DNA from: Chryseobacterium sp. MYb264
GTDB lineage: Bacteria; Bacteroidota; Bacteroidia; Flavobacteriales; Weeksellaceae
Direction: 5' to 3'
Assembly (NCBI RefSeq): GCF_035974275.1
Contig: NZ_CP142422.1
Location: 1,922,001-1,986,000 of the forward strand
DNA: 64,000 nucleotides
Part shown: piece after piece, positions 1-64,000 of the stretch
Layout of the letters: every line of letters begins with the position of its first letter
How positions within the stretch are numbered: position 1 is the stretch's first letter
The notes under the pieces: model-generated
Told to the model about the DNA's origin: nothing
The model's input: the letters and a program-made list of their open reading frames with translations, nothing else
The model's database searches: none
Position numbers and translations under genes: made by a program

Positions 1-180
1 TTTGCGACTTTGCGATAAACCAACAAAAAAAAATTCGTGCATTCGGGGCAAAAAGACACTCCACAATTTTATCTTTGATAAAATCCTTGCGACTTAAAAA
101 CATAAAGTATTAAAATAATCTTTGGGACTTTGCGATAAACCAACAAAAAAAATTCGTGCATTCGGGGCTACAAAAACAAA
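1..180. repeat. Tandem intergenic repeat, about 120-bp unit
   Basis: A block containing GACTTTGCGATAAACCAAC followed by an A-run and TTCGTGCATTCGGGGC occurs at 4-50 and again at 124-170. Between the copies lies ATTTTATCTTTGATAAAAT followed by CCTTGCGACTT. The same words, in reverse complement, form two longer units at about 20352-20690, so this is a dispersed repeat family. It sits just 3' of the helicase-nuclease gene. No reading frame is apparent. The element may continue beyond the window's left edge. Confidence 0.8.
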
Positions 181-3100
181 TCAGTTAGAAACCACTTCGT
201 ACATCAGATGTTCATTTTTAGCATATCCGTCCAGATCATTGTCTTTGTAGTAGATTCCTGCCTTTCCGGAAAATACACTCCTGTTCAGCAGTTTGATCTT
301 AGCCAGCAGTTTTCTCATTTGCTGATCCCTGTTTACCGGATTTTGAAATACTAACATATATTTATTGAATGAATACTCTATCATAAACCTGGTTATCTGT
401 TCAGCCAAAGAAGCTATTGCTTTGCTATCAAGTCCTGAAAGCACATAAGAACAGTTGAAAACAACTACTGAAGGAGAAGAAAAACGGTTTTCAAGACGCT
501 TTTTATTGATCTGGCTAAAATCTTTAACAAAATCAAAAGTATCATGCAGCCTGAAACATTCGGAGCGGGAGAATGTCATTGCCTTTTCCAGCATCGCAGT
601 TGAAGAATCCACACCAATGTAATGAATACTATCCTGAACCTCATCTTTAAAAAGTGTACTAAAGGCGAGTGCAGCCGTCAATGGACCACATCCAAAATCA
701 ATAAACACAACTTTATTCCCCAATTTTTTTATTTCAGCTGAAAAATAATCAAAATGAGTCCTGAAAACGTATTGAGAAGACGCATAATGTTTCCGCATAT
801 TCCAGTAACAGTATAACTGCACTTTATCCTGCGGCGTATACTCGAGAAACAGCTGATCCAGAGAACCACCATACTTAAAATTCTGATGAACATCCAGATT
901 TAAGGTTTCGTCAAAATCAGCCAAACCATAGCAAATAATATTGTTACGCGTAAAATCTTTCCCGGCACCCAGAATTTTTTCCGGCCACTCCGTTCTTCGG
1001 TCAGCCATTATTTTATCGAGAACCAAGGCTTTAAAAGCAGAATCAAAAGAATGATCCCACTGTATTTCCACATCTTCTTCAAGAGGTTTCCCGTTGGTTG
1101 GAAGACCAAGAAGATCTTCCGCTAAAATTTCCTTCACCGGAATATCAATATATCCCTCTTTTGATTTACAATATTCTATTAAACGCAGATAAATAATATT
1201 AGCAGAGAGAATACTGTCATTCCCAATCAGGATCAATTGCTCTTTAGATCGCGTTAAGGCCACATTCAGCTTTCGGTCGACATCTCCTTCATCGTTTAAA
1301 CTTACCATTCCATTAAGCTGGAAAGGATTATTAATTGAAAAAGAATAAATAATAATATCCCGCTGGCTTCCCTGAAAACGTTCAACAGAATCTACCGTGA
1401 TCTCTTCATAGCCCGGAATCTCTGCCTCTTCCAATTTTTGTTTGATAATCGCAATCTGATTACGGAAAGGCGCAATAATCCCCAATGACTCTTTAGGGCT
1501 GAACACCTTCTGATTTGACTGATACAAAGCCTGAACCTCTTTTACGATCTTCACAACGAGGTCAGCTTCATATTCATTAAATTTAGCATAAAGATCATCC
1601 GACTGTTTATTATTAAAGAATATCAGTCTTTTATTCGCGAGTAGATTTCTCAGCGAAGCGCCTGAATTTTCAGTAAAATTCATGGTGTTTACCTGACGGA
1701 AAAGTGCGTTTTTAACATTTGGATCAAGATTCGGTGTGTGATACGCTTCCACCAGCTTCCCCCCGTAAAAGGCAAAATTGGGAAATAAAGCAATCTCCTG
1801 ATGCATCCTTCCCTGATAGGATAAAGAATCAATCGCATGCAGAAGCTTGTGATTCTCACAAAACCTGAATAAACGTTCGAACAAAGAATTCTTACGGTTC
1901 TGCAACCCCATATTTTCAAGATCAGAATCATTCGTCAGAGAACGGTCTGAGTTCTGGAGTGAAATGGCTGGAAGCTGTTTATGATCGCCGATTAAAATAA
2001 ACTTGGGAACTTTAGAAAGTGTACCAATGATTTGGGGCTCCAAGATCTGGGAAGCTTCATCTACAATAATATAATCAAAATCCTTTATTTTAAAGATCTG
2101 ATCTCGTGAACTGATCGAAGCCACCGTGGAAATGTAAATCATATTTTCGGCGAGCAGCTTTTCAATTTCAAGGCGGGATAATCTCTTTCCATCTGATTTT
2201 AGCTTCTCTTCCCGGCGATTAATTACCTCTGACAACAGATTTTTATGATGTTCCGGTGAGGAAGAAAGTCTTGATCCGAAACGGATGAAATTGATACGCT
2301 CCGGGCTTCCTGCAGCCGCATTCACAGCTTCACAAAGCTCATCCACTGCACGGTTGGTATAAGCCAGTACCAGCACATTTTTTTCTGTCTCCATCAATTC
2401 TTTCACCAGATTTTTGATGACGATAGACGTTTTACCCGTTCCCGGCGGGCCATTCAGCAGGAAATAATGGTCTGCCGACAGAGCTTTGTTGATCACACGC
2501 TCCTGCTCGAAAGAAATACCTTTATTTTTATAGCCATAATCCCTTGACGCCGCGGGAAACTTCTGCAATAAAAGTAAATCGGCAAATATTTTTTTAGCGT
2601 TTAAAAATTCATACAGATTTTTATACATGGAATTGAAAGAAGATTCCATAAAATCTCTTTCAACAGCCCATTTCCCTTCTTCCCCGAAGGATTCAAAATA
2701 GCTTTTATTCCTCTGTCGGTATCGAAAATAGACAGTGACATATTCTTTAGTGATCGACTGAATAGTACATTTAAACAACCGGTTTTTAGAGACAATATCG
2801 GTTTCCTTATTTCTCGGATACAAAACACAGATATCGCCTGTACGGAAATTAGCGTGTTTATTACCTGGATTCGTTCTTTTAAACCTGATGATCTGCTCCT
2901 CCTCATCAATTTTATTTTCCTCAATGGTCAGGTCATAAAGAATTTCAAACTTCTTATCTTTTTCCTCAAAACTATTGAGCCAAAGGCCTGCAAGTCCGTT
3001 ATTACTGTTTTCTTTTTCCCTTTCGTTACTTCCCACTTTACTCAGATAGTGCTCATACGCCACATAATTAACAAACGACCTGAAATATTTCTGAGCCAAT

Positions 3101-4623
3101 GCCGAAGACTGCAAGTATGGATTTAAAAAAGCATGAATCTGAGGCTCTATCCTGATTCTGAAATTTTTATGAATTTCCTTATTAATGATATTCACAGGAT
3201 TTACCATGCTGAGAATCTGACCTGTTTTTTCCAGATTATCTTCTGCCAGCAAATGTTCCAGAATAATGATCCTGTTGCGAACCTCAAGAATCTGCTGAAA
3301 ACCTCTTTCATAAGGTGCCTGACCACGAAGGTTCCCCTGATCCGCTTTTGAATAAAGAATATATCCCTGAAGGAAATTATTCAGCTTGCTAATATCAATA
3401 TTTTCAGCCTGAGAAATTAAAAGATAATATAAAAAGAGCTGGGACTGATGGTTATTTTTAATGCTTTTGCCATCATCCGGAAAAACAGTTCCTCCCGATT
3501 TCAGTTCAATGATCTTAGAAATGGCTTCCGTTTTATTTCTTCGGTCCAATATATCCAATCGCCCCTGAATACCATATTTCTCGGAGATAAAAGAGGGTTC
3601 GAGAGAGGCATTTTCAATATCAATGTTCAACTCAGGAAAATCATTGTGAATGACTTGTTTTATTGTATTGAAATGTCTCTGACAATCCTGCTGAAACAGC
3701 GTAAAATCAGAAGCTGAGGCAATATCTTCACAGGTGGTATATTCAAATGGATTCGACTTAAAATGCTTGATAAATGTTGTTTTAAAACTCACATTTTCTT
3801 CAGCACCGGAAAAAAGTTCATCCACAACGAGATTGGCAAAATTTCCCAAAAGGATGTGTTTTGAATTAGCAACCTTTTCAAATTTAGACTTTAAATACAG
3901 TAATTCTGAATGACCATAATCCTGCAGACATTCTGAAATGGCAGAAACATCCACCAGATAATCAGGCTCGAGAATGAGGTATTTAGGATGAAATATTTGG
4001 TCAGCATCAATCATAATATTCAGCAGATACAATGTTGCACCCACCCAGAAATTCGCTACGGAGGCAAATTCATCATTAAAGCCCAAAGCATTGATCTGAA
4101 CAACAATCAGTTGATCTTCCGGAATTTTCATATCCAGAGCGATGCTGTTTTGATCAAGTTGGCAAATCAAAATATTTTCCTTTATTTCAACAACAGAAAC
4201 ACGGGCTTCAGGAAACAGCAGCTCAGAGGGTGAACGGTAAGTTTCGGCAGGCCTCTCCGCTTCAAGCAGGTCAGCAGGTACCGCAATTCCATATGTATCT
4301 TGTAAAAATTTTGCAAACACCGCCACGTGATACCGATACGTTTCTTCCGATGGAATGATCTGGTGATGCAGCAACTGATTGGCGGCTGTTCTTAAACCAT
4401 GAATATTTCTAGAAGTCTTAAATCCGGTACAGATGTATGATAAACGTGAAAATAAATCGGCAAAATTGATCGTTTCATGACTTGTCAAATCCTTAGACAC
4501 CTTTTCCAAAAGCTGCCTAAGCAATGGATATTTTGTTTTTACGCTAAGGCTGGAATCGGTATGAATAGAAATCAACTCATCCAAATAATCTAATGCTGCA
4601 ATTTTCTCTGACACGGCTGACAA
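181..4623 (-). CDS. Dna2-like nuclease / SF1 helicase / methyltransferase-like fusion protein
   Basis: The product has 1480 residues and no signal peptide, so it should be cytoplasmic. Residues 1-340 match nothing I recognise. At 350-400 there is a PD-(D/E)XK nuclease core of Dna2/RecB type: GRLD (G354, R355, D357), ELK (E373, K375) and a downstream Q393/Q395 with tyrosines. An SF1B (Upf1/Dna2-like) helicase follows: GPPGTGKT at 725-732, VDEAS at 854-858, GDHKQLP at 879-885, QGRM at 937-940, VERFQGSQRD at 1080-1089 and NVALTRSKEQ at 1120-1129. Residues 1300-1480 look like a class I SAM methyltransferase: DFGCGPLTAA at 1309-1318 and an acidic YIGVDSS at 1335-1341. There is no NPPY-type motif. 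The start must be TTG, because an in-frame TAA lies six codons upstream and no nearby ATG exists. Nucleic-acid processing is certain in outline. Genome defence or repair is inference. Confidence 0.85.
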   Translation of the reverse strand: MSAVSEKIAALDYLDELISIHTDSSLSVKTKYPLLRQLLEKVSKDLTSHETINFADLFSRLSYICTGFKTSRNIHGLRTAANQLLHHQIIPSEETYRYHVAVFAKFLQDTYGIAVPADLLEAERPAETYRSPSELLFPEARVSVVEIKENILICQLDQNSIALDMKIPEDQLIVVQINALGFNDEFASVANFWVGATLYLLNIMIDADQIFHPKYLILEPDYLVDVSAISECLQDYGHSELLYLKSKFEKVANSKHILLGNFANLVVDELFSGAEENVSFKTTFIKHFKSNPFEYTTCEDIASASDFTLFQQDCQRHFNTIKQVIHNDFPELNIDIENASLEPSFISEKYGIQGRLDILDRRNKTEAISKIIELKSGGTVFPDDGKSIKNNHQSQLFLYYLLISQAENIDISKLNNFLQGYILYSKADQGNLRGQAPYERGFQQILEVRNRIIILEHLLAEDNLEKTGQILSMVNPVNIINKEIHKNFRIRIEPQIHAFLNPYLQSSALAQKYFRSFVNYVAYEHYLSKVGSNEREKENSNNGLAGLWLNSFEEKDKKFEILYDLTIEENKIDEEEQIIRFKRTNPGNKHANFRTGDICVLYPRNKETDIVSKNRLFKCTIQSITKEYVTVYFRYRQRNKSYFESFGEEGKWAVERDFMESSFNSMYKNLYEFLNAKKIFADLLLLQKFPAASRDYGYKNKGISFEQERVINKALSADHYFLLNGPPGTGKTSIVIKNLVKELMETEKNVLVLAYTNRAVDELCEAVNAAAGSPERINFIRFGSRLSSSPEHHKNLLSEVINRREEKLKSDGKRLSRLEIEKLLAENMIYISTVASISSRDQIFKIKDFDYIIVDEASQILEPQIIGTLSKVPKFILIGDHKQLPAISLQNSDRSLTNDSDLENMGLQNRKNSLFERLFRFCENHKLLHAIDSLSYQGRMHQEIALFPNFAFYGGKLVEAYHTPNLDPNVKNALFRQVNTMNFTENSGASLRNLLANKRLIFFNNKQSDDLYAKFNEYEADLVVKIVKEVQALYQSNQKVFSPKESLGIIAPFRNQIAIIKQKLEEAEIPGYEEITVDSVERFQGSQRDIIIYSFSINNPFQLNGMVSLNDEGDVDRKLNVALTRSKEQLILIGNDSILSANIIYLRLIEYCKSKEGYIDIPVKEILAEDLLGLPTNGKPLEEDVEIQWDHSFDSAFKALVLDKIMADRRTEWPEKILGAGKDFTRNNIICYGLADFDETLNLDVHQNFKYGGSLDQLFLEYTPQDKVQLYCYWNMRKHYASSQYVFRTHFDYFSAEIKKLGNKVVFIDFGCGPLTAALAFSTLFKDEVQDSIHYIGVDSSTAMLEKAMTFSRSECFRLHDTFDFVKDFSQINKKRLENRFSSPSVVVFNCSYVLSGLDSKAIASLAEQITRFMIEYSFNKYMLVFQNPVNRDQQMRKLLAKIKLLNRSVFSGKAGIYYKDNDLDGYAKNEHLMYEVVSN

Positions 4624-4935
4624 TGCTAAAAAGTAATCTTATATGATCAATAAAAAAGGATTGGGAATTTGTGGTAAAACCAAAAATCCAATCCCTTGTA
4701 CAATGTACGGTGTAAAGATACAACAGAATCGGGAATTATTTGTTTTAAGCTGTTTTTTCTTTCTTTTGTTAGATATTTATCCATTTTTTCAGAGTAATCG
4801 AAAACTCTGCTTTTCGGTAAAATTCTCTAATAAAATGGTAGCGAAAATTATTTTATCCTCTCCCAAACACGCTTAGGGATTTTCTTGACGTCTTTATTTT
4901 GGGATTTCATCAGGATTCTGACGATTAATCAGCAG

Positions 4936-5095
4936 TTATTTTCTGTCGATTTTTACAATCAGTCTTTTAGGCTCCGTGTTAGTCTGTACGTGATGAATAT
5001 ACGTGAAATCAAATGACAAACGTTTCTCGGAAAAACATGTTTTTCTACAATACTGGTAATCCTATTCCCGTTGTAGTATCTGAAAAGCCGGAAGA
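4936..5095 (-). pseudogene. Frameshifted 3' remnant of an unknown gene
   Basis: On the minus strand two frames read as protein-like pieces that meet at about 5030. One contains RYYNGNRITSIVEKHVF. The other continues SEKRLSFDFTYIHHVQTN and ends EPKRLIVKIDRK before a TAA at 4936-4938. Neither frame has a start codon, and both hit stops upstream. I read this as the decayed C-terminus of a Bacteroidota protein with a single frameshift. The rest of the 4624-5456 gap shows nothing I can support apart from this piece and the promoter at 5428-5435. Confidence 0.4.
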
Positions 5096-5427
5096 TGTAA
5101 AAAAGGAGGAATTATTTTTTTCATCGAATGTCGTTTTTTGTATACTGTCAAATATATAAAAAACACAAACTCACAATAAACACATTTTCAGTTAATTAAT
5201 AATCATTTAAGCTAAAAAAAAGAATTTATTTAAATTTATTACATAAGATTTTTTAAAATGATCTTTTTTTTAATATAATTATTCTTTTTATCAAAATTTC
5301 AATAGGTGCCCACAGGGCAAAAAAACATCTCATTCCTCTTCCTAAGACTGATAGGGGTAATCTGTTGATTAAAAAAAAGATTTTCACTTTTGATTATACA
5401 GAGCAAAGCTAATTCCTATTAACCTGT

Positions 5428-5435
5428 TATATTTG
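5428..5435 (+). promoter_or_regulatory. Flavobacterial -7 element (TATATTTG)
   Basis: TATATTTG fits the Bacteroidota TAnnTTTG -7 consensus and lies 21 nt before the ATG of the lipoprotein at 5457. No convincing -33 TTG is present at the usual distance. Confidence 0.55.
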
Positions 5436-5456
5436 CATGAACTAAAATTAATATAA

Positions 5457-5963
5457 ATGACCAAATTAAAGCTTTTAATCCCGGTACTCTTTTTTATAAC
5501 GATACTTTCCTGTAAAAAAGAACAAAATACTACGAAGCTGATCGAAAAAACACCCACACAAAAAATTCTCACAGTCGATTCTTTTCCGGATTCTCTTGTT
5601 CTGAATAAATTTGATGTCGGTTGTTTAGTTTCTTATGCTAAAAAAGGAACTTCTCATAATGAGAATATTTTGATGCAAGGTGCCGGAATTCCAGCTGAAA
5701 TAGGTAGATCTCTTTTTGTTATGAAAATTGACGGAACATTACAACTGTTTCATTCCAATGATGAAAGAGATGTGAAGACTGTTAATGAAAATCTAATTGA
5801 GGCAAAAGTAAGCAACAAAGATTATGAAGTGGAAGTAATTACCCATATCGGAAAATCCGTTGAAGAATCTGATTCAACAGAACATTTCGGAACCATAAAA
5901 ATCACTAGAAAAAAGGATAATTCTGTAGTCTCTATTGATTTTGTAGGAGGCGTGGCGTGCTAA
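5457..5963 (+). CDS. Small lipoprotein of unknown function
   Basis: The 168-residue product begins with a short hydrophobic signal and a lipobox, ILSC, with the lipidated cysteine at residue 19, followed by KKEQN. It should be anchored in the outer or inner membrane. The remainder is hydrophilic and ends in a Val-Gly-Gly-Val-Ala-Cys tail; I recognise no domain. A TATATTTG promoter element lies just upstream and a strong hairpin terminator follows at 6037-6066, so it is a monocistronic unit. Neighbouring DNA is accessory in character (decayed gene upstream, hipBA downstream). The coding call is secure because of the lipobox, promoter and terminator. Confidence 0.8.
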   Translation: MTKLKLLIPVLFFITILSCKKEQNTTKLIEKTPTQKILTVDSFPDSLVLNKFDVGCLVSYAKKGTSHNENILMQGAGIPAEIGRSLFVMKIDGTLQLFHSNDERDVKTVNENLIEAKVSNKDYEVEVITHIGKSVEESDSTEHFGTIKITRKKDNSVVSIDFVGGVAC

Positions 5964-6036
5964 AAAGTGATTTTAATTAAATTTTCCAAGAAAATGAATT
6001 TATAGATTTCCAAGCACTAGCAAATATACGAAAACA

Positions 6037-6066
6037 CCTTTAAATTACATGTTTAAAGGGTTTTTT
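6037..6066 (+). terminator. Rho-independent terminator after the 5457 lipoprotein
   Basis: CCTTTAAA (6037-6044) pairs with TTTAAAGG (6052-6059) across a 7-nt loop and is followed by a T-run to 6066. The rest of the gap to 6467 has no supportable ORF; it holds an isolated TACATTTG at 6293-6300. Confidence 0.8.
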
Positions 6067-6467
6067 GTATTATTGTAATTGTAATCTATAGACAATATAA
6101 AACACCATCTATTTCCCCTACACAGTATCTATAGAAGTTTTTATTAATGGTGATTTACATAGATTGAGGTGTACAAAAGTGGAACACGATTAAGATGCTG
6201 CAACATCTTTTTTTCTACTTTTTCGCACGAATCACATTAAATTAAACACTTGTAAACCAACACTTTAAAACATTTTAAAATAAATTTAAAAATACATTTG
6301 TACTGCTTTCGCATACCTCAAACCTCATAAATCATTGTAAATTAAACAATTAACACTTCCCGAATGTGACAGTGATAATTGATACATTTCGCCTGTACAC
6401 CTTAATTTTCATCTATTTTTAGAACGAAAATAATTTAAAATTTAACAAGTATAGCTCAAATTTTCTA

Positions 6468-7697
6468 TTAAAATGTTTTAATTAATCTACTTATCAATTC
6501 TCTGTTGGATTTACTAACTCCAAAATCTTCTGATAAATTTGACCATTTACGAAGTGCAGAAGTTGTTTGCTGGATAACTTTCTCAATGAATTCTTTCGAG
6601 AGCTTCGCTTCGCTTCCTAATTTAGTAAGATGTTTGACGGTAATATTTCGTCCTTCTCCCATTACCATAGTGCTTTGTTCTCCACCTGGTCCAGATGAGA
6701 AAGTAAGGTCGTAAGCGGGTGATAATTTCCATTCTCCAAATTCATTCATCAGAAACGAAAAATTCTTAGCATGGTCGTCTCTATTGTGCGCCATAACATT
6801 GAAAACTGCTAATCGAAACATTTTTTCTACTTCTCGAATGTCTTTGGTTAAAACACCCGTCAATGATAATAAATCTTCATAATCAAGAGACGGAAACCTA
6901 AAATTACTATGAACGAGTCCACTCACCGTATGCATATGGAGACGCTTATTTCCTTCTCTATCAAAACGCTTTACAGCAAAATAGCCATTCCCTTTCTGTG
7001 ACGGAAACAAATGGACTTCAGGCATTTCAATTCCAGCATCTACAGCCATTAAAGCGTAAATGTATTCTATTGCGCCCGCATCTTTTCCATCTAATGAGTT
7101 TGGAAATTTCACCATCCAAGGTTCAAAATTATCGCTTAACAAATTCGCTCCGTAGGATATATTTTTTCTCTCTGCATCAACGCCGATCAATGCTTTTGGC
7201 CGTGCTCCGGCAGAGGATCCGTTCAAAGCTAAAAGTTCTGCGATCACTTCTTCTGAATCACCTCGCAAAACGTCTTCTGTTTGAGTAGCCAACACGTCCA
7301 AATCAATCATCTCATTACTACTATCTGGACTTTGATCCGGCTCATAAACCAACGCACCCATACCGTGCAATCCAACATATCCTAGACGATCTAGTGGTGA
7401 AATATCCGATGAAGAAATCCCTTCCGAGCGAAGCATACGATCAAAGAGCAATCTTCCCCAACCGTCGGGCAAACTATCATTGAAAACACCAGCCAAACCT
7501 TCGAAAGGATCTCTTGGAAGCTCTATCACGTCTCGTTGTAAAGGAAGTTTTATAGGTGAAATTTCTAAATTGCTCTGCAGAAATTCTTCATCATATTGAA
7601 AATAGATGATAAAATCACGAATTGCCAAACGTCCAACGGGTTGAATTCCAGAACCAAAATCCAATCCTACTTTTATTTCTTTGATAGCTATTTTCAT
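6468..7697 (-). CDS. hipA: HipA-family serine/threonine kinase toxin
   Basis: The 409-residue protein has the HipA layout: an N-terminal subdomain (to about 110) and a kinase-like core. The glycine-rich loop reads SSAGARPK (161-168), the lysine of MVKF is at 197, the catalytic loop is HNRDDHAKN (304-312, with D307 and N312 matching the E. coli catalytic Asp and Asn) and the metal-binding Asp is in SPAYD (D330). All key residues are present, so the kinase is probably active. Known family members phosphorylate glutamyl-tRNA synthetase or related targets and cause growth arrest; the target here is unknown. The start codon overlaps the stop of the upstream hipB-like gene by 4 bp, which implies translational coupling. 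Confidence 0.93.
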   Translation of the reverse strand: MKIAIKEIKVGLDFGSGIQPVGRLAIRDFIIYFQYDEEFLQSNLEISPIKLPLQRDVIELPRDPFEGLAGVFNDSLPDGWGRLLFDRMLRSEGISSSDISPLDRLGYVGLHGMGALVYEPDQSPDSSNEMIDLDVLATQTEDVLRGDSEEVIAELLALNGSSAGARPKALIGVDAERKNISYGANLLSDNFEPWMVKFPNSLDGKDAGAIEYIYALMAVDAGIEMPEVHLFPSQKGNGYFAVKRFDREGNKRLHMHTVSGLVHSNFRFPSLDYEDLLSLTGVLTKDIREVEKMFRLAVFNVMAHNRDDHAKNFSFLMNEFGEWKLSPAYDLTFSSGPGGEQSTMVMGEGRNITVKHLTKLGSEAKLSKEFIEKVIQQTTSALRKWSNLSEDFGVSKSNRELISRLIKTF

Positions 7698-7999
7698 CTC
7701 CTGCGTCCTCTTTTTTTAATGGGCTTTTCCTCTGATTTCAGAACATCATCGATAGATTTAAAACTCTGTTCCTTCGGTTTTAAAGCATCAACCATTTCTT
7801 CTAATCCACCAACAACTGAAAGCAATTTTAAAAATGAATCCAGGGAAATCAAGCCTTTTTGCTCAAATTTCCTCAGAGTTGGTAAAGGAACACCTGATCT
7901 TTCAGCCAGACCTTCCTGTGTTAGATTCATTTGCAATCGTCTTTCCCGGATATTATCAATCAGTTTTTTTTGAACTTTTGAAAAAGAAATAAATAACAT
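7694..7999 (-). CDS. hipB: HipB-like XRE-family antitoxin/repressor
   Basis: This 101-residue protein carries a helix-turn-helix of the XRE (Cro/CI) type at about residues 14-70, with the sequence LTQEGLAERSGVPLPTLRKF covering the recognition helix region. The C-terminus is strongly basic (KKRGRRR). It sits immediately upstream of hipA and overlaps it by 4 bp, the standard order for hipBA operons. It should bind the operon promoter and neutralise HipA. No clear TAnnTTTG element lies directly upstream. AATAATATTATT at about 8033-8044 is a candidate operator but is only simple palindromic AT sequence. Confidence 0.9.
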   Translation of the reverse strand: MLFISFSKVQKKLIDNIRERRLQMNLTQEGLAERSGVPLPTLRKFEQKGLISLDSFLKLLSVVGGLEEMVDALKPKEQSFKSIDDVLKSEEKPIKKRGRRR

Positions 8000-8132
8000 A
8001 ATAGTAGTATTTAATGTTATAATTTAGCAATAAATAATATTATTGTATTACAAATATACGTAATTTCCAGACATTTATATTGTAAATAAAAATAGAGATT
8101 TAATTAGTAAGTAGATTAGATATTAATCAAAT

Positions 8133-8155
8133 TCACCTAGGTGATAATATATTTG
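8133..8155 (+). promoter_or_regulatory. Palindrome next to a -7 element, no ORF downstream
   Basis: A perfect 12-bp palindrome, TCACCTAGGTGA (8133-8144), is followed 3 nt later by TATATTTG (8148-8155), a -7 consensus on the plus strand. No credible ORF follows. It may drive a small RNA or be left over from a lost gene. Confidence 0.35.
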
Positions 8156-8320
8156 AATGGAGTAGCAACAACATTTATCTAAAACAGCATTTTTTTTATT
8201 AGATATAAACGACTTACACTGAATTTGGATATTTAGGATTTCATACTTTTATTTGGCACATTCAAATACATAGTTGCCTAAAATTATTGTAACTGAAAAC
8301 AAACGGTATTCTACAAAGAT

Positions 8321-8473
8321 TTAAAGGAATTCTTCCAGCAGAGATTTTGGAATGATATCTTTCTTACCAAACCGTAGAGTTTTGATTTTGTCCTGTTTAA
8401 TCAATTTCCTAAAAGTAGAATCGCACAAATTCAAAAGGACACATACCTCTGAAATACTGAGGTAAGATTTTGT
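8321..8473 (-). pseudogene. Remnant of an excisionase/MerR-type helix-turn-helix protein
   Basis: The minus strand encodes about 50 residues reading SYLSISEVCVLLNLCDSTF, then RKLIKQDKIKTLRFGKKDII, then PKSLLEEFL and a TAA at 8321-8323. This matches the short helix-turn-helix domain (HTH_17/excisionase) common in Bacteroidota mobile elements. The frame is closed by a TAA at 8474-8476 and has no start codon, so the 5' half is lost. It lies between hipBA and mnmE and suggests an old integrated element at this locus. The rest of the 8000-8701 gap shows no gene. Confidence 0.6.
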
Positions 8474-8701
8474 TTAGTAGTTCAAAATCAGAAGTAGTAT
8501 TTTTTAGTTTACTGATTTTCTTGAATCAATATTAAATTCTTTTCTCCGAGTGTCATAAAATTCAAAAAAAGTAATACGATTTTACAAAGTAGTGTGACGA
8601 TTAGTAACAAAAATAATGTCAATTAATGGTATTAAATATCACTCATCATTTTTACAAAACATTGATTAAACGAAGTATTCATGGGGTTTTATAGAGATAG
8701 G

Positions 8702-10087
8702 CTACTTTCCGATACAAAACTTAGAAAAAATATTCCCCAACACTTCATCATTAGTCACCTCACCCGAAATTTCGCCAAGATGTTCCAAAGCATTTCTAAG
8801 CTCATAAGCTAACAATTCTGTAGAAATTTGAAAAGAAATAGCCTCCTTTACTTTATTTACGGCATCCAATGATTTCCCTAATGCTTCAAAATGACGTTGA
8901 TTGGTGATCACCACATTATTTTCAGCGGACTTCAACTGCTCCACGTAAGAAGACAGTTCGTTTTTAAGATCCTGAATATTTTGGTTTTCAACAGCAGAAA
9001 TTTTAATAAAATCAAATTCATGAGCAATTTTATTTCGGAAAATATCTTCAACTTTCTCATACGCTGCAGGAGAAACTTCGTCAATTTTAGTTGCACAGAT
9101 AATTAACTTTAGATCATCTCGCAACAAAGATTGGATCATCTCAATATCTTCAGAAAAATCTGCCGTGGCAGCATCCGCCAAATACACAAGGATATTAGCG
9201 TTTTCTACTTTCTCTTTGGCTTTTTTCACGCCGATGGCCTCAATTTCGTCCACTGTTTCACGCAAGCCAGCCGTGTCGATCAAACGGAAAGCATGACCTT
9301 TAATATGAAGCACCTCTTCAATAGTATCTCTCGTGGTTCCGGCAATATTACTCACAATGGCTCTTTCTTCTTTTAATAAAGCATTCAGCAAAGTCGATTT
9401 TCCGGCATTCGGCTTTCCGATAATGGCCACCGCAGTTCCGTTTTTAATCGCATTTCCATATTGGAAACTCTCAATTAAAGAATTAAGTTTAAGCTCTATT
9501 TTATTAAGAAGCTGTACCAATGCAGAGCGGTCCGCAAACTCCACATCTTCCTCCGCAAAATCAAGTTCAAGCTCGATTAACGAAACAAAATTCAGTAAAT
9601 CTGTTCTCAAAAAAGAAATTTCATTGGTAATTCCTCCTTTTAGCTGATTGATAGCTACTTTCCTCGAAGCTTCATTTTCAGAAGCAATCACATCAGCAAT
9701 CGCTTCCGCCTGAGAAAGGTCAATTCTTCCGTTGATGAAGGCACGAAGGGTAAACTCTCCTGCCTTTGCCATTCTTGCTCCGTTTTTAATTAAAGTTTCA
9801 AGAATACGTTTTCCAATATGTGGCGAACCGTGAAAAGCAATTTCCACAGAGTTTTCAGTTGTAAAACTTTTCGGAGCCAGGAAAATAGAAAGCATCACCT
9901 CATCAATCGCCTCTTCGCCATCCACAAAATAACCGTAATGAATGGTATGAGATTTCTGCTTTGCAAGATTTTTTGCCGGAAAAGATTTCTGAACCACGCC
10001 TAAAGCATCGTCCCCCGAAACTCTGATAATGCCTAAAGCACCTACTCCATTGGCCGTAGCCAGCGCACAAATGGTATCGTTATTCAT
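8702..10087 (-). CDS. mnmE: tRNA uridine-5-carboxymethylaminomethyl modification GTPase MnmE
   Basis: MnmE, with MnmG, installs the 5-carboxymethylaminomethyl group on U34 of certain tRNAs in the cytoplasm. The 461-residue protein is of normal family length. It has the N-terminal folate-binding TrmE domain (1-115), a helical domain, and an inserted G domain with G1 GKPNAGKS (224-231), G2 TTRDT and G3 DTAG. G4 reads TKID in place of NKxD, a conservative change seen in some members. The C-terminus is CIGK, the invariant CxGK motif. A TAAATTTG promoter element lies 5 nt upstream of the ATG, so the mRNA is likely almost leaderless. Confidence 0.97.
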   Translation of the reverse strand: MNNDTICALATANGVGALGIIRVSGDDALGVVQKSFPAKNLAKQKSHTIHYGYFVDGEEAIDEVMLSIFLAPKSFTTENSVEIAFHGSPHIGKRILETLIKNGARMAKAGEFTLRAFINGRIDLSQAEAIADVIASENEASRKVAINQLKGGITNEISFLRTDLLNFVSLIELELDFAEEDVEFADRSALVQLLNKIELKLNSLIESFQYGNAIKNGTAVAIIGKPNAGKSTLLNALLKEERAIVSNIAGTTRDTIEEVLHIKGHAFRLIDTAGLRETVDEIEAIGVKKAKEKVENANILVYLADAATADFSEDIEMIQSLLRDDLKLIICATKIDEVSPAAYEKVEDIFRNKIAHEFDFIKISAVENQNIQDLKNELSSYVEQLKSAENNVVITNQRHFEALGKSLDAVNKVKEAISFQISTELLAYELRNALEHLGEISGEVTNDEVLGNIFSKFCIGK

Positions 10088-10091
10088 GGCG

Positions 10092-10099
10092 CAAATTTA
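10092..10099 (-). promoter_or_regulatory. -7 element of the mnmE promoter (TAAATTTG)
   Basis: The minus strand reads TAAATTTG ending five bases before the mnmE ATG. This fits TAnnTTTG exactly and implies a transcription start at or within a few bases of the start codon. Confidence 0.6.
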
Positions 10100-10195
10100 C
10101 GGATTTTAATCTCAAAGCACCATACCGTTTATCTATTGTCCCGATTTTGAGTATACATTACAGAAAAACCAGTAACAACCTCTTTTATTTTTTGA

Positions 10196-10301
10196 AGCTG
10201 ATTCCCGCTTTCCGCTCATACTCCTCACCCCAAAGCTTGCCAACACCTAAACCCTACAACACTCCAACCCAGTTCCGGGGTAACCGCTGCAATCGGGGCT
10301 A
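10196..10301 (-). repeat. Head/tail intergenic repeat element, copy 1
   Basis: On the minus strand the element starts TAGCCCCGATTGCAGCGG (near 10301) and ends AGCGGAAAGCGGGAATCAG then CT (near 10196). The same head and tail flank different middles at 22936-23027 and 55447-55549. The middle of this copy lacks the strong hairpin of the other two. Confidence 0.7.
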
Positions 10302-10355
10302 AGGGATTTGTCAGTAATTCACTTTTAGTGCTTACTTTACACGGTAAAACATTCA

Positions 10356-10934
10356 TTAGTATGCTCTTTTTCCCAATATCCCAATCTTTTCCAGCCATTT
10401 CTTTCGCATCATTTCATCAGAAGTTTTTACAATCCCTATAAAAGTCACTTTCACAGGCTTAATTCCACAAAACTCTAAAACAGATTTTTTAAGCTGATTC
10501 ACACTGGGTCGCCCATACAATAGTCTGTAATACCAACCCGGCTGATCCAGTGTTGTGATAATATGAGCAGACTTTCCTTTCAGCAGTTTGTCCCACCAAA
10601 CTGAGTTTTCACGGTATCTAAAAGCCATTCCCGGAAGAAAAAGCCGATCGATGAAGCCTTTTGTGATCGCTGGAAGTCCGCCCCACCAAACAGGATGAAT
10701 CCAAACCAGGTGATTCGCCCATTGTATTTTCTCCCATGCTTCAACCAAATCAGGTTCCAGCTCCATTCGTTTTTGATAACCAAATTGCAAATTAGGATTA
10801 AAATTCAAATCTGCGATGATAATTTCCTTCACTTCTGCTCCTGATTCCAAAGCTCCTTTTTTATAAGCTTCTGCAATCCCAAAATTAAATGATTCTTTGT
10901 TGGGATGACCATTAATAATTGCGATTTTCTTCAT
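10356..10934 (-). CDS. NAD(P)H-dependent flavin oxidoreductase (NQO1/YwrO-like flavodoxin fold)
   Basis: The 192-residue protein has the flavodoxin-like fold of NAD(P)H:quinone oxidoreductases: the FMN/FAD phosphate loop INGHPNKESFN near residue 8, WIHPVWWGGLPA at about 88-99 and GFIDRLFLPG at about 103-112. Such enzymes reduce quinones, azo dyes or nitro compounds with NAD(P)H in the cytoplasm. The start codon overlaps the stop of the saccharopine-dehydrogenase-like gene by 4 bp, and a Crp-type regulator is upstream, so the three genes form one operon. Substrate is not predictable; an electrophile or quinone stress role is inference. Confidence 0.88.
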   Translation of the reverse strand: MKKIAIINGHPNKESFNFGIAEAYKKGALESGAEVKEIIIADLNFNPNLQFGYQKRMELEPDLVEAWEKIQWANHLVWIHPVWWGGLPAITKGFIDRLFLPGMAFRYRENSVWWDKLLKGKSAHIITTLDQPGWYYRLLYGRPSVNQLKKSVLEFCGIKPVKVTFIGIVKTSDEMMRKKWLEKIGILGKRAY

Positions 10935-11956
10935 GATTCAATCTGAATGAAAATGGATGGATAATCCATTAATGATTCTAATAAAGATGTTGATTCATGA
11001 AGCTGGTGACTGAAATACACTTTATTTTCAACATCAGTTTTCAACAGTTTTTCGGCATGTAAAATGGCAGATAAAGCTGTCAGTTCTGCTTGTCCTTCTC
11101 TACTTTGAAGACTGATTTTCTTCGTTTCCTCTTGATTTTTAATGATAATTTCAAAGACAGTCTGATCACCATTTCCACTGGCTGCAAAGATCATTTTTCT
11201 TTCTTTAAAAGACAGGATATTATACAGTTTTATTTTCTGAAAAGCACCTAAAATCCAGGTTACCCATTTTGAACTGTAGGTCATTTTTACATTGACCGTC
11301 GGAATTTTTTCAACCTGATTTAAAATATACAGATCAGGAACATCAAAATTATAAACCTGTCGTTTTCCAATTCCAAAAGAGAAGTTATAATATTCTGCAT
11401 TCAGAAAATGTTTGATAGAAATGGGTTGATTATTCCTGTAATTCACAAAAGGTTTAGCCACATTTTCTGCCATAAAATGAGCCGAACTTTCGCCCGCTTT
11501 ATCTTTAATAGAATAATAAACGAAAAGCTGTACTTCATCAATAATTTTCATTTTCAACGCAGCAGTATTCACCAAACCTGCGACAATTCCGCCCATCCAG
11601 CCTGAACTGAAAACAATTCTGCTGGTTATTGATTGATTCTTCGCTAATTGATACGATTTCATCAAATCAGGAGTCGGTTTTGTGATATCCAAATAATCAA
11701 TTGTATGGTCGATAGCAAAACGAAGCACATGATCTTCTTTATCATTCACAGAAAGAATAATCAGGTGAATATTTTTCTCCAATATGGTTTTAAAGGTCGA
11801 AACTTTGGTTACATCGATAAATAAATTATTTTCACTGTTTCCACCCTTTCTGCCACCGATAAAAATAGTTAGTTCCGGATTTCTTGAATGTAAAATTCGG
11901 GCGATGGTTTTTCCCACCAATCCGGTTCCCCCGATAATTAAAATATTTGACTGCAT
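10931..11956 (-). CDS. Saccharopine-dehydrogenase-like NAD(P)-binding protein
   Basis: The N-terminus carries a Rossmann dinucleotide-binding motif, IIGGTGLVGKTIA at residues 6-18, and the overall pattern resembles the saccharopine dehydrogenase NAD-binding family (341 residues). The C-terminal half has no catalytic signature I can name. It overlaps the downstream oxidoreductase gene by 4 bp and follows the Crp/Fnr gene by 53 bp, so transcription and translation are probably coupled. The protein probably reduces or oxidises a small metabolite; true lysine metabolism is unlikely given the context. Confidence 0.75.
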   Translation of the reverse strand: MQSNILIIGGTGLVGKTIARILHSRNPELTIFIGGRKGGNSENNLFIDVTKVSTFKTILEKNIHLIILSVNDKEDHVLRFAIDHTIDYLDITKPTPDLMKSYQLAKNQSITSRIVFSSGWMGGIVAGLVNTAALKMKIIDEVQLFVYYSIKDKAGESSAHFMAENVAKPFVNYRNNQPISIKHFLNAEYYNFSFGIGKRQVYNFDVPDLYILNQVEKIPTVNVKMTYSSKWVTWILGAFQKIKLYNILSFKERKMIFAASGNGDQTVFEIIIKNQEETKKISLQSREGQAELTALSAILHAEKLLKTDVENKVYFSHQLHESTSLLESLMDYPSIFIQIES

Positions 11957-12009
11957 TTTATTTTTTCACAAAACTATTCAGTCAACATCTCAATCTGCAG
12001 GACAAATGT

Positions 12010-12576
12010 CTAAAAAGAAATCTCTTTTCGGATTCGGCTTAAATGTCTTTGTGTAATTCCCAAATACGAAGCCAGATATTGCAACGGAATATCCTGAATA
12101 TAATTAGGTTGATTTTCAAGCAAAGCTTCATAACGCTTTGCTGCATTATCTCTTTGAAGTTGGAAAAATCGTTTTTCCAGTTCTAAATATTCCTGTTCGG
12201 CAATTGTTTTTAAAAATAAAATCCAATTCGGATTTTCATTAGCAAAAGCTTCAATTTTATCTTTTTTGATGATTAAGATCTCGGCATCTGAAATAGCCTG
12301 CATATTTTCCATGCTTGGTTTTTCAGAAATAAAGGAAGAATAAGAAGCAATCAGATCATTTGGAAACCTGAAACAGTACGTTATATCTTTTCCGTCTTCC
12401 GCAATATAATAAGATCTGAAAATACCGGATTTTATAAAAGCTATCTCTCTACATTTTTCACCTTCCCGAACAAAAAAGTCATTTTTATTCAGTTTTCGCT
12501 CTTCAAATAATTGTAAAAAATTTTCAATTTCATTCTCTGAAAATATCTGGAAGCTCTGAAAAAACTGCTGAATCAT
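12010..12576 (-). CDS. Crp/Fnr-family transcriptional regulator
   Basis: The 188-residue protein has an N-terminal cyclic-nucleotide-binding-like beta barrel (about 20-110) and a short C-terminal winged helix, where YLASYLGITQRHLSRIRKE is the recognition region. No Fe-S cysteine cluster of the FNR kind is present. This compact family is very common in Flavobacteriia, usually regulating the gene next to it. Here it is first in a likely operon with the two redox enzymes at 10931 and 10356. A second member of the same family is at 40869, also next to an oxidoreductase gene. Confidence 0.9.
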   Translation of the reverse strand: MIQQFFQSFQIFSENEIENFLQLFEERKLNKNDFFVREGEKCREIAFIKSGIFRSYYIAEDGKDITYCFRFPNDLIASYSSFISEKPSMENMQAISDAEILIIKKDKIEAFANENPNWILFLKTIAEQEYLELEKRFFQLQRDNAAKRYEALLENQPNYIQDIPLQYLASYLGITQRHLSRIRKEISF

Positions 12577-12633
12577 TTTTTTTAATTAAGTGAAAAAAGT
12601 AGTGATTTTCAGCAAAAATACATAAAAAATAAA

Positions 12634-12654
12634 ATCATCCCAGAACGGGATGAT
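12634..12654 (-). terminator. Hairpin with T-run on the minus strand
   Basis: ATCATCCC (12634-12641) pairs with GGGATGAT (12647-12654); the minus strand then enters a T-rich run at 12621-12633. It may stop read-through from the aminopeptidase gene. Confidence 0.65.
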
Positions 12655-12792
12655 CTTACTGCATTTGAATTTACCTTAGTATATATGAAAGTGATTAGTG
12701 TGCTTTTTTGTTGATACAAAGATAGCTTCATTCTTACGTTTAGCTTTCAGGATAATTACTAAAAGTGTTTCCGTAAAAATACGGTTGTATAA

Positions 12793-12833
12793 AACAAAAA
12801 CGCCCTGTAATACACCTACAAGACGTTTTTGTT
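12793..12833. terminator. Bidirectional terminator-like hairpin
   Basis: AACAAAAACG (12793-12802) pairs with CGTTTTTGTT (12824-12833). The arms supply T-runs on either strand. It lies just 3' of the aminopeptidase P gene. Nothing else is seen in 12577-12902. Confidence 0.6.
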
Positions 12834-12902
12834 TATATTAATGAATCAATTGGCGTTTAATAACAGATGAAAAATTCACTATTTACCATTGACTATTTAC
12901 TT

Positions 12903-14672
12903 TTATAACGGGCTTACCAATTCTAAGAACCATTCTTTCACTTCTCCTTCCAGGAATGGTGCTATTTTCTCTTCACATGTTTTGTGATAAGCATTTAGCC
13001 AAGAAATTTCTTCTGTAGAAAGGATTTCTTTCACGATAGTATCTTTAAAGAACGGACAGAACGTCAACGTTTCAAACTCATAGAAAGTTCCGTGAATAGT
13101 TGTCTCAGATTCTTTTACAGCGATAAGATTTTCATGACGAATTCCGTAATCGCCTTCTAAATAGTAACCCGGCTCGTTGGAACAAACCATTCCCAATAAA
13201 AGCTCCTGCGGATTCATATCTTTTCTGATATTTTGAGGCCCTTCATGAACGTTCATAAAACTTCCCACACCGTGACCGGTTCCGTGGTTATAATCTTTAC
13301 CTTCCATCCAAAGCGGTAATCTTGCAATTGCATCGAGCTGTACCCCTCTTGTTCCTTTAGGGAATTTCACCATCGATAAACGGATTAATCCCTGTAAAAC
13401 CAATGTTGAATTTCTTTTAAAATCATCAGAAACAGCGCCTAAAGCCAACGTTCTTGTAATATCTGTTGTTCCTTCAAGATACTGACCTCCCGAATCCACC
13501 AGGATACTCGCATCATTCGTCACCTCCTTGCTGCCTTCCCTTTTCGCGGAATAGTGCATGATCGCACCATTATCTTTGTATCCGACAATGCTTCCGAAGC
13601 TTTCTCCCACAAAATTTTCACCTTCTGCACGGAAACCTCTCAGTTTTTCACCGATGGAATATTCATTCATGGTTTCTTTTCCGGCATTGTGAGTCAGCCA
13701 ATACAGGAATTTAACCATTGCAACGCCATCTCTCACCATTACTTTTCTGAAACCTTCCAGCTCCGTTTCATTTTTCTGAGCTTTCATTAGATTTCCGGGA
13801 ACCGCTGCTTTAATGAATTGATTATCAACTTTCAATGCTTCAAAAACAGACTGGTTCACATTCGGAGAAACCAAAACCGTCTGATTTCTGTATTCTCTTA
13901 AATGATTGTAGAATTCTTCATAAGGCATCATTTTCACAAAAGACTCATCCATTTGTTTTCTAGCCTCAACTTCCAGTTTTTCAAGATCTGTAAACAGAAT
14001 CGCATCATTTTTAGTAATGATGATATATCCTAAAAATACAGGGTTGCTTTCAACATCGCTTCCTCTTAAATTCAGTGTCCATGCCACATCGTCCAGACTT
14101 GAAATGACATGAAACGTAGCTTCCTGCTCTTCCATTTTCTGACGGATCGCTGCAATTTTATCAACCACCGATTTTCCTGCTCTTTCCAAAGGATGTACGA
14201 AAATAGGATTTTTAGATGGCGTTCCCCTATCTGTCCAGATTTGCTTCAAAAGAGGATTATCTACCAGCGTAATATTTTTAGCGTTTAACTTCTGAGTTAA
14301 CAGTTCCCAGTTAGCATGAGACGTTGCCAACGCATTCACTGCTACTTTTCCGTTAGCGGGAATTTCAGAAATAATCCAGTCGATATAGTTGGGTGTGCCT
14401 TCCATTCCGTCTTTGAAAAGATCGATTCCGGAACCAGCCAATTCAATCGGAGCCTGAGTAAAATATCTTCCGTCCGTCCAAAGTCCTGCCTTATCCTGGG
14501 TAACTACCACAAAACCTGCTGAACCCAGAAAACCCGACAACCATGCTCTTTCCTGCCATTCCTGCGGCAAATATTCACTCATGTGCGGATCTGCAGAATA
14601 TACTATAAATGCATCAACATTATTTTTCTGCATTTCTTCACGAAGCGCAGCTACTTTTTCCTTTGAAGTCAT
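12903..14672 (-). CDS. pepP: Xaa-Pro aminopeptidase (aminopeptidase P, M24B family)
   Basis: The 589-residue protein matches the three-domain long form of aminopeptidase P: two creatinase-like N-terminal domains (about 1-310) and a C-terminal pita-bread metallopeptidase domain. Metal ligands can be seen in order: the two Asp of VDSGGQYLEGTTDITRT, the His in GTGHGVG, the Glu in CSNEPGYY and the Glu in RHENL. It should cleave the N-terminal residue from peptides with proline in position two, in the cytoplasm (no signal peptide). It stands alone between terminators. Confidence 0.95.
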   Translation of the reverse strand: MTSKEKVAALREEMQKNNVDAFIVYSADPHMSEYLPQEWQERAWLSGFLGSAGFVVVTQDKAGLWTDGRYFTQAPIELAGSGIDLFKDGMEGTPNYIDWIISEIPANGKVAVNALATSHANWELLTQKLNAKNITLVDNPLLKQIWTDRGTPSKNPIFVHPLERAGKSVVDKIAAIRQKMEEQEATFHVISSLDDVAWTLNLRGSDVESNPVFLGYIIITKNDAILFTDLEKLEVEARKQMDESFVKMMPYEEFYNHLREYRNQTVLVSPNVNQSVFEALKVDNQFIKAAVPGNLMKAQKNETELEGFRKVMVRDGVAMVKFLYWLTHNAGKETMNEYSIGEKLRGFRAEGENFVGESFGSIVGYKDNGAIMHYSAKREGSKEVTNDASILVDSGGQYLEGTTDITRTLALGAVSDDFKRNSTLVLQGLIRLSMVKFPKGTRGVQLDAIARLPLWMEGKDYNHGTGHGVGSFMNVHEGPQNIRKDMNPQELLLGMVCSNEPGYYLEGDYGIRHENLIAVKESETTIHGTFYEFETLTFCPFFKDTIVKEILSTEEISWLNAYHKTCEEKIAPFLEGEVKEWFLELVSPL

Positions 14673-14934
14673 TTTTCAATAATTTTTAAAGAGGTGAAGT
14701 TACGAATTTTTTGAGGCTCGAAAGAGAATTTCAGGAGTTTTTTAAACTCATAGTTAATAGGTTTTTAAGGCGACCCCCATTCTTTCTTTTTTAAGGAGAA
14801 GTTTTTTTGTTTTCAGTGTGAAACAAAGAAATTTTCTTTTTCAACGGTTTATTCTGAAACCCATTTTCATTCATCCAAAAAAAACTAAAAAATACGATCC
14901 TTAGCTTAAGCCTCCTCCACTCAGTTTTCAGATT

Positions 14935-15930
14935 TTATTTTATAAACTCATACAAAGCACTCCAGAATTTATCATACACCTCAATATGTGGAAGATGTCC
15001 TACATTTTCAATTTCAATAAGTGTTGAACCCGCTATTTGCTGTTGGGTTTTCTTTCCCAGCTCCTGGTACTGTCCCATTTTTGACTGTAATTCTTTTGGA
15101 GCTCTGTCTTTTCCTATGGCTGTTCGGTCTCTGGTTCCGATAATTAACAAAGTCGGAGTTTTAATATTTTTAAACTCATAACAAACCGGCTGATTGTAGA
15201 TCATATCCGATGTTAATGCAGCATCCCAGGCTACTTTTGGGTAATCATTATGTAAAGTCCAGCCTGCAATTAAATCCAGCCACGGTTGATATTCTGCTTT
15301 CCATTGATTATCGTAGTAAAATTTTAACTGATAATTTTTATAGGTTTCCGCCGTATTTTTAAGTTCAGATTGATAGGCCTGATCAATAGTTTGATAGGCT
15401 GCAAACGTTTTGTAATCTTCTAAACCGATTGGATTTTCCAAAATTAATTTTTCAACCATATTCGGATAAAGCAGAGTAAATCTTGTAGCAACCATCCCTC
15501 CCATTGAATGACCTAATACAATCGTTTTATCAATTTTAAGTTCATCTAAAATCGTTTTTGTATTATCTGCCAATTGCGAAAATGAAAACTGATAACTCTG
15601 AGGTTTTGAAGATTTTCCAAATCCGATCTGATCCGGAATAATCACTCTGAATCCTTTATCTGAAAGATCTTTTGCCGTTCTTTCCCAATAGGCTCCATTA
15701 AAATTTTTCCCGTGAAGGAGTATAATCGTTTTTCCGTTTGACTTTTTTGGCTGAACATCCATATAAGCCATTTTTAAGTCATTATTTTGAGATTTTAGAT
15801 TTAAAAAATGAACTTCATAGGGGTATTTATAGTTTGATAATTCAGCATCTAAAGGCTTTACCTGAGAAAGCATAAAGTTTGACGTAATCGATAGCATTAA
15901 AATTGCAACAGCATTCTTAAAATTTTTCAT
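14935..15930 (-). CDS. Secreted alpha/beta hydrolase
   Basis: Residues 1-22 form a signal peptide (hydrophobic stretch ending MLSQ), so the 331-residue protein is exported. The alpha/beta hydrolase core shows an HGKNFNG oxyanion region, the nucleophile elbow GHSMGG, an Asp in GTRDRTA and the catalytic His in GHLPHIE. The four elements are in the right order and spacing for an active serine hydrolase. The substrate is unknown; esters or epoxides are possible. It is separated by 74 bp from the EamA permease upstream, with a terminator between. Confidence 0.88.
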   Translation of the reverse strand: MKNFKNAVAILMLSITSNFMLSQVKPLDAELSNYKYPYEVHFLNLKSQNNDLKMAYMDVQPKKSNGKTIILLHGKNFNGAYWERTAKDLSDKGFRVIIPDQIGFGKSSKPQSYQFSFSQLADNTKTILDELKIDKTIVLGHSMGGMVATRFTLLYPNMVEKLILENPIGLEDYKTFAAYQTIDQAYQSELKNTAETYKNYQLKFYYDNQWKAEYQPWLDLIAGWTLHNDYPKVAWDAALTSDMIYNQPVCYEFKNIKTPTLLIIGTRDRTAIGKDRAPKELQSKMGQYQELGKKTQQQIAGSTLIEIENVGHLPHIEVYDKFWSALYEFIK

Positions 15931-15958
15931 GAAAATTTAATTTACTATAAAAATAAAA

Positions 15959-15982
15959 AAACCGCTTCAAAAGAAACGGTTT
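15959..15982 (-). terminator. Terminator of the EamA permease gene
   Basis: AAACCG (15959-15964) pairs with CGGTTT (15977-15982), and the minus strand continues into a run of T through 15953. Confidence 0.7.
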
Positions 15983-16004
15983 GTATATATTAATTATCAT
16001 TTAT

Positions 16005-16982
16005 TTAAGATAACTCGACGACTTTTTCTTCTTTTTTCGGAAGATTCATTAAAACAATAGCAAAAAGAATTAAAGCAATTCCCAACCATTGAATCATGAT
16101 TACTTTTTCACCTAATAAAACAAAAGCCATCGTCACAGAAACCGGAAGTTCTAATGAAGAAACGATACTTCCTAATCCCAAACCGGCATTTGGGAAACCG
16201 ACATTAAATAAAATCGGAGGAATAATCGTTCCGAAAAGCGATAAAATCAAACCATATTTCCAAAGAATCGAATAATTAAAACTGTGAATATGTTCTGTAT
16301 TTTCAGTAAAATTTAAGTAAAATGATCTTAACCCATCAAAATGTAGCGGTCCGATTTGCGCGAAAAATAAAAAGGCAAAAATAACAACAGAACCTCCGCA
16401 AAGCATGATCATACTTTTTCTGAAAACGGGTAAATGCGTTGCCAGTGTGTTGGAGGTAAACATCGTTAAGGTATACGAAGCCGCCGCTAACAATCCCCAA
16501 AAAAGACCTTTAAGATCTAGTTCGATTTCTGTATTAATCAGGTTTGTGGCTAAAATTGTTCCGAGTAAAACAATTACCACAGAAACTACTTTTCTTGCAT
16601 TGGGTAATTTTTTAGTTAAAAAACTTTCAACCACTACGCTAAACCATACCGACTGCATCAACAACACGATAGCAATCGAAACGTTAATATATTGAACGGC
16701 GATATAATAAAACAAACTGGTACAACCCAACGATGTTCCCGCGAGCATTAAGTTTCTTACTTCTTTCCCGGTAGGTGATGCTAATTTTTGTTTTGAGGTA
16801 ATGGTTTGAATGAAATTCAGAATTAAAAGTCCGACCAACCCTAATATGAACTGTGATGTGGTAACTTCTGATGTAGTGTAACCATCTTCATAAGCCAACT
16901 TTACAAAAGTAGCTAACATCCCATATATACTGGCTCCAATTCCTACAAATAAAACTCCTTTTAGTATATTTTTCTTCTTCAT
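16005..16982 (-). CDS. EamA/DMT-superfamily permease
   Basis: The 325-residue protein has about ten hydrophobic segments arranged as two EamA repeats (about 10-150 and 160-310), the drug/metabolite transporter fold. It sits in the inner membrane and probably exports or imports a small metabolite; the substrate cannot be read from the sequence. A TACCTTTG -7 element lies at 17003-17010 on the minus strand, 21 nt before the ATG. The hairpin terminator at 15959-15982 ends the unit. Confidence 0.9.
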   Translation of the reverse strand: MKKKNILKGVLFVGIGASIYGMLATFVKLAYEDGYTTSEVTTSQFILGLVGLLILNFIQTITSKQKLASPTGKEVRNLMLAGTSLGCTSLFYYIAVQYINVSIAIVLLMQSVWFSVVVESFLTKKLPNARKVVSVVIVLLGTILATNLINTEIELDLKGLFWGLLAAASYTLTMFTSNTLATHLPVFRKSMIMLCGGSVVIFAFLFFAQIGPLHFDGLRSFYLNFTENTEHIHSFNYSILWKYGLILSLFGTIIPPILFNVGFPNAGLGLGSIVSSLELPVSVTMAFVLLGEKVIMIQWLGIALILFAIVLMNLPKKEEKVVELS

Positions 16983-17060
16983 AATTTTTTTTGAACAGCC
17001 GGCAAAGGTACAATTTAAAAATCAAAAGAATAGAGAAGATGAATATGACAGATCAACGAA

Positions 17061-17087
17061 ATCGGCGCAAACTCCGTTTGCGCCGAT
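17061..17087. other. Perfect 12-bp hairpin without a T-run
   Basis: ATCGGCGCAAAC (17061-17072) and GTTTGCGCCGAT (17076-17087) form a perfect stem with a 3-nt loop. It lies 3' of the M36 protease gene on the minus strand, where a terminator would be expected, but no T-run follows on either strand. Confidence 0.55.
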
Positions 17088-17112
17088 CCCGATTGCAGTA
17101 TTTTAAAACTGA

Positions 17113-19812
17113 TTATTTTTTAATGATCAATTTAGATGTCGCATCAAAGCCTAAGCCTTTTACTTTTACCATATACACTCCATTGTTTAATCTCTCCGTA
17201 GAAATAGCCGTTTTAGCATCCGGAGAAACTTTGTCTTCAGAAGCTACTAATTTCCCTGACATATCGTACACCTCAACATTCATCTTTCCGTTGGCTTTGC
17301 TTGGGAAATTGATGTAAAACTCGTTTTTGGCCGGGTTTGGATAAATTGAAACCGTATTTTTAACAGCGCTTACTTCGTTGGTAGCTAATGCAGCACAATC
17401 TGCAGGCAGATCGAAATTTTCTACCTGATCGTTAAGAGCAGCATTCACAGCAGCAGTGTTATTCACATTGGTCGGAGCTTTACTTCCAGCCGATGCATTG
17501 ATTCCCAATCCTCTATTGGCGAAAACATTCCATATCATACAACGGTTTTGACCTCCGGTTTTTGCCTGGTCTGCGGCTATAATTGCATCTCTACCGTTTA
17601 TGAAAGTAGGATTACATCCCTGAAGTTTTAATGCATCTACAACCAATTGTAAAACCTGAGCACTTCCACTATTTGCATTAGCGGTTACATCAGATGCATA
17701 CCCATATTTTTCAACATATTTCCAGTTTAGATCCCAAAGCATTGTTGCCCAGATAAAGCCAATAGAATGCACATCCGGAACTTGTCTATTTACCTGAGGT
17801 CTACTATCAAAAAATGCCATACCATTTGTATCTCCGTAGGTAAAATCATTGATTGCAAAATTCGGAGAGTATTTGGCGGGACGGATACCGCCACCAGTAA
17901 TAGGCTGATTAGCCGCATAGGTACCAGTACCCCTTGCAACAGAAGCGTTATCTCCTGGTTTATTCGTTAACATCAAAGCAAAGAAATCAGACCAACCTTC
18001 TCCCATCTGCTCGTTAGAAACGTTATAATTTAAACAGTTATATCCTGTACCCGTCATTCTGTTAGAAATACCATGCCCATATTCGTGCGTTACGATTCCG
18101 TTATCAAAACTTCCGTCTGGTGTAACACTTGTTGCCGGATCATTCTTCAGCGTAACATTTACGGTAGTGTTTGCTGTTAATTGACTTTTTATATATTCAC
18201 CCTCTGAATTACCAATTAAAACAGCAGGAATAGTAACTGTTGAATCTGTTCCTGACATATTAATTACTGTATCCCCATTTACACTATTATTGTAAATGAT
18301 AGTAGCAACAGCACCAGCATCCTGTAAGTTTTTAGTTTTAATTACAAAATCACAAGAACCTCTCTCTACTAAACCAATTTTACCTGTAAGAGACCCTGCA
18401 GGCAATGCGGTACAACCATTTAAAACAGAAGAAAGCTGGATATCACCGGTTACACCTGTTGCGGTAAGCGCAGATCCAAACACTGCTGTCCCTGCCGACG
18501 GAGTACGTGTAGTTGCAGCAGTGGGTGCATTATAGAAAAATACTCTATTTGCCGAAGACCATAAGTACATTTGCATTTTTGGATTATAGTTATCTTCAGG
18601 AGAAGCAAAGTTGGCATTATTCGTTCCGCCACCATCCTGAGCTTCAGCCAATACATAATCATCATCTAATCCACCTTTTCCAAAATTATTCTGTTGGAAG
18701 TTCTTTGCGGATTCTGTAAATCCGAATTGGTAGAATACATCATGAACTTTATTATTAAGGTAAAATAAATTCGTGATAGAAGCATTTAAGTTAGCTGCCG
18801 GACTACCCGTTATGGAAAATGGGAAATCAAAATTTCGTGAAGCACCACCATCAGCCGGAGTTCCCGCTATATAATCAGGATACGTCATAGAGATACCTGA
18901 TAAATCTTCATAAGCAAAAACATTATTACCTCTGGTTATGGTATAATGTGTAGTTCCGTCAGAATGCCACCCTTCCGGTGACGCGGTTAGGTCCCAAGGA
19001 TTTGAAATTATAGACCTTGAACCAAATGTAGCAGCTTCTAGCGGAAGTGGAAAAACATTATATGAAGCATTATCTGGTAATAATAAAGCCACATTCTGAT
19101 TAGTAGATTGATTTACATTATTTTCTACACTAGCAAATTTATGTTCAGTTCCATCTGCATGAATATGAGATTGTGAATAATCGTGTGAATATACACCTCC
19201 TTGTTCAAACTCACAAAAAGTCGTTAGATTAGCTTTACTTATAATATCACCAGTATTGGCATCAACTACAATATTCCAATAGTTGGCAGATTTTGGCTCA
19301 CTAAAAGAATATTCATAAGCTAATCTTAAATCACCATTTCCATTGTTTGCATATACAAGTCTTTGTTTTGCAGCATGGTTCTTATTTGCCGATTTTTCTA
19401 AAAACTTAATGATCGGTAAACTGGAAATTTCAGACTTTCCTAAATCCTCTGCAATCTTATCTAACGCAGAATTTTTAGAAATCGTAACATGGGTTGATGT
19501 AGCCTCATGATAATCTTTAACAAAATTATCCGTAAAATACACCACCTTATTGTCTTTAATAAGCGCTGTTGCTACAGAATTATAAACAGGGAGTCCATTA
19601 TAAGTCTGCTGAATTTTTACCACATTACCATTTAATGATTTTGAAGGATCCACATTATCAACAATAAAATTATTGAGATCTGATCTCTTATATTCTCTTA
19701 TTTTATTTTGAGAAATATAATCTTTTATTAATCTTTCATTATCTTGTCCAAAAAGAACAGTGGGAAACACTGCGAAAGCAGCAAAAAGAAGGGGTAGAGT
19801 TATCTTTTTCAT
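17113..19812 (-). CDS. Secreted M36 (fungalysin) metalloprotease with PA domain and T9SS sorting tail
   Basis: I place the start at the ATG at 19810-19812 (899 residues) instead of 13 codons upstream, because it gives a clean signal peptide, MKKITLPLLFAAFAVFPTV, and lies after a -7 element. An FTP propeptide-like domain follows (about 30-200). The M36 catalytic domain carries HEYGH with H576, E577 and H580 and a downstream EGWSDFF glutamate. A protease-associated (PA) insert lies before the catalytic helix. The last 80 residues (IYPNPAKNEFYINF onward, ending KLIIKK) are a type A T9SS sorting domain. It should be an extracellular zinc endopeptidase passed through the outer membrane by T9SS. 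Confidence 0.95.
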   Translation of the reverse strand: MKKITLPLLFAAFAVFPTVLFGQDNERLIKDYISQNKIREYKRSDLNNFIVDNVDPSKSLNGNVVKIQQTYNGLPVYNSVATALIKDNKVVYFTDNFVKDYHEATSTHVTISKNSALDKIAEDLGKSEISSLPIIKFLEKSANKNHAAKQRLVYANNGNGDLRLAYEYSFSEPKSANYWNIVVDANTGDIISKANLTTFCEFEQGGVYSHDYSQSHIHADGTEHKFASVENNVNQSTNQNVALLLPDNASYNVFPLPLEAATFGSRSIISNPWDLTASPEGWHSDGTTHYTITRGNNVFAYEDLSGISMTYPDYIAGTPADGGASRNFDFPFSITGSPAANLNASITNLFYLNNKVHDVFYQFGFTESAKNFQQNNFGKGGLDDDYVLAEAQDGGGTNNANFASPEDNYNPKMQMYLWSSANRVFFYNAPTAATTRTPSAGTAVFGSALTATGVTGDIQLSSVLNGCTALPAGSLTGKIGLVERGSCDFVIKTKNLQDAGAVATIIYNNSVNGDTVINMSGTDSTVTIPAVLIGNSEGEYIKSQLTANTTVNVTLKNDPATSVTPDGSFDNGIVTHEYGHGISNRMTGTGYNCLNYNVSNEQMGEGWSDFFALMLTNKPGDNASVARGTGTYAANQPITGGGIRPAKYSPNFAINDFTYGDTNGMAFFDSRPQVNRQVPDVHSIGFIWATMLWDLNWKYVEKYGYASDVTANANSGSAQVLQLVVDALKLQGCNPTFINGRDAIIAADQAKTGGQNRCMIWNVFANRGLGINASAGSKAPTNVNNTAAVNAALNDQVENFDLPADCAALATNEVSAVKNTVSIYPNPAKNEFYINFPSKANGKMNVEVYDMSGKLVASEDKVSPDAKTAISTERLNNGVYMVKVKGLGFDATSKLIIKK

Positions 19813-19829
19813 TTTTATTATTAAAGACG

Positions 19830-19837
19830 CAAATTTA
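19830..19837 (-). promoter_or_regulatory. -7 element of the M36 protease promoter (TAAATTTG)
   Basis: The minus strand carries TAAATTTG 17 nt upstream of the chosen ATG. It supports the downstream start, since the alternative upstream ATG (19849-19851) lies before it. Confidence 0.6.
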
Positions 19838-20351
19838 CAAATCATTATCAATCAAAAATCATTTATGTTAATTTTTTATTAACCTACATCTATCTTTCTA
19901 GTTAAAAAAGACCAGCCCCAGTTTAAGAAATTAATTTTCCATGTCAATTTTCCCATGATCCTTCAGTAAATGATAATAAAAAAGGTATTTTAAGACAGGA
20001 GTTCTTTCTTATTTGTAAAAAAATACATTTTTAATGCAAATATTTTATGATTTTCCAATGATTTTCATAAAGCCATAGGTAAATGAATTTACTTCACAAA
20101 GCCTGAAAAAATGCTTTGTAAAATTATTTTTTTTTATTTTTTATGACACACGGGACTCTTTTATATATTTAAATTAAAACTTTACAAAGTACAGCATCTG
20201 AAAGAAGAATTTAAATATGCCTTTTTACTGTCACGAATACGGAAATCATAGTGTACAACCTGAGGATCGCACCAATGATAAGGATCAAGAGATTTGTTAA
20301 AACTTTTTTGTGGAATTATCGGATCAGTTTCAAAACTTGGGGAGAAATTGC

Positions 20352-20690
20352 TTACATGTATTTTTTGCCACGAATGCACTAATATTTTTTATTTGCCGTA
20401 GAAGATGCTTTTTTGTTGGTTTTTCGCAAAGTCGCAAAGATATTTTTAATGCCTGATGTTTTTAAGACGCAAGGATTTTATCTTTGATAAAATTGAGGGC
20501 TGCATATTGTGGCCACGAATGCCCGAATTTTTTTATTTCCCATAGATCGCACAAGTTTTACAGATGATACTGTCTTTGTTGGTTTTTCGCAAAGACGCAA
20601 AGATATTTTTTAATACTCTATGTTTTTAAGGCGCAAGGATTTTATCGAAGATAAAATTGATGGCTGCATACTATGGCCACGAATGCAAAA
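20352..20690. repeat. Two tandem copies of a 175-bp intergenic repeat
   Basis: Each copy runs GCCACGAATGC, then TGTTGGTTTTTCGCAAAG, then ATGTTTTTAAG and GCAAGGATTTTATC with ATAAAATTGA. The copies start at about 20356 and 20511, and a third GCCACGAATGC begins at about 20672. This is the reverse-complement relative of the repeat at 1-180. The rest of the 19813-20786 gap has no supportable gene. Confidence 0.8.
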
Positions 20691-20786
20691 AATTTCAACT
20701 TACATTATATAAACTTTTTTGCCTGGTCCTCAACTTTTGTACTTGATCCCTTACAACTTCGAATTCTAAGGCATTTTAAATAAAAA

Positions 20787-20808
20787 AGCCACTCAAAAAT
20801 GAGTGGCT
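20787..20808 (-). terminator. rpsA terminator
   Basis: AGCCACTCA (20787-20795) pairs with TGAGTGGCT (20800-20808), and the minus strand continues into a T-run. It lies 25 bp after the rpsA stop. Confidence 0.85.
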
Positions 20809-20832
20809 CATATTTTAAAATGAAATGAAGGA

Positions 20833-22623
20833 TTATTTACCTTCTTCCATTTTTCTTTTTAATTCAGCTAATGCATCGATATCTCCAAGAGTTGATCTCT
20901 CTTCATTGTTTGAAGAAGAAGACACATTTCTGGAAGAAGAGTCTTTCACATTTTTCTTCTCTTCGTCTCTGAAGATCCCTGTGTGAGAAACTACTACTCT
21001 CTTGAATTCTTTGTTGAATTCAATTACTTTAAATTGAGCTTCTTCACCTTTTTTGATTTTAGATCCGTCTTCCTTCTCTAATAATCTTGATGGGCAGAAA
21101 GCTTCAACTTCAGCATCTTCGAACTGTACAGAAGCACCTTTATCGTGTACTTCTACTGCTTTACCAGCGTGGATAGTTCCTTCAGCATATTTAGTTTCGA
21201 AAGCATCCCAAGGGTTGTCAGTCAATTGTTTGTGACCTAGAGATAATCTTCTAGCCTGGATGTCTAATTCAAGAACTACAACATCTAATTTATCACCTAC
21301 TGCACAGAACTCAGACGGGTGCTTGATTTTCTTAGTCCAAGAAAGATCAGAGATGTAGATTAAACCGTCGATACCTTCTTCTAACTCAACGAATACACCG
21401 AAGTTAGTGAAGTTTCTTACCGTTCCTACATGCTTAGATCCTACAGGATACTTAGCCTCGATGTTCTCCCATGGATCTTTGCTTAATTGCTTGATACCAA
21501 GAGAAATTTTTCTTTCTTCTCTATCTAAAGTTAATACTTCAGCTTCTACTTCATCACCTACTTTCACAAAGTCACCAGCAGATCTCAAGTGAGTAGACCA
21601 AGACATTTCAGAAACGTGGATCAATCCTTCTACACCTGGAGCGATTTCTACGAATGCACCATAGTCAGCAAGAACTACTACTTTTCCTTTTACTTTATCT
21701 CCAACTTTCATGTCAGCAGAAAGAGCATCCCAAGGGTGAGCTTCTAATTGCTTCATACCCAACTGGATTCTTGTTTTCTCATCATCAAAGTCAAGGATAA
21801 CCACTTTTACAGTCTGTCCGTCCTCAAGGATTTCAGATGGGTGGTTCACTCTAGACCAAGAAAGGTCTGTAATGTGGATCAATCCATCAACACCTCCAAG
21901 GTCGATGAATACACCGTAAGAAGTAATATTCTTAACAGTACCTTCAAGAACTTGTCCTTTTTCTAACTGAGCGATGATCTCTTTTTTCTGACCTTCGATA
22001 TCTGCTTCGATCAATGCTTTGTGAGATACAACTACGTTTTTGAACTCAGGGTTGATTTTCACAACTTTGAACTCCATAGTTTTACCTACGAACTGATCGT
22101 AATCTTTAATTGGCTTAACATCAATTTGAGAACCAGGTAAGAATGCTTCGATTCCGTGTACGTCTACGATCATACCCCCTTTAGTTCTAGATTTAACAAA
22201 ACCGTTAACGATTTCTCCAGTTTCGTGAAGTTCGTTTACTTTATCCCAAGCTTTAAGCGTTCTAGCTTTTCTGTGAGATAATTGTAACTGTCCTGTTTTG
22301 TCTTCTCTTCTGTCAACCATTACTTCAACCTCGTCACCTACGCTTAGGCCTTGGTTGTAACGGAATTCGTTAAGAGAAATTACACCTTCAGATTTGAAGT
22401 TGATGTCTACGATAGCTTCTTTGTCAGTTAATCTTACGACTCTACCAACCAAAACGTCGTTATCGTTTAGGCTGTTAAGAGATCCGTTATAGATTTCTTC
22501 TAAGTCGCTTTTTTCTTTTCTCGCATCTGCATCAAGACCTGATTCGAAAGAATCCCAATCAAATTGTTCTGGTGCTACGTTTTGGTTTAAAATAACCTCT
22601 GCTGAATTTGTCTCTTTTGACAT
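20833..22623 (-). CDS. rpsA: 30S ribosomal protein S1
   Basis: The 596-residue protein is built of six S1 (OB-fold) RNA-binding repeats; the best conserved units contain GVFIDLGGVDGLIHITDLSW, then GAFVEIAPGVEGLIHVSEMS and GVFVELEEGIDGLIYISDLS. It binds mRNA on the small ribosomal subunit and helps translation initiation, which matters in Bacteroidota because most mRNAs lack Shine-Dalgarno sites. The acidic N-terminus and the serine/asparagine-rich tail (about 560-580) are normal for the group. A promoter with both TTG and TATCTTTG is at 22746-22776, and a strong terminator follows the gene. Confidence 0.98.
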   Translation of the reverse strand: MSKETNSAEVILNQNVAPEQFDWDSFESGLDADARKEKSDLEEIYNGSLNSLNDNDVLVGRVVRLTDKEAIVDINFKSEGVISLNEFRYNQGLSVGDEVEVMVDRREDKTGQLQLSHRKARTLKAWDKVNELHETGEIVNGFVKSRTKGGMIVDVHGIEAFLPGSQIDVKPIKDYDQFVGKTMEFKVVKINPEFKNVVVSHKALIEADIEGQKKEIIAQLEKGQVLEGTVKNITSYGVFIDLGGVDGLIHITDLSWSRVNHPSEILEDGQTVKVVILDFDDEKTRIQLGMKQLEAHPWDALSADMKVGDKVKGKVVVLADYGAFVEIAPGVEGLIHVSEMSWSTHLRSAGDFVKVGDEVEAEVLTLDREERKISLGIKQLSKDPWENIEAKYPVGSKHVGTVRNFTNFGVFVELEEGIDGLIYISDLSWTKKIKHPSEFCAVGDKLDVVVLELDIQARRLSLGHKQLTDNPWDAFETKYAEGTIHAGKAVEVHDKGASVQFEDAEVEAFCPSRLLEKEDGSKIKKGEEAQFKVIEFNKEFKRVVVSHTGIFRDEEKKNVKDSSSRNVSSSSNNEERSTLGDIDALAELKRKMEEGK

Positions 22624-22745
22624 TTTCTAATAAAATTTGTATTCCTTCTTTTTTAACGGTTTGAATAAATGTGGATTTAAAAAATACGGAAGTAATTAAT
22701 TATAAGTAATTTACCCATCAAACCTTTTCGCCACAAAAGTGGGTG

Positions 22746-22776
22746 CAAAGATAGGGATTTTATTTGAGATAAACAA
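22746..22776 (-). promoter_or_regulatory. rpsA promoter (TTG-N20-TATCTTTG)
   Basis: On the minus strand a TTG (22774-22776) is followed 20 nt later by TATCTTTG (22746-22753). Both element and spacing match the flavobacterial consensus. The 5' leader of rpsA is then about 115 nt, long enough for autoregulation by S1. Confidence 0.75.
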
Positions 22777-22935
22777 TAATTATCACCATCTTCAAAACAA
22801 ACACAAATTACTGAAAATCAAATATTAATCAGATCCAGTCCGTATTAATGATGTCGCACTGAGCCTTCGTAAGCACAAAATCCAGGTAACTACAGATGGT
22901 GTTGCAAACCAATGCCGTTTTACCCCTCGCCCCCC

Positions 22936-23027
22936 TAGCCCGGATTGCAGCGGCATCCTTTTTTGTTGCGGACGCAGCGAAGCGGAGACCGTAACAAAAA
23001 AGATACAGCGGAAAGCCGGAAATAGCT
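22936..23027 (+). repeat. Head/tail intergenic repeat element, copy 2
   Basis: The head is TAGCCCGGATTGCAGCGGCA and the tail is AGCGGAAAGCCGGAAATAG then CT. The middle forms a hairpin between TTTTTTGTTGCGG and CCGTAACAAAAAA. The head and tail match copies at 10196-10301 and 55447-55549. A 105-residue minus-strand reading frame crosses this element (22829-23146), but I do not accept it as a gene. Confidence 0.75.
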
Positions 23028-23155
23028 TCTAATATAGCTGTTGGTTGAGGGTTTTTTAGTTGATAGATTTTTTGCTTCATTTTAATTAAACTTTGAACAT
23101 CTAACATTAAATTTAAAACCATCAACAAGCAACTAACAACCATCAACTAAATCCT

Positions 23156-23163
23156 TATCTTTG
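23156..23163 (+). promoter_or_regulatory. -7 element directly before the DEAD-box gene (TATCTTTG)
   Basis: TATCTTTG ends 4 nt before the ATG at 23168, so the transcript should start at or next to the start codon. Confidence 0.6.
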
Positions 23164-23167
23164 CAGC

Positions 23168-24475
23168 ATGGAATTACAATCGATCTTCAATAAACTGCAG
23201 ATTCAGGATATGAATCAGATGCAGAAATCTATATATAAAGCTTCTGAAAACAATACGGATATTGTGTTGCTCTCTCCTACCGGATCTGGGAAAACACTGG
23301 GTTTCCTGTTTCCTGTTCTTCGAAATCTGAAAAAAGAGGCTTCAGGAATTCAGGCATTGATTTTGGTTCCTGCAAGAGAACTGGCTTTGCAGATCGAGCA
23401 GGTTTTCAAATCGATGGGAACCGATTTTAAGGTTTCGGTATGTTATGGAGGTCACGATAAGAAGATTGAGGTCAATAATTTAATTGAAGCACCTGCGATT
23501 TTGATTGGAACGCCCGGAAGAGTGGTTTATCATTTAAGAAATAATAATTTCGACCCGAAAACGATTCAGACTTTAGTATTGGATGAGTTTGACAAAGCGT
23601 TGGAACTAGGCTTTCACGATGACATGGAATTTATTTCTAATTCAATGAAAGGTCTTTTTCAAAGAATTTTGACTTCGGCAACGGCAATGGAAGAAATTCC
23701 GGCTTTTACAGGGTTAAAAAATGAGAAAATGATTGACTTTCTGAAATTAGGTGAATCAAAACCTGATATTCAGTTGAGAAAAGTAATGACCATTTCTGAA
23801 GAAAAACTGGATACTTTGTTTCATTTGATCTGTAAAATCGGGAATAAAAGAACCTTGATTTTCTGTAATCACCGTGAAGCGGTAGACCGTATTTCTGAGC
23901 TTTTGCGTGAAAAAGGAATCGACCGTGAGACTTTCCACGGCGGAATGGAACAGGACGAAAGAGAACGCGCTTTACTGAAATTCAGAAATGATTCTGCGAG
24001 AATTTTAATCACGACTGATTTAGCATCAAGAGGTCTTGATGTTCCGGAAGTTGAATCTATTGTACATTATCAGTTGCCTTACAAAGAAGATGCTTTCATC
24101 CATAGAAACGGCCGTACGGCGAGGATGAATGCTAAAGGTTTCGCTTATTTAATTATGACTGCGGAAGAAAACTTTCCGTTTATAAAAAACGATACTACGG
24201 AGGAGAGTGTGGAAGGATTCAACAAAGTTCCGGGAAAAACACCTTTCCAGACCATTTATATCAGTGCCGGTAAAAAAGATAAGGTGAATAAAGTGGATAT
24301 TGTAGGATATCTGCTTAAAAAAGGAGATCTTCAAAAAGAAGAACTTGGCCTGATAGAAGTAAAAGATACCACCTCTTATGTTGCGGTTGCCAGAAACCGG
24401 GTGAATGATGTCCTGAAAAGGCTCGCTCATGAAAAACTGAAAGGCAAGAAAGTAAAAATGGAGGTAGCTTATTAG
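23168..24475 (+). CDS. DEAD-box RNA helicase, DbpA-like
   Basis: The 435-residue cytoplasmic protein has two RecA-like helicase domains: motif I PTGSGKT (about 36-42), PARELALQ, TPGRV, motif II reading DEFD in place of DEAD, SAT, a strand-exchange region ILITTDLASRGLDVPEVE and HRNGRTARM. The last 75 residues (TIYISAGKKDKVNKVDIVG onward) resemble the C-terminal RNA-binding fold of DbpA/CsdA, which in DbpA recognises 23S rRNA hairpin 92. A role in large-subunit assembly is therefore likely but not proved. The terminator at 24533-24554 closes the transcript. Confidence 0.93.
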   Translation: MELQSIFNKLQIQDMNQMQKSIYKASENNTDIVLLSPTGSGKTLGFLFPVLRNLKKEASGIQALILVPARELALQIEQVFKSMGTDFKVSVCYGGHDKKIEVNNLIEAPAILIGTPGRVVYHLRNNNFDPKTIQTLVLDEFDKALELGFHDDMEFISNSMKGLFQRILTSATAMEEIPAFTGLKNEKMIDFLKLGESKPDIQLRKVMTISEEKLDTLFHLICKIGNKRTLIFCNHREAVDRISELLREKGIDRETFHGGMEQDERERALLKFRNDSARILITTDLASRGLDVPEVESIVHYQLPYKEDAFIHRNGRTARMNAKGFAYLIMTAEENFPFIKNDTTEESVEGFNKVPGKTPFQTIYISAGKKDKVNKVDIVGYLLKKGDLQKEELGLIEVKDTTSYVAVARNRVNDVLKRLAHEKLKGKKVKMEVAY

Positions 24476-24532
24476 TTTAACCACGAGTTGCACTAATTTT
24501 TTCACGGATAACAATGTAAAAATATCAATAGA

Positions 24533-24554
24533 AACGGGCTTTAGCCCGTTTTTT
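24533..24554 (+). terminator. Terminator of the DEAD-box helicase gene
   Basis: AACGGGCT (24533-24540) pairs with AGCCCGTT (24543-24550) and is followed by T residues to 24554. Confidence 0.85.
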
Positions 24555-24649
24555 AATATCAAAAATTAATTGGCTTTAGCCAAAACTTAAATCAAGATAA
24601 ATATTTGTGTTATTAGTGAAAAAATTAGTACAATTTGTGTTAAAAAAAA

Positions 24650-25543
24650 TTATTTCACACCCTTCACTTTTGTCGGTAAAGTATACACCGATTTTGAAGC
24701 TGTGATGAATAAAGTTTCATTATTTTTTCCTCCGAAGGTTACATTGGAAGTCCATTCTTCTTCAATAGGAATGTGATAAATTTTCTTTCCGTCGCGGTTA
24801 AAAACATGAACGCCTTTTCCTGTTAAATATAAATTTCCGTGCTTATCCAATGTCATTCCATCTGAACCCATTTCACAGAAAAGTTTCTTCTCAGACAATT
24901 TTCCTTCGCCAAGAATCTCGTACACGTAAGTTTTTCCTGCATCAATATCAGAAACGTATAATTTTTTAAACTTTTCACTTCCTACGATTCCATTAGGCTG
25001 GGTAAAAGTTTCCAGTTTTGAAATTTGCCCTTCCTTACTTCTGTAATATAAACTTTTATTGGGAATTTCCTGCTTGAAATTAATCCAGTAATCTCTTTCG
25101 TATAAAGGATCTGTGAAATACATTCCTCCGAATTCGTCATTCCACACATCATTTGGGCCATTCAGTCTTTTGCCTTCAAAATCCTTCAATAAAACCTGAA
25201 CTTTTTTATCTTTTGAGATCTTCCAGATTTCTCCGTTATCGTCTGAACAGGTAATTAAATTATCATCTTTATCGAAATGTGTTCCGTTGGCGCGACCCGT
25301 TTTATCTAAAAACTGAACAATTTTATTTGTTTTCCAGTCCCAATAATAAATTTTATCATTCGGCTGATCGGTGAAATACACATTCCCTTCTTTATCCGAA
25401 GACGGTCCTTCCGTAAAACTAAACTGATCCGAAACTTTTTCCGGTTTTACATCCTCATAAAACATAGTACTGCTATTTACTGATTTACAGTTGAGTAATA
25501 CTAAAACCAAACCAACATAGCCTGTTTTCAAGATATTTTTCAT
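24650..25543 (-). CDS. SMP-30/gluconolactonase-family lipoprotein
   Basis: The start is best placed at 25541-25543, giving 297 residues that begin MKNILKTGYVGLVLVLLNC; the cysteine is a lipobox residue, which the upstream alternative start would bury. The body repeats short YWD-type motifs of a six-bladed beta-propeller and contains SFTEGPSSDKEGNVYFTD, RLNGPNDV, FTQPNGI and SDIDAG, typical of the SMP-30/LRE calcium-dependent lactonase family. The metal ligands (Glu in EGP, Asn in PNDV and PNGI, Asp in SDI) are present. It likely hydrolyses a sugar lactone or related ester in the periplasm. Alone on its strand. Confidence 0.9.
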   Translation of the reverse strand: MKNILKTGYVGLVLVLLNCKSVNSSTMFYEDVKPEKVSDQFSFTEGPSSDKEGNVYFTDQPNDKIYYWDWKTNKIVQFLDKTGRANGTHFDKDDNLITCSDDNGEIWKISKDKKVQVLLKDFEGKRLNGPNDVWNDEFGGMYFTDPLYERDYWINFKQEIPNKSLYYRSKEGQISKLETFTQPNGIVGSEKFKKLYVSDIDAGKTYVYEILGEGKLSEKKLFCEMGSDGMTLDKHGNLYLTGKGVHVFNRDGKKIYHIPIEEEWTSNVTFGGKNNETLFITASKSVYTLPTKVKGVK

Positions 25544-25699
25544 TACGTACAATTTTAAGGAGCACAATTTACGATATGTAGCAACAGATTCAAAGATTAT
25601 TTTCTCATTTTGAAACATTAAACTTAAATTTAAAAATGTCCGAATAATACCATTTAAGAAGTAGATAATATTAGTAATAAAATGATTTAATTAAGAGCT

Positions 25700-25783
25700 T
25701 TGCATAGAAAGAAAGCCCAATATCTTTCTTTAATGCAATTTAAAAAATGAGTATTTATTTCAATATAGAAAGTACTCATATTT
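25700..25783 (+). promoter_or_regulatory. Two nested palindromes in the ccoG leader
   Basis: First, TTGCAT-AG-AAAGAAAG (25700-25715) mirrors CTTTCTTT-A-ATGCAA (25724-25738) around 8 nt. Second, ATGAGTA (25747-25753) mirrors TACTCAT (25773-25779). Both lie between the divergent genes and upstream of ccoG. They do not match an FNR box (TTGATNNNNATCAA). Confidence 0.5.
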
Positions 25784-25809
25784 CTATTTTATTATAAAAT
25801 TCTAAGACG

Positions 25810-27252
25810 ATGAGTATACCATCCGACAATTTTCCTGCCGCTGACATAGATTATGATGATTTCAGAAATTCGGTAGGAACAATGGATCAAACCGGAAAGA
25901 GAAAATGGGTTTTTCCCAGAAAACCAAAAGGAAAATACACCAATTACAGAGATTACACCAGTTATTTCCTATTGCTTTTATTTTTCGGGTTGCCTTTTGT
26001 GAAAATCAATCACAATCCTATTTTCCTTTTCAATGTGATTGATCGTCGATTTTTCATTTTCGGGCAGCCGTTTTATCTGCAGGATTTTTTCATTTTGGCC
26101 CTTGGTGCCGTGACTTCCGTGATCTTTGTGATGCTTTTTACGGTAGTTTTTGGAAGAATTTTTTGCGGTTGGCTTTGTCCGCAAACTATTTTCATGGAAA
26201 ATGTATTCAGAAAAATTGAATATTGGATCGAAGGCGACCGAAATAAACAGATGAAGCTGGAGAGACAGGAGTGGAATTCAGAAAAAATCAGAAAGAGAGT
26301 CACAAAATGGATGGTTTTTGCTTTCATATCAGTCATCATTACCAATTTCATGTTCATGTATATCGTAGGATATGAAGATGTGTTGAAAATTATTACCGAA
26401 GGCCCCCTTGACCATTCTTTAAAATTCCTTGGAATGGTAGGGTTCGCAGTTACTTTCTACTTTGTATTTGCATGGCTCCGTGAGCAGGTGTGTACCTTGA
26501 TTTGTCCTTACGGAAGACTTCAGGGCGTACTGATTGATAAGCAGACCATTAATGTATATTACGATTTCAAAAGAGGGGAAAACCGTTCAAAATGGAGAAA
26601 TAACGAAGACCGAAAAGCTGCAGGAAAAGGCGACTGCATCGATTGTCATCAATGTGTAGTAGTTTGCCCAACGGGAATTGACATCAGAAACGGACAACAG
26701 CTGGAATGTGTAAACTGTACCGCCTGCATTGATGCCTGTGACGATGTAATGGAAAAAGTAGGCCTTCCAAAAGGATTGATTCGATACGCCACAGAAGCGG
26801 AAATTGAAAATCAGGAGAAGTTCAAATTCACTTCGAGAATGAAAGTGACTGCTGTTTTTCTTACTTTCCTGATTGGGTTTTTAGGATTTCTGATGTACGA
26901 CCGCGGTTCTATGGAGGCAAAATTCATTAAACCTGCCGGATCAACATTTTTTGTAAAAGATGGCAAGATCACCAATACTTTTATCTATACTTTCCTTAAT
27001 AAAACCAGTGAGAAAAAAATCTTAACCATTAAAATTCTGAGTCCTAAAAATGGGGAAATTAATTTCTTCGGCTCCAGTAAAATTGTTTTAAAGGAAGATC
27101 AGATCCTGAAAGGAAACATCAATATTACCTTCCCCGAAGAAGAAATAAAATTATCCAAACAAAATCTGCTGATCGGTGTATTTGACGAAAAAGGAAAAAT
27201 GGTAACTTCTTTTGAAACGACGTTTGAAGGACCTTTTAAGTTGCTACTGTGA
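25810..27252 (+). CDS. ccoG: Cytochrome c oxidase accessory protein CcoG (FixG/RdxA)
   Basis: The 480-residue inner-membrane protein has five or so membrane segments, the NapH-like ferredoxin region with CGWLCPQ (about 119-125) and CTLICPYGR, then two classical 4Fe-4S sites, CIDCHQCVVVCP and CVNCTACIDAC. The C-terminal 110 residues form the Ig-like FixG_C domain. It is a copper reductase needed to assemble the cbb3 oxidase copper site. The usual ccoNOP/ccoS partners are not adjacent. A complex palindromic leader lies upstream. Confidence 0.95.
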   Translation: MSIPSDNFPAADIDYDDFRNSVGTMDQTGKRKWVFPRKPKGKYTNYRDYTSYFLLLLFFGLPFVKINHNPIFLFNVIDRRFFIFGQPFYLQDFFILALGAVTSVIFVMLFTVVFGRIFCGWLCPQTIFMENVFRKIEYWIEGDRNKQMKLERQEWNSEKIRKRVTKWMVFAFISVIITNFMFMYIVGYEDVLKIITEGPLDHSLKFLGMVGFAVTFYFVFAWLREQVCTLICPYGRLQGVLIDKQTINVYYDFKRGENRSKWRNNEDRKAAGKGDCIDCHQCVVVCPTGIDIRNGQQLECVNCTACIDACDDVMEKVGLPKGLIRYATEAEIENQEKFKFTSRMKVTAVFLTFLIGFLGFLMYDRGSMEAKFIKPAGSTFFVKDGKITNTFIYTFLNKTSEKKILTIKILSPKNGEINFFGSSKIVLKEDQILKGNINITFPEEEIKLSKQNLLIGVFDEKGKMVTSFETTFEGPFKLLL

Positions 27253-27407
27253 TGGGTTGGAGTGTTTGAGAGTTTGAGAGTTTGAGAGTTGGAGGGTTGG
27301 AGGGTTTTAGAGTTTAAGAAGATTGAACTAAAAACCATCAACCATCAACCATCAACCATCAACCATCAACCAAAAACTAATAACTAATAACTAATAACTA
27401 CAAACCA
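27253..27407. repeat. Degenerate short-word tandem repeats
   Basis: Two adjacent arrays: a 7-9 bp word around GAGTTTGAGA and GGAGGGTT (27260-27310), then CCATCAA repeated about six times and ACTAATA repeated (27332-27395). Unit variation and lack of spacers rule out CRISPR. Confidence 0.75.
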
Positions 27408-28289
27408 TTAAGCCTTGTATTTCTTAATAAATTGCGTGGGAGTCATTCCGGAAGTCTTTCGGAATACTCTCACAAAATAAGAATATTCTTCATATCCCAG
27501 CCGGAACGCGATTTCTACCAGACTTTCATCAAGATACATCAACATTCTTTTGGCCTCCAGCACTACCCTTTCTGTGATGACGTCTGTGGCGGTCTTTTGA
27601 ACAACGGTTTGGGTAATCCTGTTCAAATGTTTTGATGAGATATTCATTAATGAAGCATAAAATGTAATGCTTTTCTCTTTGGTAAAATGCTGCTCTACCA
27701 ACGTTTCAAAATCCTGATAATGTTTAAAATAAGAAAGACTCGCGGACGAAGCCAGATTATCAAAATCTCTTGAAAACTGTCGGGTAGATTTAATAAAAAT
27801 CTGAGACATCAATGAGAGCATCAGTCCGTTTTTCATCACGTCCTGACCGTGATATTCTTTTTCAAGTTCTAAAAATAAATTTAGATTTTCGCTTAATTCA
27901 GTTTCATTTAGCTGAAGTTTTCTGGGGAAATTGACTGATCCGAAAAAAGGAAAATTTCTGAGCTTCTGATTCACATAATGCAGTTCATAAAAATCCTGAA
28001 GACAGAAGAAAAGATAGCCTTCAATATCATGAGATAGATCCCAACTGTGAATTTGCCCCGGTGACATATAAAACAGACTTCCGGGTTCTACCGTATATTT
28101 TTGGAAATCGATTTCATGAACTCCGCTTCCTTTTGTAAATAAAATAGTAGCGTAAAAGTCGTGTCGATGGGCTTTTTCGAGATGGCGATGACCAACGATC
28201 AAATGATTCTGAACCGTACTGAAATAAAAATCAGAAGTATTTTTTCCCTTCTGAAACAAGTCTATATGAAGTACCGAAATAGAATCCAA
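27408..28289 (-). CDS. AraC-family transcriptional regulator
   Basis: The 293-residue protein has an N-terminal cupin-like sensing domain (VGHRHLEKAHRHDFYATILF with metal-like histidines, about 30-120) and a C-terminal AraC double helix-turn-helix (about 190-290) with EIAFRLGYEEYSYFVRVFRK and TSGMTPTQF near the end. It should bind DNA in response to a small ligand. It converges with ccoG and has no obvious target next to it; the closest candidate is the reprolysin-like protease gene. Confidence 0.92.
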   Translation of the reverse strand: MDSISVLHIDLFQKGKNTSDFYFSTVQNHLIVGHRHLEKAHRHDFYATILFTKGSGVHEIDFQKYTVEPGSLFYMSPGQIHSWDLSHDIEGYLFFCLQDFYELHYVNQKLRNFPFFGSVNFPRKLQLNETELSENLNLFLELEKEYHGQDVMKNGLMLSLMSQIFIKSTRQFSRDFDNLASSASLSYFKHYQDFETLVEQHFTKEKSITFYASLMNISSKHLNRITQTVVQKTATDVITERVVLEAKRMLMYLDESLVEIAFRLGYEEYSYFVRVFRKTSGMTPTQFIKKYKA

Positions 28290-28378
28290 CGCAGTTATTA
28301 TTTTATATCAAATGTAATGAAAGAAATTCAGACATAAAAATAGGGATTAGCATTCACTAACCCCTAAATTTTATATTA

Positions 28379-28572
28379 AGAGCCTGTTTAAAATTTTACC
28401 GTTTTATTTATTATCATTAATGAAGTTGATCTTTGCTCAATTTTGATGCTCTTTTGAGCGTATTTTTCACTTCCTATTTTTGATTTAGCCCGCTAAATCT
28501 GCAAACACGAAGCAAAAAATCCATCTCAAAATAGCTATAAAAATTTTTGGCAATAAAATTTAAACAGCCTCT
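28379..28572. mobile_element. MITE-like element, 194 bp with inverted termini
   Basis: The left end AGAGCCTGTTTAAAATTTTA and the right end, read inward on the other strand, AGAGGCTGTTTAAATTTTAT match with two differences over the first 19 bp. The interior has no ORF. No flanking target duplication is clear. It is probably moved in trans by a transposase not present in this window. Confidence 0.55.
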
Positions 28573-28581
28573 AAAAGAAGA

Positions 28582-31245
28582 TTACTTAATGATTAATTTT
28601 TGACTGTAATTTCCTTTTGCTGAATTGACATTGATGATGTAAACTCCTTTCGGAACATTTAAATTAAATTCCTGCGTGGTATCACTTTCACTTTGGTATG
28701 ATGAAGAATGAATCAATCTGCCGCTTGCATCGAATAATGTCACCTTATGTTCACCCGGTAAATTTCTGGATTTGATAAAGAAGTTCCCGTTACTTGGGTT
28801 TGGATAAATTTTAATATCATCCCCTAGATTTGACGCCAGATCCTTCACTCCCAACACCTGAGTATTTCTTGTACAAACCTCCAATGACCATGAATTGATG
28901 GTTCCTGTATCATTAGGGTAATTATCAGAGGCAAAAAGCTTCCATGTACCCTGCGCAGGATGTCCTTTGAACAGCTCTAAAGGTTCGTAAGATTTTGTTT
29001 CTCCCTGAACCGGAGATGTACACGCCACCGCATTTCCTGTATCACTAAAGGCTGCTGTAATCCCGGAAAATGCACTGGTACCACAGCTTCTGTTCCAGAT
29101 TAAGGCAGAAGAACCATTCGGGCTTTCGATACCGACTGCCAAATCGCTCACATAAGTATGGGCAATATTCGGAGTTACTTTAATTTTGGTTACAATTCCA
29201 GAATTATTGACAAGAAGCGGAGCCTCCACTCTCGGAGAAGAAATTCCTGAACCACCAGGTCCATCGGTAATCGCTACAGGAGTTCCTGTGTAGTTATAAG
29301 TATTACAAGTTTCTCCGGATGATGTATATCCAATGACAAAACTCGGACTTACTGCATAGTAAATATTACCAACGGCTTCTACCAAAATATAAGCGTTTGC
29401 CGAATTGGAATTCGCAGGAATAGTCACTGTTTCTGTTCCGTCGTTAGCGGTATTGGCTGCTAAAGTGGTAAAGGTATTTCCACCATCCGTAGAAAGCTTA
29501 ATATTAACATTGGCCGTACTGACGGGTGCCTGTGTCGTGTTTGCCACATTCCAGGTAACTGTCAAAGAAGAACCGGAAGCTGACGACTGCCCAAAAGCAG
29601 GTGCTGTTACCTGAAAAGGTCCGTTTGCTGCATCAACGGTAACAATGGTTGAAGCCTGCCCCACCTGTGGAGCCACAGGATCATTATTTCTAACCGACAT
29701 ATTGAAATTAAGATTTCTTGCCACGCTTGAAACAGATTCCCATCTTGTCGTTAAAACACCTGCCAGTACTTTTCTGAAATCAGGAAAATATCTTGCAGGA
29801 GTAGTTACAGGCGGCATAGATCTGAAATTCGGACCCGATGCCTTCGTTAAAAACGCGTATGAATTGGCTCCTATCTGGGCAGAATTTGCCAAGTCTGTTT
29901 CCTCAACTGCATACGTGTAAGCAGAAGAGTTGGCGTCTGTGGTAGTTCCTCTGATCACGAATGCCGTAGAATGAGGAATCGTATAACTCGCCCCCACAGA
30001 AATACTCGGCGCCGGATTGGCAAATGGCGTATTGACACCACATGTGATGCTGTTAATTTTATTTTTAATCTGATTGATACTGTTGATATGGTAATAATCA
30101 TTAGAATTAAACTGAACATCTAAATTACCACCAACAATACCCGTATATGCCATAATCGTACTTCCACTACCCGGCTCCACCGTTTGATCCGCCTGAGTTG
30201 TACTATATGTATACGTATGCCCTGCTCCAAGCTGATGTCCCATTTCGTGAGCCACATAATCGATGTCAAACTTACTTCCTTCAGGGAAATTATGTGCCGT
30301 CCAGCCTCTTGCTTTTTGATTCGTGGTACAAATAACCCCTACTCCCGCTGCGCCATTTGCATTTTCTTTATCCAGTAAATGCCCCATATCATAGTCTTCA
30401 TTCGCAACAAGTGATGCAATACCATTTTGTGCGGCTGTCGGACTTCCGGAAGCATATGGATCATTTGAAGCATCATAGAAAATGATTGATTCAATATTGG
30501 TAATTAAATTGAAATGGAGAGACAGGTCTTTTTCAAACACACCATTCAGGCGGGTTAAACTCGTATTTAGTGCTGCTAAAACAGCCGCTTTTTTCTGTGC
30601 ATCTGTTGCTGTTGAAGGGATATTCGCCGCTTCCAGCTGATAAGTACCATATTCACCAGTACATGACAATGCTAATCTGAAAACATTATAACCTGCCGCT
30701 TTTTTGCTCGTATTTTTTTCTACATTTTTAACTGCTTCGTCGATTGTAGAACATACAAAAGGCTCATCGCTATGACCATTTTTAGCTTTAGAATCAAAAA
30801 CAGCATACACGCTTCTATCCTGAGTATAAGGTTCAATATACTCCGAAATTCCGGAACGGGTAATCATCGAAGAAAACCCAATGGGAGATATACTGAATCT
30901 TAAATATGCCTCAGGATGATCAATTCCAGAGCCTACATACGATCTGATGTCGGGATATTTGGCCTGAAGTTCAGGTGACATATTGGAAAATTCCCAAACC
31001 TGAAATTTTTCGATATTCCCTTCAGCATTGGGCAATGAAATAGTGATTCCTTTTCCATTAGCCAAACGGGAAGACGCATTTTTCAGCTGCTGCGCCAACT
31101 GATGAGTATCCAAAGAATACAATCCTGAAAATTCCAGTTTTTCCTGAGATGGTTTTACTTTCTGAGATCTAAGCTCTGTCCGCGACCACTGAGAATGTCC
31201 TAAAAAAGGACATGCCAATGCAAGAATAAATAAGTAATGCTTCAT
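28582..31245 (-). CDS. Secreted reprolysin-like metalloprotease with P domain and T9SS tail
   Basis: The 887-residue protein begins with a signal peptide (about 1-18). A propeptide-like region precedes an M12B-type zinc protease domain with HEMGHQLGAGH (H333, E334, H337, H343) and a downstream Met-turn, IMAYTG. Further domains are Ig-like/fibronectin-like strands (about 500-640) and a P/Homo B domain (about 650-780). The final 75 residues (IYPNPSNGNFFIKS to QKLIIK) are a T9SS sorting domain. It should be an extracellular endopeptidase. Lone gene with a long leader and no close neighbours on its strand. Confidence 0.93.
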   Translation of the reverse strand: MKHYLFILALACPFLGHSQWSRTELRSQKVKPSQEKLEFSGLYSLDTHQLAQQLKNASSRLANGKGITISLPNAEGNIEKFQVWEFSNMSPELQAKYPDIRSYVGSGIDHPEAYLRFSISPIGFSSMITRSGISEYIEPYTQDRSVYAVFDSKAKNGHSDEPFVCSTIDEAVKNVEKNTSKKAAGYNVFRLALSCTGEYGTYQLEAANIPSTATDAQKKAAVLAALNTSLTRLNGVFEKDLSLHFNLITNIESIIFYDASNDPYASGSPTAAQNGIASLVANEDYDMGHLLDKENANGAAGVGVICTTNQKARGWTAHNFPEGSKFDIDYVAHEMGHQLGAGHTYTYSTTQADQTVEPGSGSTIMAYTGIVGGNLDVQFNSNDYYHINSINQIKNKINSITCGVNTPFANPAPSISVGASYTIPHSTAFVIRGTTTDANSSAYTYAVEETDLANSAQIGANSYAFLTKASGPNFRSMPPVTTPARYFPDFRKVLAGVLTTRWESVSSVARNLNFNMSVRNNDPVAPQVGQASTIVTVDAANGPFQVTAPAFGQSSASGSSLTVTWNVANTTQAPVSTANVNIKLSTDGGNTFTTLAANTANDGTETVTIPANSNSANAYILVEAVGNIYYAVSPSFVIGYTSSGETCNTYNYTGTPVAITDGPGGSGISSPRVEAPLLVNNSGIVTKIKVTPNIAHTYVSDLAVGIESPNGSSALIWNRSCGTSAFSGITAAFSDTGNAVACTSPVQGETKSYEPLELFKGHPAQGTWKLFASDNYPNDTGTINSWSLEVCTRNTQVLGVKDLASNLGDDIKIYPNPSNGNFFIKSRNLPGEHKVTLFDASGRLIHSSSYQSESDTTQEFNLNVPKGVYIINVNSAKGNYSQKLIIK

Positions 31246-31479
31246 ATTATATAGTTTTGATATGTGATTTCCTGTGAATACACGTCTTCATTTTCCCGCT
31301 GCTAAGCTTTACCAAAATAATAAAGATTTATGATATTTTAATAATTTATTCAAATTAAATCTATCTAAAATTGAATAAAATCAAATCTACTTTATTGAAT
31401 TTCGCCTCACAAATAGAAGAATAATAAGCACTGAACCTTTATATTCAGGGAATAAATCATTATAATCGCAGATGTATAG

Positions 31480-31511
31480 TTGCCTTAAAACTTAAAAAAG
31501 TTTTATCTTTG
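31480..31511 (+). promoter_or_regulatory. Promoter of the MerR gene (TTG-N21-TATCTTTG)
   Basis: TTG (31480-31482) and TATCTTTG (31504-31511) have consensus spacing. The position shows that the ATG at 31530 is the start, since the TTG codon at 31509 overlaps the -7 element. Confidence 0.75.
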
Positions 31512-31529
31512 AACTTTAGGATTTTAAAA

Positions 31530-31868
31530 ATGAAGATAAATTTACCTGATAAATTATATTATTCTATAGGAGAAGTTGCCAAAGCATTCAATGTAAACAC
31601 TTCATTAATAAGATATTGGGAACAAGAATTCCCGATCATTAAGCCTAAAAAAAATAAAAAAGGCAACCGGTATTTTACTCCCGAAGACATTAAGAATCTT
31701 CAAATAATTTATCATTTGGTAAAAGAAAAGGGCTATACACTGGATGGAGCCCGTATCGCATTGACTACCAACAGTAAAATATCTGAAACCATCACATTAA
31801 TTGATCGCCTGGAATTTGTAAAAGCGGAATTGCTAAAGCTTAAAGATTCCTTGACAGATACGGAGTAA
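31530..31868 (+). CDS. MerR-family transcriptional regulator
   Basis: The 112-residue protein starts MKINLPDKLYYSIGEVAKAF and has the MerR winged helix (about 10-80): LIRYWEQEFPIIKPKKNKKG and RYFTPEDIKNLQ. The short C-terminal coiled coil (RLEFVKAELLKLKD) would form the dimer. No cysteine ligands for metals are present. This compact form is nearly universal in Flavobacteriia and its ligand is unknown. A strong promoter lies just upstream. Confidence 0.92.
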   Translation: MKINLPDKLYYSIGEVAKAFNVNTSLIRYWEQEFPIIKPKKNKKGNRYFTPEDIKNLQIIYHLVKEKGYTLDGARIALTTNSKISETITLIDRLEFVKAELLKLKDSLTDTE

Positions 31869-32052
31869 GCAATGCCATATGCAGACAAGCGCTGTTTAAA
31901 CAGTTGTATATTTTACAGTTCTACACTCAAAACTATGGAAATTAATACAACTCTTTTCTAAAGCCCTTCTGTATTTCCTTACAAGCTCAACAGAACTATA
32001 CCAACTCAGATAGCAGAACAAATTTTACAACATATTGCAAATATAAAAAATA

Positions 32053-32523
32053 ATGAGAAAAACTAAATTTATTTTATTTTTAGTTACTTGTCTTATTGTG
32101 AATGCTCAGGAAACCAAGGACTCTATTGTACATATAAGCAGCAGTTTTTTAGATGATAAAGGAGTTATAATCAAAGAAAAAATAGCAGACCGAATTTTAA
32201 ATAAAGAGCAAGCTGCTTTAATTAAAGAAGACAAAGTAAAATATATAAATAGACATTTTTATATTAATGAGATTCTCGAAAAAAGTTTAATTGAAGATAA
32301 TAGTAAAGGAATATTTATAATTATTCCTTCGGCTAGTCATTCCTCATACTATTTATTATTATTGGATAATAAAGTTAAAGTCCTTAATTTTAAAGATATT
32401 ACTAAAATAATATCTGCAGTTTTATCTTACTTCAATAGAACAAATTTTTCAGAAGAATTAAAATACAAATATCTTATAGAAATTTTAAAATTTTATAACA
32501 TTAGCAACAAAGCCACTCAATAA
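32053..32523 (+). CDS. Small exported protein of unknown function
   Basis: The 156-residue product has a signal peptide (MRKTKFILFLVTCLIVNAQ, cleavage near 18). The mature part is lysine- and isoleucine-rich, with about nine residues of the type IFIIIPSAS in the middle and no cysteine. I recognise no domain. Codon use is strongly A/T at third positions, more so than the neighbouring protease and sulfate genes, which may point to horizontal transfer. It sits alone, followed by short repeats and a terminator. Confidence 0.7.
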   Translation: MRKTKFILFLVTCLIVNAQETKDSIVHISSSFLDDKGVIIKEKIADRILNKEQAALIKEDKVKYINRHFYINEILEKSLIEDNSKGIFIIIPSASHSSYYLLLLDNKVKVLNFKDITKIISAVLSYFNRTNFSEELKYKYLIEILKFYNISNKATQ

Positions 32524-32550
32524 GCCCCTTTTCTATTACACTATCCTCAG

Positions 32551-32574
32551 CTAGCGCGAGCGTCTCGCTCGTGG
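32551..32574. repeat. Short GC-rich intergenic palindrome
   Basis: GCGAGCG and CGCTCG flank TCT within TAGCGCGAGCGTCTCGCTCG, an unusually GC-rich hairpin in AT-rich DNA. It resembles dispersed palindromic repeats of Flavobacteriia, but this window has only one copy. Confidence 0.5.
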
Positions 32575-32585
32575 CTTCAAATAAA

Positions 32586-32619
32586 AAATCAGGCTGCCTT
32601 TTTAAAGACAGCCTGATTT
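32586..32619 (-). terminator. Terminator-like hairpin
   Basis: AAATCAGGCTG (32586-32596) pairs with CAGCCTGATTT (32609-32619). The minus strand then enters a T-run, so it ends the minus-strand fragment gene at 32648. Confidence 0.75.
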
Positions 32620-32647
32620 ATATAAATATGTCTCAAAATGAAACAAC

Positions 32648-33112
32648 TTACTTCTTCATAAAATACTCAAAATAAATACAGCTACCCATCAGCCCTTTTG
32701 CTGTTTCGGTATCCGAATACTGATTCTTTAAAATAGCAAAATACGTTTTGTATTTTTCATGTTTGGTGGTAGTCATTTGCGGATCGTGAGCGGCATTTTT
32801 CTCAGACCATTTAGGATCAGAATAATCGATATTAGCCGGATTTTTTGCTTCATACTGATAATATTTTCCTTGCTCGGCGCTGGCCATCTGGAATAATATT
32901 CTAGCTTTTTCTTCTTTATTGTTTGACGTGTTAAGAGTTTTTTGATAATAATTAATCGACAGGTCAAAATTATCCGGCTCAATATACGTAGTGTCCAAAA
33001 AGTTTTTATAGTAATATTGGTACGGATTTTTACGATCGGTTGTCCAGAAATCATACTTTCCACCATTGCTGTTGTCGACATCCATCACGAAAACCTGTTG
33101 GTAGTACCACCG
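32648..33112 (-). pseudogene. 5'-truncated unknown protein gene
   Basis: The open frame from 33112 reads RWYYQQVFVMDVDNSNGGKY and continues for about 155 codons to a TAA at 32648, but a TAG (33113-33115) closes it upstream. The only nearby start, GTG at 33086-33088, sits in the middle of what looks like continuous protein. The C-terminal part has Tyr/Lys-rich helices resembling a tetratricopeptide-like repeat scaffold (KARILFQMASAEQGKYYQYE). I think the 5' part of a larger gene has been lost. No family recognised. Confidence 0.55.
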
Positions 33113-33152
33113 CTATTAATCCAGATACGTAGTGTAATACTATCTTAAATTA

Positions 33153-33190
33153 AAAAAACAATAAACTGTAAAAGGTTTATTGTTTTTTTT
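33153..33190. terminator. Bidirectional terminator
   Basis: AACAATAAAC (33157-33166) pairs with GTTTATTGTT (33175-33184) with A- and T-runs on both sides, so it can end transcription on either strand. It follows the ABM monooxygenase gene on the minus strand. Confidence 0.8.
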
Positions 33191-33217
33191 CACTACCCAA
33201 AGAAGTCTCTTAAGAAT

Positions 33218-33508
33218 CTAATAAATCTTAAACCCTTTATACACTTCTATCGATTTTTCCATGATTTTCGAAGCATCTTTTCGGAAATCCAGTAAATGAT
33301 CCTGCCCGTTGTGACGATTATGATGTTCTACGCTTTCCCATAATTCGATCAGAAAGAAAGTTCCTTTGTTATCCTTATCTTCAACCAAATCATATTGAAG
33401 ACAACCTTCTTCTTTTCTTGTTTCTTTCACCAAATTCTGAAACAATTCTACCGCTTCCATCAAGTAATTTTCATTAAACTTAAAAAGCGCAACGATATGT
33501 AAATTCAT
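33218..33508 (-). CDS. Antibiotic biosynthesis monooxygenase (ABM) domain protein, YgiN-like
   Basis: The 96-residue protein is a single ABM fold. It has the family pattern HIVALFKFNE, FQNLVKETRKEEGCLQYDL, then FFLIELWESVEHHNRHNGQ with paired histidines. Small ABM proteins act as dimers, as quinol monooxygenases or heme-degrading enzymes; the Trp/His content here fits the quinol group better than IsdG. Independent short transcript ending at 33190. Function assigned to family only. Confidence 0.85.
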   Translation of the reverse strand: MNLHIVALFKFNENYLMEAVELFQNLVKETRKEEGCLQYDLVEDKDNKGTFFLIELWESVEHHNRHNGQDHLLDFRKDASKIMEKSIEVYKGFKIY

Positions 33509-33599
33509 GTACTGTTAAATTAGACTGTAAAAGTAAATTATTTTCGAAATCAAATTATTTTTTCTTCGTTTTATTTTTCCACTTTAACAGATTTTATGC

Positions 33600-34487
33600 T
33601 TAAAAAACAGATTTGTAAATCGTAATCGAACTCATAACGATCACCAAAGTTCCAATTACGACAAACATACTTTTCACAGGGAGTTTCGCGGTCAACATCG
33701 CAGAAAAAGGAGCGGTAAAAATTCCGCCGATTAAAAGTCCGAGAATAATATTCCAATGCTGAACACCCAAGGTAAAGATAAACGTGACGGCAGCCGTTAC
33801 CGTCAGAATAAATTTTGCAACCGTAGAACTTCCCACCGCAAATCTTGGGGTAAAAGAATTTTTAATTAAAGTTCCCGTCACCAAAGGTCCCCAACCACCG
33901 CCGGCAAAGGCATCGATGAAACCACCGATCACGCCTAATCTTGTCAGATTCGTTTTTTTCTTTAGTTTTTTATCCTGTTTGGTCTGAAAAGCATTCGATA
34001 ATATCTGAATTCCAAGATATAAAGTATAAAAAGAAATGATGGTTTTCGTAATTTTAGAATAATATTCACCCAAATAGGTTAAAGCTACAGCTCCGATAAT
34101 GGCACCGATGACACCCGGAATGGCCAGTTTTTTAACCAGACTTTTACTTACATTTTTCAGTTTAATATGGCTCGCGCTTCCCGCTGCTGTGGTAAAGCTT
34201 TCCGCGGAGTGGATGCTTGCACTTACAGCATGCGGCGGAATATTCAGGAATAAAAGTGTCGTGGTACAGATCACTCCATAGCCCATTCCCATTGATCCCG
34301 CAACAATTTCGGCCAGTACGCCGACGAGCATCATCCAGTAAAAAATATAATCGTCTTTGGCTAATATCACAAAAAGCTCATCCAGGTAGCCCATTTCATA
34401 CATTGAAAAAGCCACAATGAATAAAACGGCAACCGTTACAAAAAGAACGTTGAGCCTGACCTGGATTTTTCTTGAGATCACCATCAT
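33600..34487 (-). CDS. TauE/SafE-family sulfite or organosulfonate exporter
   Basis: The 295-residue inner-membrane protein has about eight membrane segments and the two TauE/SafE repeats (GSMGMGYGVICTT and GAFAGGGWGP-like glycine motifs). The start codon overlaps the cysN stop by 4 bp, so it is translated as part of the sulfate operon. Family members move sulfite, sulfonates or other sulfur anions. Export of excess sulfite made by CysH is the natural inference here. Confidence 0.9.
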   Translation of the reverse strand: MMVISRKIQVRLNVLFVTVAVLFIVAFSMYEMGYLDELFVILAKDDYIFYWMMLVGVLAEIVAGSMGMGYGVICTTTLLFLNIPPHAVSASIHSAESFTTAAGSASHIKLKNVSKSLVKKLAIPGVIGAIIGAVALTYLGEYYSKITKTIISFYTLYLGIQILSNAFQTKQDKKLKKKTNLTRLGVIGGFIDAFAGGGWGPLVTGTLIKNSFTPRFAVGSSTVAKFILTVTAAVTFIFTLGVQHWNIILGLLIGGIFTAPFSAMLTAKLPVKSMFVVIGTLVIVMSSITIYKSVF

Positions 34488-35728
34488 GATAAAATCATTA
34501 CAGCTCCTACCGTAGAATTGCTGGTTTCGTCAATCAAAATAGCACTTCCGGTATCATTATTTTCACTAAAAGGATCAAAAACAAGCGGTGAAGCCGTTTT
34601 TAATCTTACTTTTACCACCTCATTCAGTTTAATTCCTGAATAATTGGGAGTATTTTCAAGTGTGTTGACATCAATTTTATATTCAATTTCTTTGATGATG
34701 GTTTTTACTACTTTGCTTTTATGCTGAATGAAATATTTATTGCCTTCGTTCAATTCTTTTTTATCCAACCAACAGACAATGGCTTCCACTTCATTTTCCA
34801 CTTTTGGCTGATTTTCGGTTTTTACAAAAAAATCGCCGCGGCTTACATCAATATCATCTTCCAAATGCAATACAGCTGGCTGATTGGCAAAAACAAGGTC
34901 AACTTCTTTTCCTCCCGTTTCAATTTTTGAAATCGTTGTTTCAATATTCTGCGGAAGAATGGTGATCTGATCGCCTTTCTGATAAATTCCTGAAATAATC
35001 TCTCCTGAATATCCTCTGTAATCATGCAGTTCATCCGTTTGTGGACGAATTACATACTGCACCTGAAATCTCGCATTATCAAGATTGGCCTGGTTATTTA
35101 CCTCAACATTTTCAAGAAAATCAAGCAAAGTCGGACCTTCATACCAAGCCGTTCTTTCAGATTGATCTACAATATTATCGCCGTAAAAAGCAGAAATCGG
35201 GAAATAGTTTACATTCTCCAATCCTAACTTCTCAGCAACCAACTGATATTGTGCTTTAATATCGTTAAAAATCTCTTCAGAATAATCAACCAAATCCATT
35301 TTGTTGATTGCCACCACAACATTTTTCATCTTTAATAATGAAGCTATGATAGAGTGTCTTCTCGTTTGCTCGATAACGCCTTGTCTGGCATCAATTAAAA
35401 TAATAATCAACTGAGAATTAGAAGCTCCGGTGATCATATTTCGGGTATACTGAATATGTCCCGGTGCATCGGCTATAATGAATTTTCTTTTCGGCGTGGA
35501 AAAATACCGGTAGGCCACATCAATCGTAATCCCCTGCTCTCTTTCGGCTCTCAATCCGTCTGTAAGAATGGCTAGATCTACTCCGTTTTCGTTTTTATTT
35601 TTTGATTGTTTTTCTAAAGCTTCAAGCTGATCAATCAATATATTTTTACTGTCGTACAAAAGTCTTCCGATCAGGGTGCTTTTCCCATCGTCTACACTTC
35701 CGGCAGTTATAAATCTTAGTATGTCCAT
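34484..35728 (-). CDS. cysN: Sulfate adenylyltransferase subunit 1 (CysN GTPase)
   Basis: CysN is the GTPase that drives CysD-catalysed formation of adenylyl sulfate from sulfate and ATP. The 414-residue protein carries the EF-Tu-like motifs GSVDDGKSTL (about 9-18), a DAPGH G3 (about 91-95) and NKMD (about 146-149), followed by two beta-barrel domains. No CysC kinase domain is fused at the C-terminus. Downstream it overlaps the TauE/SafE gene by 4 bp; upstream it is 140 bp from cysD, a gap filled with TAATGAGTAAT-type repeats. Confidence 0.97.
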   Translation of the reverse strand: MDILRFITAGSVDDGKSTLIGRLLYDSKNILIDQLEALEKQSKNKNENGVDLAILTDGLRAEREQGITIDVAYRYFSTPKRKFIIADAPGHIQYTRNMITGASNSQLIIILIDARQGVIEQTRRHSIIASLLKMKNVVVAINKMDLVDYSEEIFNDIKAQYQLVAEKLGLENVNYFPISAFYGDNIVDQSERTAWYEGPTLLDFLENVEVNNQANLDNARFQVQYVIRPQTDELHDYRGYSGEIISGIYQKGDQITILPQNIETTISKIETGGKEVDLVFANQPAVLHLEDDIDVSRGDFFVKTENQPKVENEVEAIVCWLDKKELNEGNKYFIQHKSKVVKTIIKEIEYKIDVNTLENTPNYSGIKLNEVVKVRLKTASPLVFDPFSENNDTGSAILIDETSNSTVGAVMILS

Positions 35729-35734
35729 GAGTTT

Positions 35735-35868
35735 ATTTTATTAGTAATGAGTAATTGGTAATGAGTAATTTTTTCAAACCGCTCATCTTTTTATAATTTA
35801 ATAGTAAGCTATGAGTAAAATATGCAGAATATTTTGCATTACTTATATTACTCATTGCCCATTACTTA
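35735..35868. repeat. Degenerate inverted repeats between cysD and cysN
   Basis: GTAATGAGTAATTGGTAATG then AGTAAT (35742-35767) is answered by ATTACTCATTGCCCATTAC then TTATT (35848-35871) in reverse orientation. The pair could form a large hairpin in the polycistronic mRNA. Confidence 0.65.
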
Positions 35869-36777
35869 TTAAAAGTATCCTCCTTTTTTCCGGTCTTCCA
35901 TCGCGGCTTCCGTTACTTTATCATCAATTCGGGTTTCGCCACGCTCAGAAATTTTGGAAGCAATAATTTCGTTGATGACACTGTCTAACGTTTCGGCATT
36001 GCTTTCCACAGCCGCCGTACAAGTCATATCGCCAACCGTTCTGTAGCGAACTCTTTTCGTAACCACCTCATCATTTTCATCAATCTGAATAAAATCTGAA
36101 GCGGCAATCAACTGACCGTCATATTTAATCACTTCTCTGTCGTGAGCAAAATAAATCGAAGGAAGCTGAATATTTTCTTTTCGGATATAACTCCATACAT
36201 CCAGTTCCGTCCAGTTGGAAATAGGGAAAACTCGTACATTTTCACCTTTATTGATTCTTCCGTTATAGATATTCCATAATTCCGGACGCTGTAATTTCGG
36301 ATCCCATTGCCCAAACTCATCACGAACCGAGAAAAAACGTTCTTTGGCTCTTGCCTTTTCTTCATCTCTCCTCGCGCCGCCAATGCAGGCATCAAACTGA
36401 AATTCTTCGATCGTATCTAATAAAGTATGCGTTTGCAGCCAGTTTCTGGAAGCAAACTTTCCTTTAGGCTCGGTTAAGTTTTTAGCTTTAATGGTATCTT
36501 CCACTTTTCTTACAATCAGTTCAGCACCCAAATGTTCAGCCAGATAATCTCTGAACTGAAGGGCTTCAGGGAAATTATGTCCCGTATCTATATGTACCAG
36601 AGGAAACGGAATCTTCATCGGGGCGAATGCTTTTTTCGCCAGATGAACCAGGGTGATAGAATCTTTTCCGCCACTGAAAAGCAAAGCCGGTTTTTCAAAC
36701 TGTGCAGCCACCTCACGCATAATGTAAATGCTCTCTGCCTCCAGCTGCTCCAGATAATCTAATGTATAATTACTCAT
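35869..36777 (-). CDS. cysD: Sulfate adenylyltransferase subunit 2 (CysD)
   Basis: CysD is the ATP-sulfurylase catalytic subunit. The 302-residue protein belongs to the PP-loop family with the SGGKDS pyrophosphate loop (about 35-40), HIDTGHNFPE and GGARRDEEKARAKER motifs, all as in functional CysD. It forms a complex with CysN. It lies 22 bp after cysH, so cysH-cysD-cysN-exporter is a probable operon. Confidence 0.97.
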   Translation of the reverse strand: MSNYTLDYLEQLEAESIYIMREVAAQFEKPALLFSGGKDSITLVHLAKKAFAPMKIPFPLVHIDTGHNFPEALQFRDYLAEHLGAELIVRKVEDTIKAKNLTEPKGKFASRNWLQTHTLLDTIEEFQFDACIGGARRDEEKARAKERFFSVRDEFGQWDPKLQRPELWNIYNGRINKGENVRVFPISNWTELDVWSYIRKENIQLPSIYFAHDREVIKYDGQLIAASDFIQIDENDEVVTKRVRYRTVGDMTCTAAVESNAETLDSVINEIIASKISERGETRIDDKVTEAAMEDRKKGGYF

Positions 36778-36799
36778 TATTATTTGAAAGATTTTTTAA

Positions 36800-37492
36800 T
36801 TAATTTGAATGCAGACCGCATTCTTTATGTGAACTTTCCCACCACCAACGTCCGGCACGAGGGTTTTCCCCAGGTTCAATCGCTCTTGTACAAGGCTGAC
36901 AACCCACACTGATGAATCCTTTTTTATGCAAAGGCAAATCCTGTACTTTATTTTCTTCAAGATAATCCAGAACATCCTGATACGTCCAGTGGATCAACGG
37001 GTTATATTTGTAAAGATTTCTCTGTTCATCCCACTCTAAAACCTGCATATTTTCGCGGTTTTCAGACTGTTCAGAACGTAAGCCTGTGATCCACACTTTT
37101 GCATTTTCCAGCGCGCGGTTCAATGGTTTTACTTTTCTGATAAAGCAACATTCTTTTCTGTTTTCTACGGAATAATAAAAGGCATTCATTCCTTTTTCAT
37201 TCACATACTCCTCAACATCTGAAGCTTCCGGAAAATACACTTCCGTTTTTATTTTATATCTCGAATTGTTTTTAGAAAGTAAGTCGTAATGTTCGTAAAA
37301 AAGCCTTCCTGTATCTAAAGTGAACACTTTTATGGGTAGTTTCTGACTAAATATTAAGTCTGTGATCACCTGATCTTCCTGACCAAGCGATGTCGAAAAC
37401 ACCACTCCATCTGAGAATTTTGTGGAGATCAATTTCAATCCTTCCTCTGCTGAAAGCTGTTTCAGTATATCTGCATCTTCCTTTGAAATCAT
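36800..37492 (-). CDS. cysH: Adenylyl-sulfate (APS) reductase, CysH family
   Basis: I place the start at 37490-37492 (230 residues), downstream of the -7 element and operator; the longer upstream frame begins inside the promoter. PP-loop features: FSTSLGQED (about 32-40) and TLDTGRLFYEHYD. The enzyme has CC at 115-116 and CxxC at 198/201, the cysteine set for a 4Fe-4S cluster found in APS-reducing members and absent from E. coli type PAPS reductase. The catalytic KECGLH cysteine is C225. It should reduce APS directly to sulfite using thioredoxin, consistent with no CysC kinase in the cluster. Confidence 0.94.
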   Translation of the reverse strand: MISKEDADILKQLSAEEGLKLISTKFSDGVVFSTSLGQEDQVITDLIFSQKLPIKVFTLDTGRLFYEHYDLLSKNNSRYKIKTEVYFPEASDVEEYVNEKGMNAFYYSVENRKECCFIRKVKPLNRALENAKVWITGLRSEQSENRENMQVLEWDEQRNLYKYNPLIHWTYQDVLDYLEENKVQDLPLHKKGFISVGCQPCTRAIEPGENPRAGRWWWESSHKECGLHSN

Positions 37493-37514
37493 ATTTTGTT
37501 CATTTGAAGTAATG

Positions 37515-37560
37515 CAAATATCTGATAAAATAATTATCCTACCAAACAAGTAGACTAATT
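37515..37560 (-). promoter_or_regulatory. cysH promoter with overlapping palindromic operator
   Basis: The minus strand has TTTG (37543-37546), 20 nt, then GATATTTG (37515-37522). An interrupted palindrome covers the -33 element: AATTATCCTA (37532-37541), 9-bp spacer, TAGACTAATT (37551-37560); 8 of 10 positions match. The same arrangement occurs at 57623-57651. Confidence 0.7.
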
Positions 37561-37581
37561 ATTCAAAAAAAAGGATTTAGA

Positions 37582-37989
37582 TCAATCGATCAAATCCAGT
37601 AAAGTTTTTTCTTCTAATATTTTAAGGGAAGCATCCCGAACCTCAATCAAAACATCATGTAAACTGCAGTGATCTTCATTACAGTCGGCACATTTTTCAT
37701 AGAAATTCAAGCTCACACAAGGCAACATGGCGATAGGGCCATTTACCAGTCTGATGATTTTAGCAAGCTTTACATTTTCAGGATTTTCTTTGAAAAAATA
37801 TCCCCCACCTTTTCCCTTTTTACTATCGAGAATATCTGCTTTTTTTAATTCAAGCAAAATATTTTCCAGAAACTTTAACGGAATTTTTTTGTGTTCCGCG
37901 ATTTCAGAAATCAGAATTGGCCCATCATTCCTCTTTTCTACAAGGTATGACAGTGCCTTAAAAGCATATTGAGATTTTTTTGACAGCAT
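37582..37989 (-). CDS. Rrf2-family transcriptional regulator
   Basis: The 135-residue protein shows the Rrf2 winged helix (KKSQYAFKALSYLVEKR and KIPLKFLENILLELKKADIL with GKGGGYFF in the wing). It holds four clustered cysteines: C91, C100, C103 and C108. This cluster resembles, but does not match, the three-cysteine Fe-S site of IscR. The gene lies 90 bp before cysH. In other bacteria Rrf2 members such as CymR control cysteine metabolism, so it is the likely binder of the cysH palindrome. A TAATTTTG -7 element is at 37995-38002. Confidence 0.9.
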   Translation of the reverse strand: MLSKKSQYAFKALSYLVEKRNDGPILISEIAEHKKIPLKFLENILLELKKADILDSKKGKGGGYFFKENPENVKLAKIIRLVNGPIAMLPCVSLNFYEKCADCNEDHCSLHDVLIEVRDASLKILEEKTLLDLID

Positions 37990-38140
37990 TACAGCAAAAT
38001 TAAGAAAAAAGAATTAAGTTAAAAGTAAAAAGGCAAAAGTTAAAAGTAAGGGTGAAAAGAATTATCATTTGAGCGTAAATTTTTCAAAGTTTTCATATAC
38101 TTGGCTCTTTTACCTTTTTACTTGGCTCTTACTTTTTTCC

Positions 38141-38148
38141 TACATTTG
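38141..38148 (+). promoter_or_regulatory. -7 element (TACATTTG) before the DUF4268 gene
   Basis: TACATTTG ends 4 nt before the ATG at 38153. TTG at 38122-38124 is 16 nt upstream, slightly short of the usual spacing. Confidence 0.55.
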
Positions 38149-38152
38149 TACC

Positions 38153-38581
38153 ATGTTCAGTAAAGAGGAAGCACAAAAATTAAAAAAGGAGTTTTGGACG
38201 GCATTCGGAAAATCTTTTCCGAGAAAATGGATTTTGTATGATACCAAGGTCAAAGATTTTTCGTTTAAATTTTATGCCGATAAGAAAAAAGCAGAGGTTT
38301 CTTTGGATATCGAAATGAAAGATGAAGTTTTCAGAGATGCTTATTACAACAAGATATGGTCTCTGGAAGATATTCTGAAAGATTTTATCGGCGATTTCCA
38401 TAAAGAAGAATTTTATATGCTGGAAAACGGAAAAGTAATCAGCAGAATTTGGGTGGAAAAGGAAGGAATTTCAGTTTTCAATAAAAATACGTGGCAGGAA
38501 GCTTTTGAATTCTTCGTTGACAAAATGGATGGATTTGAAAGGTTTTATTATGAATATGAAGATTTTATAAAAGATGTTTAA
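38153..38581 (+). CDS. DUF4268-family protein
   Basis: Starting at the ATG at 38153, directly after a -7 element, the product has 142 residues (the frame's upstream hydrophobic extension is rejected as it reads through the promoter). It begins MFSKEEAQKLKKEFWTAFG and contains RKWILYDTKVKDFSFKFYAD, the layout of DUF4268 proteins, a fold related to restriction-endonuclease-like proteins. No nuclease catalytic set is evident. Function unknown; Bacteroidota keep it as a stand-alone cytosolic protein. Confidence 0.85.
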   Translation: MFSKEEAQKLKKEFWTAFGKSFPRKWILYDTKVKDFSFKFYADKKKAEVSLDIEMKDEVFRDAYYNKIWSLEDILKDFIGDFHKEEFYMLENGKVISRIWVEKEGISVFNKNTWQEAFEFFVDKMDGFERFYYEYEDFIKDV

Positions 38582-38586
38582 TCAGT

Positions 38587-38721
38587 ATGATTCTTGAAAT
38601 TTTAGCAGAAATTTTATTTGAATTAATCTTTTTTAAACTTCCTGTTTTTTTGTACAGGAAAGCAAAACTATTTTTCACCAAGCAAAATAAAATCAGGCAA
38701 AATAAAATAAATATTTCATGA
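38587..38721 (+). CDS. Very small membrane-like ORF
   Basis: A 44-codon ORF begins MILEILAEILFELIFFKLPV and continues with a basic tail (KAKLFFTKQNKIRQNK). One hydrophobic segment then positive charges is the pattern of a small membrane peptide. It starts 6 nt after the DUF4268 stop and its TGA overlaps the ATG of the zinc-ribbon ORF by 4 nt, which suggests a polycistronic unit. Expression is unproven. Confidence 0.45.
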   Translation: MILEILAEILFELIFFKLPVFLYRKAKLFFTKQNKIRQNKINIS

Positions 38722-38853
38722 AAATCAGGTATTGCTGGCGATGCAAAATGGATGTTCCAATGCTGGATAAAGAAGAAAGTAAAATTGCTTCAAAATTTAT
38801 TGTCCTAAATGTGGTAATAAAAGACAGCTGTAAAAATTCATATAAAACTTAAA
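38718..38853 (+). pseudogene. Frameshifted zinc-ribbon protein
   Basis: The frame from ATG 38718 reads MKIRYCWRCKMDVPMLDKEE and ends after 38 codons at 38834. In the next frame, from about 38797, the sequence reads FYCPKCGNKKDSCKNSYKT to a stop at 38853. Joining the frames restores a CxxC...CxxC zinc ribbon, so one base appears to be missing in the run around 38790-38797. This may be a real mutation or an assembly error. Confidence 0.6.
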
Positions 38854-38979
38854 CTTCCGTTTAAATAATTTTTGTATTTTAGTCAAACTAAAAATATCAA
38901 TTGGTAATTATTCATAATGCTTTTCAGCAGAATTCACATTGATATTTCTAATTATTAAATCACAAAAAATATTAATTTC

Positions 38980-39801
38980 ATGGAAGAAAACACGTTCATC
39001 TTCACGGACGGCGCCGATCCTAAAATGATTGAAGCTTACCAAAAAGCGCAGGATACTTTTAAATATTTCTGGAGAGAACTGTCCTGGGAATACAGAAGAA
39101 TAATTCCGGCGATGAGCCTTGCCTGTGTAAAAACTTCTTTTTCTGAAAAACATCCCGAAACCGGAGAAGAAACCGTTGAACATATGTGGATCAATGATAT
39201 TGATTTTAATGGAGATACCGTGAAAGGCTACCTCATTAATGAACCCAATAATCTTAGCAGTATTCAGGCAGGTGATTATTTTGAAATTCCTTTGAATGAG
39301 ATCAGCGACTGGCTTTTCGCAATGACGCCACCTGCTAAAAAACCCAAAGGTCTTTCCAAATTATTTTCGTCTTCAGAAGAGCGGATTCCAAAAGCATACG
39401 GAGGATTTACAATTCATAAAATGCGCGCCGATATGAAGTCTGACCAAGAAATCCAAGAGCACGATGCCATGTGGGGGCTTGATTTTGGAGATTTTAATCA
39501 TATTGAAGTGGTTTACGAGCAAACGGAACATCCTGAAAACCTGACTGAACATCCGATGAGCAAGAATATGAAGGAAAGTTTTATTACTTTTTTAAAAGAT
39601 TATCCGAATGAACTGACAAATGTAGATGATGAAGGATTATCAATGCTCCATAGAGAAACCATTGCCGGAAATCTAAGCTCTGTAGAAGTTCTTCTGGAAT
39701 CCGGTGCTGATAAAGATTTAAAAACAAACAACGGAAAAACAGCTTTAGATTACGCTAAACAGCTGAATTGGGAACATCTGATCCCTATTTTGCAGAATTA
39801 A
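38980..39801 (+). CDS. DUF2314 protein with C-terminal ankyrin repeats
   Basis: The 273-residue cytoplasmic protein has a DUF2314 domain (about 20-130, ending EIPLNEISDWLFA) and an ankyrin pair at the end (LLESGADKDLKTNNGKTALD near 245-265). A middle segment, GGFTIHKMRADMKSDQEIQ, is shared by related Bacteroidota proteins. DUF2314 proteins are often found near polymorphic toxin immunity genes, but no toxin is adjacent here. Function unknown. Confidence 0.8.
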   Translation: MEENTFIFTDGADPKMIEAYQKAQDTFKYFWRELSWEYRRIIPAMSLACVKTSFSEKHPETGEETVEHMWINDIDFNGDTVKGYLINEPNNLSSIQAGDYFEIPLNEISDWLFAMTPPAKKPKGLSKLFSSSEERIPKAYGGFTIHKMRADMKSDQEIQEHDAMWGLDFGDFNHIEVVYEQTEHPENLTEHPMSKNMKESFITFLKDYPNELTNVDDEGLSMLHRETIAGNLSSVEVLLESGADKDLKTNNGKTALDYAKQLNWEHLIPILQN

Positions 39802-39810
39802 CAATATGTG

Positions 39811-39836
39811 GAGAAGCTTTCAGGTTTCTCTTTTTT
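39811..39836 (+). terminator. Terminator, GAGAAGC type
   Basis: GAGAAGC (39811-39817) pairs with GTTTCTC (39824-39830, one G-U) and is followed by six T. Related sequences recur at 40788, 42372 and 52175. Confidence 0.75.
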
Positions 39837-39986
39837 GTTTATTGAAAAATTAACATCAACCATTCATAATTACAATACATTTTTCTTTATTTTAGCAGTC
39901 TTAAAAAAACACTATCTTAAAATGATAAAATTCTACAACCAGCATTCTTCAATTTTCTAAATTTAAATAATCATATATCAATAATC

Positions 39987-40745
39987 ATGAGAAAACTTTT
40001 ATTTTCTGCTGCTCTATTCACAGCGAGCCTATCTTTTGGACAAATCACCTTGGAACACACCTTTCCTCAGGATGAAATTTTTGCAAATTACAGCAATGAT
40101 ACCGAGCTATATTACTGCTCTCAGAATGAAAATACACCATCTATCAAAATTTACAATTCTGATTTCGCTCTTTTAAAAACATTAAATCTAACGATACCTA
40201 CAGGCTATACCTATACTTCTTTCCCTGAAGATTATCAATATCCTATTTCCAAGTATTTATTCAATACAAATGACAAACTGGAGTTTATCGTATTCTACCA
40301 AAATCTCAATGGCCCGGCAAGTAAAATGCAGATCATTGATGAAGATGGAATCATTATTAAAGATTTTCCCGGAGAATACAGAATGGAATATCTTAAAATC
40401 TACCATGACCCTATTGACAATGTGAATAAATTACAGGCTCGTAACGAAATTACAGCGCAAACAGAAGTTTATACTCTACCTACTTCTGTGCTTGCCAATA
40501 AGGAAATTATGAATGCCAAAAATAAGTTAGTAGCATTTCCAAATCCTGCAAAAACTACTTTAAAAGTTACAAATCCTAAGAACAACTTTAATAAAGTAGA
40601 AGTTTTTGATGTTACGGGAAAACTGGTTTTAGCTCAATCTTTTTCCAACAGTGAAGAAACAATTTCTTTACATGTCGAAAACCTTACTACAGGAAATTAT
40701 ATCTATAAAATTGGTAATTTAAGTTCAAAATTTATTAAAGAATAA
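39987..40745 (+). CDS. T9SS-sorted secreted protein of unknown function
   Basis: The 252-residue protein has a signal peptide (MRKLLFSAALFTASLSFGQ) and, after residue 185, a T9SS sorting domain (AFPNPAKTTLKVTNP to SSKFIKE). The region between is about 150 residues of beta-type sequence (repeated EY/FPEDY motifs) with one Cys. Without a catalytic motif, it could be a binding or surface protein. Terminators at 39811 and 40788 flank it. Confidence 0.85.
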   Translation: MRKLLFSAALFTASLSFGQITLEHTFPQDEIFANYSNDTELYYCSQNENTPSIKIYNSDFALLKTLNLTIPTGYTYTSFPEDYQYPISKYLFNTNDKLEFIVFYQNLNGPASKMQIIDEDGIIIKDFPGEYRMEYLKIYHDPIDNVNKLQARNEITAQTEVYTLPTSVLANKEIMNAKNKLVAFPNPAKTTLKVTNPKNNFNKVEVFDVTGKLVLAQSFSNSEETISLHVENLTTGNYIYKIGNLSSKFIKE

Positions 40746-40787
40746 GATTCTGATATTAAGTTTAAACAGGTTTATTAATAACAATCA

Positions 40788-40818
40788 AAAGAGAAGCTTT
40801 AGAGTTTCTCTTTTTGTT
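40788..40818 (+). terminator. Terminator, GAGAAGC type
   Basis: AAAGAGAAGC (40788-40797) pairs with GTTTCTCTTT (40804-40813) and is followed by T. Confidence 0.8.
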
Positions 40819-40868
40819 TTTTACCAAATGGCAAATGTTGATAAATAATCTTTGCTTAAATTGCGTAT

Positions 40869-41441
40869 ATGAAAGAATTGTTTGATTTTATCCTGAGATT
40901 CGGGAACCTGAACCCACAACAGAAGGATTTCATTGCCAGTAAAGCAACAGAATTAACACTTTCCAAGGAAGAATATTTTTCTGAAGCCGGAAAAGTGGCC
41001 AAACAGGTAGGATTTGTGATTGAAGGAATTCTTAGAGTCTGTTACTATAACAATAAAAGTGAAGAAATCACCAAATATTTTATTGAAGAGAACAATCTGG
41101 TGGTAGATCTTGAAAGTTTTGATAATCAAATTTGTTCAAGTGCCTATGTCCAGGCCGTAACAGATTGCAAGATGGTTGTTTTTCAAAGAAAAGACTGGCT
41201 GGAATTATTACAAACCATTGTAGGGTTTGATGCCATTGTTCATAAAATTATTTCACGAGCTTTGATTCAGAAAGTGGAAAGAAGAAGTCCATTGGTTTCG
41301 GAAGATGCGACAACGCGGTATTTGAAATTTTTAGAGATCTATCCTACAGCGGTCAACAGAATTCCGCTTTCATATGTTGCCTCTTATCTGGGCGTGACGC
41401 AATCTTCCTTAAGCAGAATCAGGAAGAATATTACATTGTAG
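40869..41441 (+). CDS. Crp/Fnr-family transcriptional regulator
   Basis: The 190-residue protein has the same architecture as the one at 12010: a cyclic-nucleotide-binding-like domain (about 20-115) and a short winged helix, where YVASYLGVTQSSLSRIRKN is the recognition part. No Fe-S ligands are seen in the usual FNR places. It is followed on the same strand by an SDR gene, paralleling the pairing of the 12010 regulator with its oxidoreductases. Confidence 0.9.
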   Translation: MKELFDFILRFGNLNPQQKDFIASKATELTLSKEEYFSEAGKVAKQVGFVIEGILRVCYYNNKSEEITKYFIEENNLVVDLESFDNQICSSAYVQAVTDCKMVVFQRKDWLELLQTIVGFDAIVHKIISRALIQKVERRSPLVSEDATTRYLKFLEIYPTAVNRIPLSYVASYLGVTQSSLSRIRKNITL

Positions 41442-41444
41442 GAA

Positions 41445-41525
41445 GCTGAGAGATGGAAGCTGGAAGTTCATTAACAGCGCAAAAATACACCGTCTTTATT
41501 AAACCTCCCTCTTCCATCTCCCAAC
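41445..41525. repeat. GGAAGATGGAAG-type inverted word repeat
   Basis: GAGAGATGGAAGCTGGAAG (41450-41468) is answered in reverse by CTTCCATCTCCCAACTT (41511-41527). It lies between the Crp and SDR genes. Confidence 0.6.
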
Positions 41526-41614
41526 TTACAGCCAAAAAACTCTCTTTTTGTCAAATGGCAAATGCCACCTTGTTTTATTGACGGAATTTTACATCATCAA
41601 TTTAAAATAAGAAA

Positions 41615-42352
41615 ATGAAAACAGTACTTATTACCGGAGCCAACAGAAGTATTGGTCTGGAAACCGCAAAGCAACTTTCAGAAAAGGGATTATTCATTTA
41701 TTTAGGAAGCCGAGATCTTGCAAAAGGTGAAGAAGTCGTAAAAGATTTAGTTGAAAAAGGATATCAAAATATTAAAGCAATTGAAATCGACGTTACCAAC
41801 CCAGAATCAATTTCAAAAGCAAAAAATAGTATTGAAAACGAGAAAGAAAAATTAGATATTCTGATCAATAATGCAGGAGTGTTAGGTGCTATTCCTCAAA
41901 CCGCGACCGAAGGTTCCGTAGAAAATATCAGAGAGGTTTTTGAGACCAATTTCTTTGGAGTTATCAATGTTACTCAGGCATTTTTAGATTTGCTTAAAAA
42001 ATCGGACAGTCCGAGAATCAGTAATATTACTTCAGGATTGGGTTCCTTAACACTACACAGCGATCCGAAATGGAAGTATTATCATGTGAAAAATGCTGCT
42101 TACGGACCCTCAAAATCCGCATTGAATGCTTATACCATCGTTCTTGCGTATGAATTAAGAGATTTGCCTTTCAAAGTAAATGTCATCGACCCCGGTTATA
42201 CGGCCACCGATTTCAACGGCCATAACGGACCAGGCTCTGTAGAAAGTGCAGCCTCTTTTATCATCAAACATACATTAACCGGTGAAAATGCCCCCACCGG
42301 ACAGTATTTCAGTAATGATATTGAGGATGAAATTGGAATTAGCCCTTGGTAG
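41615..42352 (+). CDS. Short-chain dehydrogenase/reductase
   Basis: The 245-residue SDR has TGANRSIG (about 7-14), the structural NNAG (about 88-91) and an active-site set of Ser in ITSG, with Tyr/Lys in AAYGPSK. It is a classical NAD(P)-dependent oxidoreductase in the cytoplasm. Regulation by the upstream Crp-type gene is likely. A terminator follows at 42372. Related enzymes are carbonyl reductases; substrate unknown. Confidence 0.93.
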   Translation: MKTVLITGANRSIGLETAKQLSEKGLFIYLGSRDLAKGEEVVKDLVEKGYQNIKAIEIDVTNPESISKAKNSIENEKEKLDILINNAGVLGAIPQTATEGSVENIREVFETNFFGVINVTQAFLDLLKKSDSPRISNITSGLGSLTLHSDPKWKYYHVKNAAYGPSKSALNAYTIVLAYELRDLPFKVNVIDPGYTATDFNGHNGPGSVESAASFIIKHTLTGENAPTGQYFSNDIEDEIGISPW

Positions 42353-42371
42353 TTTTTCAAGGCTATTTTAT

Positions 42372-42402
42372 AAAAGAGAGACTTTCGGGTTTCTCTTTTT
42401 TT
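42372..42402 (+). terminator. Terminator, GAGAAGC type
   Basis: AAAAGAGAGAC (42372-42382) pairs with GTTTCTCTTTT (42389-42399) with one G-U, followed by T. Confidence 0.8.
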
Positions 42403-42531
42403 ATTGAAATTTCACTCAATGCCACACTACATTTTTTCGAGAAGCTTTTATAAATACAGAAAGTTGCCAGAGTAGCTCCGACAACTTTCATTAATATATT
42501 AGAATTGTTAAATCTTTATTTAATTGTAAAA

Positions 42532-44040
42532 CTACAATTCATTTTGTACAACAAGGCCTTGAGAAGCATTAATTTCTGCTTGTGGAATTAGCCATGTCCA
42601 TCTCTTATCTCCAGCAGGTACTGTACTTAAATTATTCGTAACCGAAGACACATGATTTGCACCAGTCCTGTCCAAAGGTAGGTCTAGTCTTTTTAAATCC
42701 AGAAATCTAAAACCTTCACCCCAAAGTTCTAATCTTCTACTCGTAAGAACTTCAGTTATGTAGTTGGCTCCAGTTGTTGTAGCTCCGGTATAGGAAGGAT
42801 TTCTATTTTTTGTAAATTCGTTAAATACTACTTTAGATTCGGCCTCTCTACCATCTTTAGCTAATGCTTCTGCTTCTATCAGATACATTTCCGCAGATCT
42901 CATAAACGGAATATCTCCTAAACTTGTATCACTGTCTATATTTCCGGTATTATCTACAGAAAGAAACTTTTTGGAAGTATAAGGAAATAAATTAAAGGTA
43001 GCGGGCAGATTTAATTCTGGATGCTCACCTGTAGGATCTATAAGCTGAGTTCTAACGTCCGTTGTAGGAAATTTTGAGTACAACAAATTATTTACGACCT
43101 TAGGTGCCTGTCTTATCTGTGTTGAATTATAATTTCTAGACATATACGCCATAAAATTACCAAAGAAATCAGTAGTAGCTTCAGTCGGTTTATATCCCCA
43201 AATCCATTCTGAAATATCATAAGAATTAAAACCTGACATATATTCCGCATTACTCATCAGATTAAAACCTTGTCTCGCTTGTTTTGCATAAGTTGCTGCA
43301 TTAGAATATTTGCCTTGTACTAAAGCAACTCTCGCCATTAATCCTCTTACTACATTCTCATTAAAATGAGACTTATTAGTTCTTGATTTCCCAGATAAAA
43401 GAGTATAAGCATTTTCTAAATCTGAATTAATAGATGTATAAACCTCTTCGACAGAAGATCTAGGTATTGGATTCCAAGAATTATCAAGTCTCAAAGGTAC
43501 ACCTAGCTGTGAATTTGTAGTCCCCGCCACATATCTCTTCGCATAAATCTGAGTAAGCATAAAATACGAAAATGCTCTGAAAGCATATGCCTCACCCATC
43601 ACCTTATCTTTATCACTCTGTGCAGCAACAACATTCGGTGTAGCCTTTAAAATAATATTCGCAATTCTTATCTGTCCATAATAAAAATCATAAGGATAAA
43701 ATAAATTACTCGAAGTTGCATTATTACTATCCAGCCATCTCAGAGTAGATACAAACCAGTTATTTCCTGTAGAAGGAAAAACCATATCTTCTCCCATTAC
43801 ATCCATATAGATCATAACTCCCGTATTTCCATTTTGCCCTTGGCTGGAGTTCTGTCTGTAATACATATTTCTGTGCATTCCATTTAATGCAACCGTAAGA
43901 TTTTCAATATTTGAAGTTACGAGTTCTTCACTAGCGGACTCTGTAGGGTCCTTTTCTAAATCTTCCCTTTCACATGAAGAAAGAATACTTAACACAGAAA
44001 GTCCTGAAATTAAAAGTGTTTTATTATTGATAAATTTCAT
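42532..44040 (-). CDS. SusD/RagB-family outer-membrane lipoprotein
   Basis: The 502-residue protein begins with a lipobox (ILSSC, C23). Its helical TPR-like body and late motifs (GDIPFMRSAEMYLIEAEALA, then LELWGEGFRFLDLKR) are those of SusD/RagB. It caps the SusC porin and binds substrate at the cell surface. It follows the SusC gene with a 10-bp gap. The ligand is not predictable, and no glycoside hydrolase or peptidase gene is linked. Confidence 0.95.
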   Translation of the reverse strand: MKFINNKTLLISGLSVLSILSSCEREDLEKDPTESASEELVTSNIENLTVALNGMHRNMYYRQNSSQGQNGNTGVMIYMDVMGEDMVFPSTGNNWFVSTLRWLDSNNATSSNLFYPYDFYYGQIRIANIILKATPNVVAAQSDKDKVMGEAYAFRAFSYFMLTQIYAKRYVAGTTNSQLGVPLRLDNSWNPIPRSSVEEVYTSINSDLENAYTLLSGKSRTNKSHFNENVVRGLMARVALVQGKYSNAATYAKQARQGFNLMSNAEYMSGFNSYDISEWIWGYKPTEATTDFFGNFMAYMSRNYNSTQIRQAPKVVNNLLYSKFPTTDVRTQLIDPTGEHPELNLPATFNLFPYTSKKFLSVDNTGNIDSDTSLGDIPFMRSAEMYLIEAEALAKDGREAESKVVFNEFTKNRNPSYTGATTTGANYITEVLTSRRLELWGEGFRFLDLKRLDLPLDRTGANHVSSVTNNLSTVPAGDKRWTWLIPQAEINASQGLVVQNEL

Positions 44041-44050
44041 TTTGATTAAA

Positions 44051-46990
44051 TTAAAAAGTTGTACTTAAACCGAAAGTGATAATTCTTGCCGGTGAATATC
44101 TATTGGTAACAGTACCATTGAAAGTAGAATATGGCTCCAGTCCTTTTCTTTTACTTGTTACCCAAAGGTTTTCTCCGCTTACAAATAGTTTTAAGTTGTT
44201 AATTCCTACAGATTTTACAATCTCTGGATTAAAATTATATCCTATAGAAGCATTTCTTAACATCAAATAACTAGCATCCACCAACCATCTTGACGAGGCA
44301 GCTCCTGAAGCTGTTGCCGTCACAGAATTTAAAACAGGTACATCAGTAATTTGCCCTGGAGTAGTCCATCTATTTTTAACATCAACATGAGAGGCACCAC
44401 CTTGTGGATAGGCATCCATTAAGCTTGCATAATTAGAATCATAAATCTTACCTCCAATCTGATAATTAAATGAGGCAGCGAACTCCCAATTTCTAAAGTT
44501 CAAAGTAGTAGAAAAATTACCAAAAAAATCAGGGATTGCAGAGCCATGATACTCATACTTCGCTTTATTCTGATTAGTCGTTACCAATACTCCATTTACC
44601 GTTCGTACATCCGAGGCTGCAGTATTAGGATAAAGATCCTGATCTAAAACAAACAATGGTGATCCATCAGCAGAGTCTACTCCATACCACGATCTCAACC
44701 AAAACGCATACATATCCTTACCTACCATTAATTTTTTGGTCCCATTAATAAACTCTTCCTGAGAAAGACGGGTAATTTTATTTTTATATGATGTACCATA
44801 CACGGAGACCGTCCATTTCAGATTTTGTTTTTTTATAATATCTGCACTTAGGGTAATTTCATAGCCTTTATTCACTAAGTTCCCCACATTTTGATCGATA
44901 CTATTTCCTGGTATTCCCCCGTTTATAGGTGTTTGAAATGGAAAAAGTAAATCTTTTGTTTCCGAATTGTAATATTCAACAGTACCGCGTACTCTTCTGT
45001 TAAGTAATTCAAATTCAACAGCCACATCCGATTGTGCTTTAGTTTCCCAAGTAACAAGTGGATCTCCTACTTTAGTTAATAATACTCCTGGTTCACTGCC
45101 ATTATTATAATTGAAAGAGAATTGAGTTTGATATGCATAATTGGAATCCAGAGCATCATTACCCACTTCACCATAAGATCCTCTTAACTTTAAAAAATTC
45201 AAAAACTTGCTGTCCTTTAAGAAATTTTCTTTTGAAATTACCCACCCTGCTCCTGCAGACCAAAACGACTGCCATCTGACATCCGTCGCAAAACGAGAAG
45301 AAGCATCCCATCTTATTGACCCTTCAACAAGATATTTTTCTTCATAATTATAATTGACTCTCGAAAACCAGCTTTCTTTTGTCCTTTCTCTAAGGTAAGA
45401 GTTACTCGTTGTATTCTCTATAAAGTTGCCCAGTTCATAAAAATTATCTAGTACCTGATTTCTCTTATAGCCATAAAGATAATCTCTTTTATAACTAAAA
45501 TTTTCATGACCTCCTAAAACAGTTACTGCATGACTTCCAAAATGCTTATCGTAGGTTAGAATCTGGTTCCATGTAAAATCTCTTGTCAAGTACATTGTTC
45601 TGGAAGCAGAACCAATTCCCAATGCATCACCAATTAAATTATTTCCATAGGTCTTATTTAAAGTACCATTAAAATTATAAGCTCCATTAGTCCTGAATTT
45701 TAACTCTGGCAACAGTTTAAATTCTGCATACACATTAGATTGAAGGTTGTATCCGTTTGTTCTATCACTATTTAATAAAGTTTCCCAAACAACATTTCTT
45801 CCAACAGCAGCATCGGGTCCTCTTAAAGCACCATTATCATATAAAACATTTCCATCAAGATCATATAGTCTTTCTCCTGTTACAGGGTCATGCTGATAAG
45901 GACTATAAATAGGTCCCATCCCACGGGTCCATGCATAAGGATTCGCATAAGAAGAATTATTATCAGCACCATTCACCGCAAGCCCCTGATTGGTAATGCT
46001 TCCGTTTAAGCTTGTTCCTATTTTAAGCCACTCTCTTACTTGAGAATCTGCATTGATTCTTAAATTTATACGCTCAAAATCTGACTTAGCCACATATCCA
46101 TCTTCTTTTGTGTACCCTAATGAACTAAATAAAGTACTCTTGTCAGTTCCCCCTGAAAAACTTATGCTGTGATCTTGCCTAAGTCCTACATTTATCAATG
46201 GGCTTGCCCAATCAAAATCATTGTACTTTAATCTAGCATCGGGATTGAGCACACCATCAATAACCAATTGATTATTTGCAACATTATACACATTCGTTTT
46301 CAAATTTCCTGAAATCAAATTATTTGTTGCCCAAAGATTCGAAGTTGCTAATGATTCAGTAGGAAAACTCGTTCGTCTTCCATTACGCATAGCCTCCCAA
46401 GCAAGCACATAATAATCCGCAGGGCCAACTCTATCATATTCCTGCACAAATCTGCTCACAATACCCGTACTTGAACTAAGTGTAAATCGAGAAGAATTCT
46501 TTTTTCCTCTTTTAGTGGTTACCATAATAACACCATTTGCAGCACTCGACCCGTAAAGAGCCGTTGAAGAAGCATCTTTCAAAACCGACAAACTTTCAAT
46601 ATCATTAGGATTTAACGAGTTAAGATCTCCGGGAAAAGGAACCCCATCTACAATAATCAAAGGCTCGTTGGAAACAAGATAAGAACCTGTTCCTCTAATT
46701 CTGATGGAAGACCCTTCACCAGGCTGACCAGAACCTGCCGCGATCTGAATACCCGCACCTGCACCGTCAAGCGCTTGCAAAACATTGGAAATAGGGCGAT
46801 TTTCAATCTGTTTAGAATCTACCTGAACATTAGATCCAGTTACAGTACCTTTTTTCTGCGTACCGTATGCAACAATGATCACTTCATCAATATCCTTCGT
46901 CTTTGTCCTTGTTGAATCGATCTGTGCCATTACAGATTGGCCTGTAAAAAAAACAACAGCGGTTGATAACACTTTTAATTTCACATTCAT
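44051..46990 (-). CDS. SusC/RagA-family TonB-dependent transporter lacking the N-terminal CarboxypepD domain
   Basis: The start at 46988-46990 gives 979 residues with signal peptide MNVKLKVLSTAVVFFTGQSV; the ATG 9 codons earlier would add a poor leader. Soon after the signal comes DEVIIVAYGTQKKG, the TonB-box-like start of the plug, then IRIRGTGSYLVSNEPLIIVD and GSSAANGVIMVTTKRGKK, followed by the 22-strand barrel. The usual CarboxypepD_reg-like domain before the plug is absent. With SusD it takes up an oligosaccharide or peptide across the outer membrane. No sigma/anti-sigma gene is next to it. Confidence 0.93.
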   Translation of the reverse strand: MNVKLKVLSTAVVFFTGQSVMAQIDSTRTKTKDIDEVIIVAYGTQKKGTVTGSNVQVDSKQIENRPISNVLQALDGAGAGIQIAAGSGQPGEGSSIRIRGTGSYLVSNEPLIIVDGVPFPGDLNSLNPNDIESLSVLKDASSTALYGSSAANGVIMVTTKRGKKNSSRFTLSSSTGIVSRFVQEYDRVGPADYYVLAWEAMRNGRRTSFPTESLATSNLWATNNLISGNLKTNVYNVANNQLVIDGVLNPDARLKYNDFDWASPLINVGLRQDHSISFSGGTDKSTLFSSLGYTKEDGYVAKSDFERINLRINADSQVREWLKIGTSLNGSITNQGLAVNGADNNSSYANPYAWTRGMGPIYSPYQHDPVTGERLYDLDGNVLYDNGALRGPDAAVGRNVVWETLLNSDRTNGYNLQSNVYAEFKLLPELKFRTNGAYNFNGTLNKTYGNNLIGDALGIGSASRTMYLTRDFTWNQILTYDKHFGSHAVTVLGGHENFSYKRDYLYGYKRNQVLDNFYELGNFIENTTSNSYLRERTKESWFSRVNYNYEEKYLVEGSIRWDASSRFATDVRWQSFWSAGAGWVISKENFLKDSKFLNFLKLRGSYGEVGNDALDSNYAYQTQFSFNYNNGSEPGVLLTKVGDPLVTWETKAQSDVAVEFELLNRRVRGTVEYYNSETKDLLFPFQTPINGGIPGNSIDQNVGNLVNKGYEITLSADIIKKQNLKWTVSVYGTSYKNKITRLSQEEFINGTKKLMVGKDMYAFWLRSWYGVDSADGSPLFVLDQDLYPNTAASDVRTVNGVLVTTNQNKAKYEYHGSAIPDFFGNFSTTLNFRNWEFAASFNYQIGGKIYDSNYASLMDAYPQGGASHVDVKNRWTTPGQITDVPVLNSVTATASGAASSRWLVDASYLMLRNASIGYNFNPEIVKSVGINNLKLFVSGENLWVTSKRKGLEPYSTFNGTVTNRYSPARIITFGLSTTF

Positions 46991-47303
46991 ATTAACATAA
47001 TTTAATAAATATTTCATGCAAATATGTTAAATATTCTACAATTACTCAAACTATATTTTAATATTTATTAAAATATGCTAATTAACTAACAAGAAAACAA
47101 GTAATTAGAATTTATTATATCTTTTATTAGTAAATTACGAGTCAATTACAAAAGAAATATTAAAAAAGCCCCCTATTTAACACTTAATCAATTAAAATAA
47201 AGAGTATTCGTTATTTATTTCGAATAAAAAAAAATAATAATTTCATCCACGATTCGAACACATCCTTCATTGATTGAGCTACTTTTTCCATCTCCTACCT
47301 CCT

Positions 47304-47311
47304 CATCTTTG
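47304..47311 (+). promoter_or_regulatory. Near-consensus -7 element (CATCTTTG) before the SDR gene
   Basis: CATCTTTG matches TAnnTTTG in all but the first base, and is 32 nt before the ATG at 47343. The rest of 46991-47342, between divergent genes, shows only AT-rich DNA. Confidence 0.4.
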
Positions 47312-47342
47312 TACCATCATTTAAAACAAAAAATATTTAAAA

Positions 47343-48182
47343 ATGGAAACAAAAAAAGTATGGTTCGTGACAGGAGCTTCAAAAGGGTTAGGATTTGAAT
47401 TGGTGAAGAAATTACTATCAGAAGGATTTTATGTGGCAGCAACAAGCCGTAATGTTGATTCTTTAATCTCTGCAATCAGCGAAACTTCAGCGTATTTTTT
47501 ACCGCTAAACGTAAATATCACCGATAACAATGACGTAAAATCGGCCATTGAAAAGACAGTACAACACTTCGGAAAAATAGATGTGATTGTCAACAACGCA
47601 GGTTATGGGCAATTGGGAACTCTGGAAGAACTTACTGATGAGGAAGCAAGAGCCAATTATGAGGTAAATGTTTTCGGAAGCTTAAACGTCATTAGAAACG
47701 CGATGCCTTATCTTCGCGAGCAAAAATCAGGTAACATCTTCAATATATCATCAATTGGAGGATATTCAGGGAACTTTCCGGGTTGGGGAATCTACTGTTC
47801 TACAAAATTCGCGGTTGCCGGATTTACAGAAGCTTTGGCGGAAGAAGCAAGATTATTCGGAGTTCATGCAACGGTTGTTTATCCCGGATATTTCCGTACA
47901 GATTTCTTGAATAAGGATTCTGTGAGAACACCCGCCAATTCCATCAAAGCTTATGAATCTGCAAGACATTCTGAAAGTGCTCACCTTAACGAGATCAACG
48001 GAAATCAACCTAACGATCCTGAAAAAGCAGCAGAAGCACTGATTGCAATGAGTAAAGAGCAGAATCCTCCGGTTCATTTTTTATTAGGAATTGAAACTCA
48101 AGAATTTTTAAGTAACAAAATCGATGCGATTACTAAAGATGCAAAGGCTTGGGAAAGCCTGACGGTTTCTACAGGGATTTAA
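47343..48182 (+). CDS. Short-chain dehydrogenase/reductase
   Basis: The 279-residue SDR has the cofactor motif TGASKGLG (about 10-17), NNAG (about 86-89), ISS serine (about 138) and YCSTK with the active-site Tyr/Lys. It resembles the oxidoreductase group often paired with an AraC regulator, and here an AraC gene follows on the same strand after 184 bp. Substrate unknown. A second SDR lies at 41615 but is only distantly similar. Confidence 0.92.
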   Translation: METKKVWFVTGASKGLGFELVKKLLSEGFYVAATSRNVDSLISAISETSAYFLPLNVNITDNNDVKSAIEKTVQHFGKIDVIVNNAGYGQLGTLEELTDEEARANYEVNVFGSLNVIRNAMPYLREQKSGNIFNISSIGGYSGNFPGWGIYCSTKFAVAGFTEALAEEARLFGVHATVVYPGYFRTDFLNKDSVRTPANSIKAYESARHSESAHLNEINGNQPNDPEKAAEALIAMSKEQNPPVHFLLGIETQEFLSNKIDAITKDAKAWESLTVSTGI

Positions 48183-48210
48183 TTCTATTGAAACTTATTC
48201 AAAATTAGAG

Positions 48211-48315
48211 AGCCTTCGACTGCTTAGAGTTCAGTATGCCCCCCTTGAAAAACTATTCGTCTCTATTACGGCGATTGGGAGTAGCATCTGTCATCCTGAG
48301 CCTGTCGAAGGATCT
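48211..48315. repeat. CCTTCGACAGG-type inverted repeat
   Basis: A CCTTCGACTGCTTAG segment at about 48211 and, in reverse, CATCCTGAGCCTGTCGAAGG at about 48295-48314 are imperfect inverted copies. This word family is widespread as a dispersed repeat in bacterial intergenic DNA. Confidence 0.6.
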
Positions 48316-48366
48316 TCTATTCGTATTTCTCTTCAACATTCAAATTAATTAAATAACTTAGCTATT

Positions 48367-49281
48367 ATGAAAGAGACATTTCGTTTTAATTCCATCTCAG
48401 ATTTTCATGCTTTCTGTAGCCTTCCGAATCCTGAACATCCGTTGATCAGCCTGATAGATTACAGTAAGGTGCATTATCCTGTGAATGATGTTGAACTGAA
48501 ATGGATACAAAATTTTTATTCGATTGGTTTGAAACGGAATGTTAATGCAAAGTTTAATTATGGTCAGCAGCAATATGATTTTGATTCCGGCGTGCTGTGT
48601 TTCGTTTCTCCGCTTCAGTTTTTAAGTCTGGAAATGAAACCTGATGTTGAAGTGGAACCAACAGGATATTTATTGCTGATTCATCCTGATTTTCTTTGGG
48701 GAACCTCTCTGATTAAGAAAATAAAGTCTTATGAATTTTTCAGTTATCAGATTAATGAAGCACTTTTTTTATCTGATAAAGAGGAGAAAATTATTGTTGA
48801 TTTATTTAAAAATATTGAAAAGGAATACCAGACGAATATTGATAAATTTACCCAGGAATTGATCGTTGCCCAACTTGAATTATTTCTGATTTATGCTGAT
48901 CGTTTTTATGAGCGACAGTTTTTTACGCGAAAAAAATCAAGTCATGAACTGTTGGAAAAATTTGAGGAAATTCTTTCGCAATATTTTGACAGCGGAAATC
49001 TTCTCGACAACGGGATTCCTTCTGTAAAATCCATCGCCGAACAGATGAATATTTCACCCAATTATCTGGGAACTTTGTTGAGAATTCATACCCAACAAAA
49101 TACACAGCAGCATATTCAGAACAAAATCATTGATATGGCAAAAGAACGTCTGAGCACAACAAGTCTTTCTGTAAGTGAAATTGCTTATGAACTGGGATTT
49201 GAACATCCGCAGTCGTTTAGTAAGTTGTTTAAACAGAAGACTAATCAGTCGCCGGGGGAGTTTAGGAGGTTGTTTAATTGA
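48367..49281 (+). CDS. AraC-family transcriptional regulator
   Basis: The 304-residue protein has a ligand-binding N-terminal region (to about 190) and a C-terminal AraC double helix-turn-helix, including VKSIAEQMNISPNYLGTLLR and VSEIAYELGFEHPQSFSKLF then KQKTNQSPGEFRR. The upstream SDR is a likely target. The N-terminal domain has no recognisable cupin histidines, unlike the AraC protein at 27408. Confidence 0.92.
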   Translation: MKETFRFNSISDFHAFCSLPNPEHPLISLIDYSKVHYPVNDVELKWIQNFYSIGLKRNVNAKFNYGQQQYDFDSGVLCFVSPLQFLSLEMKPDVEVEPTGYLLLIHPDFLWGTSLIKKIKSYEFFSYQINEALFLSDKEEKIIVDLFKNIEKEYQTNIDKFTQELIVAQLELFLIYADRFYERQFFTRKKSSHELLEKFEEILSQYFDSGNLLDNGIPSVKSIAEQMNISPNYLGTLLRIHTQQNTQQHIQNKIIDMAKERLSTTSLSVSEIAYELGFEHPQSFSKLFKQKTNQSPGEFRRLFN

Positions 49282-49305
49282 TTATTTTCATTAAAAATTA
49301 ATTTG

Positions 49306-49313
49306 TAATTTTG
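49306..49313 (+). promoter_or_regulatory. -7 element of the toxin-antitoxin operon (TAATTTTG)
   Basis: TAATTTTG lies 17 nt before the antitoxin ATG at 49331. The surrounding promoter block is almost copied at 50441-50448. Confidence 0.6.
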
Positions 49314-49330
49314 ACTTAAATATATCAGTC

Positions 49331-49570
49331 ATGGATATTCAAACAAGGAAATTAAATCTCATCACCTATCTTGCTCAACTTCAGGACGAAAGTTTCTTTG
49401 AGAAAATCGAGGAATATATTTTATCTAAATTAGAGAAAGAAGATCATTCTGAATTCACTCCATTTACCATGGAAACTTTAATGAGTCGCATTGAAAAATC
49501 AGAAGAGGACTTAAAAAACGGTCGATTTAAAAGTCAGGAAGACTTAGAAAATCAATCTGCAAATTGGTAA
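49331..49570 (+). CDS. Antitoxin of a ParE-type module
   Basis: The 79-residue protein starts MDIQTRKLNLITYLAQLQDE. Its pattern (an N-terminal helix-turn region, FTPFTMETLMSRIEKSEEDL near 42-61, and an acidic C-terminal tail) fits the antitoxin half of Bacteroidota RelE/ParE modules. The stop is 3 nt before the toxin start, so the two are co-translated. A paralogue with the same first nine residues but one starts at 50466. It should bind the toxin and repress the operon. Confidence 0.82.
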   Translation: MDIQTRKLNLITYLAQLQDESFFEKIEEYILSKLEKEDHSEFTPFTMETLMSRIEKSEEDLKNGRFKSQEDLENQSANW

Positions 49571-49573
49571 TCA

Positions 49574-49894
49574 ATGAACATTATCTGGACTGACTTTGCC
49601 ATTGAAAATTTGAAATGCATTTTTGATTATTACGCTAATAAAGTCAATAGAAAAGTAGCTCATAAAATTCGAAAACAAATCCTTGATTCCACAAAACAAT
49701 TAATTCAAAATCCTAAATCTGGTCAAATTGAATTATGTCTTGAGAAACTAAATCAACAACATCGATATATTCTCAGCAGCAATTATAAAATTATCTATAA
49801 GATAGATTCTGATTGCATTGTCATCAATGATATATTTGATACAAGACAAAATCCTATTGGTATGACCGATGAAAAACGGAATACAAAACAATAA
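49574..49894 (+). CDS. RelE/ParE-family toxin
   Basis: The 106-residue basic protein has the RelE/ParE fold: N-terminal helices, RYILSSNYKIIYKIDSDCIV and the conserved IFDTRQNP tail. ParE members poison gyrase and RelE members cut mRNA; this group is usually assigned to ParE, but the target here is unknown. The key terminal Arg is present (DTRQNP). It is coupled to the antitoxin at 49331. Confidence 0.87.
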   Translation: MNIIWTDFAIENLKCIFDYYANKVNRKVAHKIRKQILDSTKQLIQNPKSGQIELCLEKLNQQHRYILSSNYKIIYKIDSDCIVINDIFDTRQNPIGMTDEKRNTKQ

Positions 49895-49983
49895 AAAAGT
49901 AAATTTTAAAGTTTAGATTTAATTTTTTGCTTTATGAATATTTTGCAGCTATTTATTTATATTTGAGAAACTAAACTTAAATC

Positions 49984-50424
49984 ATGAAAAAACTAATTCT
50001 GGTAATATTTGTTTTTACATTTGGAATCGCTTTCGCTCAAAATAAAAATGAAGAAAAGGCAATAGACAAATTTGAGTCTCGCTAGCCACAGGATCAATCG
50101 GTTCCCGCTCCTCCGACAATTGCTTTTCCGGCACAATATCCTAAAGGAAATAAAGTTTTTCTTGAAAATGTAAAGAAAAATCTGGATAAATCAGCGATTC
50201 AATCTATTGGAAAAAATCTGAAAACAAAGATTATTTTAAAAATCAATTCAGAAGGAAATGTTCTTAATATTTCCACTTACGGAAGCAATGAAATATTTAA
50301 TAATGAAGTAAAAAAAGCTGCGGGAAAAGCTACTGATAACATCATTTGGGAAGCAGGAAAAAATAATACAGGCGAAAAAGTGATTGATATTATTAATTTG
50401 CCTTTTATATATTCAAATAACTAG
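49984..50424 (+). pseudogene. TonB_C-like exported protein with internal amber codon
   Basis: The frame from ATG 49984 has a signal peptide (MKKLILVIFVFTFGIAFAQ) and, after a TAG at codon 34 (50083-50085), continues open to a TAG at 50422-50424. The later part has the TonB C-terminal-like layout: FPAQYPKGNKVFLENVKKNL and KTKIILKINSEGNVLNI, with a KKAAGKAT helix. One in-frame stop in an otherwise intact gene indicates a recent nonsense mutation or a sequencing error. Repaired, it would have 146 residues. Confidence 0.75.
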
Positions 50425-50440
50425 TTTAAAATTAAATAGG

Positions 50441-50448
50441 TAATTTTG
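50441..50448 (+). promoter_or_regulatory. -7 element of the second antitoxin gene (TAATTTTG)
   Basis: TAATTTTG is 17 nt before the ATG at 50466. About 30 bp of promoter and the first 24 bp of the gene nearly match the locus at 49306-49354, so they were duplicated together. Confidence 0.6.
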
Positions 50449-50604
50449 ATTTAAATATATCACTCATGGATATTCAAACAAGGAAATTAAAATTTATTGA
50501 GGAATTTCTGAAAATTCAAAGTGAGGAATTGATTTCTCGTCTTGAAAAGATTTTGATTTATAATGAGAATGATTTAACTCCATTTTCTCTTGAAGAATTA
50601 AATA

Positions 50605-52071
50605 GTCGCTCCTTAAAAAGCTGTTTTTTGACTTTGAAAATTATATTTGCCTAAAAAGATTCGGAGAACAAGTTCGAGCCAAAGAAGAATTTGTTGTTTG
50701 ATTTGATTCAATCTCATCTTCAAATTGTATCCAATCCCTGCTAATAATGCATTATTAATATCTCCAGCCACTCCTTTCAGGAAGTTTAATCCTAAGGAGT
50801 GGTTTCTTTTTAAATGAGAGATACAAGGTTCTATGGCTGCTCTTGCCCGGAATCTTAATCTGGCTACTTGTTGCCCATATTTTGTTTTTTCTTTTTTTGC
50901 GGGAAGCAAAATTGCTGTTCCTTCCACTTCTTTGATTCCTTTAAATCCTCTGTCTGTAGTGGCTTTCGTAGGTCTTGTTCCGCCAACGGATTTTCTTACC
51001 CTCTCACTCTGTGCCAATGATTCTTCAAGAGTTTTACTATCGTGAGGATTGCCAGAAAATCTCTTTACCGAGCTGATGATCCCTGTTTTCCGACCTCTTA
51101 CTACTGCTACTTTTGTCCCAAACTCGTATGCTTTTCCCGATTTTCCTTTCGCAATACACGCAACTTGTGGCTCGTGAAGACTGTAAATTTTATCTTTCGT
51201 GGTACGTTCTTGGGTGAGTGCTTTAAGGTAAATTTTAAAAACGTCTTCGTAGCCTTTCAAAACATCTTTAGGAAGTTTTCTTTCCAATTCCCGAAGAACT
51301 CTTTTACCAATCGTCCTGAGCTTTTTCCTCGCCATTTTTGCCTTCTTCTGTCTTCTGGGATGATGTCCAAAAAAAGCGTCCCGCAATAATTGTTTGCTCA
51401 CTCTTCTGTAGCTTTGTCTTTGTACAACGCTCTCTTTTTCTGCTATTTTTCTACAATTGTCGATTACTTTTTTTGCTAATTTGGCATCGGTAGGAAAGGT
51501 AATGTTCTTCTCCTGAACCGTCGTATCTACCTGAACTTCATCTTCTGTTTTGGCTTTGGGATGGAGAGAAACGCTTTGTCCCAAAAGAAATTCCAAACCC
51601 TTATCTCCAATTCTTTTTCTGAAGTGTACAAAATTGCTCGGATCGAAAGGCTGCTCTGTCTGGAAAAAGGTTTCTCCGGTAAAATATTGCCAATACGCAT
51701 TCTCAATCCATCTCTCTATTACACTTTCATCACTTTCTTTAAACATTTCCTTGAGCAAAAGCATTCCTGCTATTTTACGGATAGCAATAGAAGGTCTTCC
51801 GTTTTCTGAAAATAATTTCTCAAACTCTGACTCCATTTTATCCCAGGAAATCTCCCCAGCTAATTTTACCACCGGATGCTCCATATTAATAAGCTCCGTA
51901 AGCCTGGTCTTGAATAAATTCTGCTGTAAATCCTCTCTTATTTTGCCTAACATTTTGCCACTTTTTATATCCTAAAAATACAATTTATTGCAATTTTTTA
52001 CAACGATTTTTTACGAAATATAAGTGCATAAAACTGATAATCAAAATATTACTTGGTTTTTAAGGAATGAC
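50605..52071 (-). mobile_element. IS element, 1467 bp, IS5/DUF772-type
   Basis: The ends read GTCGCTCCTTAAAAAGCTG (left) and GTCATTCCTTAAAAACCAAG (right, other strand), a terminal inverted repeat with two mismatches over the first 15 bp. TAAATA flanks both sides (50599-50604 and 52072-52077) as the target duplication; because TA-rich ends are ambiguous, the true duplication may be 2-6 bp. It holds one transposase gene whose stop codon lies inside the left repeat. Confidence 0.88.
50613..51953 (-). CDS. IS5-family-like transposase with DUF772 N-terminal domain
   Basis: The 446-residue protein has a DUF772-type N-terminal domain (about 20-130, with AGMLLLKEMFKESDESVIER) and a DDE-type core. 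Probable acidic residues are the Asp of VQVDTTVQEKNI and of TTDRGFKG, then the late Glu in ARAAIEPCISHLKR. It lacks no obvious part, so the element may be active. The family call (IS5 or the related IS1182 group) rests on this layout alone. Confidence 0.88.
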   Translation of the reverse strand: MLGKIREDLQQNLFKTRLTELINMEHPVVKLAGEISWDKMESEFEKLFSENGRPSIAIRKIAGMLLLKEMFKESDESVIERWIENAYWQYFTGETFFQTEQPFDPSNFVHFRKRIGDKGLEFLLGQSVSLHPKAKTEDEVQVDTTVQEKNITFPTDAKLAKKVIDNCRKIAEKESVVQRQSYRRVSKQLLRDAFFGHHPRRQKKAKMARKKLRTIGKRVLRELERKLPKDVLKGYEDVFKIYLKALTQERTTKDKIYSLHEPQVACIAKGKSGKAYEFGTKVAVVRGRKTGIISSVKRFSGNPHDSKTLEESLAQSERVRKSVGGTRPTKATTDRGFKGIKEVEGTAILLPAKKEKTKYGQQVARLRFRARAAIEPCISHLKRNHSLGLNFLKGVAGDINNALLAGIGYNLKMRLNQIKQQILLWLELVLRIFLGKYNFQSQKTAF

Positions 52072-52174
52072 TAAATAATAGAATTGATGAGTCCTTAGAA
52101 GATTCTAAAAACGATAGAATTACTGACTCTAATGATTTACTTTCGGAATTTAAATAATTAAATATCACATAACA

Positions 52175-52203
52175 AAAAAGAGAAGCCTAAAACTTCTCTT
52201 TTT
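52175..52203. terminator. Bidirectional terminator, GAGAAG type
   Basis: AAAAAGAGAAG (52175-52185) pairs with CTTCTCTTTTT (52193-52203). It ends the gldG transcript on the minus strand and can stop plus-strand transcripts from the IS locus. Confidence 0.8.
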
Positions 52204-52209
52204 CTATTT

Positions 52210-53880
52210 TTATCCAAACTTCTTCTTTCTCAACCAGAAGAACAAACCTCCTAAAATCCCGATGATGACGAGCGGAAGCAGCAAATTAAACCACTGCCAG
52301 TTGCTTTTCTCATCGTTGATCCGGTGTCTGTCGAGAAGTCTTTCTTCGATATTTCTGTTTCTGAGATCAATCAAATTGCTGTCGTCCAACAGATAATCTA
52401 ATGCGTTTCTCAGGAATTGTTCGTTTCCGAACTGCTCGTTGGTCATTAGATCGACGCCCAAAGGTAGCGCTTCACCTTTTACAATTTTATTTCGCCCCAC
52501 ATCACCATCTGCGATGACGATCATTTTATTTTCAGGACTTGAATCTTTAAAATTCGGGTATCCTTTTCTTTCAATTCTCGAAGCATACGCAGAGTTGAAT
52601 TTACCTTCCAAAGCCACCGCATAGATCTTCGGAGTACTTGGCTTTTCCATTTGTCCAAGGCTGTCTACGCTTGCGACCTCTTTCAATTCCACATAATTCG
52701 GAACCTGCTTCAATAAAGTTCTTTCACTCGATTCGAAAAGAACCTTTGTTTTGATATTTTTTCTTCCACCCAATGTATCAATGGAAGTCGGAAATTCAAA
52801 TTTTACCGGATTGATATTTTTTGTGATCGGATGGTCATTTTCAGCAATTCCCAACGGATAATACGGCCATGGAAGAGTCGTAAACTGAGGATTTCCGCTT
52901 ACTTCGCCCGTTACCAGCTTCAGCAAAGCAAATTTCTTTACATCTTTTACCAGCGCCGGGTTGATTCTTAATCCGTAGTTAAAGAAAAAGTCGGTCATAT
53001 TAATATCTACCGGGAACGGCATCACTTTTTGTGACCTCATCAGGGTATCCATTTCAGCGTTGACGGCATCAATCATCCAAAGCGTTTTCCCGCCGTTCAT
53101 GATATATTGATCCAAAATCACTTTTTCATTGTCTGTAAATGCTTTTCTCGGCTTTGCAATCACCAAAGCGCTCATCTGCTTCAATAAAGGAACATCCGCC
53201 AATGTAAGCTCCGTTTGATTTTTAGGAATAACAGGTCCGGCATCATAATTTTCTAAAGCCAGATGCATAAAACCTTGAAATTCCTCAGGACTTAATTCAT
53301 CCTGATTCACCAAGATTCCGACCTTTTTTCTCTTATCAACTGCGATGTTTTTAATATTTGAAACAAAATTATACTCCAGATTTTCAATTGACTTTCTCAA
53401 CTGTTCATCAGCATCAATTCCTGTCTGCTGTACCACCAACGGAATAGAAACGCCATTGCTTCCGTATTTTACCACCGCATAAGGAAACAGAACGATTTGC
53501 GAAACTTTCCCGTCTTTAATGTCCGGAAGAACGGAAGGCTGCATTCCCATGGCCATCAGGCTGTCTTTCGACATTTTGGTTTTAATGGGATCAATAAATT
53601 TAAAATCTATTTTGGGATTTATCTTTCTGAAATTTTCCAACATAAATTTCGTTTCACTCTGCAACTGTTTAAAGCTCGCAGGGAAATCTCCTTCAAGATA
53701 AACTTCCACCGTTACTGGTTTTTTCACAGATTCCAGTACTTTCACGGTATTATCGGAAAGGGTGTATCTTTTCTCTTTTGTTAAATCCAATCGAATTCCG
53801 GTAACGGCTAAAATAATAGCTAAGGGAAGGATCACAAACAGTAAAATTCCTAATGGAGATTTGAATGATATCTTCTTCAT
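52210..53880 (-). CDS. gldG: Gliding motility-associated ABC transporter substrate-binding protein GldG
   Basis: The 556-residue protein has an N-terminal membrane segment (about 10-30), a large periplasmic part and a C-terminal segment (WFNLLLPLVIIGILGGLFFW). It matches GldG in length and layout. With GldF and the ATPase GldA it forms an ABC-type complex required for gliding in Flavobacterium. It lies 4 bp after gldF, while gldA is not next to them. Part of a minus-strand unit ending at 52175. Confidence 0.95.
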   Translation of the reverse strand: MKKISFKSPLGILLFVILPLAIILAVTGIRLDLTKEKRYTLSDNTVKVLESVKKPVTVEVYLEGDFPASFKQLQSETKFMLENFRKINPKIDFKFIDPIKTKMSKDSLMAMGMQPSVLPDIKDGKVSQIVLFPYAVVKYGSNGVSIPLVVQQTGIDADEQLRKSIENLEYNFVSNIKNIAVDKRKKVGILVNQDELSPEEFQGFMHLALENYDAGPVIPKNQTELTLADVPLLKQMSALVIAKPRKAFTDNEKVILDQYIMNGGKTLWMIDAVNAEMDTLMRSQKVMPFPVDINMTDFFFNYGLRINPALVKDVKKFALLKLVTGEVSGNPQFTTLPWPYYPLGIAENDHPITKNINPVKFEFPTSIDTLGGRKNIKTKVLFESSERTLLKQVPNYVELKEVASVDSLGQMEKPSTPKIYAVALEGKFNSAYASRIERKGYPNFKDSSPENKMIVIADGDVGRNKIVKGEALPLGVDLMTNEQFGNEQFLRNALDYLLDDSNLIDLRNRNIEERLLDRHRINDEKSNWQWFNLLLPLVIIGILGGLFFWLRKKKFG

Positions 53881-53884
53881 AATT

Positions 53885-54613
53885 CTACTTCTTTTTATTG
53901 ATAAAATGATTGGACAATGCTAAGGTAAGACCGATAACAAAAACGAAATACGCAATATCTTTAAAATCGATCAAACCTCTTGTAAAACCTAAGAAATGCT
54001 GGTAAAATCCGATATTCTGAAGAATAAAGTCTGCACTTCCCAATAGTTTATAACTTGCCAGCTGTTCGATTCCGAAATACATGATGAAACACATGAAAAC
54101 GCCCAACAAATAAGCCATAATCTGATTCTGAGACAGCGAAGAGGCTAAAATCCCGACTCCTGAGAATGTTGCGATCAGAATAATCAGTCCGAAATAGCTT
54201 CCGAAGGTCATCCCCAAGTCAATATTTCCTTCCGGAACACCTAAAACGTACACGGTGTAAAGGTAAATTAATGAAGGAATAAGACATAAAATCCCGACTA
54301 CCCAAACGGAAAGGAATTTTCCAAATACCAGATCTGAAACTTTCAGAGGTTGAGAAAAAAGCCAGTTTAAGGTTCCCGTTTGTTGCTCCTCCGCAAAAGT
54401 TTTCATGGAAAGTGCCGGAATGATGAACATCAGCAACCAGGGAACTAATACAAAATAGCTTTGTAGAGAAGCGAGTCCGATTTCGAAAATATTGGAATCG
54501 TTATCGAAAAAAAACAAAAAAAGAGTACTTATTAAACTGAATGCGGCAATGATGATCCACGCGCTCCAGTTTCCAAAGTAACTCCAAAGTTCTTTTTTAA
54601 AAATTGCAATCAT
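53885..54613 (-). CDS. gldF: Gliding motility-associated ABC transporter permease GldF
   Basis: The start at 54611-54613 gives 242 residues (the upstream extension lacks a fitting leader). It is an ABC-2 type permease with six membrane segments, MIAIFKKELWSYFGNWSAW at the start and TFAEEQQTGTLNWLFSQPLK as the cytosolic loop. It works with GldA and GldG in the inner membrane. The gldG gene follows after 4 bp, so translation is coupled. Confidence 0.95.
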   Translation of the reverse strand: MIAIFKKELWSYFGNWSAWIIIAAFSLISTLFLFFFDNDSNIFEIGLASLQSYFVLVPWLLMFIIPALSMKTFAEEQQTGTLNWLFSQPLKVSDLVFGKFLSVWVVGILCLIPSLIYLYTVYVLGVPEGNIDLGMTFGSYFGLIILIATFSGVGILASSLSQNQIMAYLLGVFMCFIMYFGIEQLASYKLLGSADFILQNIGFYQHFLGFTRGLIDFKDIAYFVFVIGLTLALSNHFINKKK

Positions 54614-54703
54614 AGTTTTATTATCAAATGTTGATTGTTGTTGGTTGATCTTTGTTAGATTTCTCATCCAACAACTATAAACGGTTAACCAGCAACCAAA
54701 TCA

Positions 54704-55252
54704 TTACTTTTTCTTATTCTTGTTAACCAATTTCACCGTCATCATGATTAAAAATACCAAAACGAAAAATCCGGTGATTAATTGCCACCAATATTCAATG
54801 ACCTGAGATTTTAAGATCACCGTGAAGACCACCAGAAACAAAATGAAGGTTGCGATTTCGTTCGCTTGTCTTAGTTTTATATTGGCTGTTTCGAGTGTAT
54901 TTCCGTTGAGTTCTTTTAGTTTTAAAACCTTCTTCCAGCACCAGTAATGGTAAATCGCCAGACCGATCAGGAAGGTTAGTTTTAAATGAAACCAGGGCAT
55001 CTTCATCAGTCCGGGGTTTAAAAAGATCATCACCAAGCCACAAACCGCCATGATTACGCCGGCCGGAACGGTAATGATATTCCATAGCCTTCTCGCCATG
55101 AATGTATATTGTTCCCTCAAAATGTTCTTCTTTTCCTCGGGAAATTCATCGGTATCTTTATAATAAACAAAAATTCTCACGAGATAGAAAATCCCCGCAA
55201 AATAGCTTACCATAAAGATAATATGAAGCGCTTTTATTATAGTGTAAAGCAT
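54704..55252 (-). CDS. hemJ: HemJ-like protoporphyrinogen oxidase (UPF0093/CopD-like)
   Basis: The 182-residue inner-membrane protein has four or five membrane helices and the HemJ pattern: KALHIIFMVSYFAGIFYLVR with the heme-ligand His (H10), and WFHLKLTFLIGLAIYHYW. HemJ oxidises protoporphyrinogen IX to protoporphyrin IX in many bacteria lacking HemG/HemY. The word-repeat region 54621-54700 separates it from gldF. The CopD family label is the alternative. Confidence 0.85.
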   Translation of the reverse strand: MLYTIIKALHIIFMVSYFAGIFYLVRIFVYYKDTDEFPEEKKNILREQYTFMARRLWNIITVPAGVIMAVCGLVMIFLNPGLMKMPWFHLKLTFLIGLAIYHYWCWKKVLKLKELNGNTLETANIKLRQANEIATFILFLVVFTVILKSQVIEYWWQLITGFFVLVFLIMMTVKLVNKNKKK

Positions 55253-55446
55253 TTGAAAAAAATAATGGCAAATATAATGTTAATGATAAAAATATTTGAT
55301 AGAAAATAGAATAAATATTGTCTTTGTTGTTTTATGTTTAGAATTCATTATTCTTTTGAATCTAAACCTAAAATAATGGTCTACTTATAAAAAGATTATT
55401 CACTTATCTTAAAAACGACAAATATTGAATTGAAACAACCATTTCC

Positions 55447-55549
55447 TAGCCCGGATTGAGCGGCATGTTTGAGCTCTTTTTAAGATTCTGGCGAGCCTTT
55501 AGGCTCGCCAGAATCTTAAAAAAGCGAGTAGCGAAAGCCGGAAAAAGCT
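55447..55549 (+). repeat. Head/tail intergenic repeat element, copy 3
   Basis: The head TAGCCCGGATTGAGCGGCAT and the tail GCGAAAGCCGGAAAAAGCT flank a perfect 19-bp hairpin: TTTAAGATTCTGGCGAGCC (55479-55497), loop TTTA, GGCTCGCCAGAATCTTAAA (55502-55520). Head and tail agree with the copies at 10196 and 22936. No gene is seen in 55253-55560. Confidence 0.8.
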
Positions 55550-55560
55550 ACTGATAAAAA

Positions 55561-55995
55561 CTATTTCGCATAAGAAACACTGTCTGCTTTTTGGTTTCGA
55601 TAAAAAGTTTTAATGTATAAAAGTTTGCCTTCTTTACTGAAATATTTCCAGTCACCGAAATAATACCAATGGCGCTCGTTTACTGAAATGTCCAGCTTCG
55701 TTTGTCCGCGTTCCATAAGCGTTCCATCGGGAAAATATCTTTTGATCTTCGTGATATCTTTTCGGACTTTATTTTTTTCGTAAAGCTGGTTTCCGAGATA
55801 GATCTTCCACTTTCCTACTTTTTCGCCTTTATTGTATTTTCCGATGGCGGTAAGTTTTCCATCGTCGGCGGAATATTCTTCCTTCCATTTGCCATGTCTT
55901 TTCTTGTGTTGATCATCGGTTAGAATATATTGATTCATTTTAGTTTTACATGAAATCACTAAAATTAGAAACAAAAAGAGAATTATTTTATTCAT
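55561..55995 (-). CDS. MORN-repeat-like lipoprotein
   Basis: The 144-residue protein has a lipobox (LVISC, C16). It then contains repeated short motifs with the MORN pattern: GKWKEEYSADDGKLTAIGKY and GEKVGKWKIYLGNQLYEKN, then RYFPDGTLMERGQ. Proteins of this type are annotated as MORN/YwqK-like; function unknown. The kbl terminator T-run reaches to one base before its ATG, so it has almost no own leader. Confidence 0.82.
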   Translation of the reverse strand: MNKIILFLFLILVISCKTKMNQYILTDDQHKKRHGKWKEEYSADDGKLTAIGKYNKGEKVGKWKIYLGNQLYEKNKVRKDITKIKRYFPDGTLMERGQTKLDISVNERHWYYFGDWKYFSKEGKLLYIKTFYRNQKADSVSYAK

Positions 55996-56031
55996 AAAAA
56001 AACAGGATTTCTGTAAATATAAGAAATCCTG
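55996..56031 (-). terminator. kbl terminator abutting the next start codon
   Basis: CAGGATTTCT (56003-56012) pairs with AGAAATCCTG (56022-56031); the minus-strand T-run (55996-56002) ends next to the ATG of the MORN lipoprotein (55993-55995). Confidence 0.85.
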
Positions 56032-56063
56032 CTATGTTCTACAATTGTAGAGCTATTTTATTT

Positions 56064-57260
56064 TTAAGAAATCACATTCAGTTCTTTTCCTACTTTTTCA
56101 AAAGCAGCAATCGCTTTATCCAAGTGCGCTCTGGTATGAGCTGCAGAAAGCTGAACTCTGATTCTTGCTTTTCCTTTTGGTACCACAGGATAAAAGAATC
56201 CGATGACGTAAATTCCTTCATCCATTAGTTTTTCTGCCATTTTTTGAGCCAAAGGTGCATCGTACAACATTACCGGAACAATGGCCGCGTCTCCGTCAGG
56301 AATATCAAAACCTTTTGCTTTCATTTCCGTTCTGAAGTATTCTGCATTTTCCATTACCTGATCACGAAGCGAAGTATCATCAGAGATCATATCCAACACT
56401 TTCAACGCTGCCCCCACAATTCCCGGAGCTAATGAATTGGAGAATAAATAAGGTCTTGAACGCTGTCTCAGCATATCGATGATTTCTTTTTTACCGGAAG
56501 TAAATCCTCCCAAAGCACCACCTAAAGCCTTTCCTAATGTAGATGTAATGATGTCTACTCTACCCATTACTTCATTGGCTTCATGCGTTCCACGACCTGT
56601 TTTTCCAATGAAACCTGTCGCGTGAGAATCGTCAACCATCACCAAAGCATCGTATTTATCTGCCAAGTCGCAAACGCCTTTTAAATCAGCAACAATTCCG
56701 TCCATTGAGAAAACTCCGTCTGTAACGATGATCTTAAAACGGTGATTTTTTTCAGAAGCCGCTATTAACTGAGCTTCCAAATCTTCCATATTGTTATTTT
56801 TATAACGGTATCTTGCTGCTTTACAAAGACGTACCCCATCGATGATTGAAGCATGATTCAGTTCATCTGAAATAATGGCATCTTCGTCAGTAAATAAAGG
56901 TTCGAACACCCCTCCATTTGCATCAAAACAAGCAGCATACAGAATGGTGTCTTCCAAACCTAAAAAGTCGGCTATTTTTTGTTCAAGTTGCTTATGAATA
57001 TCCTGAGTTCCGCAAATAAAACGAACAGAAGACATTCCGTAACCGTGAGATTCAATCATATCCTGAGAAGCTTTCATGACTTCCGGATGGTTTGATAATC
57101 CCAGATAATTGTTAGCACAAAAGTTCAACAGCTTCTTTCCATTGGCTTCTATTTCTGCGCTTTGCTGAGAAGTGATGATTCTTTCTCTTTTGTAAAGTCC
57201 GTCGTTCTCAATATTTTGAAGTTCGTTCTGTAAGTTTTCAAGATACTTTTTAGAGATCAT
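56064..57260 (-). CDS. kbl: Glycine C-acetyltransferase (2-amino-3-ketobutyrate CoA ligase)
   Basis: The 398-residue PLP enzyme has the Kbl signature: [11 protein letters not shown] near 52-62, [10 protein letters not shown] (substrate loop), DDSHATGF (PLP Asp/His) and [14 protein letters not shown] with the PLP-lysine. It converts 2-amino-3-oxobutyrate and CoA to glycine and acetyl-CoA, the second step of threonine breakdown. No threonine dehydrogenase (tdh) is adjacent. Close relatives are serine palmitoyltransferase and AONS (bioF), but the length and loop fit Kbl best. Confidence 0.93.
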
Positions 57261-57528
57261 TGTAAGTAATTTTTTAGATATGCTAATTTAATAAAATCGA
57301 ACAAAACTGAGCACGATTATGATTTTTATTGTGATAACCGGTTGAATTGATTTGAACTTTCAGAATTAAAGGATCTATTTTTAATGCTGATGATCGCTGA
57401 GGTTTAAGCATTTGATGTCTCTTTTTTCTGGTACAAAAGTCTTTCAGGCAATATATAATGCTGCTTTTTTGCTCTCGCAGATTTTGCAGATAACGCAGAT
57501 TATTTGATTAAAGAGAAAATTCCAAAAA

Positions 57529-57602
57529 CCAAAAACTTTAAACCAAAAACTTTAAACCTTAAACCAAAAACTTTAAACTAGAAACTAGAAACTAGAAACC
57601 AT
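57529..57602. repeat. Degenerate repeats of TTTAAACC-type words
   Basis: AAACCAAAAACTTTAAACC, TTAAACCAAAAACTTTAAAC and ACTAGAA units recur between 57529 and 57600. Nothing else is seen in 57261-57622. Confidence 0.7.
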
Positions 57603-57622
57603 CAAATACATCAGAAAAACAC

Positions 57623-57661
57623 AATTAGTCTATAGTTTTAGTAGACTAATTATTATATTTG
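57623..57661 (+). promoter_or_regulatory. Promoter and palindromic operator of the JmjC/cupin gene
   Basis: A perfect interrupted palindrome, AATTAGTCTA (57623-57632), 9-bp spacer, TAGACTAATT (57642-57651), is followed by TATATTTG (57654-57661). The palindrome covers the expected -33 region. The same layout is in the cysH promoter at 37532-37560. Confidence 0.75.
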
Positions 57662-57680
57662 TTCTTTTAAATTCAGGAAA

Positions 57681-58559
57681 ATGAGATTATCACCAGTACA
57701 AAAACTTAAAAATATTTCGACTAAAGACTTCCTCAGCACTTACATGAAACCTGCAAAACCGGTTATTATGAAAGATTTTGTGGCACCGGCAAGTCCGGCC
57801 TTTACAAAATGGAATTATGATTACTTTAAAGAAATTGCGGGCGACAATAAAGTTAATATTTACGGTAGTGAAATTGAATCACTGGATCGTGTGGCAAGCA
57901 AACCTGTCGGACAGAGCACTTTCGCCAAATATTTAGATATGATTACCACTGCTCCTACTGAGCATCGTCTTTTTTTATTCAATTTATTGAGTATAAAACC
58001 GGAATTAAAGAACGACTTACATTATAACGATGTTACCAATGGTAAAATTATAAAATGGCTGCCATTTATGTTTTTCGGAGGCGAAGGTTCTATCACCAGA
58101 AATCATGTGGATATTGATATGTCGCATGTTTTTATCACACAGTTTCAGGGAATCAAAAGAATCTGGCTTTTTCCTTGGGAACAATCGGATTTACTGTATA
58201 AACTTCCTTATAATTTTCACAGCATTACCAATATTAAAGAACCGGACTATGACGAATTTCCCGGTTTACAATATCTGGACGGTTACGAGGCCATCATAAA
58301 ACCTGGCGAAACCCTTTATATTCCATCCGGCTGGTGGCATTATATTCAATATGAGACGGAAGGGTATTCCGTTTCCATCAGAGCTTTACCTTCAAGTTTT
58401 ATTGAAAAATGGAGAGGTTTCAGAAATTTAGTTTTGATCAGACATTTTGACAATGTTATGAGAACTGTTTTTAAGAACAAATGGTTCAATTTTAAAGTAA
58501 GAAAAGCCACACGAAAGGCGAACCGAGCGATCAAAAGGCAGAAAAGTTTTCAAATATAA
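57681..58559 (+). CDS. JmjC/cupin-fold Fe(II)/2-oxoglutarate oxygenase-like protein
   Basis: The 292-residue protein has the cupin_8/JmjC core with the metal set RNHVDIDMSH (H and D) and, later, GWWHYIQYE (second His). The spacing (about 75 residues) fits Fe(II)/2-oxoglutarate hydroxylases. The C-terminal region is lysine/arginine-rich (RKATRKANRAIKRQKS), suggesting a nucleic acid or ribosomal partner. The operator shared with cysH is the strongest clue to its regulation; a sulfur-limitation role is speculation. Confidence 0.85.
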   Translation: MRLSPVQKLKNISTKDFLSTYMKPAKPVIMKDFVAPASPAFTKWNYDYFKEIAGDNKVNIYGSEIESLDRVASKPVGQSTFAKYLDMITTAPTEHRLFLFNLLSIKPELKNDLHYNDVTNGKIIKWLPFMFFGGEGSITRNHVDIDMSHVFITQFQGIKRIWLFPWEQSDLLYKLPYNFHSITNIKEPDYDEFPGLQYLDGYEAIIKPGETLYIPSGWWHYIQYETEGYSVSIRALPSSFIEKWRGFRNLVLIRHFDNVMRTVFKNKWFNFKVRKATRKANRAIKRQKSFQI

Positions 58560-58665
58560 ATCAGAAATATTAATCCTAAAAACAATTTACTATGGAATTA
58601 TTATACGCCATGCTTTCATCAGAAAGATCTCTATTATCGTTTTATCCTATCTACAATTTTTAACA

Positions 58666-58697
58666 AAATCGGTCAAATCCTTGGATTTGACCGATTT
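58666..58697. terminator. Bidirectional terminator hairpin
   Basis: AAATCGGTCAAATCC (58666-58680) and GGATTTGACCGATTT (58683-58697) form a perfect 15-bp stem with a 2-nt gap; T-runs follow on the plus strand. It lies between converging genes. Confidence 0.8.
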
Positions 58698-58702
58698 ACT
58701 TT

Positions 58703-60634
58703 TTATTTTTTCAGGAATTTAATATTTTTATCATTGATCTTAAAAACATAGGTTCCGGGAATTAATTTCTGAATGTCAATTGATTTCCCGGGTTGATATG
58801 TTCCCTTTTCAACCAGTTTTCCATCCACAAAATAAATCGTATATTCTGTTGATCTATTGATCCCTTTTACAAACAATTCATTCTTAGCAGGATTTGGATA
58901 TAGTGCAAAATTCTCAAGACTTACATCGGCTGTTCCTAACGTTGTATCTTTTGTTACCGTAGAATTCCTTTCCAGCATCTGATATTCATAGTTAAACTGA
59001 ACGCTTGCGACAGGAAATGAGACGGCTTCGGTAAAATATTGATTGTTACTGGTATTATTTAATGTAAGATAAGCCACCTGGCCGCCAGTTCCGTTTACTT
59101 TTACCGGCAAAGGCATTTCAAAGAAACTTACTGTTGGGCTACTTTGTGTCTGTGAAACTTTAAAGGTCAATGCCTGATTTGCCCCGGATTGCGCCCATCG
59201 GATATCATACGTCGGATATCCCTCACCATACACCCAGTCATTAAAAAATTCGGTAAAATCTTTACCTGTAGACTGCATCATTGAAGCCTGCAGGTCTGAA
59301 GTTTTCACATAATTATATGCTAAATCCGGTCTCGAATGATATTCTTTTACAGCCTGATAAAACGCATTATCACCTAAGATCCATTTCATCATTCTCAAAA
59401 TATAGCCTCCTTTTGCATATGACAGCCTTCCATTGAAAATATAGGATTGATTTCCTGCGTTGGCGTCCGAAACGTACGTACTTCCTGTTGGAACTTGTGT
59501 AATATAATCTTTCTGCCCTGCAAGATAAGTCATAAATTCAGCATGGGTAAGCAGCAGCTTTTCCCTGGCTACATGCTCACCGAAAGTGGCAAACCCTTCA
59601 TTCAGCCAAATATCATTCCAGGCACCACAGGTTACTTTATCACCAAACCACTGATGAGCGAGCTCGTGTGCAATTACCGGCCTGTTCCATCCTGACATTG
59701 AAGACATCGTCTGATGCTCCATACAAACTCCGTTGTAATGAAACTCCATGTGGCCATATTTTTCATTTCTGAAAGGATAAGGTCCAAAGTAAGTTTCAAA
59801 TACGTCCATGATGTCTTTTGTCCAGTTGATATCAGCCATAACAGAGGAATTACCCGCTGTGGTCGGATAAAGATAATTCACAAAAGGGAAAGGTGGATTT
59901 CCCATTGTGTCATTCAGCTTAACAAAATTGGTAATGGATAAAGCTACCAGATAAGCCGCCATGGGATACTGCGTTCTCCAGAAAGTCAGTTTTTTATTAT
60001 CAGGAAGCGAAGTTTCAGACATCAGCTTCCCGTTCGCCGCCACGCTGTATTGATTGGGCGTGGTAATTTTAAAATCAAACCGGTCGATCTTATCATTCAT
60101 GCTTTGTTTTGTCGGAAACCAGTCCTGTGCTCCGAAAGGTTCATTTAAAGTGGCTAAAATGAGATTTCCATTTTGAGAACCTGTAGAAAAAGCATTGTTA
60201 TTGGTTGCCGGCGCTCCTGAATAATGAATGGTTAAAGAATCCACTACATTCGCCGGAACTGATGTCTGAAAATCTATTTTAAGCTCTTTCGTTGCCAACT
60301 GCTGAAAAGCCAGATTTGTACCGTGATACTGAACCTGAGTAACGGTTAATACATTGGTCAAATCAAAATAGATACTGCTCATATTTTGATTTGGTTTAAA
60401 ATGAGAAGTCACGGTACCCGAAATTTGATATTGTGCAGGATCCAGAGCCACATCCATTCTCTGGTATTGTAAATCGTAATTTAATGTATTGGGATTGATG
60501 TTGTATGTTATCATTTTTTGGGTGAATGACTTCATTTCCTTTTCAATCAAAGCTTTTCTTTCGATATTTTCATCCTGAGAATACAATTGATGAAATGAAA
60601 GCACACTTAAAAACAGAAAGTAGAATTTTCTCAT
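58703..60634 (-). CDS. Secreted M1-family aminopeptidase with T9SS sorting tail
   Basis: The 643-residue protein has a signal peptide (MRKFYFLFLSVLSFHQLYSQ). The M1 catalytic domain has HELAHQWFG (H323, E324, H327) and NEGFAT with E346, plus VCMEHQTMSS in place of GAMEN. The last 75 residues (LYPNPAKNELFVKG to NIKFLKK) are a T9SS sorting domain. It should be a surface or secreted zinc aminopeptidase. It follows dacB on the same strand, after a terminator. Confidence 0.94.
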   Translation of the reverse strand: MRKFYFLFLSVLSFHQLYSQDENIERKALIEKEMKSFTQKMITYNINPNTLNYDLQYQRMDVALDPAQYQISGTVTSHFKPNQNMSSIYFDLTNVLTVTQVQYHGTNLAFQQLATKELKIDFQTSVPANVVDSLTIHYSGAPATNNNAFSTGSQNGNLILATLNEPFGAQDWFPTKQSMNDKIDRFDFKITTPNQYSVAANGKLMSETSLPDNKKLTFWRTQYPMAAYLVALSITNFVKLNDTMGNPPFPFVNYLYPTTAGNSSVMADINWTKDIMDVFETYFGPYPFRNEKYGHMEFHYNGVCMEHQTMSSMSGWNRPVIAHELAHQWFGDKVTCGAWNDIWLNEGFATFGEHVAREKLLLTHAEFMTYLAGQKDYITQVPTGSTYVSDANAGNQSYIFNGRLSYAKGGYILRMMKWILGDNAFYQAVKEYHSRPDLAYNYVKTSDLQASMMQSTGKDFTEFFNDWVYGEGYPTYDIRWAQSGANQALTFKVSQTQSSPTVSFFEMPLPVKVNGTGGQVAYLTLNNTSNNQYFTEAVSFPVASVQFNYEYQMLERNSTVTKDTTLGTADVSLENFALYPNPAKNELFVKGINRSTEYTIYFVDGKLVEKGTYQPGKSIDIQKLIPGTYVFKINDKNIKFLKK

Positions 60635-60651
60635 ATTCAGAATATTATACT

Positions 60652-60659
60652 CAAAGATA
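60652..60659 (-). promoter_or_regulatory. -7 element of the M1 peptidase promoter (TATCTTTG)
   Basis: TATCTTTG on the minus strand is 17 nt before the ATG of the M1 gene. A TTG with 16-nt spacing lies upstream, inside the dacB terminator hairpin. Confidence 0.6.
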
Positions 60660-60662
60660 AAA

Positions 60663-60693
60663 AAAACCTTCTAATCAATGATTAAAAGGTTTT
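60663..60693 (-). terminator. dacB terminator
   Basis: AAAACCTT (60663-60670) pairs with AAGGTTTT (60686-60693), T-run on the minus strand. It overlaps the upstream part of the next promoter. Confidence 0.75.
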
Positions 60694-60714
60694 TATATTG
60701 TTAAATAAATATTT

Positions 60715-62184
60715 TTAAAGATCCAAAGCCGGCTCAAGAATTTTTTCCATTCTTTTCTTTACCATGTCTACAGAACCTGCATAATTGTTTACCATTAGAG
60801 AGAAAACCAGTGTTCTTCCAGAATTGGTCTTCAGATAACCTGCCAAAGTTTTCACTTTATTTAAAGTACCTGTTTTAGCAAAAACCTGTCCGTTCCCTGT
60901 TCCCAGGAACATTCTTTTTAACGTTCCGGACTGTCCGCCAATCGGCAATGACGTTAAATAGGTCTGATAATATTTTTCATCCATTAAAGAAGTCAGGAAC
61001 TTCACCTGAGAAATCGGCGTTACGTTATTCGCTCTTGAAAGTCCGCTTCCGTCCATGTAATTTAGCCCTAACATATCAAAACCTTCATCTTTTAAGTGTC
61101 CGGTCACTACTTTTCTGCCCGATTCAGTGGTTTGATCCCCCAAACTCTGGAAACCAACTGTTTTTAACAAGGCTTCTGCCAAACCATTATCACTGTGCTG
61201 ATTGGTATAAAAAATAATATCACCCAAAGTCGGAGATTTGTATGCCGAAACGAGTTTTCTGCTTTCAGGCGTAGCATCTGTCATTTTAGGCGTAACTTTT
61301 CCGGTCACTGCTACACCGCTTTTCACCAAAGTAGTTCTTAAAGTATTCGCCAGATAAGCTGGTGCATCCGGTAATTTTGTCGTCAAAATCCCATCACCTT
61401 CATATTTATCAGCATATACCATCTGATTATTATACGGCGAAACATAGAAAAATTTCTTATCCGCAGAGAATCCATTTTTCTTTACGATCAGTTTTTCATT
61501 CGCTGGGTTTATTTCTCTTGTAGTACCAGCCGGTAAATAGTAATTATTATTTTCCAACCACACAACATTTTCCGGAAGCTTCGAAATGTTACCTTTGAAA
61601 AGCGCTGTCTGAATGATAATATCACCGTTTACCTTTTTGATTCCTTCACGGGAAATTCCGCTCACGAAGTCAGAAACAATATCTCTGTAAGATGCGGCAC
61701 CTGCTTTATTGGTTCCCATTGAAGGGTCTCCGCTGCCTACGATATAAAGATTTCCGTCCAAAACTCCATTTTCGTCCACTGTTCCTGAATATTCCAGCTG
61801 CGTCATCCAACGGTAGTTCTCACCTAACATATTCATTGCTGTTTCTGTGGTCAAAAGTTTCGTGGTAGAAGCCGGAACCAAGGGAGTGGTTTCGTTGTAC
61901 GAAGAAATTACCTTCTTCGTTTTCGGGTCGTAGACTACAAATCCCCAGGTAGCATTTTTCAGCACGGGATCTGCCATCATTGTGTTTACATTAATGTCTA
62001 CAAGTTCTTTAGGCGACAAAATAGTTTTTTCTACCATCGAAGTGATGGGAGAAGGTAAGTTTAAACTGCTCTTCTGATTGTCATAAGCCTGAGAATATAG
62101 AACCGTAGATACGGTAGACTGAGCCAGGAAAAATCCTGAAGCCAGTACCGCGGCGCTTGAAATATATTTTCTGAAGTTTACCAT
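60715..62184 (-). CDS. dacB: D-alanyl-D-alanine carboxypeptidase/endopeptidase (PBP4 type, DacB)
   Basis: The 489-residue protein has a signal peptide (about 1-21) and the three penicillin-binding motifs: SxxK in PASTTKL (S106, K109), SDN in HSDNGLAEA and KTG in FAKTGTLNKVK. The DGSGLSRAN motif of class C PBPs is also present. It trims or cuts peptidoglycan crosslinks in the periplasm. A TATGTTTG -7 element is at 62253-62260, and further upstream a TAGTAGACTA half-site (62303-62312) resembles the cysH/JmjC operator. Confidence 0.96.
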   Translation of the reverse strand: MVNFRKYISSAAVLASGFFLAQSTVSTVLYSQAYDNQKSSLNLPSPITSMVEKTILSPKELVDINVNTMMADPVLKNATWGFVVYDPKTKKVISSYNETTPLVPASTTKLLTTETAMNMLGENYRWMTQLEYSGTVDENGVLDGNLYIVGSGDPSMGTNKAGAASYRDIVSDFVSGISREGIKKVNGDIIIQTALFKGNISKLPENVVWLENNNYYLPAGTTREINPANEKLIVKKNGFSADKKFFYVSPYNNQMVYADKYEGDGILTTKLPDAPAYLANTLRTTLVKSGVAVTGKVTPKMTDATPESRKLVSAYKSPTLGDIIFYTNQHSDNGLAEALLKTVGFQSLGDQTTESGRKVVTGHLKDEGFDMLGLNYMDGSGLSRANNVTPISQVKFLTSLMDEKYYQTYLTSLPIGGQSGTLKRMFLGTGNGQVFAKTGTLNKVKTLAGYLKTNSGRTLVFSLMVNNYAGSVDMVKKRMEKILEPALDL

Positions 62185-62252
62185 CTATTTTTTCATTTTG
62201 CTATATTTTGGATAAATTAAAAATCAATGGGTTAAATTGAAAGTTAAAAATC

Positions 62253-62260
62253 CAAACATA
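62253..62260 (-). promoter_or_regulatory. -7 element of the dacB promoter (TATGTTTG)
   Basis: The minus strand reads TATGTTTG 68 nt before the dacB ATG; no -33 TTG is at consensus distance. Confidence 0.5.
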
Positions 62261-62344
62261 TAATCAACGATCAAAAGTAGAAAATATTGTTATATAGTAG
62301 TTTAGTAGACTATTATAAAACACTATAAAGTTTGTTAAAAAGTG

Positions 62345-64000
62345 TTAAAAATCCACTAAAACCTGTTTTTTAATACTTTGATAAGCAGTAATTTCTTCAA
62401 ACTCGGTGATACTTTGTAAAACCAGCTTCTTATATTCTTCATACTTTTTACCGCGCGGAAGCTTCAGCATAATCTGAAACTGATACAGATTATTAAGCCT
62501 TGCAATAGGTGCTTTTTCAGGACCTAAAACACAATCTTCTGGAAGATATTTTCTTAAAATAGAGCCTAAAAACTGAGAAGCACGGTTTACCTTGTCTTCT
62601 TTAATGTGTTTCAGCTCGATCATGATGAGTTTTGTGAACGGCGGATAGTGGAATTTCTGTCTTTCCGTTAAAATGTATTTATAGACCTTGGCCGGATTAT
62701 TCATTTTAATCAATTGAAAAACGGGATGATCAGGATTGAAGGTCTGAATTAAAATCTTCCCTTTTCCAGAGGTTCTCCCCGCTCTCCCGGAAACCTGTGT
62801 AATCAGTTGATAGGCCCTTTCCTCGGCTCTGAAATCCTGAACATATAACATCGAATCTGCCTTAGGAATGGCCACCAATTCAATATGATCAAAGTCTAAA
62901 CCTTTAGAGATCATCTGAGTTCCCACCACAATATCTGTCTCTCCTTCTTCAATTTTTTCGTATAACTTTTCGTAGGCAAATTTCTTTCTCATAGAATCCA
63001 CGTCCATTCGGTCTACTTCATTTTCAGGGAATAATTTGACCACTTCTTCATGAATCTGCTCGACTCCTACTCCTCTTTCATTCAGGTTTTCAGACTGACA
63101 CTTCGGGCAGGTCTTCGGTTTTGAAGCTCTCTGACCGCAATAATGGCATTTCATTTCATTTGCAGCCTTATGATAGGTCATCACAACATCACAATTGGAA
63201 CAATAATTCACGTAGCCACAGGATTCACATTCCACCACATTGGCATAACCACGGCGGTTGTGAAGAACAATCGCCTGATTTTTTTCATCGACCACTTTTT
63301 TAATTTCATCAATTAAGTGCAGTGAGAAATTTCCTGACACCTTTTTAGAGTCCTGGGCTTCTTTAAAGTTAATGAGTTCATATTCGGGAAGATTCACATT
63401 TCCGAAACGCTCTTCCAGGAAAACATATTTCATTTTATCCTTTCGTGCATTGTAATAACTTTCCACAGAAGGTGTTGCCGAACCTAAAATAACCCTGGCT
63501 CCATAAAAATTTCCGAAAACCAAAGCGGCATCCTTTGCATTAAAATTGGGAGAAACTTCCCTCGGCTTATATGCAGAATCATGCTCTTCATCTACAATTA
63601 CCAATCCAAGATTCTGAAAAGGTAAAAACAATGCATTTCGTGTTCCGATGAGGATTTTAATATCATTCTGACGGATTCTTCGCCAGACTTCCACCCGTTC
63701 AAAATCGGTGAGTTTCTGATGATAAAAACCAAGCTGCCTACCGTATTTTTTTTCTAATCTTTGGGTAATCTGTTTAGTTAAAGCAATTTCCGGAAGCAGG
63801 AAAAGTACGTTTTTACCTTCCTGAATGCATTCTTCAATTTTCTCTAAATAGATATGCGTTTTTCCTGATGACGTTACGCCGTGAAGCAAGACATTCTGGC
63901 CTTCTTCAAACGCTTCATCCACTTCAGCTTTCGCTGATTTCTGAGCTTCCGAAAGTTCTTCAATCTCTTCGATTTCGCCTTCGTAGCTTTCAATCCGGTC
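62345..64000 (-). CDS. priA: Primosomal protein N' (PriA helicase), 3' part
   Basis: The visible 551 residues run off the right edge, so the N-terminal DNA-binding domain is outside the window. Seen here are the helicase motif GVTSSGKT, IVDEEHDSAYKP and GSATPSVES, the zinc-binding insertion with eight cysteines (CESCGYVNYCSNC and CHYCGQ...CPKC) and the C-terminal DNA-binding end. PriA reloads the replicative helicase at stalled forks. Most of the protein is of normal sequence, and the stop is at 62345. Confidence 0.96.
   Translation of the reverse strand, partial: DRIESYEGEIEEIEELSEAQKSAKAEVDEAFEEGQNVLLHGVTSSGKTHIYLEKIEECIQEGKNVLFLLPEIALTKQITQRLEKKYGRQLGFYHQKLTDFERVEVWRRIRQNDIKILIGTRNALFLPFQNLGLVIVDEEHDSAYKPREVSPNFNAKDAALVFGNFYGARVILGSATPSVESYYNARKDKMKYVFLEERFGNVNLPEYELINFKEAQDSKKVSGNFSLHLIDEIKKVVDEKNQAIVLHNRRGYANVVECESCGYVNYCSNCDVVMTYHKAANEMKCHYCGQRASKPKTCPKCQSENLNERGVGVEQIHEEVVKLFPENEVDRMDVDSMRKKFAYEKLYEKIEEGETDIVVGTQMISKGLDFDHIELVAIPKADSMLYVQDFRAEERAYQLITQVSGRAGRTSGKGKILIQTFNPDHPVFQLIKMNNPAKVYKYILTERQKFHYPPFTKLIMIELKHIKEDKVNRASQFLGSILRKYLPEDCVLGPEKAPIARLNNLYQFQIMLKLPRGKKYEEYKKLVLQSITEFEEITAYQSIKKQVLVDF

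Follow-up and report, generated by a model that had tools for sequence, protein, structure and literature searches.

A Dna2-like Nuclease-Helicase Fused to a Predicted AlkB-associated Methyltransferase Domain in Chryseobacterium sp. MYb264

Introduction

Dna2 is known mainly as a eukaryotic enzyme of replication and repair, with four cysteines for an iron-sulfur cluster placed around its nuclease. The eukaryotic protein (Pfam PF08696; PDB 5eaw) has an OB-like barrel, a PD-(D/E)XK nuclease, a beta-barrel, and an SF1B motor, in that order. Related helicases occur in two other described systems, Mokosh, where a partner kinase gene adjoins the helicase, and PLuB, for whose name we found no meaning in the open-licence literature. 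Among methyltransferases, eukaryotic ALKBH8 combines an AlkB and a methyltransferase in one chain, and the PADLOC model C3a159 ("methyl transferase"), whose name we take to suggest a type III CRISPR accessory, presumably describes a separate protein of about 265 aa, judged by model length. PMC5704561 treats UvrD helicases fused to Cas4-like nucleases, and in the excerpts of PMC9503650, PMC5704561, and PMC7641849 a fusion of Dna2 to a methyltransferase was not found. The titles and abstract openings listed from the open-licence literature likewise gave no description of such a fusion, of a methyltransferase-AlkB cassette, or of the ART/ARG protein mentioned below, which is weak evidence of novelty.

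Here we analyze a gene in a 64,000-nucleotide stretch of the Chryseobacterium sp. MYb264 genome (the window, to which all positions refer). From sequence comparisons the encoded protein is probably a tool of defense or of nucleic-acid repair, and both roles proposed in the initial annotation are supported as candidates. We favor, at about even chances, a more specific reading: the protein descends from a nuclease-helicase of Dna2 type, has become accessory and mobile, is probably linked to defense, and acquired its methyltransferase by capture from a separate, widespread methyltransferase-AlkB cassette that serves nucleic-acid modification.

A Dna2-like Chain with a C-terminal Methyltransferase

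The gene is one open reading frame, present as a single uninterrupted copy in the genome, and read from a TTG codon it gives the single chain of 1480 residues that had been annotated. The database entry begins at a GTG three codons downstream, as does the homologue P0002, and the GTG at 4612-4614 is the likelier start. Promoter-like sites (22, against 17.2 with s.d. 4.8 in shuffles) and terminator-like sites (2, against 3.7 with s.d. 2.2) gave no signal. The layout is as follows.

181..4623, minus strand: Dna2-like nuclease-helicase fused to a class I methyltransferase, whole gene (1480 aa from TTG, 1477 aa from GTG)
4264..4623, minus strand: N-terminal helical region, residues 1-120 (AlphaFold2 model)
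3967..4233, minus strand: OB-like barrel, residues 131-219
3106..3966, minus strand: PD-(D/E)XK nuclease of RecB/Cas4 type, residues 220-506, with invariant E342, D357, E373, K375, Q395, and Y399
3553..3555, minus strand: putative catalytic D357 of the GRLD motif
3499..3507, minus strand: ELK, residues 373-375
2644..2997, minus strand: beta-barrel ahead of the motor, residues 543-660, as in Dna2 and IGHMBP2
1144..2526, minus strand: SF1B helicase motor, residues 700-1160 (Pfam AAA_11, AAA_12)
184..1074, minus strand: class I SAM methyltransferase, residues 1184-1480, of a family elsewhere paired with AlkB
682..699, minus strand: SAM-binding motif I DFGCGP, residues 1309-1314 (from sequence)

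This architecture and the conserved active-site motifs are computed, as is the fold of every part except the helicase motor, which was assigned from sequence. The invariance of the six nuclease residues holds across an alignment of 42 rows, distant relatives among them, and the motifs GR[LM]D and ELK and the Q and Y are each found in 120/120 of the best matches, with the Walker A sequence GPPGTGKT in 119 of them. The helicase is matched by AAA_11 (E 5e-31) and AAA_12 (E 2e-33). The complete PD-(D/E)XK core (GRLD, ELK, Q) and the SF1 helicase of the initial annotation are thereby confirmed, and so is the Dna2 order of the two, since the fold match to Dna2 spans residues 53-687 and the profile match is colinear: a RecB-type PD-(D/E)XK nuclease precedes an SF1B helicase, and an OB fold lies N-terminal to the nuclease. 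The predicted model places a helical part and this OB-like barrel ahead of the nuclease, an addition to the earlier description. The iron-sulfur cysteines are not conserved, C232 being the single near-invariant cysteine within residues 1-700 of the 42-row alignment; because the four-cysteine set of Dna2 is missing, we call the protein Dna2-like and not Dna2 proper. The C-terminal methyltransferase is a further difference, being absent from Dna2.

The helicase (residues 643-1141) is shared with MkoA of Mokosh (PADLOC, E 3e-65), and most of the Dna2-like part (residues 184-1153) with PLuB_AAA (NCBIfam NF040671, E 1.5e-70), with a score of 237.9 bits that falls far short of the curated PLuB cut-off of 999 bits. 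The partner genes of these systems were not recognized at the locus, where the neighbors as read by Pfam are a DUF1826 gene, a hipBA-like pair (HipA itself has a kinase fold), and mnmE.

Pfam returns sub-threshold matches only for the C-terminal domain (Methyltransf_31, E 0.007, under its cut-off), and PADLOC C3a159 matches it with an E value of 6e-17. The motif D-x-G-C-G-P is kept in 76 of the 79 homologues longer than 1350 aa among the best 120 matches, and in an AlphaFold2 model (pLDDT 88, pTM 0.88) strands and helices alternate as they do in a Rossmann methyltransferase. The proposed Rossmann methyltransferase with a glycine-rich SAM loop is thus upheld, and the model together with the motif retention speaks against a chance Rossmann match, a reading that we reject; the fold starts near residue 1184, however, and not at 1300 as first placed. 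An NPPY-type motif is absent, as had been noted, the region reading NCSY and the family consensus NFSY.

The fold is also close to that of Rsm22/METTL17. In the excerpted text of PMC9892005, the entries 8CSP-8CSU and 8D8J-8D8L are intermediates of the kind in which METTL17 or Rsm22 is present, and 6SGB contains the Rsm22 of T. brucei. When 41 members of the methyltransferase family were compared with Pfam (E 0.01), Rsm22 did not appear among the matches, and the hhalign comparison of the family profile with bacterial Rsm22-type proteins gave 35% probability, confined to motif I, whereas a generic methyltransferase of the same genome, taken as control, aligned with them at 97%. Membership in Rsm22 was rejected, the fold being close but the sequence not. 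The C terminus of another fused protein, that of locus L061, has weak matches to arsenic (E 6e-4) and mercaptohistidine (E 5e-3) methyltransferase models.

Pairing of the Methyltransferase Family with AlkB

By sequence, the domain is a member of a C3a159-like family that is associated with AlkB. After three methyltransferase matches below 100 bits had been dropped, which removed L118 from 69 loci, an ALKBH8-like AlkB gene was found directly downstream of the standalone methyltransferase in 41 of 58 loci from several phyla, a conserved pairing that points to nucleic-acid modification chemistry. The fusion has this ALKBH8-like gene directly downstream in 4 of 12 loci. The description of the gene as standing alone therefore holds at this locus and not in general. 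The MYb264 domain lacks its usual partner, AlkB of the ALKBH8-like type being absent from both locus and genome, and the same type is missing from 6 of the 12 fusion genomes, MYb264 included, which counts against the favored reading. In pAQ6 a separate methyltransferase lies near a RAMP CRISPR gene. C3a159 differs from the MYb264 protein in that the latter has the methyltransferase fused to the Dna2-like part, and ALKBH8 differs in that Pfam recognizes no AlkB domain within the 1480 residues, so that any likeness to ALKBH8 would lie in how the components work.

One tentative and on balance doubtful extension is that methyltransferase and AlkB form a portable prokaryotic cassette, a split analogue of ALKBH8, that has been joined to very different kinds of conflict machinery: an ART/ARG plus SF1-helicase operon, operons on cyanobacterial plasmids that are headed by a kinase gene and lie close to genes for type III CRISPR or reverse transcriptase and, through fusion, a mobile Dna2-type nuclease-helicase. 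The MYb264 protein would then cut the strand and, in a coupled step, set or repair a base mark where the conflict takes place, a chemistry that is not known to us for any Dna2. A related proposal, which we regard as unlikely, directs the whole module at RNA: the pair would be the prokaryotic split counterpart of ALKBH8 and would modify or repair tRNA (or rRNA) that comes under attack when phage and host are in conflict, and in that pathway the Dna2-like part would have RNA or RNA-DNA hybrids as its substrate. Against it stand the Dna2-like character of the nuclease-helicase, which is that of a DNA enzyme, the position of some methyltransferase-less kin beside recJ and ruvC (see below), and the restriction of the Rsm22-type match to motif I. 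P-loop kinases, AlkB proteins, and methyltransferases are, moreover, also used in DNA base modification.

For the favored descendant of a Dna2-type enzyme we infer the following course. Where invading or abnormal nucleic acid offers a single-stranded end or flap, the SF1B motor would load there and feed the strand through the PD-(D/E)XK nuclease, which would cut it. With SAM as donor, the C-terminal domain may methylate a base of the motor-bound nucleic acid, thereby marking or editing it, and the AlkB partner, where encoded, could further oxidize or remove the mark. The net role would most likely be defense against phages or mobile elements, or else the clearing of damage that these inflict.

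Relatives That Lack the Methyltransferase

Of the best 120 matches, 41 are shorter; in most of them the chain stops behind the motor, and their nuclease motifs are intact. In P0101 and P0102 the methyltransferase is degenerate beside intact nuclease motifs. A FastTree tree was built from 82 of these matches (every second long one and all short ones) and 23 locus proteins. Fitch parsimony gave 8 changes, with 8 methyltransferase-less subtrees inside the methyltransferase clade, among them L124 and one with the degenerate P0101; local supports of the methyltransferase-less clades range from 0.32 to 1.0, and some short matches are possibly truncated. On this one tree, parsimony places about 7-8 methyltransferase losses with the nuclease intact.

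These losses bear on the restriction-modification logic suggested in the initial annotation, in which the methyltransferase would shield host DNA and the nuclease-helicase destroy unmodified DNA. The union of nuclease, motor, and methyltransferase in one chain and the variable site of the gene agree with such a scheme. Because the shorter matches mostly end after the motor with their nuclease motifs intact, the methyltransferase is not an obligatory antidote; the losses on the single tree suggest that a host with the nuclease can do without the modification domain, unless its genome encodes a modification enzyme at another site. The family otherwise pairs with an AlkB dioxygenase gene, and the degenerate domains of P0101 and P0102 likewise tell against the scheme. 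We reject classical restriction-modification, for repeated loss of the methyltransferase beside an intact nuclease, and consider a single-chain version very improbable.

The initial annotation had also stated that homologues placed consistently in housekeeping operons would remove the case for defense, and here the evidence is split. A RecJ-family gene lies directly upstream in 5 of the 13 fetched loci of distant methyltransferase-less relatives (L128-L131 and L134), with RuvC directly downstream in two of them (L131 and L134), whereas the fused loci do not sit in one housekeeping operon. Some distant relatives of this kind adjoin tatC, and a methyltransferase-less version occurs in 14 genomes of the genus g240. 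This distribution fits housekeeping DNA repair and speaks against the favored reading. It agrees, as do the repeated losses with intact nuclease motifs, with a bacterial Dna2 engaged in DNA end resection or flap processing, for which the methyltransferase would be a lineage-specific accessory of minor role. We judge this quite unlikely, since the fused form is rare, patchy, and here placed in a variable site, and since the retention of motif I suggests that the methyltransferase is probably used. In some lineages this Dna2-like bacterial branch stands by recJ and ruvC; in others it became rare and patchy in occurrence and joined to a methyltransferase, which lets one ask how a repair nuclease turns into an accessory, perhaps immune, enzyme.

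Genomic Site and Distribution

The accessory, repeat-bearing neighborhood described in the initial annotation was recovered as follows.

1..168, no strand: end of a 120-bp tandem repeat (3.9 copies, 95% matches), between the DUF1826 gene and the gene at 181..4623
6468..7999, minus strand: hipBA-like pair in the same interval, with HipA at 6468-7697 and a small helix-turn-helix-like ORF at 7694-7999, HipB by eye
8702..10087, minus strand: mnmE, whose 3' end borders the variable interval

The fused form is patchy and rare: among 395 genomes from the order, 2 carry it. In MYb264 it occupies the variable interval at the 3' end of mnmE. The site was compared in 13 genomes with the DUF1826 gene, of which G009, G011, and G079 are uninformative, with the DUF1826 gene and mnmE on different contigs. 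The hotspot scan covered 75 of 86 ORFs of at least 180 aa in six genomes; 11 ORFs of L164 that resemble the L162-L163 copies were omitted, and G004 (L171-L175) lay outside the scan.

The MYb264 copy may be mobile, as the favored descent would have it, but several observations count against the favored reading. The mnmE end is not repeated around this copy, although genome G007 has a near-copy of it 19 bases long. Three Chitinophaga fusion loci have a syntenic neighborhood in common, with an SNF2 helicase and no recognized defense gene. The phage collection held no record with the fusion at E 1e-30, the three matches among plasmid records at E 1e-50 all lacked the methyltransferase, and of 67 stretches of viral contigs that matched the pattern, 0 were confirmed as relatives of the methyltransferase.

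Domain architecture and conservation

The initial annotation had described a single protein joining a Dna2-like nuclease, an SF1 helicase and a methyltransferase-like domain, and the reading frame on the minus strand at 181–4623 of the window proved to be intact, running uninterrupted for 1480 codons counted from a TTG (the database entry starts at a GTG three codons later). The genome that holds it is a single contig of 5.23 Mb. Profiles were matched in all three parts of the protein.

Residues 342–429, Cas4-like nuclease (PADLOC match, E 7e-6)
Up to about residue 1136, AAA_11/AAA_12 motor (Pfam)
Residues 1260–1465, methyltransferase (MT) domain (clear match to PADLOC C3a159, 'methyl transferase', E 6e-17)

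The MT domain is already modelled in PADLOC; in Pfam, all methyltransferase matches at the C-terminus were sub-threshold. The long form is likewise present in databases, with at least 79 clusters, a part of which bear the name 'DNA replication ATP-dependent helicase Dna2'. In the titles and abstract openings of the papers listed by searches of an open-licence collection we found no description of the Dna2-MT fusion, or of the cassette of a standalone MT gene and an ALKBH8-like AlkB gene described below.

A homologue search scored 7997 candidates, of which 7873 passed, and the best 120 of these were analyzed. Among them 79 exceed 1350 aa; the other 41 are shorter, most of them about 1150 aa long and ending after the motor. 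Nuclease motifs are conserved in all 120, including the MT-less proteins, and Walker A in 119. Motif I of the MT (D-x-G-C-G-P) is kept in 76 of the 79 long homologues, the exceptions being P0049, which has a gap, and P0101 and P0102, in which the domain is degenerate. In these last two, a full-length MT at residues ~1300–1475 lacks the glycine loop and the nuclease motifs are kept; the domain is perhaps a structural leftover.

A FastTree tree was built from 105 core sequences, of which 50 carry the MT, and it places the MT-bearing proteins under a common ancestor with a support of 0.997. Eight subtrees within their clade lack the MT. Since one of these (L124) may represent the ancestral state, the domain, if gained once, has been lost about seven to eight times. 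A nuclease and a methyltransferase in one chain had been taken to recall restriction-modification logic, but such a pair is unlikely because the MT was lost repeatedly while the nuclease motifs stayed intact.

Occurrence of the fusion and its MT-less relatives

The fusion occurs patchily. Few candidates were scored per genome in surveys of the genus, family, order and phylum, and the counts are lower bounds. Within the genus, at least 22 of 60 genomes gave some match and at least one, the window's own, the full protein; three (G009, G010 and G043) match the MT region with ORFs of 486–495 aa, and most other matches cover the helicase only. At least 15 of 320 genomes of the family have a strong match, the window's genome being the one with MT; among the matches listed, the remaining 14 are all from another genus, g240, and are MT-less at 48–50% identity. 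At least six of 395 genomes matched in the order, two with MT (the window's genome and G275) and four without (29–33% identity). At least two of 296 genomes across the phylum carry the MT, and in 31 others the listed match runs from residue ~217 or earlier to residue ~957 or later, short of the MT, at 27–37% identity.

Thirteen MT-less loci were fetched (L124–L136), with neighbor families named from one member each. A RecJ-family gene lies directly upstream in five (L128–L131 and L134), and in two of these (L131 and L134) RuvC lies directly downstream. The L128 protein matches Pfam Dna2 (E 9e-10), and in a Bacteroides record the MT-less gene comes after tatC. The RecJ/RuvC-adjacent gene is possibly a bacterial Dna2 of core recombination. 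Because these MT-less relatives occupy such housekeeping settings, the data suggest that the fusion descended from a repair enzyme. These settings, together with the MT-less kin in at least 14 g240 genomes, speak against a defence role of the fusion protein.

A variable site at mnmE

The window gene lies between two flanking genes.

L119:18791–19549 (sequence flanking the window), DUF1826 gene
Window 8702–10087, mnmE

Besides the fusion gene, the span between them contains a hipBA-like pair and a 168-aa ORF that matches no Pfam family. A 120-bp tandem repeat (3.9 copies, 95%; L119:19703–20000 and window 1–168) lies immediately downstream of the fusion gene.

This interval (L119:19549 to window 8702), which abuts the mnmE 3' end, is variable in the genus, measuring 7 bases to 100 kb in relatives. 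The DUF1826 gene was found in 13 genomes, in ten on the same contig as mnmE and in three on separate contigs. The spacing is 7 bases in G008, 65 bases in G001, 7.9 kb in G002, 9.2 kb in the window's genome, 13 kb in G010, 23 kb in G006 and G007, 38 kb in G005, 44 kb in G003 and 100 kb in G004. SGI1-type islands integrate at the mnmE (trmE) 3' end. A tyrosine recombinase adjoins mnmE in G003 and lies 0.9 kb from it in G007, where a 19-base near-copy of the mnmE 3' end is found on the far side of the insert; a search of the flanks of the window copy found no repeat of the mnmE end. Among 75 interval proteins from six genomes, 18 PADLOC families were matched at E 1e-10 or better, nearly every one by a single protein, including QatA, QatC, QatD, PDC-M54A, mad2, mad3, PDC-S20, PifA, LmuA, DzbA and DzbB. 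The variable site argues for a role of the fusion protein in defence.

Fusion loci in other genomes

Twelve fusion loci were examined (the window, L021, L050–L057, L059 and L061). Defence or mobile genes are near five of the 11 other than the window, a raw count uncorrected for background, which is consistent with a defence role: the L050 fusion has two CBASS-type neighbors, a patatin and a DncV-like nucleotidyltransferase, gene families of L050 are also present at L051 and L052, and a tyrosine recombinase and a GmrSD-type gene are in the vicinity at L053 and L054, respectively. The Chitinophaga loci (L057, L059 and L061) are mutually syntenic, and their context does not look like a mobile setting; L061 has an SNF2 helicase downstream. 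A DUF1848 gene follows the fusion at L056. An RtcR-like sigma-54 activator (L050:14053–15507) lies beside the CBASS-type and fusion genes.

An AlkB gene is directly downstream of the fusion in four of the 12 loci (L021 and L053–L055). Genome-wide searches located an AlkB of the cassette type (at least 49% identity) elsewhere in G900 (L051) and G906 (L057); the other six fusion genomes, including the window's, gave at most 32% identity or no match.

Pairing of the MT with AlkB

The MT domain as query found 35 proteins, including some of 473–509 aa (names, where present, Bacteroidia and Chitinophagales) and some of ~300 aa (Planctomycetaceae and Poribacteria), and a scan of species genomes gave 69 MT loci. 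An AlkB-type gene follows the non-fusion MT on the same strand within 1.5 kb in 41 of 58 loci, with a spacing of −40 to +35 bases in 33 of the 41. Among the 17 AlkB-negative loci, the sequence ends less than 700 bases past the MT in seven, and the other 10 are real misses. By record title, the AlkB-positive loci belong to Bacteroidota, Cyanobacteria, Poribacteria, Latescibacterota, Planctomycetes, Chloroflexi and Gammaproteobacteria; many are from Poribacteria, so they are not independent. The closest PDB match of the MT-paired AlkB is ALKBH8 (E 1.5e-27), and HxD...H and the C-terminal Arg pair are conserved in 52 of 53 sequences.

In Bacteroidota, a conserved four-gene operon encodes an SF1 helicase, a 2CompART-2CompARG protein, MT and the ALKBH8-like AlkB (L121:5418–10872). 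By protein family it occurs at 12 loci, L080 being the same place as L121 and the others L058, L060, L069, L075, L081, L088, L106, L117, L122 and L123; Pfam was applied to L121. On Picosynechococcus PCC 7002 plasmids pAQ6 (L194:3717–7405) and pAQ5 (L195:3731–7405), a kinase-led protein (AAA_33), MT and AlkB follow in order, with a RAMP CRISPR-associated gene nearby on pAQ6 and a reverse transcriptase on pAQ5. The kinase-led proteins have a weak WCX match at the C-terminus, and the pAQ5 kinase domain resembles KTI12, PSTK and bacterial Pnkp. That the MT family accompanies conflict-type genes also favors a defence role.

Computation establishes the protein's architecture, the two folds and the conservation of its motifs, together with its patchy occurrence, the variable site and the pairing of MT with AlkB. 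By analogy with Dna2, the motor and nuclease would act on DNA ends or flaps. The MT would methylate a base, and the whole fusion protein may serve defence. Likenesses to ALKBH8, PSTK/KTI12 and Rsm22 would lean toward RNA as the substrate of MT and AlkB, and the Dna2 part of the fusion toward DNA.

At L117 the four-gene Bacteroidota operon is preceded by a reverse transcriptase gene and followed by DUF1848. In one Poribacteria locus (L099:9701–11602), MT and the ALKBH8-like AlkB are fused in a single 633-aa ORF.
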